In this document: positions 1 through 37,187 of the stretch, in pieces
How positions within the stretch are numbered: position 1 is the stretch's first letter
Layout of the letters: every line of letters begins with the position of its first letter
Source of the DNA: Defluviitaleaceae bacterium
Lineage (GTDB): Bacteria; Bacillota; Clostridia; Lachnospirales; WRAX01
Length of the DNA: 37,187 bases
NCBI GenBank assembly: GCA_009785555.1
Contig: WQWB01000001.1
Span: forward strand, 64,001-101,187
Direction of reading: 5' to 3'
Notes under the pieces: generated by a model
Seen by the model: the letters and a program-made list of their open reading frames with translations, nothing else
The model's database searches: none
What the model was told of the DNA's origin: nothing
Position numbers and translations under genes: made by a program

Positions 1-346
1 CTGTGTCCGGCTGGTTTCTTTGGAAGCCGCCGTCCCAAAAGCCGCTTCTGTCGAAGGCCTGTACCCTCGGGCGCGCATAACGGAAGAAGGTATCCGAAAA
101 AGTCATGCTGTGTGTGTTTATTAACGGTGTTATGAAGGAGAAGAGTACGATGATTATAATTATGATCGCCGCCGCCACGGAAACTTTATTGCGCTTAAAA
201 CGCATCCATGCGTCTTTAAAATAGCCGATGCGTTTGGCTTCTGGCACGGCGTCGTGTATACGCATGTCTACCTGGGAAAAACGGAACCTTTCTGCAGGTA
301 TGTTTGATATATTATTATAAGATTTTTCGTTATTTAGATTTTTCAC
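1..346 (-). CDS. Peptide-type ABC transporter permease, OppC/DppC family (C-terminus outside window)
   Basis: This is the second membrane subunit of an oligopeptide/dipeptide ABC importer. Only the first 115 or so codons are visible; the gene runs off the window at base 1. It starts with GTG at 346, four bases after the stop of the OppB-type gene, and its ribosome binding site AGAGGTGA overlaps that stop. The N-terminus is polar, then comes the family-typical cytoplasmic stretch (YFKDAWMRFKRNK), followed by one strongly hydrophobic segment (VAAAIIIIIIVLFSFI) and the start of a periplasmic loop. This layout fits OppC/DppC proteins. The tight spacing indicates co-transcription with the upstream permease. 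Substrate cannot be told from this fragment. Confidence 0.85.
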   Translation of the reverse strand, partial: MKNLNNEKSYNNISNIPAERFRFSQVDMRIHDAVPEAKRIGYFKDAWMRFKRNKVSVAAAIIIIIIVLFSFITPLINTHSMTFSDTFFRYARPRVQAFDRSGFWDGGFQRNQPDT

Positions 347-350
347 GCTA

Positions 351-1460
351 TCACCTCTGTCCCATTCTAATTCGCGGATCTATGAAACCAAAGCTAAGAT
401 CCGTAATGATTTGTGCAACAAGGCCGATTACTATGTAGAAAGCAAGCATAAAGAGGTATAAATCGGTGTCTGGCCCTTGCCCAAATCCTTGGAATGCGTT
501 TAAAAACAATCTACCCATACCTGGTACAGAGAATATTTGCTCAATAACAACGGAGCCGCCGAGGACGCCGATAAATGAGGCGAGTATGCCAGGTATAATG
601 GGAACCATTGCATTTTTAAGTGCGTGTGTGCGTATAGCGCGGTTTTTCGTCAAGCCTTTAGCGCGTGCTAAAAGCATATATTCGCTGGTCAACGCCTCTG
701 TAAGCTCGGCGCGAAGCATACGCGTCATACCGGCAATAGTACCGAAGCACATTGCGGTAATCGGCATGATCATAGACCTAAACATTGTCCATGTCCAAAA
801 ACCGCCGGCTTCAGCCAGTGAGGCAACCTGCAACGGTAAGCCAAGTGAAGCCGTAAGGCGGAATCCAAGCGTATACTGAATGAAGATACCGAAAATAAAC
901 ATGGGTACCGAAATGAAAATCATAACGGCCGTGGAGATAATATGATCTGTCAATTTATTCTTCTTAACGGCCGCCCATATACCTAAGGCTATACCAATAG
1001 GCATTGCGATCATTAATGAATATAGGTTTAAGACAACGGTAAATGGTATGTGAGGGGCAACAACCTCAATAACGGGGCGTTGACCGCGAAGGTCTGAGAT
1101 ACCCCAATCCCACGCGTTCCATGAACGTGTCGTTTCGTACAGTGGGGTGCCGCTCGCATCATGTAGTTGGTATCCGCCATCACTTAATATGGGTATTTGC
1201 TGTCCATTTACGTCCAAAACAAACTCTGTTACCCTGTGTGGAAAAATATTGCGAAGCCATCTGACGTATTGCGTCATAATCGGGTCGTTACGCCCTCTTG
1301 CTTCAAGTTGTTGCATACGTATCGTTTGCTCGCCTCCAAGATCAGGCTGCATCTCCGGTGCTGGAACGCTAAGTACTAGGATATAGGCTACTGTCATTAT
1401 TATTGAAAAAGTAATAACCATTAAACCTAATCTTTTAAGCACATATTTAAACATGGTCAT
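351..1460 (-). CDS. Peptide-type ABC transporter permease, OppB/DppB family
   Basis: This is the first inner-membrane permease subunit of a peptide-type ABC importer, 369 residues. It has an N-terminal transmembrane segment (about residues 8-32), an extracytoplasmic insertion of about 100 residues, then five more hydrophobic segments. The ATPase-docking EAA loop is visible as EYMLLARAKGLTKNRAIRTHALKN, written here only as the family signature (A-R-A-K-G-L). The C-terminal DPRIRMG is also family-typical. It lies downstream of the substrate-binding protein gene, 236 bases away, with two hairpins between them, and four bases ahead of the OppC-type gene. The extracytoplasmic insertion is longer than in Escherichia coli OppB and resembles variants found with large binding proteins. 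Confidence 0.92.
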   Translation of the reverse strand: MTMFKYVLKRLGLMVITFSIIMTVAYILVLSVPAPEMQPDLGGEQTIRMQQLEARGRNDPIMTQYVRWLRNIFPHRVTEFVLDVNGQQIPILSDGGYQLHDASGTPLYETTRSWNAWDWGISDLRGQRPVIEVVAPHIPFTVVLNLYSLMIAMPIGIALGIWAAVKKNKLTDHIISTAVMIFISVPMFIFGIFIQYTLGFRLTASLGLPLQVASLAEAGGFWTWTMFRSMIMPITAMCFGTIAGMTRMLRAELTEALTSEYMLLARAKGLTKNRAIRTHALKNAMVPIIPGILASFIGVLGGSVVIEQIFSVPGMGRLFLNAFQGFGQGPDTDLYLFMLAFYIVIGLVAQIITDLSFGFIDPRIRMGQR

Positions 1461-1502
1461 AATTTGACACTTTCCTTTCGGAAAAAGAGATTAGTTTAGC
1501 CG

Positions 1503-1534
1503 TTTCGCATAAATCGCTTGCGGTTTATGCGAAA
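1503..1534 (-). other. Inverted repeat between binding-protein and permease genes
   Basis: An 11-bp perfect inverted repeat (tttcgcataaa ... tttatgcgaaa) has a 10-base centre that can itself pair partly (cgc/gcg). It lies about 40 bases upstream of the permease start. On the minus strand it is followed, after about 18 bases, by a short run of T. It could stabilise the upstream mRNA or partly terminate transcription. Confidence 0.5.
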
Positions 1535-1590
1535 TCAGCCAAGCATGTTTGAGTGTGTATCGCAGATTCTCAAACAGCTTGTTATTATAA

Positions 1591-1620
1591 GTCGGGGGAA
1601 CTTTTGTAAGCTCCCCCGAC
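1591..1620 (-). terminator. GC-rich hairpin after the binding-protein gene (attenuator or mRNA stabiliser)
   Basis: GTCGGGGGA pairs with TCCCCCGAC, and on the minus-strand RNA the stem continues through a G-U pair and CUU/AAG to a four-base loop, giving a stem of about 13 bp. It is 76 bases after the stop codon of the binding-protein gene. No clean U tract follows, so full termination is doubtful. Hairpins at this place in importer operons commonly protect the binding-protein mRNA and lower permease expression; that role is inferred here. Confidence 0.55.
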
Positions 1621-1696
1621 AACCCTACCTAACGCGCGAGATATGAAATCACATACTCGGCAATCCGGTAGGTTATAATGTTTAATTGGTTATTAA

Positions 1697-3784
1697 TTAT
1701 TCGTAGCTTAAGATACCGCCTTGGGAAGCTACAAACTCTGCCCATTGCTGGTCGTTGAAGTTGAATGTTATACGACGTAAACCGCCGCGTGTGTACACTA
1801 CGTTAAAGTGCGGTGTACCCCATTCCACTTGATAGCTGAGGAGGCCTGCGGTTGCGCTGAACATGATTGGAATGTCGCGGAAACCTTCAAGGATAGCAAA
1901 CTCAAGAGCTGCCGTAGCGCGTAAACGGAGTACCGGATCGTCGGCGCGGTCAAACATACCGCCGTTGATAGCGCGGTGCCAGTCTTGGTACGTTTTGGTT
2001 GTGTAGCCTTGGCTGAAGCCAAGCTGTGCGTTGGAGATCGTCAATGTTTCTGTTGTTGGATCCCAACCGTTGGATGTGTGGATAGATACGAGGTCGCCGC
2101 CGAAGATGTCCGGGTTTACATAAACGCCGATCATGAACCAGGGGCGCGCCCATTCAGATTGCCACGCACCGCGGATCATTGCGACGCGGCCTTCGGCAAC
2201 GTCTCTGAATTGGGTTTGTGAACCGGATGTGAACGCGAACTGAACGCCACCAGCCTCAAAGCCCGTACCGATGATAGCTTCGGCGATAAAGTCGTTCATA
2301 AGTTCTTCCGTGCGTTGGTCTGCCGCGGAAAGGGATGCTCCGCTGTGAAGCATAACTGGGATGTTTACGTTTTGACCCGGTATCATATTGCCGTCCGCAA
2401 CTGCTTGTTCAAAAGCAAGTTGGAACGCTTCGCGGGCTGCAAACACGTCAAAGCCTGTAATGGAGTCATATGCTTCGTCAAGTGTTTGGAACCAGTCATC
2501 TTCTCCGCCCCATTCGATGCCGAAGAAGTCAACAGCTAACTGCATTACTTCGGGATGCCAGCGGTATACGGAGTTGGGGTTGTTTGCGATGTCATAGTAG
2601 TAGAGGTCGTTGAGAAGAAATACGAAAGGTTGGGATGCGGCCGTCGTTTCGCGAACGAGGAGTGCGCGATCCATAGCGAGGCTGATGCCGCGGCGGAACT
2701 CGCGGTAGTGGAGCATACGGATGTTGTTGCCGTCGCCAGCTTCTTCTTCAAGTGCGATTAAGGAATCAAGATCGCTTGCGATGATCCAACGGAATGTAGC
2801 CGTACCAGGTGTGATGAAAAGACGCTCGCTGAAGCGGAAGCGCGGAGCTTGGTCCGCTGTAAGCGGTGTGATGCTGAGTTCGCCTTGTTCAAAAAGCATG
2901 AGGCGGAGCTCGGTTTGGCCTGGGTCAATAATGTCGATAACAAGGTGCGTCATTGGGAACTGGCCTTCAAAGCGCGGGTCGTTCCAACCGTGCCAGTATG
3001 GGTTTCTTACGAATGAGAATTGCCTGTCTACTTCGTAGCTGGCAAGCATCATCGGACCCCAAGAGAATGTAGATTCAAGTGTCGTGCCGTATGTGTGAAG
3101 AAGAACGTCCTCTTCCCAGAATTGGCTTGCTTCAAATGCTTCGCGGTACACGAGGTTGCCGCCGAAGATGCTGTTAGCTTCCCAAAGGAATGTCCAACGG
3201 TCAGCTGGTCTTGTTGTGATCCAGATGAGTGTGTAGTCGTCTAAAGCGTAGATGGACACGTCTTCCCATTCGCCGTAGCCTGATTGGTATTCAGGTGCGC
3301 CGAGCCATTGGCTTGCAGAACCTGCAAGGCCGCCTGCACGCGTGTTTTGTTGGCGTGGGTCAAGAAGGTTCATCCAGGACCAGACATAGTCATGCGCGTT
3401 AACAGGTGTACCCGTGTTCCAACGCACGTTCGGGTTGAGGTCTATACGCCATACACGGCCCCAGTCTTCTGTGATGTCCCATCTGTCGAGGTCCCAATAT
3501 TCCGCCGTGATATCCGTGATAAGGTCAGCGTCTTGGTAGAACCATTCCATGGAAACTCCGTCTTCAGCGAAGGACCAGAAGCCCCAGAAGCCGTTTGTCC
3601 AGCCGAGGATCATACTACAGTTAGCGTTCATCCAGGTAAACGGGCTCCAGTTAATTGGATTGCCGCCCATAGAGTCACGGAAGGTGTAGGTGGGTTCGTC
3701 CGCATGTACTGCGGGTGCGATTGCAGCAAACATAGCGAGTGCTACGATAATTGCCGCAAGTCTTTTTGTCCAGTTGCGTGTCAT
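1697..3784 (-). CDS. ABC transporter substrate-binding protein, family 5 (peptide type)
   Basis: This is the extracytoplasmic solute-binding component of the importer encoded downstream, 695 residues. It has a classical signal peptide: MTRNWTKR, a hydrophobic core, then a probable cleavage after Ala28 (AVHA/DEP). There is no lipobox cysteine, which is unusual for a monoderm binding protein; the protein may be anchored otherwise or released. Family-5 features include the RVWRIDLNPNVRWNTGTPVNA region, which corresponds to the conserved 'F.L..gv.f.dG.p..A.D' block, and the following DYVWSWMNLLDP. At 695 residues it is longer than DppA/OppA (about 535). It starts at ATG 3784 with AGGAGG nearby, downstream of a good promoter. 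It is first in the operon with the two permeases. Confidence 0.9.
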   Translation of the reverse strand: MTRNWTKRLAAIIVALAMFAAIAPAVHADEPTYTFRDSMGGNPINWSPFTWMNANCSMILGWTNGFWGFWSFAEDGVSMEWFYQDADLITDITAEYWDLDRWDITEDWGRVWRIDLNPNVRWNTGTPVNAHDYVWSWMNLLDPRQQNTRAGGLAGSASQWLGAPEYQSGYGEWEDVSIYALDDYTLIWITTRPADRWTFLWEANSIFGGNLVYREAFEASQFWEEDVLLHTYGTTLESTFSWGPMMLASYEVDRQFSFVRNPYWHGWNDPRFEGQFPMTHLVIDIIDPGQTELRLMLFEQGELSITPLTADQAPRFRFSERLFITPGTATFRWIIASDLDSLIALEEEAGDGNNIRMLHYREFRRGISLAMDRALLVRETTAASQPFVFLLNDLYYYDIANNPNSVYRWHPEVMQLAVDFFGIEWGGEDDWFQTLDEAYDSITGFDVFAAREAFQLAFEQAVADGNMIPGQNVNIPVMLHSGASLSAADQRTEELMNDFIAEAIIGTGFEAGGVQFAFTSGSQTQFRDVAEGRVAMIRGAWQSEWARPWFMIGVYVNPDIFGGDLVSIHTSNGWDPTTETLTISNAQLGFSQGYTTKTYQDWHRAINGGMFDRADDPVLRLRATAALEFAILEGFRDIPIMFSATAGLLSYQVEWGTPHFNVVYTRGGLRRITFNFNDQQWAEFVASQGGILSYE

Positions 3785-3809
3785 ATATTTCCTCCTTTAA
3801 AGTACATGG

Positions 3810-3822
3810 CTGTAAATTACAG
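3810..3822. promoter_or_regulatory. Palindrome CTGTAAATTACAG, candidate operator
   Basis: This is a perfect 6-1-6 palindrome located 20 bases downstream of the -10 box and about 25 bases upstream of the start codon of the binding-protein gene, so it falls at the start of the transcript. A repressor bound there would block transcription. CTGTAATTA also occurs at the -10 region of the aminotransferase gene (about 5358). The regulator is unknown. Confidence 0.35.
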
Positions 3823-3841
3823 ACATGCCAAGTTAAAACAT

Positions 3842-3870
3842 ATTATAAACCATTGCCAAAGAAAAAGCAA
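3842..3870 (-). promoter_or_regulatory. Sigma-A promoter of the peptide importer operon
   Basis: On the minus strand, TTGCTT (3865-3870), a 17-base spacer and a perfect TATAAT (3842-3847) lie about 58 bases before the ATG of the binding-protein gene. The region between this promoter and the aminotransferase stop is AT-rich (a run of A/T around 3878-3900) and may act as an UP element or as the terminator of the gene upstream. Confidence 0.75.
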
Positions 3871-3981
3871 TAAGATTTTAAAATTTTTTTTGTTAAATTA
3901 TATGTCAAATTATGCATCTGTTTTGTGAATATTTCTGCACGGATTTGCATATTTGGTAAATCGGTTAGTTAATTGTATGAA

Positions 3982-5151
3982 TTAAGGCTTGATAACTTGC
4001 CTGATTCTGTCGCAACCCTCAGTAATTTCGTTCATGGAACAGGCGTAGCTTAGACGGATGTGCATGGGGCAGCCAAAGTCCGCACAGGGCACAACTACAA
4101 CGCCGGCCTTATCTACGAGCATGGCGGCAAAGTCAGCGGCGTCTTTGATATTGTCTCCGCAGAATTTGGAAATATCTATGAAACAATAAAACGCGCCGGG
4201 CGGCGTGTTAAGTTCAAAGCCTATGTCCGTTAATTTTTTCATCATATAATCGCGACGCTTGGCAAATTCGGAAACCATATCATGCAGCGGCTGTTTATCT
4301 CCATCAATGGCGGCAATGGCAGCCAATTGGGTAATAGCGTTGATATTGCTGGTTTGGTGGCTTTGGATATTGCCGATAAGTTTAGCGATATCCGCATTCG
4401 ATGCTGTGTAGCCCATGCGCCAACCGGTCATCGCAAAGGATTTGGACAGGCCGTTGATAACTATCGTACGGTTTCTTATATCTTCATTAAATGATGCTAT
4501 GCTTATATGGCGCAAGCCTTCCTCATATATGAGGTGTTCGTAAATTTCATCACTCAACACAATTAAATCGTGTTTGCAACAAACATCGGCGATGGCGCGA
4601 AGTTCACTTTCAGTGTAAACCGCGCCGCTTGGGTTGTTGGGTGTGTTTAAGAAGATTGCTTTAGATTTCGGTGTAATTGCGGCCTCTACCTGCGCGGCTG
4701 TTATCTTATAGCTGCTTTCCGTCGTGTCAACGTAGATGGGTACGCCGTCATACATCCCGACGATTTCCGGGTATGTAAGCCAATACGGCGCAGGAATGAT
4801 GACTTCGTCGCCGGGATTTATAATTGCCGCGCAAGCATTGGAAATGGCATGTTTTGCGCCGTTTGATACAACTATTTGAGCGGGCGTATAGTCCAGCCCG
4901 TTTTCGCCTTTTAGCTTGCGGCAGATTGCCTCGCGCAGTGGTAAAACGCCGGGCGTGTCCGTGTATTTGGAGTGGCCCGCGTCCATAGCCGCTTTTGCAG
5001 CTTCGACGATGTGGCCGGGCGTGTCAAAGTCCGGCTCGCCGACGGTAAAGGAGATTATGCTCTGTCCGGCCGCCTTCATGGCCTTTGCCTTGGCGTTTAT
5101 GGCCAAGGTTGTGGATTCTTTCACGCGAATTGCTCTTTGGGAATATGTCAT
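3982..5151 (-). CDS. Pyridoxal-phosphate aminotransferase, class I/II (aspartate aminotransferase-like)
   Basis: This fold-type I aminotransferase (389 residues, full length) moves amino groups between amino acids and 2-oxo acids in the cytosol. The PLP-binding lysine is Lys237 in GLSKSFAMTGWRMGY. NNPSG (172-176), DEIY (201-204) and the C-terminal substrate-carboxylate arginine in IRLSYA are also present. The sequence is closest in style to the AspB/AspC-like clade of Bacillus and Clostridia. It lies between the fused grdCD gene and the peptide importer, which fits amino-acid fermentation: it could supply glycine or drain amino groups, though substrate specificity cannot be read from sequence. 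It starts at ATG 5151, preceded by CATGAGGTAATAAT. A 290-base structured leader precedes it. Confidence 0.93.
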   Translation of the reverse strand: MTYSQRAIRVKESTTLAINAKAKAMKAAGQSIISFTVGEPDFDTPGHIVEAAKAAMDAGHSKYTDTPGVLPLREAICRKLKGENGLDYTPAQIVVSNGAKHAISNACAAIINPGDEVIIPAPYWLTYPEIVGMYDGVPIYVDTTESSYKITAAQVEAAITPKSKAIFLNTPNNPSGAVYTESELRAIADVCCKHDLIVLSDEIYEHLIYEEGLRHISIASFNEDIRNRTIVINGLSKSFAMTGWRMGYTASNADIAKLIGNIQSHQTSNINAITQLAAIAAIDGDKQPLHDMVSEFAKRRDYMMKKLTDIGFELNTPPGAFYCFIDISKFCGDNIKDAADFAAMLVDKAGVVVVPCADFGCPMHIRLSYACSMNEITEGCDRIRQVIKP

Positions 5152-5159
5152 ATTATTAC

Positions 5160-5400
5160 CTCATGGTTTTGTAAGTGGTGTTAAGCCAGCATTTTTCGTA
5201 GATATCAAGGATAATTGGTTCCTTGCTCTATATATAGAGGCGTATGGCTTGAATGTCATTGCGGTGAAGCCAGGCAATGCTAGTGGGAGTTAGGGCGAAA
5301 TGCCTTTATGCGTCCTTTCTCCCACTGGATACGCAATTTCTAGGTTGTATGGCACAACTGTAATTATACGCATTCTTCAAGTTTAGTTTCATAGGCCTGA
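5160..5400 (-). promoter_or_regulatory. Promoter and structured leader of the aminotransferase gene
   Basis: On the minus strand a perfect TATAAT lies at 5363-5368 (no clear -35 box). The leader RNA would be about 205 bases. It contains an 8-bp stem AGTGGGAG/CTCCCACT (5282-5289 with 5319-5326), a second stem CATTGC/GCAATG close after it, and a 14-base perfect palindrome CTCTATATATAGAG (5226-5239). I compared it by eye with glycine, SAM, lysine, purine, THF and T-box consensus motifs and saw no match. The first stem could instead be the end-of-transcript hairpin for grdCD. Confidence 0.4.
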
Positions 5401-5441
5401 TTATTTAGCATATTTAATTTTTTAACCCTTGATTCGTGTTA

Positions 5442-8027
5442 TCAGTCTTCTTTAACAAACCCGCCGTCAACAAGCACGGCCAACGCGCTTGCATGCTTAG
5501 CGGTATTTACCAGCACAATCGGGCCGGTGCAGCCCATGCCGCTCTCCGCATAGATATCGTTTTGCATGAGGAGTGCGACGGCATCGTCCAAATCAAAAAC
5601 CTCAATGCCGGATATTTCCGCCGTTACGACTTCTTTCGGTACGTCTTTTTTAATCGGTATATTTACATCCGACGCGGAAGCGGCCTTTGCCAGCTTGATA
5701 TCAGCTAAGCCTGCCTTATTTGCGGAGGCAATTTCAGATTCGGTAACGGCAACCACATTTCCGTTAGATAACTGCGCCGCGTAACGCAACGCGCCGGCCA
5801 CAACAGGTGACCCGCTTGCGCGGGAGAGTATGAGGACGAGGCGCTTGTACCCCTCACCGATACCGGGGCCATAGCCGTCTCCGCTACTTTCGTACATGCC
5901 GCCGGTTGTGTAGGAGGAGAGTAATTTGCAGAGGATGTTGCCTGTGAGGCTGTCAGCCACAAGTACGTCAACGTCTGGGTTTAGCGCGTCGTTGCCGCGC
6001 AGGATCGCGCCGCCGTCTGCCCGTCCGCTTTCGCCAAGGTTTATGTTGTAGCCTTTTGCCTTTATGTCAAGCAATGCGCGTTCAACTGCCCTTGCGCCGT
6101 CAATATTTAATATGCCTACGGACGGGTTTTCTATACCGCATGCTTTTGCCGCGGCGATTCCGCCGATTGCGTTTTTTACCATCGCCGTAGTTCTATCCGT
6201 AGCGGTTGTGCCTGTTGTCGTGGCGAGGAATAATTTGCGACCCTTCGCCGGGGTAACGGCGCGGCCGACGGTGGAAACGCCTATTGGGAAGTTATAATGC
6301 ATGGTGACGCAGCCTTGCAAGTAGCCAGAATCAAGCAGTTCCTCCATTTTTTTGTGGGCGGATGCTTCGTCCGGCGTATCGAAGTTTTCGAGCTTGGTTT
6401 TGATGCCGCCTAAGTTACCGATGAGGACAACATCGAATGCGCCGTCTTTTGCCGCTTCCTCAGCGCCGTTTACTATGTTTTGGATACCGTGTTCGCTGCC
6501 TAAAATTGTTATGCCGACTTTGGTTTTAGCCGCCGAGGGGGTGGCCGGCCACTGGCCGATCGCTACAGCGCGTCCTTCGTCGTTCTTTACCTCGCCCTTA
6601 TTCCTCTCCAGAACAACGCTCACGCCGTCAAACAGATTCGTCATCCGCCCGAGGAAGAGGGAGCCTTTGCCCACTATCATCACACGGTTAAGCACACCTT
6701 CCGTAAGGTCTTGAATGGCGAAACCAAGGTAAGGTACGCCGCTAGGAATGTGCCCCTGCGTTGGTGCCCAGCCACTCATTCCGTGTTTGAGTACAAAATC
6801 ATTGATATCAGCGCGCTCGATTTCTTTTTTCATAACGGCAAGGGCGGCTATCATTTTGTAGTTCGCTTCTGGCACATCGCCAGCGCCTGCCGGTTTGGTG
6901 ATGTCCGGATTCTGCATTTCAACTGAGAATTTGTCAACGTCTGCAAAGCGTAACCCGCCTTTTTCAAGCGGCTTAGCCACAAGAGCGGTAATGACAGCTT
7001 GCGGCGATGAACCCGTGCCAACGGTGTGCGTGCCGACGAGCTCGGTATTTACTTCCGGCGAGATAAAATCGTTTTCGCTAACAATAGCGGCAAAACCGGC
7101 GATAACGTCTTCAAGTATCGGTAAACCCTTCTTTACGTGATCTTTACCGTTCATGCCAAGTTTGGCTGTTGCGCCTCCGGCGACGATAGCTACGTTTTTA
7201 AACGTACCCGCGCGCACCAATGATGCGGCCTGTATTAAAGCATGTGCGGGTGCGGCGCAAAAACCGCGCGTGTCTGAGCCGGTAGCTCCGTCTGCACCGG
7301 CCATTTCGGCGATGGCTTTGGCGAAGTTACCGCCGCCTCGCTGGTTCATATCGCCGCAAGCCTCTTCGGAGCATTCTATTATATAGTCAACATCAAGCGG
7401 GTTGATATTGTTTTTTGCGAATAAATTAAGTAAAGCCAACGCGCCGGAAGCCTTGGATACAAGGTTTTCAAATATAATGTGCGCGTTTAGGTTCGGGTCG
7501 ATATCGTGGGCGCGTTTGACGCAGCCAATTAATTTGCCTTCATGGTACAAGCCTTCGGCATGGTGGTTATTTACTTGTTCTTCAACCTCTTCGCATGTAT
7601 TGCCAGCGCCGATTTTGGCGGCTAGGGGTGCGCAAAGTGGGTGTGCCTCTAGCTTTGCTTTAACGGTAGGCGCAAAACAATCGCAAAGCATGACCAAGTC
7701 GAAAGAATCTGCTGCCTTAATAAGGCCGATAAACTCGTCCTGCGGCATTATTTCCCCCATCTTGCCGAAACGGCTATGCCCTGTTGGTTTATCATACCAT
7801 GGGAACTCTATTGTGCCAAGTTCGGGTGGCGTCATATTGCCGATGTAGGTTTGGTTGGGTGCGTATTTTACCGCGTCGTCAAAAGACCTGATGTGTTGTT
7901 TCAGTTGCTTCAGATAATCCGAATCGGGGTTGACGATGCGCTCCGTCGTTTGGGTTGTACCGCTGTGTTCGATCATGTCCGGTGTTTGCACCAATACGTA
8001 TGCTGCGCCTTTTAATACTGCTTTCAC
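5442..8027 (-). CDS. grdC-grdD: Glycine reductase component C, fused GrdC (beta) - GrdD (alpha)
   Basis: Component C takes the carboxymethyl group from selenoprotein A as an acetyl thioester and releases acetyl phosphate, conserving energy. Here the two subunits, normally separate proteins of roughly 510 and 380 residues, form one 861-residue polypeptide. Residues 1 to about 478 are GrdC, a FabH-like condensing-enzyme fold (RGFCAAPAHAL with Cys257, GWAPTQGHIPSG around 420-431). Residues about 503-861 are GrdD, a phosphate acyltransferase (PlsX)-like fold starting KVGITILGSEHG, with the acyl-carrying cysteine in GMGCTGP (Cys833). The join (about 479-502) is short, so the usual GrdC tail and GrdD head appear shortened. 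The reading frame is open throughout. It starts with GTG at 8027 after GGAGGAAATACAAA, 24 bases after the DUF4160 gene. Confidence 0.93.
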   Translation of the reverse strand: MKAVLKGAAYVLVQTPDMIEHSGTTQTTERIVNPDSDYLKQLKQHIRSFDDAVKYAPNQTYIGNMTPPELGTIEFPWYDKPTGHSRFGKMGEIMPQDEFIGLIKAADSFDLVMLCDCFAPTVKAKLEAHPLCAPLAAKIGAGNTCEEVEEQVNNHHAEGLYHEGKLIGCVKRAHDIDPNLNAHIIFENLVSKASGALALLNLFAKNNINPLDVDYIIECSEEACGDMNQRGGGNFAKAIAEMAGADGATGSDTRGFCAAPAHALIQAASLVRAGTFKNVAIVAGGATAKLGMNGKDHVKKGLPILEDVIAGFAAIVSENDFISPEVNTELVGTHTVGTGSSPQAVITALVAKPLEKGGLRFADVDKFSVEMQNPDITKPAGAGDVPEANYKMIAALAVMKKEIERADINDFVLKHGMSGWAPTQGHIPSGVPYLGFAIQDLTEGVLNRVMIVGKGSLFLGRMTNLFDGVSVVLERNKGEVKNDEGRAVAIGQWPATPSAAKTKVGITILGSEHGIQNIVNGAEEAAKDGAFDVVLIGNLGGIKTKLENFDTPDEASAHKKMEELLDSGYLQGCVTMHYNFPIGVSTVGRAVTPAKGRKLFLATTTGTTATDRTTAMVKNAIGGIAAAKACGIENPSVGILNIDGARAVERALLDIKAKGYNINLGESGRADGGAILRGNDALNPDVDVLVADSLTGNILCKLLSSYTTGGMYESSGDGYGPGIGEGYKRLVLILSRASGSPVVAGALRYAAQLSNGNVVAVTESEIASANKAGLADIKLAKAASASDVNIPIKKDVPKEVVTAEISGIEVFDLDDAVALLMQNDIYAESGMGCTGPIVLVNTAKHASALAVLVDGGFVKED

Positions 8028-8051
8028 TTTGTATTTCCTCCTAGTATCTGT

Positions 8052-8330
8052 TTAGCAATAGTGTTTAATTTCTCCAAAAAATTCATGCCATTTATTGAAA
8101 ACATCAGTTATTCTTGCTTCTATTACAGCTATAATATTATACAAAATCCTAAGCGGAATCTCTGACTTGTTGTGACACAACACACATTTGCCTTTTTTGG
8201 TTATCCAAACCTTTGTTGCATTCGCGGAAGGAGTTCCTTTTGATATATGGACATGTATAAACTCTAACGGTCTACCTTCGTTTGCCCAAAAGTATATGAC
8301 ATAAGAACCGATCTTAAAAACCTGCGGCAT
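8052..8330 (-). CDS. DUF4160-family small protein
   Basis: This 92-residue protein begins MPQVFKIGSYVIYFWANEG. The ATG at 8330 is chosen because GGAGGG lies seven to eight bases before it; a longer reading from 8354 has no such site. The PLEFIHVHI segment with its paired histidines is the hallmark of DUF4160 proteins, which usually occur as two-gene cassettes and have been suggested to be toxin-antitoxin-like. Function is not established. The gene overlaps the end of the preceding small gene by 17 bases, so the two are translationally linked. It ends only 24 bases before grdCD and is probably read through into it. Confidence 0.75.
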   Translation of the reverse strand: MPQVFKIGSYVIYFWANEGRPLEFIHVHISKGTPSANATKVWITKKGKCVLCHNKSEIPLRILYNIIAVIEARITDVFNKWHEFFGEIKHYC

Positions 8331-8583
8331 TTTCAAGCCCTCCGTCGTGTGCAAAACGAAAAATTAAGTGAACTGTTGATTCAATTATTTCTTGATAATT
8401 TTCGATATCAAATTGGGTAAACCCAATAATCCCGCACCATTCGTAAGATGGCAAAAAACAGGTTGCTGAATGAAAACCACCGTCTATGGGCTTTTCGATA
8501 TAAACTTTTATTTGACCGTCGTTCAGAATTTCAGAGTGAACAATTTCGGTATTATCTTCTAACTGTATGAATGGATACATCAT
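8314..8583 (-). CDS. Small partner protein of the DUF4160 gene (unknown function)
   Basis: An acidic protein of 89 residues, starting MMYPFIQLEDNTEIVHSE and ending GGLENAAGF. I recognise the type (YPF...DNTEIVHSE, LPSYEW) as the usual neighbour of DUF4160 genes in Firmicutes, but no function is known. The start at 8583 follows AGGTGATTTGTTA; a TTG six bases further upstream is possible. It overlaps the DUF4160 gene by 17 bases, a pattern typical of antitoxin-toxin pairs, though that role is only suspected. Confidence 0.7.
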   Translation of the reverse strand: MMYPFIQLEDNTEIVHSEILNDGQIKVYIEKPIDGGFHSATCFLPSYEWCGIIGFTQFDIENYQEIIESTVHLIFRFAHDGGLENAAGF

Positions 8584-8608
8584 TAACAAATCACCTGCTG
8601 TTTATAAA

Positions 8609-9085
8609 TTAATTTGTATATGAAAAATATTCGTTACGATTATAATTGGCATTGAATGGATCGTTGCGGTGCTCTGCCAGCAAACTCACAATCTGCGAAG
8701 TGACATTGTCGGCAGACTGATTGTCTGGCCGTATTCTATATTCGTTGGGTAAAGTATTCCGGCCTTTTATCATGTTGTTTATTTTAAAAGACTCTTTAAA
8801 GTTTTTGTATTCGTTTCCGTCGTTTCTATTTAAAATCCGCTGTTTAATTACATCATCATTATTCGAATATAAAGTAAAAATGACGTAAGAAGTATCTTTA
8901 AAATATTCGGTAATATCAAACAATCTCTTGTCATTTAGGTCGGACAGAATAATGTTCTTAAAGCCGTGCTTTATATAGTTTTTGCAAACAAGCATGAGAG
9001 TTTCGAATGTCATCTGCTCCTCATCTGCGCACGACATTTCCGTGAACGGGGTAAGGTTACTTAATTTGCAACTATCTAGGCGCAC
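8609..9085 (-). pseudogene. Beheaded P-loop kinase-like gene (C-terminal remnant)
   Basis: A reading frame of 158 codons looks like the C-terminal two thirds of a small P-loop nucleoside/AAA-type kinase: a central strand (FKNIILSDL), then YVIFTLYSNNDDVIKQRILNRND, which resembles the 'V.L.a..e.l..Ri..R' lid region of such kinases. The N-terminal Walker A segment (GxxxxGKS/T) is missing. The only start near the left end is a GTG lying inside a palindromic repeat (9080-9104), and the frame continues open into the neighbouring gene. It is most simply read as a gene cut by insertion or recombination at the repeat. It may still be transcribed together with the genes below it. Confidence 0.5.
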
Positions 9086-9104
9086 ACAGTGCGCTCCTAC
9101 GGAG
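9080..9104. repeat. Short palindromic intergenic repeat (family A) at a stop codon
   Basis: GCGCACACAGTGCGC (9080-9094) is a nearly perfect hairpin followed by TCCTACGG. Its RC form GTAGGAGCGCAC... is shared with the elements at 11286, 12640 and 18254. It overlaps the stop codon of the deacetylase gene and the start of the broken kinase frame. Confidence 0.5.
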
Positions 9105-9843
9105 CTATCAATCTGACAAATGAGTTAAACCCTGTGCTGCGGCTGATGCGTATGCGCCGCACCTCGAAATTGCAGAACGCCGTGTTGTGCATTCCCAAAT
9201 CGTGGCGTACGCCGAAGCTGTAGTATCCAGCCGCCATGTCTATAACAACTTGGTTGAAGCGGCCGGCTGGGTATGCAAGCGCGATTGGCCGCCGGCCCGT
9301 AAGTTCTTCAATCAGCCGCCGTGATTCATATAACTCAAATCGAAGCCGGTCGGGTTTATTAGAGAGAGAAGTTAAGTTTGTGTGCGTCATCGTGTGCGAT
9401 TCGATTATTACCAAGCCGGAATTGACCATCGTGAATAGCATTTCTTCAGTCAATCCGTGATTTCTTATAGAAGACCAAGTAAGAAAGAGGACTATTGTTG
9501 CATTAAATTCTTGTAAGATTGGAAATATTTCTGTATAATTTTCTAAATATCCATCATCAAATGTTACCATAACAGGTCGTTCAATGTTATGCAAATTATC
9601 GAAATCGTCGAATGTTATGAAGGTAAAGCCGTTTTCCACCAAAAACGCGATCTGCCGCCGAAACTCCGACGGGCGGATATATAGTTCGGTGAAGTAGCCG
9701 GGGTTATCTTCCGACGAGGTGTGGTACATTAATATCGGTATGCTGACTGCGGGCGGTTGCGTGGCTGCGGTAGGCATGCAGCTCGTCATGGATATAAGAC
9801 TTTGCAGGGATAGCGCAACCGTAAGTAAAAGATAGATAAACAC
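9097..9843 (-). CDS. Polysaccharide deacetylase (NodB domain), probable lipoprotein
   Basis: This is a carbohydrate esterase family 4-type protein of 248 residues that would remove acetyl groups from peptidoglycan or another glycan outside the cell. The N-terminus is hydrophobic and ends SMTSC (Cys22), a weak lipobox. NodB motifs are present: VTFDDGY (metal aspartates), ESHTMTHTNL (the H-x3-x-H metal pair), and YPAGRFN. The start is GTG at 9843, preceded by an excellent AGGAGGTG. The stop codon lies inside a palindromic repeat, so the C-terminus may have been trimmed when the repeat arrived. It belongs to the accessory stretch that separates grdB from grdCD and has no obvious link to glycine metabolism. 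Confidence 0.85.
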   Translation of the reverse strand: MFIYLLLTVALSLQSLISMTSCMPTAATQPPAVSIPILMYHTSSEDNPGYFTELYIRPSEFRRQIAFLVENGFTFITFDDFDNLHNIERPVMVTFDDGYLENYTEIFPILQEFNATIVLFLTWSSIRNHGLTEEMLFTMVNSGLVIIESHTMTHTNLTSLSNKPDRLRFELYESRRLIEELTGRRPIALAYPAGRFNQVVIDMAAGYYSFGVRHDLGMHNTAFCNFEVRRIRISRSTGFNSFVRLIAP

Positions 9844-10198
9844 AACAGCCCACCTCCTGCATAGATCATTTTATTTCATGCTTGATAAAGAAAACTTTAT
9901 TTGAAAGGCTGGATGGAATAACTCCTTTAAAATCCAGTTGAAATATTGTCATATTTAAAAAACCGTACGCCCGGCTTGAACTCGGCGCTAAATTCGGATT
10001 AATTAGGGAACCGCCTGAGCATTCGTTCCATAACAAGGTTGTTTCCGGCGATGCAGTTACCCCATGACATCATTGCATAGTTAATTAAATATTGGGATAA
10101 TCTGTTAATTTGAAATAGTAGATATTGTCCTAAATCCCAGGATATTCGTGATTTCCTGATATGGTTAAGATCATTTCGATATACCGCTGAAATCCGTA
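9844..10198. other. 355-base intergenic stretch without a recognisable gene
   Basis: I see no reading frame, tRNA or strong repeat. CTGGAT...ATCCAG (9909-9937 region) is a 6-bp inverted repeat ahead of the deacetylase gene, and a weak TAAAAT lies about 28 bases upstream of its start. The rest is AT-rich and may be eroded coding sequence. Confidence 0.3.
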
Positions 10199-11062
10199 TT
10201 AAAAATAACGTGCTTTTTCAGCCAATAGGTTACCATTTACATATAAAATCACTTTGGTATGTGTTTCGTTTTTGAACGCCTCTTTTATTGTTGGGATTAC
10301 CGTAGTTACGTTTATAATTACGCCGTTTACGTTAACTTCCAAAGTATATGAAGTACCTTCGCGTATGCCTGTTTGTTCGGCGTAAACCGTTCCGTCAACG
10401 ATAAGTTCTGTTACATTAAGTTTTCGGCTTACAATAATTTCCATATTATTGTAATTTGCTTTAATCAGCTTGCGGCCGCGCTTTGATGCTTGGCGCAACG
10501 CCGTTGTTGGCAAGATTTGCGCAATGGCGATTGTTTTTGGTATGTTGTCGGCTGTTTCGTCATCTTCTTCGGCATTAGCATTTATATTATCTTGATCTAT
10601 GGGTAGTTTCCGCATTTTTGCCCATGCAACAGTACCGCTGATTAAATAGTATATTATCCATGCTGAGAACATGATCTCAATGATAATAAAAAACTCAAAT
10701 TCACCATTTACTATGACAAAACCGGTAATGCCGAGAAGGATTAAGGTATCAATTGAAAAATAAACCAAAGCGGCGATTATCAAGCCCTTGAATTTTTTTG
10801 ATAAAATCCAAAGTACGACGTAGATTGACGTTGTTAACACTGCCGCCGTTATCCCCAATACCGCAAATGAATAAGTGGAGCTAAGTGTATGGTATGTTGA
10901 ATTAAAGTAAATTAAAAAGGCCGGGATAAACGCAGAAAATGGAAAGTACCAAGCTGACTGCGTAAGTATTAGTATGATGTTTACGCATGTTAGGAAGGTC
11001 ATCCCAATTAAATTTGCTCTTGATGAGTTGAACCTTTTTTGTAATTGCTTACGTGTCGGCAC
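10199..11062 (-). CDS. Hypothetical membrane protein with soluble C-terminal domain
   Basis: A protein of 287 residues that I cannot assign to a family. The first half contains about five hydrophobic segments (roughly residues 18-34, 38-54, 62-87, 93-117 and 122-145), then an acidic linker (NANAEEDDETADN). The C-terminal 100 residues are predicted to be mostly beta structure (NMEIIVSRKLNVTELIVDG, YTLEVNVNGVIINVTTVI), like a small sensing or binding domain placed in the cytoplasm or outside. It starts with GTG at 11062 behind AGGAGAAAAGAACT. It lies alone after the grd terminator and is AT-rich compared with the grd genes, which suggests a later acquisition. Confidence 0.65.
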   Translation of the reverse strand: MPTRKQLQKRFNSSRANLIGMTFLTCVNIILILTQSAWYFPFSAFIPAFLIYFNSTYHTLSSTYSFAVLGITAAVLTTSIYVVLWILSKKFKGLIIAALVYFSIDTLILLGITGFVIVNGEFEFFIIIEIMFSAWIIYYLISGTVAWAKMRKLPIDQDNINANAEEDDETADNIPKTIAIAQILPTTALRQASKRGRKLIKANYNNMEIIVSRKLNVTELIVDGTVYAEQTGIREGTSYTLEVNVNGVIINVTTVIPTIKEAFKNETHTKVILYVNGNLLAEKARYF

Positions 11063-11082
11063 AGTTCTTTTCTCCTGTTTTA

Positions 11083-11232
11083 TTATATTTTAACTGCAAT
11101 TTTTTTGATTAACATCAAATTTTTTATATATTCAAGTATTTTATCCGCAGATTCATTTATTTGAAAGTCTTTATATTCTTAGCTGTATTCGCCAACAGGC
11201 CAAACGACCCTTATTTCGGCTTCTTTGGGCAT
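11083..11232 (-). pseudogene. Tiny gene broken by one in-frame TAA
   Basis: ATG at 11232 follows AAAGGAATAAATT. The frame reads MPKEAEIRVVWPVGEYS, then TAA, and then continues in the same frame for 31 codons with protein-like content (EYKDFQINESADKILEYIK...) to a second stop at 11083. A single change in codon 18 (CAA, GAA or AAA to TAA) would explain it. A functional 17-residue peptide is also possible. No family recognised. Confidence 0.35.
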
Positions 11233-11256
11233 AATTTATTCCTTTGAAAATAAAAC

Positions 11257-11285
11257 CATAGAGGCGGTTAATTGCCGCCTCTATG
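11257..11285 (-). terminator. Rho-independent terminator of the grd operon
   Basis: An 11-bp perfect stem CATAGAGGCGG/CCGCCTCTATG with a seven-base loop is followed on the minus strand by GTTTTATTTTC. It lies 26 bases after the grdB stop. It separates grdB from the accessory genes and from grdCD, so grdCD must be transcribed independently or by read-through. Confidence 0.88.
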
Positions 11286-11310
11286 TCCAGACGAACAAAG
11301 CTCGCTCCTA
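11286..11310. repeat. Short intergenic repeat (family A), partial copy next to the grdB stop
   Basis: On the minus strand this reads TAGGAGCGAGCTTTGTTCG, matching the GTAGGGGCGAACTTTGTTCGC element at 18254 in most positions. It lies directly between the grdB stop codon and the terminator hairpin. Confidence 0.45.
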
Positions 11311-12615
11311 TTAAAATACCGTTTGCCCGTCAACTTCTGTACAGAGGGCGTTAAGCGCCTTCTCCACAAGGCGGCGGCGAAGTTTTTTCTCCTCGCCGGC
11401 TTCAAGCGTTGGGTTCCCTAGCGGATACGGTATAGCAACCGCCGGAACGATACGGTTTGCGCCTACGGTGAGGCTGATTGGAACTACAGTGCAGATATGG
11501 ACGACGGGTAAACCCGCGCGTTCAATCTCTTTAACCATCGTTGCACCGCAACGAGTGCACGTGCCTCATGTAGAGGTAAGGATAACGGCTTGTACCCCGT
11601 CGTTTACAAGTTCGGCGGCAATTTCCGCCGCGTAGGCCTTGGAGCTGGCGACGGACGTTCCGTTGCCGACGGTTGTATAGTAGTATTTGTGAAGTTTTTC
11701 GATCTTGCCTTCCTTTTCCATGTCGCGGAGGACATCGAGAGGAAGTACGCGGTTTGCGTCTTGGTTGGCGTAGACAGGGTCGTATCCGCCGTGTGCCGTT
11801 TCGGCGCAGTTGGCGCAGAAGGCGTTAAGGCCGTCGATATCATATTTGCCGTATTTGGACGCGGAGGATGACTCGATCCTGTCCGGGTTGCCTTTGGGGC
11901 AGATACCGCCTGATGTAACAAGGGCGACTTTTGTTTTAGGCATGTCTTTTATGGCGGGTGCTGGTGCTACATTGTCGAAGTGAGGCATTGGATATTCGGT
12001 AACGAACTCCTCACCTTTTAATTTCGCAACAAGCATGTCTACCGCGCGCTTTGAGCCGCGCTCTTCCGCAAACACGTTTTTACGGATACCGCGTGGGAAA
12101 TATGCTTCACACGTCGGCGCGCCGATTTCCTCGTTTTTGGCAAGTTTAAGAGTAAACTTTGCCAAAACAGGTGCGGCGGTACGCATTGTGGCTGCGCTGT
12201 CGCCCGTTTCCAGGATATACACGTCTTGCTTAAACCCGTCAACGCCTGGGTTCTCGCCGAACATTGCGGTAACGGCCGGTATGCCGAATTTTTCTTGAAC
12301 GGCCTTACAGACACCGCCGCAAGCCATACCGTAGCGGCCGGCGTTAAATGCGGGACCGGCTACAAAAATATCGGCTTTTTGGTCAGCGACGAAACCTAAG
12401 ATGGCTTCAAGCGCGGCGGGTGTATTTTCGTTAAAGTACGAATCCCCGCACACGATGGTTGCGACAATTTCGGCCTCGTCACCGAACTGTTGGCTAAGAG
12501 CCATACCTGGGCCAACTGCACCCAAGCGAAGTTCTGGCAAATGGTCGGCTTTTTCCTCGCCGCCTACGCCGCCGAAAAATTGGTTGATATAATGGACTAC
12601 ACGAATTTTGCTCAT
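11311..12615 (-). CDS. grdB: Glycine reductase component B, selenocysteine subunit (GrdB)
   Basis: GrdB, with GrdE, forms component B, which binds glycine and hands its carboxymethyl group to selenoprotein A. The gene encodes 434 residues including selenocysteine 350, encoded by TGA at 11566-11568; a conventional reading would stop there and restart at 11538. Sequence around it is LTST-U-GTCTRCGAT, so U-x2-C-x2-C is present. The selenocysteine position matches Eubacterium acidaminophilum GrdB. The N-terminus (VVHYINQFFGGVGGEEKAD) is typical and complete. A hairpin CGTTGC-GGT-GCAACG starts 13 bases after TGA, fitting a bacterial SECIS. Start ATG 12615 follows GAGGTGAAGCTAAATA. It lies 73 bases after grdA, with a palindromic repeat between, and ends just before a strong terminator. 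Confidence 0.96.
11539..11568 (-). promoter_or_regulatory. Selenocysteine UGA codon and SECIS-like hairpin in grdB
   Basis: TGA at 11566-11568 is followed on the RNA by a perfect 6-bp stem CGUUGC/GCAACG closing a GGU loop (11539-11553). Bacterial SECIS elements lie immediately 3' of the UGA and have a short stem with G and U in the apical loop bound by SelB, as seen here. Confidence 0.75.
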
Positions 12616-12639
12616 TATTTAGCTTCACCTCAATAGTGT

Positions 12640-12689
12640 GTAGGAGCGACATTTTGGACGCTCGTGTGGCGAACACAGTTCGCCGCTAC
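12640..12689. repeat. 50-base palindromic intergenic repeat (family A) between grdA and grdB
   Basis: It begins GTAGGAGCG and ends CGCCGCTAC, and contains two hairpins, GAGCG/CGCTC and GGCGAAC-ACA-GTTCGCC (perfect). Its end coincides with the first base of the grdA stop codon. It may modulate grdB expression relative to grdA or stabilise the mRNA. Compare with 9080, 11286 and 18254. Confidence 0.6.
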
Positions 12690-13159
12690 TAGTATTTTCC
12701 GTACTGGGCGCGAATTGCTTCCATTTCGGCCACGATTTCGTCAACGTTAAGCACCATTTCCATCATGCCTATCTGTTCATCATAGATTGTTGGATCTACA
12801 TTACTTTTAAACTCTTCTTCCATACAGTGTAACACACGAAGTCCCAACGAGACTCCCGACAATGAACCTGCGAACGTAGGGTCGCCGTTTGTAACGGTTT
12901 CCGCGGCAAGGCCTGCAGCCTCGCCCTCCGCCGCGCCGATTACTACGATTACGTTTTCCGCACCGTAGGTATCCGCAGCGTTTTTAACCCTGTTTTGGTT
13001 CTCAAGATCCATTGCTCCTGCCGCCGTTCAGACAAAGCACTCGGTGGAGGAGAAGATAACTTCCGCACCGACAGCCTTTAAACATTCTTCAATCGCCGGG
13101 CCGGGGACGCCGTCCCTGTCGCCGATGACGATTACTTTTTTGTTTGCAAAGTATGCCAT
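12689..13159 (-). CDS. grdA: Selenoprotein A of glycine reductase (GrdA)
   Basis: GrdA is the small selenoprotein shared by glycine, sarcosine and betaine reductases; its selenol takes the carboxymethyl group and passes it to component C, and the resulting selenenyl-sulfide is reduced by thioredoxin. The gene encodes 156 residues. TGA at 13028-13030 encodes selenocysteine 44 in the motif [16 protein letters not shown] (C-x2-U), exactly as in Eubacterium acidaminophilum. A conventional reading would give only the 107-residue part from 13012. The start, ATG 13159 ([17 protein letters not shown]), is preceded by AAAGGAGCAACAAAA. I could not pick out a single convincing SECIS hairpin after this UGA. 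The gene lies between a lipoprotein gene and grdB. Confidence 0.97.
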
Positions 13160-13249
13160 TTTTGTTGCTCCTTTCGGTTATTTGGGGTTATTGCGATGTA
13201 AGTTATACTAAGAAAGAGGCTTCACCCTGCTCGCAACAACGTTATATTA

Positions 13250-13579
13250 TCACATTGGTACCATAATAAAGTCTGCGCCTCTGTTTGGACCTCCGCCGTT
13301 ACGGTCGGTGCCGTACTCGAATACGAAGATAAACATGCCGTTTGCATCATGTGAGACGCTAACCAGCCGCCAATCGCTCTGAACCTTCCAGTCCAGTTTC
13401 GCCTGCACGCCGATATAAGATTCGCTCCATCCATCATTGACGAATACTTGATAAAAATTCTCATCAAAGTTTACGCGGATAACGGAAAATGCGCGATCAT
13501 CGTTACGATTGCAAGAACTGAAGAGGATAGATGCCGTGGCGATTATAACGACAGCGAATATGGCCCTGACTACATACAT
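13250..13579 (-). CDS. Small predicted lipoprotein inside the grd operon
   Basis: A protein of 109 residues with a hydrophobic signal (residues 5-20) and a lipobox ILFSSC (Cys23), so it is probably a membrane-anchored lipoprotein facing outward. The mature part is about 86 residues, rich in aromatic and beta-forming residues (NFYQVFVNDGW, GMFIFVFEYG), with no family I recognise. It starts two bases after the grdE stop, with GAGAGGG as ribosome binding site, and ends 90 bases before grdA, so it is co-transcribed with the reductase genes. A lipoprotein here is not part of the known grdE-grdA-grdB order. An insertion that happens to be tolerated is the alternative to a role in amino-acid uptake or sensing. 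Confidence 0.75.
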   Translation of the reverse strand: MYVVRAIFAVVIIATASILFSSCNRNDDRAFSVIRVNFDENFYQVFVNDGWSESYIGVQAKLDWKVQSDWRLVSVSHDANGMFIFVFEYGTDRNGGGPNRGADFIMVPM

Positions 13580-13580
13580 A

Positions 13581-14867
13581 TTAATACCCTCTCGCTGTCA
13601 TCCTGTTAAAGCCAAGCTCATTCGTCGCGCCTATGATGACTTGAATCTCCGCCTCTATGCTGCCGTCGGGGCGTAAGCTACCATCAAAGCCGCCTGCGAT
13701 TTTATCTACATAATCATACATGCCTATTACGCGGTCCATCGGCGGTAGGATGATGACCTCGTTGGCATTGCCGCCGGTGACGACCGCGTCAGCCGCCTTG
13801 TCTGCGTCGGCGAGGGATTGGCTCTTGCCGTCGCGCCCGGCATATTCATCCGTTACGATAACGGTCTTAACACCTTGTGCTTCGATTTTCTTGCAGTTCA
13901 TGATAAGGTCGGTGTCCGGGTTACCGAAACCTTCCTGGCTCACGATCGCACCGTCAAGGTTAAGGAACTTGGTGAGCTTGGCCGTCCAGTCGCTGGAACG
14001 CTCCTTGTCCATCAGAAAGACGTTTTCGTTCGTGATAATCACGCCGACGAAGTTGAAATCCTTGCCGTGGCGGGCATACATGTCGTGGATAATAGGATTG
14101 TTTTGGTGGTGGTAGGTCGTGTTTTTGTCGCATGCACTTACACAGTTGCCGCTGAGGATTGCTCCGTCCATAATTTCTGTCGGATAAAGGATTGTGGGAA
14201 CGATTTTCTTACCGTCAACGCCGTATACATAGGTATCATGTAACAAGCCTTGTGTTTGGAGCATGTATACATACCCAACGCGCGGTAAGTTTGGGAACGC
14301 TTTTACGCCATCCATAAGGGGTAAGGTTTCGTATGTTTCGATAACGTCCGGCGTTGCATTGCGCCCGGCTTCACCAAGGTAGGCGGCGGCTTTGAGACCG
14401 GCCATACGGGCGGATGCCTCGTAGTCGTATTGGCTTAAATCCGCGGTCGGTTCAATAACCAGCACGATATTGTGGGTTTTGGAGAATGGCGTATAGTCCG
14501 CGCCGGGGCCGCTCATGTCGATAATGCCTTCTTGGAAGCCTACGATGCGGCCGCATGTGACGACCGCCGCGCCGCTAAGCACGTGCGTACGTCCTTCACC
14601 CACCGTCTCAACCTTGTTAAGCATACCGGGGAAAACCGCGCCTGAGCCGGAGACCTTAACGCGCGGTTCGATAACGTCCTTAACGGGTGTGATGCGTGTT
14701 TTTTCACCGGGGGACGCAAATTCGACCTTAACGTCTTTAATGAACTCGTCCTGCTTTATAAGGGCGATAAGCTCGTCCTTGTTGATTGTCAATATTCCGG
14801 CGTTCACTTCGGTATTGGCACCAAAGGAGAGGCCTTCAATATTGATTCTGCCTAGTTCTAATTTCAT
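13581..14867 (-). CDS. grdE: Glycine reductase component B, alpha/beta proprotein (GrdE)
   Basis: GrdE is the substrate-specific glycine-binding part of component B. It is made as a 428-residue precursor and cleaved between Asn and Cys to give two subunits, with a carbonyl group (pyruvoyl-like) formed at the new N-terminus that binds glycine as a Schiff base. The site is visible: SGNCVSACDK, with Asn241-Cys242, the same position as in Eubacterium acidaminophilum. Other conserved stretches are GEGRTHVLSGAAV and DMSGPGADYTPFSKTHN. The gene is full length, 11 bases after trxA, with GAGGTG before ATG 14867, so trxA and grdE are one transcript. The GrdE sequence rather than a sarcosine/betaine-type paralogue argues for glycine as substrate, but this rests on overall similarity. 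Confidence 0.96.
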   Translation of the reverse strand: MKLELGRINIEGLSFGANTEVNAGILTINKDELIALIKQDEFIKDVKVEFASPGEKTRITPVKDVIEPRVKVSGSGAVFPGMLNKVETVGEGRTHVLSGAAVVTCGRIVGFQEGIIDMSGPGADYTPFSKTHNIVLVIEPTADLSQYDYEASARMAGLKAAAYLGEAGRNATPDVIETYETLPLMDGVKAFPNLPRVGYVYMLQTQGLLHDTYVYGVDGKKIVPTILYPTEIMDGAILSGNCVSACDKNTTYHHQNNPIIHDMYARHGKDFNFVGVIITNENVFLMDKERSSDWTAKLTKFLNLDGAIVSQEGFGNPDTDLIMNCKKIEAQGVKTVIVTDEYAGRDGKSQSLADADKAADAVVTGGNANEVIILPPMDRVIGMYDYVDKIAGGFDGSLRPDGSIEAEIQVIIGATNELGFNRMTARGY

Positions 14868-14878
14868 CGGAACACCTC

Positions 14879-15196
14879 TTATATGTTCTTTTTAATCATT
14901 GCTTCAATATTTGTTTTGTTTGCGTCGTCTTTGGTCAGCTCTTCAATCTTTACGCCGTCTTTATAAAGTGAAACGGTAGGAAGGCCAAGGACTTTTTGGC
15001 TAATGGCAAGCCTGCGCGCGCCGCTGGTGTTGAGCTTCACGAACTTAACCTGTTTGCCGTACGTTTCGCTTAAGGCGATAACGTCAGGCATAAGAGCCTC
15101 GCATGGTACGCAACCGTCGCCGTAAAAATCTACCAGCACGAAACCCTGCGTGTCCAGTACCTCGGCTTGGAATGTGTCTTTGTCAACTTGTAGCAT
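14879..15196 (-). CDS. trxA: Thioredoxin of the glycine reductase system
   Basis: A 105-residue thioredoxin that would re-reduce selenoprotein A after each turnover. The redox motif is C29-V-P-C32 within [12 protein letters not shown], where the usual Trp-Cys-Gly-Pro-Cys is changed: Gly replaces Trp before the first Cys and Val replaces Gly. Deviating motifs of this kind are known for grd-linked thioredoxins of amino-acid-fermenting anaerobes. The cis-proline ([11 protein letters not shown]) and the overall fold are intact. It starts at ATG 15196 after GAAAGGAG. Normally trxB (thioredoxin reductase) precedes this gene; here it does not. Instead a low-confidence frame, a nuclease element and hdrA lie upstream. 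Confidence 0.95.
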
Positions 15197-15477
15197 TTAT
15201 TTTCTCCTTTCGGGTTGTTTATTTTGATGATCTGGTGTAAAAAGGCTAATATCCTACCTTTAGATTCTTTTATAGATATATCGAAAAGCACTGACGGGGA
15301 AGACTTGTGCATTATCTGATCCTGCTGAAAACTTTTAAATTGATCTTCGACATTTCCTGTGAGAACTTTAATTTCATTACTGTTTAGAATATTGTTATTG
15401 GTGTTTTTGTTTAAATCTAATACATTTATTTTGATTTTATGGAGTATTGTGCTATTTGGAACTAATAATTTATCCAT
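15130..15477 (-). CDS. Uncertain reading frame upstream of trxA
   Basis: A 115-codon frame starts at ATG 15477 behind AGGAAAATTTT and runs 67 bases into trxA in another frame. The part before trxA (about 93 codons) is rich in Asn, Lys, Ile and Ser and shows no domain I recognise. It may be a remnant gene (the shape expected if a deletion joined it to trxA), or just an open stretch of AT-rich leader. It is unlike GrdX, which is found near this spot in some clusters. Confidence 0.25.
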
Positions 15478-15535
15478 AAAATTTTCCTATAATGGTTTGA
15501 TTGTTGCTTGTCTTTTAGGCGCAGACAGGGTTTTT

Positions 15536-16051
15536 AATTCCCCTCCATCGGAGGGGTGGATGCGCCCGCCTTTTGGGCGCAGACGGGGTGGTTTTACCGA
15601 AGGGCTGGGTGAGCATACAGCATCTCCATCACACCTCGCAAATTATTTAAAACATCATTTGCAAGGACATGAATTACTGTTAATCCAAGTCCTTTGAAGT
15701 ATAAATCACGTTTTTTATCATATTCAACTTTATCGTTATGCGAATTTCCGTCAATTTCGATAACGACATTACAGTTTCCGCAGTAAAAGTCAACAATATA
15801 GTTGCCTATGATTTTTTGTCTGTCAAAATCGTATTGCTTAAATTTGCCTTTATGCAATTGTTGCCATAATAACACTTCACATAGATTTCCGGCTTTCCGC
15901 AGTTCTCTGGCGCGTTCGCGCAGATGTGGGTTGAAGGGGAGTGCTGTATAGTTTTTACGATTTCGCATGAGTTATTATCCTATTAGTTCCGCGCTTTATT
16001 CGACGGGAAACCACCCCGGCGCTCCGCGCCACCCCTCCTAAGAGGGGAATT
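15536..16051. mobile_element. Small element with inverted terminal repeats around a DUF559 nuclease gene
   Basis: The left end (15536-15594) and right end (16008-16051) are imperfect inverted repeats of each other: AATTCCCCTCC...GGAGGGGTGG...GGGGTGGTTT against AAACCACCCCGGCGC...CACCCCTCC...GAGGGGAATT. Each end folds into two hairpins (CCCCTCC/GGAGGGG and GCGCCC/GGGCGC on the left; CCCCTC/GAGGGG and GGCGC/GCGCC on the right). The only gene inside is the DUF559 protein, whose stop codon lies at the inner edge of the left repeat. No clear target-site duplication is visible. No transposase is encoded, so it either moves by its own nuclease or in trans. Confidence 0.7.
15594..15968 (-). CDS. DUF559 endonuclease-domain protein (Vsr-like PD-(D/E)XK fold)
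   Basis: A protein of 124 residues typical of DUF559: N-terminal LRERARELRKAGNLCEVLLWQQL, then DRQKIIGNYIVDFYCGNCNVVIEIDGNSHN, which carries the nuclease-like residues (Asp of IVDFY, Glu and Asp of VIEIDG, then H). The fold is that of very-short-patch-repair endonucleases, so it may nick or cut DNA. These genes are often found inside short palindromic elements, as here. The start is ATG 15968; no strong ribosome binding site is visible. It lies between hdrA and trxA and probably interrupted an older contact between them. Confidence 0.85.
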   Translation of the reverse strand: MRNRKNYTALPFNPHLRERARELRKAGNLCEVLLWQQLHKGKFKQYDFDRQKIIGNYIVDFYCGNCNVVIEIDGNSHNDKVEYDKKRDLYFKGLGLTVIHVLANDVLNNLRGVMEMLYAHPALR

Positions 16052-16143
16052 ATATTATATCTTCTGTTTTATAGCTACATCGTAAAAAATAGAATTACAA
16101 TTCATTAGCCAATTCACAAAAAGCATACAAAACTTCTTTATAA

Positions 16144-16172
16144 ACATTACCATATTCTACTGTTCTAGTCAA
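16144..16172 (-). promoter_or_regulatory. Promoter between hdrA and trxA, copy of the mvhD promoter
   Basis: TTGACT (16167-16172), 17-base spacer, TAATGT (16144-16149), starting 27 bases after the hdrA stop and reading toward trxA-grd. From three bases upstream of the -35 box to three bases past the -10 box it matches the promoter at 21738-21766 upstream of mvhD at all but four positions, all purine transitions. Outside that stretch similarity disappears. Confidence 0.7.
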
Positions 16173-16198
16173 GCCCTAAAAGAAATATTAACCATACT

Positions 16199-18157
16199 CT
16201 ACGGCTTGCAAATAGCTTCTATACCCGCCAAAATCTGCAGATTAGAGAATCCGCGTATGTCCATAGCACCGTTAGTACACGCAACGGCGCACGCGCCGCA
16301 ACCTTGGCAGATGGCCTCGTTTACGGCTGAGGTATTCCTGTCATCGTTTATTGAAATTGCTTGGTAGGGGCACATATGGACGCACGCGCCGCAGCCATTG
16401 CACAAAGTTTCATCCGACGATGAAACGCATGGATTACCAACGATTTCATCCTTGGATAATATACCGAGTGCCTTTATCGCCGCTGCGCCGGCCTGGGCGA
16501 CGGTTTCAGGTATATCCCTAGGGCCTTGGCATGCGCCGGCTAGGAGGATACCCGCCGTTGGGCTTTCAACCGGGCGGAGCTTAGGGTGTGCCTCAGTAAA
16601 GAACTTATTGGTGTCAACGCTTGCGGAGAGTACTTTACCAAGATTTTTTGCGTCCGATTTTGGCTCGGCCGATGTGGCCAGTACGACCATGCCGGCTTCT
16701 AATGTGATACTTTCGTTCTCAAGCATATCATATACGGCGACGCGTAAGACACCGTCCGCATTGACGATTTTGCCAGCTTGACCCTTAATGTACTTTACGC
16801 CGTAATTTTCCGCCGCTCGTCTGTAAAATTCGTCAAAGTTCTTGCCGGCCGTACGTACGTCTATATATAGCACAGTTACGTCCGTATCAGGGTATTTTTC
16901 CTTAATAAGCATTGCGTGCTTAGCTGTATACATGCAGCAGATTTTGGAACAGTATGGGTTGGAACGTTCGTCTAAACCACGTGAGCCGACACATTGGATA
17001 AAGACTACGCTGCGAGGTTTTTCACCATCCGATAAACGCTTCAACACACCGCCCGTCGGGCCTGCGGCGTTCATTAACCGCTCAAATTCAAGGGAGGTTA
17101 GCACGTCTTTCGATTCACCATATAAGTACTCACCATATTTATATGGCTTCATCGGGGAAAAGCCTGTCGCGACTATGATCACGCCGTAATCCCTCTCTAC
17201 GGTTTTATCTTCCTGTTCAAACTCAATCGCGTTAAGGTCGCAGACTTTGGCGCAGAGGCCGCATCCGCCGGCTTTTAACTTAATGCAGGCATTTTTATCA
17301 ATAACCGGTATATTGGGTACGGCTTGGGCAAATGGCGTATAGATGGCGGTACGGTTAGCTAACGCTTCATCGAATTCACTAGGTATTTTCTTTATCGGGC
17401 ATTTTTCCATGCAAACGCCGCAGCCTGTGCAGGTTTCTTCATCAACAAACCGGGCTTTTTTGCGAATTTTGACGGAGAAGGAGCCGATAAAGCCTGACAC
17501 TTCATCGACTTCGGAGTATGTGAAAATCTCAATATTTTTATGCCGCGCCGCGTCAACCATTTTTGGTGTTAGGATGCAGGCAGCGCAGTCCAGCGTGGGG
17601 AAGGTTTTGTCCAACTGCGCCATAACTCCGCCGATGCTGGGCGTTCTCTCCACGATATCAACTTTATATCCAGCCTCGGCGATGTCCAGCGCGGTCTGTA
17701 TACCCGCGATGCCGCCGCCGATAACCAGTGCCCGCTTCGTAACGCCGGACGTGCCGGGCGTGAGGGGCTTGTTTTTGTGGACTTTTGCGACTGCGGCGTT
17801 TGTAAGGCTTTCCGCTTTGGAGGTTGCTTCGTCCTTATTTGTGTGAACCCATGAGCAATGTTCGCGTATGTTGGCGATTTCGGCCATGTATGGGTTGATG
17901 CCAGCTTCAGCGGCGGCGGCGCGGAAAGTGGCTTCGTGCATGGATGGCGAACAGGCCGCAATAGCGATGCCGGTGAGGTTATGCTCTTTTATAGCGTCGC
18001 GTACGATCTTCTGCCCGGCCTCGGAGCAAAGGTATGGGTAATCGCATGAGAAGGCAACGCCGGGCATGTCTCCGGCTTGGTCCGCCAATCCTTTGACATC
18101 AACCGTCGCCGCTATATTTGTGCCGCAATGGCAAACGAATACGCCGATTTTTTCCAT
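16199..18157 (-). CDS. hdrA: HdrA-like iron-sulfur flavoprotein (heterodisulfide reductase subunit A family)
   Basis: HdrA carries the FAD that splits electron pairs in flavin-based electron bifurcation and passes them through many Fe-S clusters. This 652-residue protein is full length. In order: the N-terminal HdrA domain (GVFVCHCGTN), FAD-binding GGGIAG (147-152) in a thioredoxin-reductase-like fold, the HdrA-type cysteines (CAAC at 191-194), a ferredoxin motif C243-x2-C-x2-C-x3-C253, further cysteines at 292-306 and 403-408, and a C-terminal double ferredoxin (C586...C596, C617...C627). Start ATG 18157 follows AAGGATAAATTACC. It is encoded with hdrC, but no hdrB or hydrogenase large subunit is in the window. 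Electron partners are inferred only. Confidence 0.93.
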   Translation of the reverse strand: MEKIGVFVCHCGTNIAATVDVKGLADQAGDMPGVAFSCDYPYLCSEAGQKIVRDAIKEHNLTGIAIAACSPSMHEATFRAAAAEAGINPYMAEIANIREHCSWVHTNKDEATSKAESLTNAAVAKVHKNKPLTPGTSGVTKRALVIGGGIAGIQTALDIAEAGYKVDIVERTPSIGGVMAQLDKTFPTLDCAACILTPKMVDAARHKNIEIFTYSEVDEVSGFIGSFSVKIRKKARFVDEETCTGCGVCMEKCPIKKIPSEFDEALANRTAIYTPFAQAVPNIPVIDKNACIKLKAGGCGLCAKVCDLNAIEFEQEDKTVERDYGVIIVATGFSPMKPYKYGEYLYGESKDVLTSLEFERLMNAAGPTGGVLKRLSDGEKPRSVVFIQCVGSRGLDERSNPYCSKICCMYTAKHAMLIKEKYPDTDVTVLYIDVRTAGKNFDEFYRRAAENYGVKYIKGQAGKIVNADGVLRVAVYDMLENESITLEAGMVVLATSAEPKSDAKNLGKVLSASVDTNKFFTEAHPKLRPVESPTAGILLAGACQGPRDIPETVAQAGAAAIKALGILSKDEIVGNPCVSSSDETLCNGCGACVHMCPYQAISINDDRNTSAVNEAICQGCGACAVACTNGAMDIRGFSNLQILAGIEAICKP

Positions 18158-18204
18158 GGTAATTTATCCTTATCATTAATAGTTACAGAGGAATTACTTT
18201 GAAA

Positions 18205-18243
18205 TAACTACGCATGTAGTTATTCTACGAACATTCCGCTATA
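18205..18243. repeat. Hairpin TAACTAC-GCAT-GTAGTTA and shared motif between hdrC and hdrA
   Basis: A 7-bp perfect hairpin (18205-18222) is followed by TACGAACATTCCGCTATA (18226-18243). The same 18-mer with one difference occurs at 24337-24354, inside another small inverted-repeat element. This region and the repeat at 18254 fill the 157-base gap between hdrC and hdrA. Confidence 0.4.
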
Positions 18244-18253
18244 TTACATTTTT

Positions 18254-18314
18254 CGTAGGGGCGAACTTTGTTCGCAAGGCAGCCAGGGTTTGGCGCACAC
18301 AGCACACCCCTACG
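18254..18314. repeat. 61-base palindromic intergenic repeat (family A) at the hdrC stop
   Basis: It is bounded by CGTAGGGG and CCCCTACG (perfect 8-bp inverted ends) and contains GCGAACTTTGTTCGC, a perfect hairpin, and GGCGCACACAGCACACC. It ends on the base before the hdrC stop codon. This is the most complete copy of the family also seen at 9080, 11286 and 12640. Confidence 0.65.
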
Positions 18315-18671
18315 TTACCTATACTTTCTCATCGCCGCAACGATAAGCTGCTGTGGGATGTTTTCGTCATTCAAAATTAGATTAGGCACATCGTCTTGGC
18401 TCATTATTTCACCGCCTATTTTACGAAGCACTGCGAGCCGCGCCTCATTAATAACCGCTACCGGCCCAACGCCGCGCGGGCAACGCGCCGCACAGGTGTA
18501 ACACGATAAACAGTTGCGTATCGTGTTGGAGGAAGCGCATTCTTCCGTCCGCTTTTCGTTTGTGTATTTAACGAACTTGTGGGGCGGCACGTCCATAATT
18601 CCGCGCGCAGGGCAGGAGGCCGAGCAACGCCCACAGGCCATGCACTGTATAGGTTTTGTTTTAATCGACAA
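18315..18671 (-). CDS. hdrC: HdrC-like 4Fe-4S protein (heterodisulfide reductase subunit C family)
   Basis: HdrC-type proteins carry two [4Fe-4S] clusters and link HdrA to a disulfide-reducing partner. This one is about 118 residues, with two cysteine sets: CMACGRCSASCP near the N-terminus and CLSCYTCAARCP in the middle. That is the normal arrangement. Both candidate starts are TTG; the one at 18671 is preferred because AAGGAG lies eight bases before it, while the TTG at 18677 is only two bases from it. The start overlaps the queT stop, so translation is coupled. It is followed by hdrA. HdrB, the usual third subunit, is absent here. Confidence 0.88.
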   Translation of the reverse strand: MSIKTKPIQCMACGRCSASCPARGIMDVPPHKFVKYTNEKRTEECASSNTIRNCLSCYTCAARCPRGVGPVAVINEARLAVLRKIGGEIMSQDDVPNLILNDENIPQQLIVAAMRKYR

Positions 18672-18673
18672 TA

Positions 18674-19237
18674 TCAAAACTCCTTCAAAAACTTCATAAG
18701 TCTCTCGTTTTTCATAAGTTCACAAAACAGCGGGACGCCGATGACGACGCAGACGACAAACTGGCCGACCATAACGGACAGCGTAAACGCAAGGAAGCGC
18801 ACGAAGTATACTTCTGTGTCCGCAAAGCCGAAGGGCAGGCCGAAATCCGTAAGGAACGTAAGCATAAGCCCGACGATAATGCCGCTGAAAATCACCGGCC
18901 AAATGGCGGAAACAAGCAACCCAACACGAGGCGCGTTGCCTAGTATTTTGCGCGTACCGACGATAAAAACTACTGCTAACCCTGTGGATGCCGTACCTAT
19001 CAGCCAATCGAAAGGGATGGGTGATATAATATTTGATAGAAGCACCCCTAAAACCACGCCCGGCGCAAACGCTGGGTTTACGAACACCAGCAGGTTCAAT
19101 ACCTCGGCGATGCGGAACTGTACGCCGACGTATGACATATGGTACGCCAGGAGCGTGATTACAAAGTACACCGCCGCCACGAAGCCGGTTAGAACTAGAC
19201 GCCTTACAAATTTTGTGTTTTGTGTTGCATTTTTCAT
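18674..19237 (-). CDS. queT: QueT-type membrane protein (ECF transporter S component, queuosine precursor)
   Basis: QueT is the substrate-binding membrane subunit of an energy-coupling-factor transporter thought to import a queuosine precursor. This protein has 187 residues and about five to six hydrophobic segments. The family stretch is clear: YVGVQFRIAEVLNLLVFVNP, then FAPGVVLGVLLSNIISPIPFDWLIGTA. The start ATG 19237 (MKNATQNTK) is chosen over an upstream ATG because AGGAGGAG lies nine bases before it. A preQ1-I-like riboswitch lies 70 bases upstream, which supports the assignment strongly. hdrC and hdrA follow with overlap, so they probably share its transcript. Confidence 0.9.
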   Translation of the reverse strand: MKNATQNTKFVRRLVLTGFVAAVYFVITLLAYHMSYVGVQFRIAEVLNLLVFVNPAFAPGVVLGVLLSNIISPIPFDWLIGTASTGLAVVFIVGTRKILGNAPRVGLLVSAIWPVIFSGIIVGLMLTFLTDFGLPFGFADTEVYFVRFLAFTLSVMVGQFVVCVVIGVPLFCELMKNERLMKFLKEF

Positions 19238-19239
19238 TG

Positions 19240-19275
19240 TGTGTCTCCTCCTAGTATGTAACAGGCCGAGACACA
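19240..19275 (-). promoter_or_regulatory. Hairpin holding the queT ribosome binding site
   Basis: On the RNA, UGUGUCUC (19268-19275) pairs perfectly with GAGACACA (19240-19247). The 20-base loop contains AGGAG of the ribosome binding site, and the rest of it (GAG) is inside the stem. The structure ends two bases before the start codon. A further hairpin ACACCC/GGGTGT (about 19284-19303) lies between it and the riboswitch and could act as an alternative partner. Confidence 0.5.
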
Positions 19276-19307
19276 TGCAAACACACCCGGTATATTGGGT
19301 GTAGAAG

Positions 19308-19348
19308 CTCCGTAGTTTTATTTAACGACAGGATGGTCTCGAACTGTC
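19308..19348 (-). ncRNA. preQ1-I riboswitch aptamer upstream of queT
   Basis: The minus-strand sequence forms P1 GACAG (19344-19348) with CUGUC (19327-19331), separated by the 12-base loop UUCGAGACCAUC and followed by the A-rich tail GUUAAAUAAAACUACGGAG. This matches the class I preQ1 aptamer layout, 5-bp stem, UUC/UCG-beginning loop, ligand-recognising cytosine as the last loop base (19332), and an A-rich strand ending in ACUA. Identification was by eye. The second stem (P2) is weak: GA(G) with CU and a possible CG pair. It starts a few bases after the expected transcription start. Control of a queuosine-precursor transporter gene is the known role. Confidence 0.75.
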
Positions 19349-19361
19349 TATTTAATTTGAA

Positions 19362-19367
19362 ATTATA
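19362..19367 (-). promoter_or_regulatory. -10 box (TATAAT) of the queT-hdrC-hdrA transcript
   Basis: A perfect TATAAT lies 14 bases before the riboswitch, placing the transcription start almost at the first base of the aptamer, as usual for preQ1-I. No good -35 box is seen at 17 bases. It follows the terminator hairpin of the MerR gene. Confidence 0.55.
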
Positions 19368-19381
19368 AATAATCCATAATA

Positions 19382-19405
19382 GGGACGACCGCCCTCGGCC
19401 GTCCC
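19382..19405 (-). terminator. Hairpin terminator after the MerR gene
   Basis: GGGACG-G-CCG pairs with CGG-U-CGUCCC on the minus-strand RNA, giving a 10-bp stem (one G-U pair) with a four-base loop, 19 bases after the stop. The following UAUUAUGGAUUAUUU is only moderately U-rich. Confidence 0.6.
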
Positions 19406-19423
19406 GCAAGTAAAGTTTATTAT

Positions 19424-20335
19424 TTACTTCTTTCTTACCGGGAACAGAATAGGTATAAGCGGGCCGGAAGTGCCTTCACAATCAATGTGTTCTTCAAGGC
19501 CGGGGTTCTTTTCGCCGTCCCATTCCCACTCCCATTCCTTATTGTTACACAACTCATGCACCCTTTTCCAACCTGACCCCGGGCCGCCTTCATCTGGAAC
19601 AACGGCATACAAGCCACCCGGAAGTTTCTTTTCGTACAATGGATTTGGAATAACGATGCCTTCCGGGATAGTGGCGCAATAACCGAAACCGTACGGGTTA
19701 TCGCCTGAAGGATAAGGTTCGGTATTAAAGCCGAATATCCGCATTGTGCCTTCCAGACTATTCTTAACAATCCAATCCTTCACCATACCATATGCTTCGT
19801 CTTCCGGTTCCGTACCTACGCAGTGATACGCAACTGTCCGCATTGGCGGCAGCTTAATAATTTTAATGTCATCATACATGTTCTTGCTCTTTACGTTTTC
19901 CATTGAAAACCCTCCCTTTAATTTAGAAACAACGTGTTTTCTCCTTTCTAACGCAACAGGGAGCAATATGCCTTCTAATGATAACAAGGTTAATTGCGGT
20001 TCGGATTTTATTTCGGCAATGATTTCGGATATCACCGATTTCAATATGTCGAGATCATCACGTGTTTTCTCAAGTTTTGACAAGCGTTTTTGTAAAACAT
20101 GACATAATGAATCAACAGTCTTGTTGTCTAAAACCTCTTTTATGTCACGAATTGACAAATCAAGGCGGCGCAATAACTCTGTTACACGTATGTTTTGTAA
20201 TGCATGTTCGTCATACATCCGCCAACCGGATTGAACATCCCTGACGCTTTTAAAAAGCCCCACCGCTTCCCAATAACGCAGGGTGCGGCTGGTGATGCCC
20301 GTATCTATTGAAACCTTGTTAATCGCTGTATACAT
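19424..20335 (-). CDS. MerR-family regulator with GyrI-like effector domain (BmrR type)
   Basis: A transcription factor of 303 residues. Residues 1-70 are a MerR winged-helix DNA-binding domain (YTAINKVSIDTGITSRTLRYWEAVGLF), followed by a coiled coil (about 75-115) that dimerises. The C-terminal half (from about 150: DIKIIKLPPMRTVAYHCVGTEPEDE) is a GyrI/BmrR-like domain that binds bulky, often cationic, molecules. Proteins of this build activate multidrug-export genes, but no efflux gene is adjacent. Start ATG 20335 follows AAAGGAGGATTATAGAT. Its own promoter has the 19-base spacer characteristic of MerR control, so it probably regulates itself. Confidence 0.9.
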   Translation of the reverse strand: MYTAINKVSIDTGITSRTLRYWEAVGLFKSVRDVQSGWRMYDEHALQNIRVTELLRRLDLSIRDIKEVLDNKTVDSLCHVLQKRLSKLEKTRDDLDILKSVISEIIAEIKSEPQLTLLSLEGILLPVALERRKHVVSKLKGGFSMENVKSKNMYDDIKIIKLPPMRTVAYHCVGTEPEDEAYGMVKDWIVKNSLEGTMRIFGFNTEPYPSGDNPYGFGYCATIPEGIVIPNPLYEKKLPGGLYAVVPDEGGPGSGWKRVHELCNNKEWEWEWDGEKNPGLEEHIDCEGTSGPLIPILFPVRKK

Positions 20336-20362
20336 ATCTATAATCCTCCTTTCATTCCTGTT

Positions 20363-20421
20363 TTCTCTTAGAGAAGGAACTCACAAGAAGATTCTATCAA
20401 ATGACATCGCGTCAATTGCAA
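20363..20421 (-). promoter_or_regulatory. MerR-type promoter with dyad operator upstream of the MerR gene
   Basis: TTGCAA (20416-20421) and TAGAAT (20391-20396) are separated by 19 bases, two more than usual, as in MerR-activated promoters. The spacer contains a dyad TGAC-GCGAT-GTCA (20402-20414). A second palindrome TTCTC-TAA-GAGAA (20363-20375) lies in the leader and may be another operator. Confidence 0.6.
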
Positions 20422-20498
20422 GGGGTTTTGTAAATATATTTTGTTAATTATTGTGTATGAATTTTCTGCGCTGTAATTTATTAAATTACTAATAACCC

Positions 20499-21236
20499 TT
20501 ATCTACGCCGGCCTTTTGCAATAAGGATAAGCCTAATAAGCGTAATAACCGCCGTAATCGTCGCAGCAATGTACGTCCACGCGGCGGCGGAGAGGACGCG
20601 CCCCGCGCCGTGTATCTCGTCCGGTGTCAATATCCCGCGCGATTCTAGTATGCCTAATGCCCTGCCGCTTGCGTTAAACTCTACGGGTAAGGTGATAAGC
20701 TGTAAAATCACGACTACGGAAAACATCACCAACCCAGCGTTTATAAAAAAATCACCAAGGTGGAATAATGCGTCCGAAGCAAGGAAAAACAAACCAAGCA
20801 AAACGATTGGAATCGCCATGCGTGAGCCAAACGACGCGATGCCGACGAAGCGTTGGCGGGCGGCTAATGGGGCGTAACCCTCCATATGCTGGATGGCGTG
20901 CGCCGCCTCATGAGCGGCGATGCCTATGGAGCTAAGGCTCTTGCCGTTATATACGTTGCGGGAGAGACGTATTGTCTCCGAGCGCGGGTCGTAATGATCC
21001 GTCAGGGTGCCGTCAATCTCCTCTATCTCCATGCCGAATACGCCGGACGCCTCTAACAGCTCCTTTGCCACTTCCGCGCCAGTAAGGCCTTTTTCGTTAT
21101 CTACTTCATTATACTTCCTATAAGTGGAATGAACCTTTGCCTGTGCAAACATAGTAAAGAACATAGCTACTATTGCCGCGCCAAAGGTTATCCAATACCA
21201 CCATTCCCAACTAAGCCCCGCAAATGAAAAATCCAT
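20499..21236 (-). CDS. Membrane zinc metallopeptidase, YugP family
   Basis: A 245-residue integral membrane protein. It has one N-terminal membrane segment (about 12-32), a soluble part with the zinc motif HEAAH (109-113, in GIAAHEAAHAIQHMEGY), and three C-terminal hydrophobic segments (about 132-155, 160-185 and 222-240). That order is the YugP pattern. Substrates are unknown. Start ATG 21236 follows AAAAGGAGATTTAAAACT. It is preceded by DUF378 with a strong terminator between, so it has its own transcript, though no clear promoter was found in the 90 bases between. Confidence 0.9.
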   Translation of the reverse strand: MDFSFAGLSWEWWYWITFGAAIVAMFFTMFAQAKVHSTYRKYNEVDNEKGLTGAEVAKELLEASGVFGMEIEEIDGTLTDHYDPRSETIRLSRNVYNGKSLSSIGIAAHEAAHAIQHMEGYAPLAARQRFVGIASFGSRMAIPIVLLGLFFLASDALFHLGDFFINAGLVMFSVVVILQLITLPVEFNASGRALGILESRGILTPDEIHGAGRVLSAAAWTYIAATITAVITLIRLILIAKGRRR

Positions 21237-21327
21237 AGTTTTAAATCTCCTTTTATATTATTTCATATCGTATTCGTATTTAATTGCAGTCCAGTCCAGT
21301 ATCATCTACTATTATAACACAAAAAGA

Positions 21328-21358
21328 AACTCTTCACAATTAATTTTTGTGAAGAGTT
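21328..21358 (-). terminator. Rho-independent terminator after the DUF378 gene
   Basis: A 12-bp perfect stem AACTCTTCACAA/TTGTGAAGAGTT with a seven-base loop is followed on the minus strand by TCTTTTTG. The other strand also has a T-rich tail, so it could act both ways. It lies 25 bases after the stop of the gene. Confidence 0.88.
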
Positions 21359-21383
21359 AAATTTTTCTTTATTTGTATATTGT

Positions 21384-21629
21384 TTATTCGTGTATTCTTT
21401 CTCTGTGACCACGTCTGTCGGTATCTTCAATGCGGCCATAAAGCGTCAATGCCCATAAACCTGATAAACCGACCAACGCATATATAATACGGCTTAGAAC
21501 GGAATCTACGCCGCCAAAAAGTGTTGCTATAAGGTCAAAGCGGAAAAATCCGACCAAACCCCAATTTATCGCACCGATGATGATAAGCGTTAAAGCTGTC
21601 CAATCAATCGGCCTCATTCTTACTCTCAT
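21384..21629 (-). CDS. DUF378 small membrane protein
   Basis: An 81-residue protein with two membrane segments (about 9-28 and 44-63). The DUF378 signature is visible: DWTALTLIIIGAINWGLVGFFRFDLIATLFGG and SRIIYALVGLSGLW. The charged tail (EDTDRRGHRERIHE) is likely cytoplasmic. Function is unknown; such proteins are common in Firmicutes, often near envelope genes. Start ATG 21629 follows AAGAGGAGGAAACATA. It is single, transcribed away from mvhD, and ended by a strong terminator. Confidence 0.88.
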   Translation of the reverse strand: MRVRMRPIDWTALTLIIIGAINWGLVGFFRFDLIATLFGGVDSVLSRIIYALVGLSGLWALTLYGRIEDTDRRGHRERIHE

Positions 21630-21737
21630 TATGTTTCCTCCTCTTTTTTACTTATAAGATGCTTATTGCATTAAACACGTTAAAGCAATATTAATTTCCC
21701 CTGTTTTACGAAAAATATGTATTGGTAGAATTGGGGC

Positions 21738-21766
21738 TTGACTGGAACAATGGAATATGATAATGT
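21738..21766 (+). promoter_or_regulatory. Promoter upstream of mvhD, twin of the trxA/grd-side promoter
   Basis: TTGACT (21738-21743), 17-base spacer, TAATGT (21761-21766), about 105 bases before the mvhD ATG. GGGCTTGACT precedes and TTTA follows as in the copy at 16144-16172. Only four purine transitions separate the two over about 36 bases. Confidence 0.7.
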
Positions 21767-21785
21767 TTAAATGAAAATAATAAAT

Positions 21786-21815
21786 TTGATGAAAATATTT
21801 TAGTTGTGATAGTAT
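21786..21815 (+). promoter_or_regulatory. Second promoter upstream of mvhD (extended -10)
   Basis: TTGATG (21786-21791), 18-base spacer, TAGTAT (21810-21815) preceded by TGA, i.e. an extended -10. It would start transcription about 50 bases before the mvhD ATG. Confidence 0.45.
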
Positions 21816-21870
21816 GGAATAAAAAGTAATTAAAATAAAAGAGAATATCATTAGGATATGGTGATGTAGT

Positions 21871-22266
21871 ATGAAAAATAAAGAACCGTTAATTGTTTCA
21901 TTCTGCTGTAAATGGTGCAGTTATACCGGCGCGGACCTAGCCGGCTCCAGCCGCTTAAAATACCCGGCGAACGTAAAGATAATAAAGGTGCCTTGCTCGT
22001 GCCGGGTTGACCCTATCTTCGTAATGCGCTCTTTTGGGCAGGGGGCGGATGGTGTGATAATAAACGGCTGCCACCCCGGCGACTGCCATTATTCCACAGG
22101 CAATTACTTTACTCGCCGCCGCATGGCGCTGTTTGGTGAGATGCTTTCGTTCATGGGCATCAATAAGAACCGCTTCGCCGTGGAGTGGGTTTCCGCAGCC
22201 GAGGGTGCGCGGTTTGCGGATGTTATGAACCGGTTCGTGGGGAAGGTGATAGCTGGGGTAAAGTAA
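21871..22266 (+). CDS. mvhD: MvhD/FlpD-like iron-sulfur protein (hydrogenase delta subunit family)
   Basis: MvhD proteins carry a [2Fe-2S] cluster and connect an electron donor (hydrogenase, formate dehydrogenase or another dehydrogenase) to HdrA. This one is 131 residues with the family cysteines: FCCKWCSYTGADLAG, VPCSCRVDP and GCHPGDCHY, and the RRRMALF stretch. It is complete. It stands alone on the plus strand, 3.7 kb from hdrA and far from any hydrogenase, an unusual placement since mvhD is normally next to or fused to hdrA. The ribosome binding site (GGTGATG) is weak. Its promoter is nearly identical to one between hdrA and trxA, which hints at joint use with the HdrA/HdrC pair encoded nearby. 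Confidence 0.92.
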   Translation: MKNKEPLIVSFCCKWCSYTGADLAGSSRLKYPANVKIIKVPCSCRVDPIFVMRSFGQGADGVIINGCHPGDCHYSTGNYFTRRRMALFGEMLSFMGINKNRFAVEWVSAAEGARFADVMNRFVGKVIAGVK

Positions 22267-22365
22267 TCAACTAAATTGAAATGATTATAATAAGTCATCT
22301 AGGGATATAGTATAGGACTTGAAAATAAATAACCGATGATTAGAAAAATCAATCAATTAAAAACT

Positions 22366-22433
22366 TCACCCGTAGGGAATCAAATTTACGACCAATGGTT
22401 TAAGAATGTGTTGTATTATTGCAAGCGCACAAG
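22366..22433 (-). pseudogene. Degenerate partial copy of tRNA-Arg next to the intact gene
   Basis: Bases 22366-22393 match the 3' end of the tRNA gene (22435-22462) at 22 of 28 positions without gaps: acceptor 3' strand, T arm and T loop. The remaining bases up to 22433 align only loosely with the anticodon and D arms. The copy is offset by 69 bases, i.e. one tRNA length, on the 3' side of the intact gene. Either a decayed tandem tRNA or an att-like remnant of an integrated element. Confidence 0.5.
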
Positions 22434-22506
22434 CTCACCCGAAAGGAATCGAACCTCCGACCTGCCGCTTAGGAGGCGGCCGCTCTATCCGCTGAGCTAC
22501 GGGTGA
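22434..22506 (-). tRNA. tRNA-Arg (anticodon CCU)
   Basis: A 73-base cloverleaf on the minus strand. Acceptor TCACCCG/CGGGTGA, D stem GCTC/GAGC, anticodon stem GCCGC/GCGGC with loop CTCCTAA (anticodon CCT), T stem GGAGG/CCTTT (two G-U pairs) with TTCGATT loop, discriminator G. CCA is not encoded. It reads AGG codons. Confidence 0.95.
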
Positions 22507-22522
22507 ATGGAAAACTGGATAT

Positions 22523-22551
22523 ATTTTAACACTATATAGCATTATTGTCAA
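22523..22551 (-). promoter_or_regulatory. Promoter of tRNA-Arg
   Basis: A consensus TTGACA (22546-22551), 17-base spacer and TAAAAT (22523-22528), placed 16 bases before the tRNA 5' end on the minus strand. No other tRNA precedes it. Confidence 0.8.
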
Positions 22552-22568
22552 GTGAAGGATGAAAGATT

Positions 22569-23405
22569 ATGAAAATTATTGACGCACATATGCACTTTTC
22601 AAATGTTCAGGCATTTAGGTACGGCGCGCAGGACGCGCGGGTTGATTATTCCGCCGCCGGGCTTTATAAGGAGTATGCCGAAGCGGGCGTTGTGGCGTGT
22701 TGCTGCATGGGGTTGACGGAGACGGAGGCAGGCAAAACGCCTGACCCAAACGCGCAAAACCCGATGCTTGCGGATTTGGACGCGTCACCTATCCCAATGC
22801 GTGTAAATTTGGGTATAAACCCGCATAGATTAGATGACGAGGCTCTCGCCAATATTAAAAAGACGTTAGATTCGCGCAGCGATATCAGTGGGTTTAAGAT
22901 TTACGCGGGGTATTATCATGTCCACATCAACGATCCGGTTTACGATGGCATCTACCGCCTGGCGACGGAGCGCGGCCTCGCCGTGGCTATCCACAGCGGC
23001 GATACGTACTTTAAGGGCGGTCTTGTGGAGTATTCTCATCCTATCAATGTTGACAGGCTGGCGCACAATAATCCTGATATGAAGGTGGTTATTTGCCACG
23101 TCGGTTTCCCTTGGATAATGGATGCGTGTGAGATAACGTACAAGCACACCAATGTACATGTGGATATATCCGGCCTTGCCGTAGGCGATGCGCTTGAGTG
23201 CAAGCGGTTTATCGACGAGCCTCTTATACACAATTTGTTTAAGCAGGGGTTTGTGTTTTTGAACGATTATAAAAAAGTAATTTTCGGCACGGATTGGCCT
23301 CTTACGCCTATCGAGCCATATATTGAGATGTGCAAATACCTGATACCTGAAAAAGAATGGGAAGACGTGTTTTACAACAATGCCGTGAGAGTTTATGGAC
23401 TTTAA
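22569..23405 (+). CDS. Amidohydrolase-family metal-dependent hydrolase
   Basis: A 278-residue TIM-barrel hydrolase of the Amidohydrolase_2 type. Metal ligands are visible: DAHMHF (H7, H9), AIHSGD, CHVGFPW and GTDWPL (the final aspartate). Such enzymes act on C-N, C-C or ester bonds in small molecules; the substrate is not predictable. Start ATG 22569 follows GAAGGATGAAAGATT. It overlaps the next gene by 11 bases, so the two form a two-gene operon. Promoter not evident; the start lies just after the divergent tRNA promoter. Confidence 0.85.
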   Translation: MKIIDAHMHFSNVQAFRYGAQDARVDYSAAGLYKEYAEAGVVACCCMGLTETEAGKTPDPNAQNPMLADLDASPIPMRVNLGINPHRLDDEALANIKKTLDSRSDISGFKIYAGYYHVHINDPVYDGIYRLATERGLAVAIHSGDTYFKGGLVEYSHPINVDRLAHNNPDMKVVICHVGFPWIMDACEITYKHTNVHVDISGLAVGDALECKRFIDEPLIHNLFKQGFVFLNDYKKVIFGTDWPLTPIEPYIEMCKYLIPEKEWEDVFYNNAVRVYGL

Positions 23406-24252
23406 AAGAATTAGGGAGCATTTCGGTACGGCGTTTTTAGAAAAATTGCGTGCTGATTTGGATAAGTACCGTTTGCTCTGGGGCTTAAGTGAAATTGAGC
23501 AGATCGATTACTATTCCGTAAACTGCTTGTTTTATTGTTTGTCGGCAGAGCATGGAGCCTGCGTTTTGAAGATAAACCCGAATGCGGGCGGCGCTAGGTC
23601 GGAGTATAATATGCTGAAGGATTTCGGCGGCGGAGGTATGTGCAGGGTTCACGAGGCTGATTTGTACGGCGGTGCGCTTTTAATTGAACGCATATCGCCC
23701 GGTACGCAGCTTAGGGACGAGACTGGTTTTGACATACGACTTGGCGTGTTTTGCACGTTGTTTCGCGGGCTTCACAAACCGCCTGGCGGAGGGGTTAAAT
23801 ACGATACATACATGGGGTGGGTCAGCCGTATCGCGGCCTTTTTACGGCAACTTAAAGATCATAAAGAACTATCCGCCAAGATGGACAAAGCCGAGGAAAT
23901 ATGCCGCGAGCTGTGGGATAAATATCCGCGCAGGTTACTCTTGCATGGAGATTTGCATCACGATAACATCCTGCTTGGTGAAAGCGGCTATCGCGCCGTA
24001 GATCCAAAAGGTGTTGTTGGCGATCCGGTGTTTGATATTCCGAGATTTATGCTTAATGAGGATGATTTGGATAAAAATGATAAATTTGCCTGCCTCGTGC
24101 AAAAACTATCGGCGGAACTTGGCGTGGATGAGTCGGATATACGGCGGCTGTATTACGTGGAAATATGCATGGAAAACAGCTGGAGCGCAGAAGACGGCGG
24201 TGAGGTGAGCATGAGTGACGTACTTTTTGCGGAGAGAATGCTTTGCTCATAA
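23395..24252 (+). CDS. Aminoglycoside phosphotransferase-like kinase (APH(6)/hydroxyurea-resistance type)
   Basis: A protein of 285 residues with the eukaryotic-like kinase fold of aminoglycoside and choline kinases. The catalytic loop is LLHGDLHHDNILLG (H184, D186, N191), followed by the metal aspartate in VDPKGVVGDPVFD (D203). 'DPKG..GDP..D' is the pattern of the APH(6)-type family that includes streptomycin phosphotransferases. The ATP-side lysine is probably in CVLKINPN. True drug resistance cannot be claimed; many such proteins phosphorylate unknown metabolites. The pairing and overlap with the amidohydrolase suggest a small shared pathway. It ends at a strong bidirectional terminator. 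Confidence 0.85.
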   Translation: MDFKRIREHFGTAFLEKLRADLDKYRLLWGLSEIEQIDYYSVNCLFYCLSAEHGACVLKINPNAGGARSEYNMLKDFGGGGMCRVHEADLYGGALLIERISPGTQLRDETGFDIRLGVFCTLFRGLHKPPGGGVKYDTYMGWVSRIAAFLRQLKDHKELSAKMDKAEEICRELWDKYPRRLLLHGDLHHDNILLGESGYRAVDPKGVVGDPVFDIPRFMLNEDDLDKNDKFACLVQKLSAELGVDESDIRRLYYVEICMENSWSAEDGGEVSMSDVLFAERMLCS

Positions 24253-24290
24253 AAAGAATGGAACGCACAACTACGCGCTCCATTCTTTTT
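24251..24290. terminator. Bidirectional terminator between the kinase gene and gerW
   Basis: A 12-bp perfect stem AAAAAGAATGGA/TCCATTCTTTTT with an inner CGC/GCG pair beyond one mismatch. The arms supply A and T tails for both strands. It overlaps the kinase stop codon and closes transcription from both sides. Confidence 0.85.
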
Positions 24291-24296
24291 ATGCTA

Positions 24297-24362
24297 ATCT
24301 CAAGCAAATTGCGTACTAAGCCTCACGTGTACTAAGTACGAACATTCCTCTATACTTGAGAT
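24297..24362. repeat. 66-base element with 8-bp inverted ends
   Basis: It is bounded by ATCTCAAG and CTTGAGAT (perfect inverted ends) and contains TACGAACATTCCTCTATA (24337-24354), which also occurs at 18226-18243 with one difference. It lies next to the gerW stop codon, like the other small repeats in the window. Confidence 0.45.
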
Positions 24363-24367
24363 ACGTA

Positions 24368-24742
24368 TTATTCATTCGTTTCTTCGTCATCGTTTTTGCT
24401 GAAAAAATCCTTAATCTTCGCTATGACGCCGGGCACGAGGTCTATTAGCTTGTTGACACTTTCTTGATTTTTAACGTTTACGAGTTGCACCGTATCGTTT
24501 ACGATAACAAGCACCGCGGACGGGCTTACTTTTGCGCCTAAGCCGCCGCCAGCGCCGCCGCCGCTCGTGCCGCCTGCACCTGCGCCAAAGCTAACGTCAA
24601 CCAGCGGCACTATAATTACGTTGCCAAAGTGGACAGGCTCACCCACCACGGTTTTGGAGCTTGCGTATTTGTCAATGTTCTGTAGCATCACTTCAAAAGT
24701 TTGGTTCAAGGTTTGGGTTGAGTTTTGTGTTGTGTTTTGAGC
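24368..24742 (-). CDS. gerW: GerW family sporulation protein (YtfJ)
   Basis: A 124-residue protein. In Bacillus subtilis YtfJ/GerW is a spore protein needed for proper germination; here the assignment rests on the family sequence TVVGEPVHFGNVIIVPLVDVSFGAGAGG, a glycine-rich turn (TSGGGAGGGLGAKVSP), and VNDTVQLVN. The start ATG 24742 (MAQNTTQN) is chosen because AAGGATAAAA lies before it; longer starts reach further into the preceding gene. It overlaps the DUF2953 gene by 50 bases. The DUF2953-GerW pair is conserved in spore formers (ytfI-ytfJ), so it supports an endospore-forming ancestry. Confidence 0.88.
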   Translation of the reverse strand, partial: AQNTTQNSTQTLNQTFEVMLQNIDKYASSKTVVGEPVHFGNVIIVPLVDVSFGAGAGGTSGGGAGGGLGAKVSPSAVLVIVNDTVQLVNVKNQESVNKLIDLVPGVIAKIKDFFSKNDDEETNE

Positions 24743-25373
24743 CATTTTTATCCTTGCCTCCATTTTTCTTTCGTTTATGTTCTTTAAGTTTGGCACGTAC
24801 CGGTTTAGATAAAATGAATTTTAAAAATGAGATGAGTATAGGCATGAGAACGAAAAAACCCGTCGCGCGGACTTTATATCTGAATATTTCTTCGTCAAAC
24901 TTGCCGTCGAATGTTAATCCGTCACCCCATATTGATTTTAGTATACCCAAAATTGCCAAAATATATCCAGTGTTTGCAGGGTCGGAAGCTCCATATTCTA
25001 CATAAGCATCTAATTTGTGTGGTTTTATGGTTTTTATTAAACGTAATAATAGCCTTAAGAAGTGTTTTCGTAGATTTGATTTTAATGGATTTAGATATAA
25101 TTGTGTCTGCTTTTTCCGTTTTATTTTACTGGGGGCCGTAATAATATCGTTATCACTTACGGGATTTTGCTTAATCTGACGTTTTTTATTGCGAGGTAAG
25201 CGAATATTTAGGAAGAAAAAAATACGTATTCTTATAATCCACTTATGTTCCTTATCTTTCTTTTGCCCTGCGATGGAGTAGTGTATAGGCAGTAACAAAA
25301 TAAGCAAAGTTAAAAAAAGAGCCAACACTATGATACCAAGTAATATCCAGCCGATAATTGTTAAAGCAATCAT
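24693..25373 (-). CDS. DUF2953 membrane protein (YtfI-like)
   Basis: A 226-residue protein with an N-terminal membrane segment (about 3-30), a basic loop, a middle region typical of DUF2953 (DAYVEYGASDPANTGYILAILGIL), a second hydrophobic stretch (about 172-190), and a long lysine-, asparagine-rich tail (KRKKNGGKDKNGSKHN). Function is unknown but it is regularly paired with gerW and is linked to sporulation by context. Its start shares a base with the rsmE stop (TAATG), so translation is coupled. Confidence 0.85.
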   Translation of the reverse strand: MIALTIIGWILLGIIVLALFLTLLILLLPIHYSIAGQKKDKEHKWIIRIRIFFFLNIRLPRNKKRQIKQNPVSDNDIITAPSKIKRKKQTQLYLNPLKSNLRKHFLRLLLRLIKTIKPHKLDAYVEYGASDPANTGYILAILGILKSIWGDGLTFDGKFDEEIFRYKVRATGFFVLMPILISFLKFILSKPVRAKLKEHKRKKNGGKDKNGSKHNTKLNPNLEPNF

Positions 25374-26122
25374 TATCCTTCAACCTCATAAAAAATGGCG
25401 GCCAAAGCAGCGATGGCTGCGGTTTCTGCGCGGAGGACGCGCTTGCCTAATGAAAAAAGCGTTGCGTTGTTCTTTTCAAGTAGAGCAATTTCGGCGGGTG
25501 AAAAACCACCTTCCGGGCCGATAAAAATGGCGGCTTTTTGTATTTGTGTATAGTTTCCCAATATTTTCTTCAAACTTGAATCGTTTTTTTCGTGGCCGGC
25601 AAGAAGGATGAAGTCGTGTAGATTAGCGGTTTTTGTATTTTTCGTGGTTGCAAAAAGTACATTATTTAAATTTCCGGCAAGATGAACCGTTGGTATAACC
25701 CCGCGCCCGCTTTGTTTGGCGGCAGCTTCGGCGATTTTGTTAAGCCGCGCTAGCTTATCTACAGTTATGGATTTTACAACGCAATTTTCCGTAACCATTA
25801 AATAAATGCTACTAACACCTATCTCTACGGATTTTTGGATGACAAGATCCGTTTTGTCTCCTTTAAGGAGTGAGGCGAAAAGATAAACTGTGGCGTGCGG
25901 CTCGCTCTTCGAGGGCTCTGATGAGAGTACGGTTAGGTTGACGCTTTCACGTCCGGTTTTTATTATCTCGCATAAATAATCCGTTCCATCACCATCGCAT
26001 ACGATGATTTTATCGTTAACATTAAGGCGCAGAACAGTTATGGCGTGGCGTGCGTTGTCGCCATCCATCGTTAGCGAATCGCCTATACAGGCTATCAATT
26101 TTGGGATAAAGAACTTTATCAT
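25373..26122 (-). CDS. rsmE: 16S rRNA (uracil-1498 N3)-methyltransferase RsmE
   Basis: RsmE methylates U1498 in 16S rRNA using S-adenosylmethionine. This protein is 249 residues, the usual size, with the N-terminal PUA-like domain (NARHAITVLRLNVNDKIIVCDG) and the SPOUT knot domain with IGPEGGFS and GKRVLRAETAAI, which bind the cofactor in the trefoil knot. It overlaps prmA by four bases (ATGA) and the next gene by one. The prmA-rsmE order is the standard one in Firmicutes. Confidence 0.96.
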   Translation of the reverse strand: MIKFFIPKLIACIGDSLTMDGDNARHAITVLRLNVNDKIIVCDGDGTDYLCEIIKTGRESVNLTVLSSEPSKSEPHATVYLFASLLKGDKTDLVIQKSVEIGVSSIYLMVTENCVVKSITVDKLARLNKIAEAAAKQSGRGVIPTVHLAGNLNNVLFATTKNTKTANLHDFILLAGHEKNDSSLKKILGNYTQIQKAAIFIGPEGGFSPAEIALLEKNNATLFSLGKRVLRAETAAIAALAAIFYEVEG

Positions 26123-27108
26123 AGTATTTTAGTCATTTGTGAAATTACGGACACCCATTCGTCCTTATAAATTATATCTAATATCTGAAATCCATTATTT
26201 TCAAGTGTTTCCAGCACTTCTGCAAGCCTATCCTTAATAATGCCTGAAGAAATAAATTTGCCGCCGTTATTGATTATCGTGCATACATACGGTGCCATTG
26301 CCATAACAATGTCTGCGACGATGTTTGCGACGACGATTTCGTAGCCGCCATGTGCTGATATTTGCCCGGATAATATATTGTCCGCCAAAAGATTTCCAGT
26401 AAACATTGTAATTTTGTCGGAGACGAAGTTAAGGGCTGCGTTTTCAAAAACTATGGCTTCGGCGGTTTTATCTATATCAACTGCCGTAACGCTTTGTGCG
26501 CCGAGGAGAAGGGCGGCGATACCGAGGATGCCGCTGCCACAACCTAAGTCGGCGACGGTTTCGCCTCCGCTTATATACTTTTCTAAAATCTCCAGGCACA
26601 TTGCCGTTGTCTGGTGTTGCCCCGTACCAAAAACTTGGCCGGGGTTAAGTTTTAAGACGGTTTTATTATTGTTTGCCGGAACTTCTTCCCATTCCGGGCA
26701 GATTATTAACTTTTTACCTAATTCAAAGGGTTTGTAATACTTTTTCCAATTCTCCGCCCAGTCTTCATCGTCTACATTGTTAATGGAAATAGCGAGTGTA
26801 CCTACATTATCGCCAAATTCGCCATTCTTTAGACTGCTAATATTTAAATTTACTGCCGTTATGGTATCGTGCGAAAATTCCTCTGCTACGTAAAAGCGTA
26901 CGACGGCTATACCCTTTTCGGCACGCAATAATGCGTCGTCGGCGTAGTCCCAGTTGTCCGCCGTGTTTTCTAGGTGTAGGCGCATTTCATAGTCATCCAG
27001 CACCTGCACAGCCTCAACTCCGGCTCCTGCCAGAGCGGCAACTACAAGCTCCACGGCCATCCCGTCATCAGACGATATTGTTTTTATATCTATTTCAAGC
27101 CACCGCAT
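26119..27108 (-). CDS. prmA: Ribosomal protein L11 methyltransferase PrmA
   Basis: PrmA trimethylates ribosomal protein L11. The protein has 329 residues. The N-terminal substrate domain (MRWLEIDIKT) is typical; the Rossmann domain carries VADLGCGSGILGIAA for S-adenosylmethionine, TAVDIDKTAE, and VVANIVADIV, with NPGQVFGTGQHQTT just before it. It overlaps the DNA glycosylase gene by 19 bases upstream and rsmE by four downstream, so it is one operon with them. Confidence 0.96.
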   Translation of the reverse strand: MRWLEIDIKTISSDDGMAVELVVAALAGAGVEAVQVLDDYEMRLHLENTADNWDYADDALLRAEKGIAVVRFYVAEEFSHDTITAVNLNISSLKNGEFGDNVGTLAISINNVDDEDWAENWKKYYKPFELGKKLIICPEWEEVPANNNKTVLKLNPGQVFGTGQHQTTAMCLEILEKYISGGETVADLGCGSGILGIAALLLGAQSVTAVDIDKTAEAIVFENAALNFVSDKITMFTGNLLADNILSGQISAHGGYEIVVANIVADIVMAMAPYVCTIINNGGKFISSGIIKDRLAEVLETLENNGFQILDIIYKDEWVSVISQMTKIL

Positions 27109-27968
27109 AAATTATTAAGCCTCGCATAATTAAATAGTAGTTGGTTTGCATATCCAGCGTAATCTCCGAACTTTTCCTTCGCAAAAACCTGGATTTGTGG
27201 GAGTGGGATATCTTTGCCGCCGAAATAAAAATTGCTGACAGCACGGCCTATCCACACATCCACAGGGAAAACCTCTCGCCGGCCGTGTGAGAAAAGCATA
27301 CAACAGTCTGCAATTTTTACACCCACGCCGTTTAGTTTACATAGTTCGGTACGTAAGATATCGGTCGGTAAATCTTTAATGCTTTCGTCAAATTTGATAG
27401 AACCGTTATGTACGGACACCGCCGCATCAACGACGCGCTGTGCGCGGAATCCGGTCTTGCAAGCTTTTAAGTCATCCTCTGTAGCGGCGGAAAGGGCGTG
27501 TGGAAGAGGGAATGAGCAATCGGTGCCAAACATGCCGCAGATAAGCTCAACGCTTTTCATTATCATCGGGATACGGTTGTTTGCTGATAGAAGGAAGCAT
27601 ACAAGCGTCTCCCACGGGTTTTGGTTCATTATTCTAATGCCTGGCGCGAATGATATGCATTGTCGCATTATGTCGCCGGTTTCGCTTAATGCGGCATAGA
27701 TATTATCATAATCCCTATTAAGGTCGAAGAAATTTAACCAATAATCGAAACCGCTTTGCGCTATATCGTGGAAAGTTACATTGTTTTCATCTTGCGTTAT
27801 GAAAACGCGGTAATCTAAGGAGCGCACCCAATAGCCGCCATTTTCTTTTACATAACGGAAAAATTGTCCGCATTCTATGGTTTGCGCTAGGTCAAAGTTT
27901 TTAGTTTCTACCGTATAATTCAGACAGATACACCAACCTTTCAATCCATTTTTCGCTAAACGCGTCAT
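27090..27968 (-). CDS. ogg: DNA glycosylase of the 8-oxoguanine (OGG1) type
   Basis: A helix-hairpin-helix DNA repair glycosylase, 292 residues at most. It has the N-terminal OGG domain (DLAQTIECGQFFRY), LSANNRIPMI, and the HhH-GPD site LNGVGVKIADC (nucleophile Lys218) followed by PVDVW (catalytic Asp237). Presence of both Lys and Asp predicts a bifunctional glycosylase/lyase that removes oxidised guanine. The ATG at 27968 lies 68 bases inside malQ and has no clear ribosome binding site. The family sequence begins around LNYTVETKNFDLAQ, so the true start may be a non-ATG codon near 27920. Confidence 0.88.
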   Translation of the reverse strand: MTRLAKNGLKGWCICLNYTVETKNFDLAQTIECGQFFRYVKENGGYWVRSLDYRVFITQDENNVTFHDIAQSGFDYWLNFFDLNRDYDNIYAALSETGDIMRQCISFAPGIRIMNQNPWETLVCFLLSANNRIPMIMKSVELICGMFGTDCSFPLPHALSAATEDDLKACKTGFRAQRVVDAAVSVHNGSIKFDESIKDLPTDILRTELCKLNGVGVKIADCCMLFSHGRREVFPVDVWIGRAVSNFYFGGKDIPLPQIQVFAKEKFGDYAGYANQLLFNYARLNNLCGGLK

Positions 27969-29406
27969 CTTGCAGTCTAAACCGCCAATTGCCGCTAGCC
28001 GTGCCGGGCGTGTTCATCCTGTGGGTTTCATCCAACCCAAGTAGATCTTGTATTGGGAAGATAACCAGCCTAGCAGGACAGGAGAACAACAAACGCAGCA
28101 AATCCAGATGCGGCGTGTCACCGCTTACGTTAAGATAGCGGCGGAAATAGTCCCGTGTTTTTTCGCTTGTTTCGTTGTACCAACCGACGGTTGTATTGTT
28201 ATCATGCGTGCCGGTGTATACGACGATGTTATCGTTATCGAAGTTGTGCGGCAGATAAGAGCTTTGCGGCGCGTCTTCCATCCCGAATTGCAAAATCTTC
28301 ATGCCGGGGAAGCCGAACTTTTCCCGCAAAGCGGTAACCGCGGGGGTTATGATTCCTAAATCCTCTGCAATTATCGGAGTTTCGCCTTGATTCCAGTTTT
28401 TGCCTAATATTTTGATGACCGTGTTGAAAAAATCTATTCCAGGTGCCTTTATCCATTCGCCGCACCGCGCATCTTTGGCGGTTGGCGGATTGGACCAGTA
28501 GGACTCGAAGCCACGGAAATGGTCTATCCGAATCATGTCAAAAAGCTCAAGTGCCTGACTTAATCTGTTGAGCCACCAGGCATAACCTGTAGATTGATGC
28601 GCATCCCAGTCGTAGAGAGGGTTACCCCACAGCTGCCCGTCCTCGCTGAAATAATCAGGAGGAACGCCTGCGACGGCGGTTGGGGATAGTTGCTTTATTT
28701 GAAAAAGCTCTTTGTTTGCCCAGCAATCTGAGCTGTCAAATGCCGTAAATATAGGTAAATCGCCGATTATCTTAATATTCTTTGTTTTTGCATATTCTTT
28801 TACTTGCGCCCATTGTGTAAATGCCGCAAATTGGAGGAATTTGTAGTATTTTATTTCATCTTCAAGATTTTGCGTAAAAGAGGTTACCGTTGATTCTGTA
28901 TATTCGGCTAAGCCGCTCGGCCATTTTGTCCACTCTAAGCCGTCAAAATGCTTCTTTATCGCCGTAAAGATAGTAAAATCATCAAGCCAACTGTTATTTG
29001 CTTTACAAAAAGCAGTGAATTTATGAGACATATCTTCGGATGGGTTTTCTTTAAATGCTAAAAAAGCCCGGCGGAAGATATCGTGTTTGTATGGAAAAAC
29101 GGTGGTGTAATCAACGGTTTCTTCATTATCAGCGTTAAAATACGGCGGTTCTTCGTTCAGTAAGTTGCGAATAGGGTAAGTGTTTGGGCAAATAAAAATC
29201 TCGCTGATGGCAAAAACGGAGGTGGATTGATATGGTGAATTGCCGTAACCCGTTGGGTTTAACGGTAAAATTTGCCAATAACGCTGCCTCGATTCCGCAA
29301 GCCAATCAATGAATTGTGCCGCCTCAGTGCCGAACCCGCCAACGCCGTATTGGGATGGAAGTGACGTAGGATGTAAAAGCACCCCGGATTCTCTCTTATT
29401 TATCAT
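27901..29406 (-). CDS. malQ: 4-alpha-glucanotransferase MalQ (amylomaltase)
   Basis: This glycoside hydrolase family 77 enzyme transfers alpha-1,4-glucan segments in maltodextrin and glycogen use, in the cytosol. 501 residues, the normal length. Typical blocks are SGVLLHPTSLPSQYGVGGFG, IRIDHFRGFESYW (nucleophile aspartate), AEDLGIITPAV (acid/base glutamate), and YTGTHDNNTTVGW. Start ATG 29406 follows AAGGGATCATCATT. It lies 12 bases after pepD and overlaps the DNA glycosylase gene. No other starch gene is next to it. Confidence 0.96.
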   Translation of the reverse strand: MINKRESGVLLHPTSLPSQYGVGGFGTEAAQFIDWLAESRQRYWQILPLNPTGYGNSPYQSTSVFAISEIFICPNTYPIRNLLNEEPPYFNADNEETVDYTTVFPYKHDIFRRAFLAFKENPSEDMSHKFTAFCKANNSWLDDFTIFTAIKKHFDGLEWTKWPSGLAEYTESTVTSFTQNLEDEIKYYKFLQFAAFTQWAQVKEYAKTKNIKIIGDLPIFTAFDSSDCWANKELFQIKQLSPTAVAGVPPDYFSEDGQLWGNPLYDWDAHQSTGYAWWLNRLSQALELFDMIRIDHFRGFESYWSNPPTAKDARCGEWIKAPGIDFFNTVIKILGKNWNQGETPIIAEDLGIITPAVTALREKFGFPGMKILQFGMEDAPQSSYLPHNFDNDNIVVYTGTHDNNTTVGWYNETSEKTRDYFRRYLNVSGDTPHLDLLRLLFSCPARLVIFPIQDLLGLDETHRMNTPGTASGNWRFRLQDDAFSEKWIERLVYLSELYGRN

Positions 29407-29418
29407 AATGATGATCCC

Positions 29419-30867
29419 TTACTTCATTTTTTTAAGGACGGCTTTTAAAACTTCCCAGCATCTGCCGAATGAGGCGATTTCTAGCCGTTCATCTGGGCTG
29501 TGGTTGTCAAAAAGGTTTGGACCCATTGCGATGATGTCAAGCTGCGGTGCCTTGTCCAAAATAACGCCGCATTCCAAGCCGCCGTGCATGATGTGAAAAG
29601 CCGCCTCAACACCAAAAAGTTCCGTATTAACATCCCCGCAGATTTTTTGAAGGATGGAGTCACGCTTAAATTGCCATTCTGGATATTCGTTATATGTTTT
29701 AATTTCAATATTTAGAGTATCTGCAAGTGTTTTGAGGCGTGAAACAACATCGGATTTCTTGCTGCGTACGGAGCTGCGGACGGCGGAATAGAAGGTAACG
29801 CCTTCGTCATCCGCCTTGACGACGCCGAGGCTGAGAGATGTTTCGATAAGGTCTGGGAAGGTTTGGTCAAAAGCCTGTACCCCATTAGGGATTAAACGAA
29901 GCAAGCTTGCAATCGTTAAGCTGAACTGTTCGCTGTAAGCTTTGTTTGCGGCTACGTCAATAAATTCAATTTCCGCATTAGGCTCACTGATGGAGTATTC
30001 GGTTTTAATGTTATTATTTATGTTGCCTAATTCGTTTTTAGCTTCGTTTAAATGCCGGTTAGGGATGCAAATTATAGCGTGTGCTTCGCGTGGGATGGCA
30101 TTGTCCTTGTCGCCTCCGTTAATTGTTGAAATTAAAGCACCATATTTTGAAATAAGCGGATAAATTAGACGGCCGATAAAAATGTTTGCGTTGCCGCGCC
30201 CGGCGTTTATATCTTTGCCGCTATGCCCGCCAAGCAGGCCTGAGACGGAAATTTGCATTGCGGAATAACCTGCAGGTATGGGGGAAGGCTTGCATTTGAT
30301 GGTAAACGCCGTACGATTCCCACCGGCGCATCCAACGGTAAAGATATTGTCCCCGCCGGAATCAAGGTTTATCATATACTTTGCGTCCGATAAATACTTT
30401 GCGTTTAAAGCGGTTGCGCCGAGCAGGCCTACTTCTTCATTTGTCGTCATAATTACTGTAAGCGGCGGGTGCGGGATATCATCAGCCTCAAGTACGGCCA
30501 TGGTATAGGCTACGGCTACTGCGTTGTCTGCGCCAAGGGTTGTCCCATCTGCGGAAAGATATTTGCCATCTGATAAAACATTTATACCTTGTGTGATAAA
30601 ATCGTGTTCGGTATTATTGTTTTTTTCACAAACCATATCTAAGTGACCTTGCAAAATAACTCGTGGCGCGTTTTCATAACCTACTGTACCCGGTTTGCGG
30701 ATAATAACATTGTATGATTCGTCAATAATCGTCTCAAACCCTAAATTTTTACCAAAACCGGCAAGCCATGTAGAGACGGCTGCTTCGTTGCCGCTGCCAT
30801 GCGGAATTTTTGCCATATCTAAAAAATGTTTCATAGGAGCGCGAGGCTCGATATTGTATAAAGACAT
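29419..30867 (-). CDS. pepD: Aminoacyl-histidine dipeptidase PepD (M20 family)
   Basis: PepD is a zinc dipeptidase with broad action on Xaa-His and other dipeptides; 482 residues. Metal-binding and catalytic blocks are VILQGHLDMVCE, GTTLGADNAVAVAY, TTNEEVGLLGA (catalytic glutamate), NLDSGG, and the C-terminal HGGLECGVI and SPDERLEI. The start is ATG 30867, behind AAAGGTAAGATGCT, a longish spacer. It fits with a peptide-fermenting life style. It is separated from the upstream membrane protein gene by a terminator and the parS site. Confidence 0.95.
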   Translation of the reverse strand: MSLYNIEPRAPMKHFLDMAKIPHGSGNEAAVSTWLAGFGKNLGFETIIDESYNVIIRKPGTVGYENAPRVILQGHLDMVCEKNNNTEHDFITQGINVLSDGKYLSADGTTLGADNAVAVAYTMAVLEADDIPHPPLTVIMTTNEEVGLLGATALNAKYLSDAKYMINLDSGGDNIFTVGCAGGNRTAFTIKCKPSPIPAGYSAMQISVSGLLGGHSGKDINAGRGNANIFIGRLIYPLISKYGALISTINGGDKDNAIPREAHAIICIPNRHLNEAKNELGNINNNIKTEYSISEPNAEIEFIDVAANKAYSEQFSLTIASLLRLIPNGVQAFDQTFPDLIETSLSLGVVKADDEGVTFYSAVRSSVRSKKSDVVSRLKTLADTLNIEIKTYNEYPEWQFKRDSILQKICGDVNTELFGVEAAFHIMHGGLECGVILDKAPQLDIIAMGPNLFDNHSPDERLEIASFGRCWEVLKAVLKKMK

Positions 30868-30898
30868 ATAAGCATCTTACCTTTCCTAAAATACAGAA

Positions 30899-30947
30899 AA
30901 CCAGAGCCCCTTGAAACAAATCGGAACTCTGTTTTTGGCCTCTGGTT
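30899..30947 (-). terminator. Long hairpin terminator after the zinc-ribbon membrane protein gene
   Basis: AACCAGAG pairs with CTCTGGTT, extended by CC/GG and an inner AAACA/TGTTT, and is followed on the minus strand by TTTTCTGTATTTT. It lies 42 bases after the stop and between the parS site and pepD. Confidence 0.7.
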
Positions 30948-30967
30948 ACTGTTATATTTGTTGTTTT

Positions 30968-30983
30968 TGTTCCACGTGGAACA
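30968..30983. promoter_or_regulatory. parS: parS site (ParB/Spo0J binding palindrome)
   Basis: TGTTCCACGTGGAACA is a perfect 16-base palindrome (18 with the flanking T and A). It fits the near-universal chromosomal parS pattern TGTTNCACGTGNAACA; the Bacillus subtilis form is TGTTTCACGTGAAACA. It is in the non-coding gap between a membrane protein gene and pepD. Sites of this kind cluster around the replication origin and load ParB and SMC. Confidence 0.85.
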
Positions 30984-30988
30984 ATATG

Positions 30989-31615
30989 TTATTTCTTTTT
31001 GCGTATAAACAAGAAATACACGCCCAGCGCAATTAGGATTGCCGGGAAGGGGTTGAAGAATGAAGCGAAGAATCTGCCGCCAAACTCTAACAAAAAGATT
31101 ACCGCGATTGTGGCGAGGATTAGAAATTTGTGATTTCTTATCGGTGCGATAACGTCGTCCACTTCGTCGCTTATCGGAATGCCGTCCGCAATCATATCTC
31201 GCTTGCGGAAACTGTCGAAAAATGCGCCGAAGATGACTGTAAGAAGTAAGAACGTAAACCAGCCTGAAATCGTAATGAGATAAATACTTGCGGCAAACGC
31301 ACCCATTGTGATGATGCCGCGCTTTAAAAGCCCCATGTACATGTACGCCAAACCAGGCAAAACGCCGAAGCAAAAAATCCAAAACTTTGAAAACTTCTTG
31401 CCCTTACCACCGCCGGTATGAAGTATATCATCTGCAAATCCGTGGTTATAATCGCCTCCGCCCACGACTCTCACTTTGCTTATGGCTTTGGCTGCTACAC
31501 AGTTTTTACACAGGCGGTTTTGGCTGATGTCCACAAGACATTCTGCGCAAAATTCGTTCCCGCAATTTGAACAACAGTCAACCGCCGTTCTTTCATTATG
31601 AATAACGCATCTCAT
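30989..31615 (-). CDS. Membrane protein with N-terminal B-box-like zinc ribbon
   Basis: A 208-residue protein. Residues 3-38 carry a zinc-binding module (C-x2-H..CCSNCGNEFCAECLVD, CKNC), resembling B-box zinc fingers found in many Firmicute membrane proteins. Then come two hydrophobic stretches (about 75-95, 97-130) and a C-terminal pair (165-180, 185-205) ending RKKK. The part FSKFWIFCFGVLPGLAYMYMGLLKRGIITMG resembles TM2-like 'G.gq.Y.g....G' domains. The function is unknown. It precedes the parS site and follows the TelA-like gene at a 60-base gap. Start ATG 31615 follows AAAGGAGAACATATAA. Confidence 0.78.
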   Translation of the reverse strand: MRCVIHNERTAVDCCSNCGNEFCAECLVDISQNRLCKNCVAAKAISKVRVVGGGDYNHGFADDILHTGGGKGKKFSKFWIFCFGVLPGLAYMYMGLLKRGIITMGAFAASIYLITISGWFTFLLLTVIFGAFFDSFRKRDMIADGIPISDEVDDVIAPIRNHKFLILATIAVIFLLEFGGRFFASFFNPFPAILIALGVYFLFIRKKK

Positions 31616-31675
31616 TTTATATGTTCTCCTTTCGTATTCATAATCACATATACGAAGGAAAAAACATAAAGTTTA

Positions 31676-32842
31676 CTATTTCGGTGCAGATGCCTCGAGA
31701 AGTGCGGTTTTTAATTCGTTTTCGCATTTTGCAAGCTCTTTTTCGGCCTCTATGCGGTTTTCCTGCCCTTTTCGCTGTATCTCCAAAACCTCGTTGATGG
31801 TTGTGATAAGGTTTTCGTTGGTTTTTCGGACAGTGTCAATGCTGACAATGCTTTCCTCACTTGCCTTGGCAACCTCGATGGTGGATGTTTTAAGCATTTC
31901 ACTGTTTTTAAGAAGGAGTTCGTTCGTCATGTCGCTGACTTTTTTCTGTGCGTCCAGCGCGGACTGCGCGTTTGCAAGGCCGAGGGCGATGACCATCTGG
32001 TTCTTCCAAAGCGGGATTGCGTTGTTTATAGATGATTGGATCTTGTCGGCGAGCAACGCATCATTATTTTGGAGCATACGGATCTGCGGCGCCATCTGTA
32101 TGCTTATTATACGTGTTAGTTTTAGGTCGTGGAGTTTTTTTTCAAATCTGTCTGCGCTTGAAACCATATCGTTAAGTTTCTGCGTCTCCATCTCGTTGTT
32201 TGTGGATGCGGCAATTTCGCGCTGTTTTTGGATGTCAACTTCGCGGTATTCCTTCAACCGCTCGTCGCCAGCCAATATATACATGGTTATTTCTTTGAAA
32301 TAGACATAGTTGTTTTCATACATATCGTTCATCATCGCGATGTCTTTAAGCATCGTACGTTTGTGGGTTTCTAGGCTTGAAACGATGCTGTCGATATTGA
32401 CCTGCGCTTTGTCGTACCCTGCCTTGAGGCGTGTGAGACTGTTTTTGATGCCGCCCTTCTTAAATAGCCGGCTGATGAGACCGCCACCGCCACCATCGTC
32501 TGCGTCAACGGATTTTATTTGCACTACTAGATCTTGCAAGCTTTTACCGGCCGGGCCTAAATCCTTTGTACGTACATTGGCAAGAACCGTGTCGGAAAAT
32601 TTGGCTACTTTGGACTGTGCGCCAGCACCAAACTGCATAACCATACTTTGGTCGGATATATTGATCTTTTTCGCAAAATCGTGGACGTGGCGCTGCTCTT
32701 CCGGGCTTAGCTTGGCAATAGCGAGTGCACCCGCGTCCTTATCTTCCGGAACGACGTGTGGTTCACCGTTATCTTCCACAATAATTTTGGCCACCTCGGC
32801 CTCGACTTCGTTACCTAAAACCAATTCAGGTAAATTGTTCAT
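31676..32842 (-). CDS. telA: TelA-family toxic anion resistance protein
   Basis: A 388-residue cytosolic, largely helical protein of the TelA (PF05816-type) family, which is associated with tellurite or other envelope stress tolerance; its molecular activity is unsettled. Family stretches include VMQFGAGAQSKVAKFSDTVL, LISRLFKKGGI, YKEITMYILAGDERLKEY and IPLWKNQMVIALGLANAQSAL. A central coiled coil is expected. It starts at ATG 32842 behind GAGGTAATTAT, and follows pcrA after 15 bases. XpaC, often adjacent, is not seen. Confidence 0.92.
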   Translation of the reverse strand: MNNLPELVLGNEVEAEVAKIIVEDNGEPHVVPEDKDAGALAIAKLSPEEQRHVHDFAKKINISDQSMVMQFGAGAQSKVAKFSDTVLANVRTKDLGPAGKSLQDLVVQIKSVDADDGGGGGLISRLFKKGGIKNSLTRLKAGYDKAQVNIDSIVSSLETHKRTMLKDIAMMNDMYENNYVYFKEITMYILAGDERLKEYREVDIQKQREIAASTNNEMETQKLNDMVSSADRFEKKLHDLKLTRIISIQMAPQIRMLQNNDALLADKIQSSINNAIPLWKNQMVIALGLANAQSALDAQKKVSDMTNELLLKNSEMLKTSTIEVAKASEESIVSIDTVRKTNENLITTINEVLEIQRKGQENRIEAEKELAKCENELKTALLEASAPK

Positions 32843-32857
32843 ATAATTACCTCATTT

Positions 32858-35098
32858 CTATTCAACTTTTTCCAGTTTTGACAAGATTGCCATAAATTTT
32901 TTGCTACCGACGTCAGGGAACTCGACTGTAACTTCATAGTCCGCTCCTGCCGGTTTGATGGATACCACACGTCCGATTCCGTATTTTTTTTGTCGTATAT
33001 TATCGCCTACTGTATAATTTGGCGGTTCTTTTGAGGTTGGTATATTGACAGTTGGTTTCGGCATAATCGTACCCGGTATAATTGTACCTGGTGTAAATGC
33101 TTTGCTGACAGATATCTTTGGCGAGGTGCGTTCCGACTTTGTGCCGGTACCGACGTTTAACAATTCCTCTGGAATTTCCTTTAAAAATTGTGATGGTGGG
33201 TTGTACTGCGTTTCGTTAAACATGCGACGTGAATGGGCGTGGGAGACGAAAAGCGATTTCATCGCCCGTGTGATGGCAACGTAGCATAACCTGCGCTCCT
33301 CTTCCAGTTTTGTCCTATCCGTGTCGTAAACGGCGCGGGAGGTTGGGAAAATGTTCTGTTCGAAGCCGATGAGGAAAACTGTATCAAACTCAAGCCCTTT
33401 GGAGCTATGTACTGTCATGAGGATGACAACGTCTTGTCCCTCACCGTCAAGTGCGTCAATGTCGGCTACCAAAGCGACTTCTTCCAGGAAGGATGCAAGG
33501 TCGGGGAACATCCCTTCTTTAGCGGCGTTTTTTTCAAATTCTTCTGCCTTTGTTATAATCTCCGTAACGTTGGCAATACGTTCTTTTGCTATATCCTTGT
33601 CTTTCTCAGATACCATTAGGTCGTTTATAAAATCCGTCTTTTCAAGCACTTCCCGTAGGACGGTTGATGCAGTTGCCCCGTCAGAGTAGGATGCAAATTC
33701 ATCCATCAATTGCGCAAAAGCGGCTACACGCTTGCCATTGTACGGTAAACCGGGTATTTCAGCGGTGGACTGAAGGGCGTCGTAAAAAGACACCTCCATT
33801 TCGGAGGCGTATGCGGCGAGCCTGTCCTCCGTCTCGTCGCCAATGCCTCTGCGAGGCACGTTAAGTATGCGTCGCATGGATATATCGTCCAATGGGTTTA
33901 CGATGGCCTTAAGGTATGCAAGAACGTCCTTAACTTCTTTGCGTTCGTAAAACCTAACCCCACCGACGACTTTATAAGGTATGTTCTCCCGTACCAGACG
34001 TTCCTCAAAAAGGCGGGATAAAGAGTTCATCCTGTATAGGATCGCGAAGTCACCGAAATTTTTGCCTTTTGCCGTTTGGCTCTTTATATGAGAGACGACG
34101 GAATGAGCCTCATCAATATCTGTCGCTGTCGCGCTAAGAGTGATGGCTGTACCGCTTTCGTTCTCCGTCCACAAGTTTTTGCCCTTGCGGCCAATGTTTT
34201 TTTTGATAACGGCATTGGCTGCGTCTAAGATGGTTTTGGTGGAGCGGTAGTTCTGCTCAAGTTTAATAACCTTTGCGCCGAGGAAATCTTTCTCAAACTC
34301 GAGGATGTTGCGGATATCCGCGCCGCGCCAGCCATAGATACTCTGGTCATCATCACCCACAACACAGATATTGCCGTATCCCTCGGCTAAAAGTTTTACA
34401 AGCCGGTACTGTGAAAAGTTCGTGTCTTGGTACTCATCCACGCTGATATAGCGGAAACGGTTGCGATACCTATCCAATACTGCCGGAAACTGCTCAAATA
34501 ACTGGACAGTGCAGAAAATCAAATCATCAAAATCAAGCGCGTTTGCGGTGCGTAGGCGTTTTTGATAGGCGGTGTATAGGTTAGCCTGTTGGATGCCAAA
34601 TATCTCGCCCGCCTCCTCCGCAGAACGTACGGCCTGTACGGGGGTGACGAGCCTGTCTTTCTTTTCCCCGATATAGCCTAAAATGCTTTTTGGGGGGAAG
34701 AGCTTATCGTTGATGTTCTGTTCCTTAATGATAGTACGCATTAGGCGCAGGCTATCATCTGAATCATATATCGTAAAATTCTTATTGTATCCCAAGCTAT
34801 CGATGTCTCGGCGTAGTATGCGTACGCACATGGAGTGAAAAGTTGATGCCCAAACTGTGCCGCCTTCGCTTGAAAGCAAGTGGGCAAGGCGCTCTTTCAT
34901 TTCACGCGCAGCTTTGTTAGTGAAGGTTATGGCAAGGATGTTGAAGGGGTTTATACCGTTCTGTACCATATAGGCAATGCGGTTGACCAAAACGCGCGTC
35001 TTGCCGCTGCCAGCGCCGGCAAGCAAAAGAAGCGGCCCGTCAATTGTCGTCACCGCTTCTTGCTGCATAGGGTTAAGTGTGTATAGTAAGTCAATCAT
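32858..35098 (-). CDS. pcrA: ATP-dependent DNA helicase PcrA/UvrD (superfamily 1)
   Basis: PcrA unwinds DNA 3'-5' in repair and rolling-circle replication. 746 residues, near the usual 720-740. All SF1 motifs can be read: LNPMQQEAV (Q), AGAGSGKTRVLVNRIAY (I, Walker A), VDEYQDTNFSQY (II), GDDDQSIYGWRGAD (III), LEQNYRS (IV), VILMTVHSSKGLEFD (V) and LCYVAITRA (VI). The C-terminal end carries a small Tudor-like domain (GDNIRQKKYGIGRVVSI). It lies 8 bases after the S41 protease gene. Confidence 0.97.
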   Translation of the reverse strand: MIDLLYTLNPMQQEAVTTIDGPLLLLAGAGSGKTRVLVNRIAYMVQNGINPFNILAITFTNKAAREMKERLAHLLSSEGGTVWASTFHSMCVRILRRDIDSLGYNKNFTIYDSDDSLRLMRTIIKEQNINDKLFPPKSILGYIGEKKDRLVTPVQAVRSAEEAGEIFGIQQANLYTAYQKRLRTANALDFDDLIFCTVQLFEQFPAVLDRYRNRFRYISVDEYQDTNFSQYRLVKLLAEGYGNICVVGDDDQSIYGWRGADIRNILEFEKDFLGAKVIKLEQNYRSTKTILDAANAVIKKNIGRKGKNLWTENESGTAITLSATATDIDEAHSVVSHIKSQTAKGKNFGDFAILYRMNSLSRLFEERLVRENIPYKVVGGVRFYERKEVKDVLAYLKAIVNPLDDISMRRILNVPRRGIGDETEDRLAAYASEMEVSFYDALQSTAEIPGLPYNGKRVAAFAQLMDEFASYSDGATASTVLREVLEKTDFINDLMVSEKDKDIAKERIANVTEIITKAEEFEKNAAKEGMFPDLASFLEEVALVADIDALDGEGQDVVILMTVHSSKGLEFDTVFLIGFEQNIFPTSRAVYDTDRTKLEEERRLCYVAITRAMKSLFVSHAHSRRMFNETQYNPPSQFLKEIPEELLNVGTGTKSERTSPKISVSKAFTPGTIIPGTIMPKPTVNIPTSKEPPNYTVGDNIRQKKYGIGRVVSIKPAGADYEVTVEFPDVGSKKFMAILSKLEKVE

Positions 35099-35106
35099 AT
35101 AGCTGC

Positions 35107-36342
35107 TTATTCCATTTTCTGGAGTAAAACCTCTAAGGCCTTTGAGAGCTGGACATCCTCCTCAAGCGTAAGTTGGGAGAGGCGGATGGTTAGCTCGATA
35201 TCCATCTCTATCTCATAGTCCGGCGCAAGGCCGATACCGTTTATAACCGTGCCGTTTGGCGTAAAGTATTGTTCTACCGTTATGCGAATTGCGGATCCGT
35301 CGGGCATAGGAAGTAAGTTTTGTACAAGGCCTTTACCAAAGGAGTTCATCCCCACGAGGGTTGCCCTGTCATGGTCGCGTAATGCGCCGGCAAGGATTTC
35401 CGACGCGCTGGCCGACCCCTCGTTTATAAGCACGACTATTGGGATATCCAGGAAGTTGGCGGTGCTGCGCACGGGGCGTTGTACGCCGTTTCTATCCTCC
35501 GTGTACACGATTGTGCCGCGCGGTACAAGCCAATCCGCAATCTGAAGGACTTGCTGGAGAAGACCGCCGGGATTATTGCGAAGGTCGATGATAAGGCCTT
35601 CCATACCCTCGGCCTCAAGCTCTCTAAGTGCATCGCGGAATTGGCCGCTCGTAACTCTGTCAAAACGCGTGATGCGGATGTAGCCTATATTATTGTTGTC
35701 CGTTTCTTCAATCATTCTATGTGTCGTCGTCGGCACGGTGATGCGGGCGCGGGTGATCTCCCTCTCAAACGTCTCACCCGTTGATGGGCGGTAGAAAGTA
35801 ACGGTGACTTCCGTGCCCAACGGGCCGCGTATCATGTCTACGGCTTGGCTCATCGTTTCTCCGAAAACGTCGGTGCCGTTAACGTTTATAATAGCGTCGC
35901 CGGGGAGGATGCCTGCCTCGGCGGCCGGTGTGTCCTCAAAAGGAACGATAACTATGATGCGGTTCGTCTCCGCGCAGGCAGAAACCTGTACGCCGATGCC
36001 GTAGAAAACACCCTCCGCCTCCTGCATAAAGGCTTGGAACTGCGCTTCGCTCATATACTGCGTGTACGGGTCGCCAAGTAAGTTGACTACAGCGCGGAAT
36101 ATCTGGTCACTTAGCTCATCCATATCGATGGGAAAGAGGTAAAACGCGTCGAGTGCGGCTAGGATATGGTCAATTTTCGCGCCGACGGTTTGGAAGGATT
36201 CTGGTTCGCGCCGGGATTGGGCGGCGACGGCACGTTCATCTGTATTAAGTATGCCAGGGAAGAAGATGGATAAACCGACGTAAACGGCAAGCATAATTAC
36301 CATACCCGTAAACATACCGATGATGTAGTTTGTTTTCTTCAT
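35107..36342 (-). CDS. S41-family carboxyl-terminal processing protease (CtpA type)
   Basis: A membrane-anchored serine protease, 411 residues: one N-terminal membrane segment (about 6-30), a PDZ domain (GIGVQVSACAETNRIIVIVPFEDTPAAEAGILPGD region), and the S41 catalytic domain with GSASASEILAGAL (nucleophile Ser) and SFGKGLVQ (Lys). These Ser-Lys enzymes trim proteins outside the membrane. It starts at ATG 36342, following the M23 hydrolase after 84 bases. CtpA next to an EnvC-like peptidase is a recurrent arrangement near ftsEX. Confidence 0.95.
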   Translation of the reverse strand: MKKTNYIIGMFTGMVIMLAVYVGLSIFFPGILNTDERAVAAQSRREPESFQTVGAKIDHILAALDAFYLFPIDMDELSDQIFRAVVNLLGDPYTQYMSEAQFQAFMQEAEGVFYGIGVQVSACAETNRIIVIVPFEDTPAAEAGILPGDAIINVNGTDVFGETMSQAVDMIRGPLGTEVTVTFYRPSTGETFEREITRARITVPTTTHRMIEETDNNNIGYIRITRFDRVTSGQFRDALRELEAEGMEGLIIDLRNNPGGLLQQVLQIADWLVPRGTIVYTEDRNGVQRPVRSTANFLDIPIVVLINEGSASASEILAGALRDHDRATLVGMNSFGKGLVQNLLPMPDGSAIRITVEQYFTPNGTVINGIGLAPDYEIEMDIELTIRLSQLTLEEDVQLSKALEVLLQKME

Positions 36343-36426
36343 AATTTTTATTCCTCACATTTTACACGATTTAGCTCAATATTAAATATATTGGTTAAGC
36401 CTGACGTCTATGCCTTTTATTATAGA

Positions 36427-37187
36427 TTACGGACGGTTTTGGCCGTCAAGCCAGGGCATTGGGTTTTCCGGCACGTTGTTGCGGCGCACTTCGAAGTGTA
36501 AGTGTGGGCCGGTTGAAAGGCCCGTCGAGCCGACAAGGGCGATGCGCTGCCCTCTTGTAACTGTATCGCCGCGGCTGACTAAATTTCGTGAGTTGTGGGC
36601 GTAGAGTGTGGATATACCGCCGCCATGGTAGATAATTACGAGGTTACCAAAGTTGCCCTGCACACCGCTGAATGTGACGACGCCGTCGTGCGCGGCGACG
36701 ATGGGTGTACCGCTGGCTGCTCTTAGGTCGATGCCGTTGTGTGGGCGGCGAACCCTAAGTATGGGGTGAAGGCGGTTTGGGTTAAAGGGTGAGGTTATGT
36801 TGGAGCGAGGGACGCTTGGTATCGGCCAGGCCATGTATCCGTCAGGTTGGTTTGCCAGTTGTTGGCGGCGCAGCTCTTCCTCCGCGGCACGTATTGCCGC
36901 GTCTAGGGCGCGCGCGTCGGCGGCGTACTGGTCAAGCGAGGCTTGAAGGGTCGCCTCGCGCTCGCCAAGTTCGTACATTAAGGCGTTTTTGGCTTCTTCG
37001 GTAGCCCTAAGCTCTTCGTAGTAGCGCATTTGGTGGTACCGCAAATCCTCAAATTCCGCCTGCATATCCTCTACTTCCTGCTGGCGCACGGCAAGTACGT
37101 GCTGGGCCATGTGCAGGTTATCCATTAGCTGCCTGTCGTGTTCCGCAAGAGTGTTGATAAGATCCAAATTATTCCTTATTTCGTTAA
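36427..37187 (-). CDS. M23-family murein hydrolase (EnvC/NlpD-like), N-terminus outside window
   Basis: The C-terminal part of a coiled-coil peptidoglycan hydrolase or hydrolase activator. The frame is open to the window edge; a TTG at 37167 is not a likely start because coiled-coil sequence continues before it. Residues up to about 105 form a coiled coil (DNLHMAQHVLAVRQQEVEDM), then a M23 LytM domain with SPFNPNRLHPI, RRPHNGIDLRA and TGPHLHFEV. The zinc residues of HNGID and HLHFE are present, so this protein may be active. Likely encoded downstream of ftsEX, which is outside the window. Confidence 0.92.
   Translation of the reverse strand, partial: NEIRNNLDLINTLAEHDRQLMDNLHMAQHVLAVRQQEVEDMQAEFEDLRYHQMRYYEELRATEEAKNALMYELGEREATLQASLDQYAADARALDAAIRAAEEELRRQQLANQPDGYMAWPIPSVPRSNITSPFNPNRLHPILRVRRPHNGIDLRAASGTPIVAAHDGVVTFSGVQGNFGNLVIIYHGGGISTLYAHNSRNLVSRGDTVTRGQRIALVGSTGLSTGPHLHFEVRRNNVPENPMPWLDGQNRP

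Follow-up and report, generated by a model that had tools for sequence, protein, structure and literature searches.

Introduction

In the reduction of glycine, sarcosine and betaine, component C carries out the step that conserves energy. In the closest described systems, of the Peptoclostridium acidaminophilum and Clostridium sticklandii type, it is made of two polypeptides, GrdC and GrdD, encoded by separate genes in an operon with grdA, grdB, grdE and trxA. The GrdC part shares its fold and the position of its nucleophilic cysteine with FabH (KAS III), and the GrdD part has the acyl-phosphate-forming fold of PlsX. Unlike FabH and PlsX, which serve fatty acid synthesis, component C takes its acetyl group from a selenoprotein, and its product is acetyl phosphate for ATP. 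Kohlstock et al. 2001 reportedly found Cys359 to be the active thiol of Eubacterium acidaminophilum GrdD. The subunit arrangement of component C is, to our knowledge, not known, and a sequence search found no solved structure that matches it.

Here we describe a locus in which component C is encoded by one gene. The stretch analysed, referred to below as the window, comprises 37,187 nucleotides of a Defluviitaleaceae genome (assembly GCA_009785555.1, contig WQWB01000001.1, positions 64,001 to 101,187). A search of literature available without subscription found no description of a GrdC-GrdD fusion, and the fusion represents a novel variant of a known enzyme.

The Fused Gene and Its Product

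The fusion is natural and real. Both family models are matched within a single frame, as had been proposed from the DNA letters alone, and the gene thereby departs from the usual form of component C, two separate polypeptides, on which its chemistry does not hinge (Table 1). The GrdC part passes the NCBIfam equivalog cut-off of its model (450) over the full length in the profile search, and the GrdD part passes its own (350) with the first 21 model positions absent. Like the P. acidaminophilum and C. sticklandii proteins, both parts are nearly complete and carry both invariant cysteines; unlike them, the window protein contains neither the GrdC C-terminal helix nor the GrdD N-terminal helix, two traits defined in this analysis and not in publications, and has a flexible linker instead. 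The original prediction had placed the two cysteines at residues 257 and 833 and the join at about 25 residues. Both cysteines lie exactly there and are invariant across 61 aligned relatives, and the join is indeed a short linker, although its length comes to about 21 residues. In split GrdD proteins, whose start codons were guessed by rule, the counterpart of Cys833 stands at about 346-365, most commonly at 359, which fits the published Cys359 in residue number.

Table 1. Location of the fused gene, its parts and the neighbouring Grd genes in the window
Feature	Position	Strand	Remarks
Fused GrdC-GrdD gene (component C, beta + alpha, of glycine/sarcosine/betaine reductase)	5442..8027	-	861 codons, GTG start, no interruption
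GrdC (component C beta) part, residues 3-477	6597..8021	-	NF040746 1-477/477, 790 bits; thiolase/KAS III-like fold
Linker, residues 478-498, ~21 residues	6534..6596	-	in place of the terminal helices of split relatives
GrdD (component C alpha) part, residues 499-857	5457..6533	-	NF040747 22-379/380, 492 bits; PlsX-like fold
Cys257 codon, GrdC part	7257..7259	-	KAS III-type nucleophile position; invariant; PF08545 begins at 252
Cys833 codon (GMGC), GrdD part	5529..5531	-	invariant
AGGAGG ribosome binding site of the fused gene	8037..8042	-	~10 nt upstream of GTG; read from the sequence
grdB/grdF-type selenoprotein gene	11311..12615	-	TIGR01918/TIGR01917; in-frame UGA 11566-11568, then U-G-T-C motif
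SECIS element of the grdB/grdF-type gene	11528-11565	-	RF01990 SECIS_4
grdA selenoprotein gene	12689..13159	-	PF04723; UGA 13028-13030 (ECFVU motif)
grdE/grdG-type proprotein gene	13581..14867	-	NF040793 682 bits, below cut-off 780
trxA (thioredoxin)	14879..15196	-	PF00085

Structure prediction of the window protein by AF2, which the original prediction had proposed for the join, gave two confident domains (mean pLDDT 90) connected by a disordered linker at residues 481-498 (pLDDT below 50); the pTM of 0.60 leaves the placement of the two domains open. In the Foldseek search, the GrdD part matched PlsX and the GrdC part matched FabH and thiolases, at about 13-18% identity to the FabH and PlsX of fatty acid synthesis.

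Exchange of Terminal Helices for a Linker

The split proteins carry two conserved amphipathic ends that resemble each other. The C-terminal motif of split GrdC reads [IV]-K-x-[LM]-I-A-x-A-M-[RK]-[DE]-F-A-x-x-L-L, the N-terminal motif of split GrdD reads [IV]-K-K-[MLI]-I-[GA]-x-[TV]-F-x-E-I-A-[DE]-x-[LI]-E, and their hydrophobic positions 1, 4, 5, 8, 9, 12, 13 and 16 coincide. A profile built from the GrdC tail and run on the GrdD N-helices scored 86 of 94 above the 99th percentile of shuffled sequences. Across split loci, the helix profiles reached a median of 41 bits for the tail and 38 bits for the N-helix, with a lowest leave-one-out score of about 9; fused joins never rose above -6 and -10, respectively. 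By this scoring, neither helix was found in any of the 44 fused loci, which include a few near-copies of the same genome, and no fusion of the read-through type, keeping both helices, occurs among them. Matches to the GrdD model show the loss as well: for full-length split genes they start between positions 1 and 5 (with few exceptions, such as G590), and for fused genes no earlier than position 12 (with one exception, G526, at 6). The linkers that occupy the joins vary in sequence and are often rich in Ala, Ser, Glu and Lys. When the split pair L006 was modelled by AF2 as one chain read through the stop, helices formed at residues 488-508 and 515-537, at a pLDDT of about 60-76 and with the single chain tethering them artificially.

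When encoded by two genes, GrdC and GrdD are probably docked to each other through two similar helices, the amphipathic one at the C-terminus of GrdC and the one at the N-terminus of GrdD; in the fused form the short, flexible covalent linker would take over from this helix-helix contact. Mutual docking is suggested by the exact exchange of both helices for a linker in several lineages. We see an even chance that they are a matched docking pair, swapped for a linker about seven times, and that the fusions thereby expose the interface of component C.

The competing account that survives best, though we hold it to be unlikely, accepts the fusion as functional but lets the lost helices serve translation or another partner, such as GrdA, GrdB or homo-oligomerisation, and disappear through deletion at the gene border. 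A single in-frame deletion would take the stop, the spacer and both helices together; the proposed pairing is a reading of the sequences, and two similar helices could each bind something else. Against this, the helices are recognisable in every scored split locus and in no fused one, at about seven places on the tree, and their likeness and common hydrophobic pattern suit a helix pair. Moreover, loss of the stop in pairs that share a frame would fuse the genes without loss of the helices, and no such case was seen. An initial impression that all split pairs share a frame was dropped: it arose from the selection made by the tblastn step, and the offsets over all split loci are 78/30/24.

Recurrence of the Fusion among Bacteria

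Fused genes, carried by some gut and environmental anaerobes, are in the minority: they are common within the order of the window and rare elsewhere. The same fusion, which the original prediction had suggested seeking in relatives, is present in 30 of the best 80 loci in other genomes, the remaining 50 being split. In the sample of the window's order, about 11 of the 24 genomes whose GrdD passes the cut-off carry the fused gene, compared with 1 of 102 in the Synergistota sample and 2 of 22 in the Spirochaetota sample; in the class sample, among 45 genomes with a match, the window's own genome alone is fused. Most fused relatives are metagenome-assembled genomes (MAGs), but a cultured strain, Terrisporobacter mayombei DSM 6539, is among them. 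Split genes of the same sequence, which would have spoken for a defect at the join, were absent among the nearest relatives, the nearest of all (L002, a Defluviitaleaceae MAG, 73% identity) being fused. Together with the Treponema/Spirochaetes MAGs L003, L004 and L051, L002 shares the architecture of the window protein and forms one supported clade with it, although the linker sequences are not conserved. An open frame of 801 residues in G591 (L183) was rejected as a fusion; it holds GrdD, but GrdC lies in a different frame, and neither helix is missing.

Trees were built without the join region, from 97, 66 and 126 rows. The fused/split label changes 7 times on these trees, and well supported branches require 6-7 of the changes. 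Such changes alone do not tell gain from loss; they are read as fusions, not separations, because a separation would need two conserved helices to be rebuilt. On this phylogenetic reading, the fusion arose several times independently. That a single old fusion was inherited by all fused relatives is very improbable: the fused loci do cluster on the tree far beyond shuffled labels, but at least 6-7 changes are forced by supported branches, a constrained tree with one fused clade is rejected (p-AU 2.5e-6, at a cost of 481 log-likelihood units), a fused locus (L013) and a split one (L005) are 76% identical, and repeated fission is unlikely, since both conserved helices would have to be recreated.

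Two further placements on the tree deserve mention. The fused genes of the Spirochaete and Cloacimonadota MAGs L003, L004, L042, L051 and L077 are nested beside the clostridial clade of the window, and this may reflect gene transfer between phyla or mis-binned contigs. L182/L184 (G936, from the Spirochaetota sample) is a divergent fused GrdC-GrdD at 40-49% identity on a long branch, and may represent a further independent fusion.

The Operon around the Fused Gene

As in the P. acidaminophilum and C. sticklandii type, component C is co-encoded in the window with grdA, a grdB-type selenoprotein gene, a grdE-type gene and trxA, all on the strand of the fused gene. The component B genes come nearest to the sarcosine (GrdG) and glycine (GrdB) models but score below the cut-offs of both, and the substrate may be either glycine or sarcosine. 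Between the grdB-type gene and the fused gene lie 3.3 kb (8028-11310) of 38% GC, against 51-53% in the Grd genes. Besides unknown ORFs, this AT-rich segment encodes a DUF4160 protein and a polysaccharide deacetylase, and it gives the impression of having been inserted into the operon. Upstream of trxA, an HdrA2-like flavoprotein gene (16199-18157, minus strand; NF040770, 797 bits, below the cut-off) is a possible candidate for electron input, and none of the window genes scanned was identified as coding for thioredoxin reductase. Further away, a match to the aminoglycoside/hydroxyurea kinase family (PF04655; 23395-24252, plus strand) adjoins an amidohydrolase.

The fused gene is also the sole component C of its genome. 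Searches with NF040746 and NF040747 found no second, separate GrdC or GrdD in the window's genome or in the fused genomes checked; each of these has one match to either model, both in the fused frame, except G540, where the GrdD match lies in two pieces at contig ends. It is thus highly unlikely that the fused protein has been repurposed to form acyl phosphates outside any Grd system: grdA, grdB and grdE were not found on the contig stretch at L003, L042 and L067, but Grd genes adjoin the fused gene in the window and at most fused loci, no other component C is at hand in the genome, and both equivalog cut-offs are passed.

Integrity of the Join

Between the conserved cores, the window has 123 nt of DNA, whereas in split loci 228-303 nt separate comparable points; over the whole set, the core reference points lie 152-271 nt apart in split loci (median 174) and -6 to 57 nt in fused ones (median 30). 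A missed stop or frameshift is excluded because the linker is too short to hide two missing ends. That an assembly or sequencing artefact masks a stop or frameshift at the grdC-grdD border is therefore scarcely credible, even for a source genome fragmented into 109 contigs, as the DNA for the two ends is absent altogether and not just out of frame, and fusions occur in many unrelated assemblies, that of the T. mayombei strain included.

Concluding Remarks

The product of the window gene is quite probably a natural, single-chain component C belonging to a selenium-dependent glycine (or sarcosine) reductase, in which helix docking has been swapped for a linker. Judged by family membership, its chemistry is most likely that of the two-gene component C. 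The GrdC part, with Cys257, would accept, as a thioester, the acetyl group set free from Se-carboxymethyl-GrdA, and the GrdD part, with Cys833, would carry out the phosphorolysis of the acetyl thioester to acetyl phosphate.

For annotation, searches that expect two genes would miscount component C in such genomes. A single-chain component C is an attractive target for structure work, and the recurrent exchange of helices for a linker points to the site at which GrdC and GrdD may be in contact.
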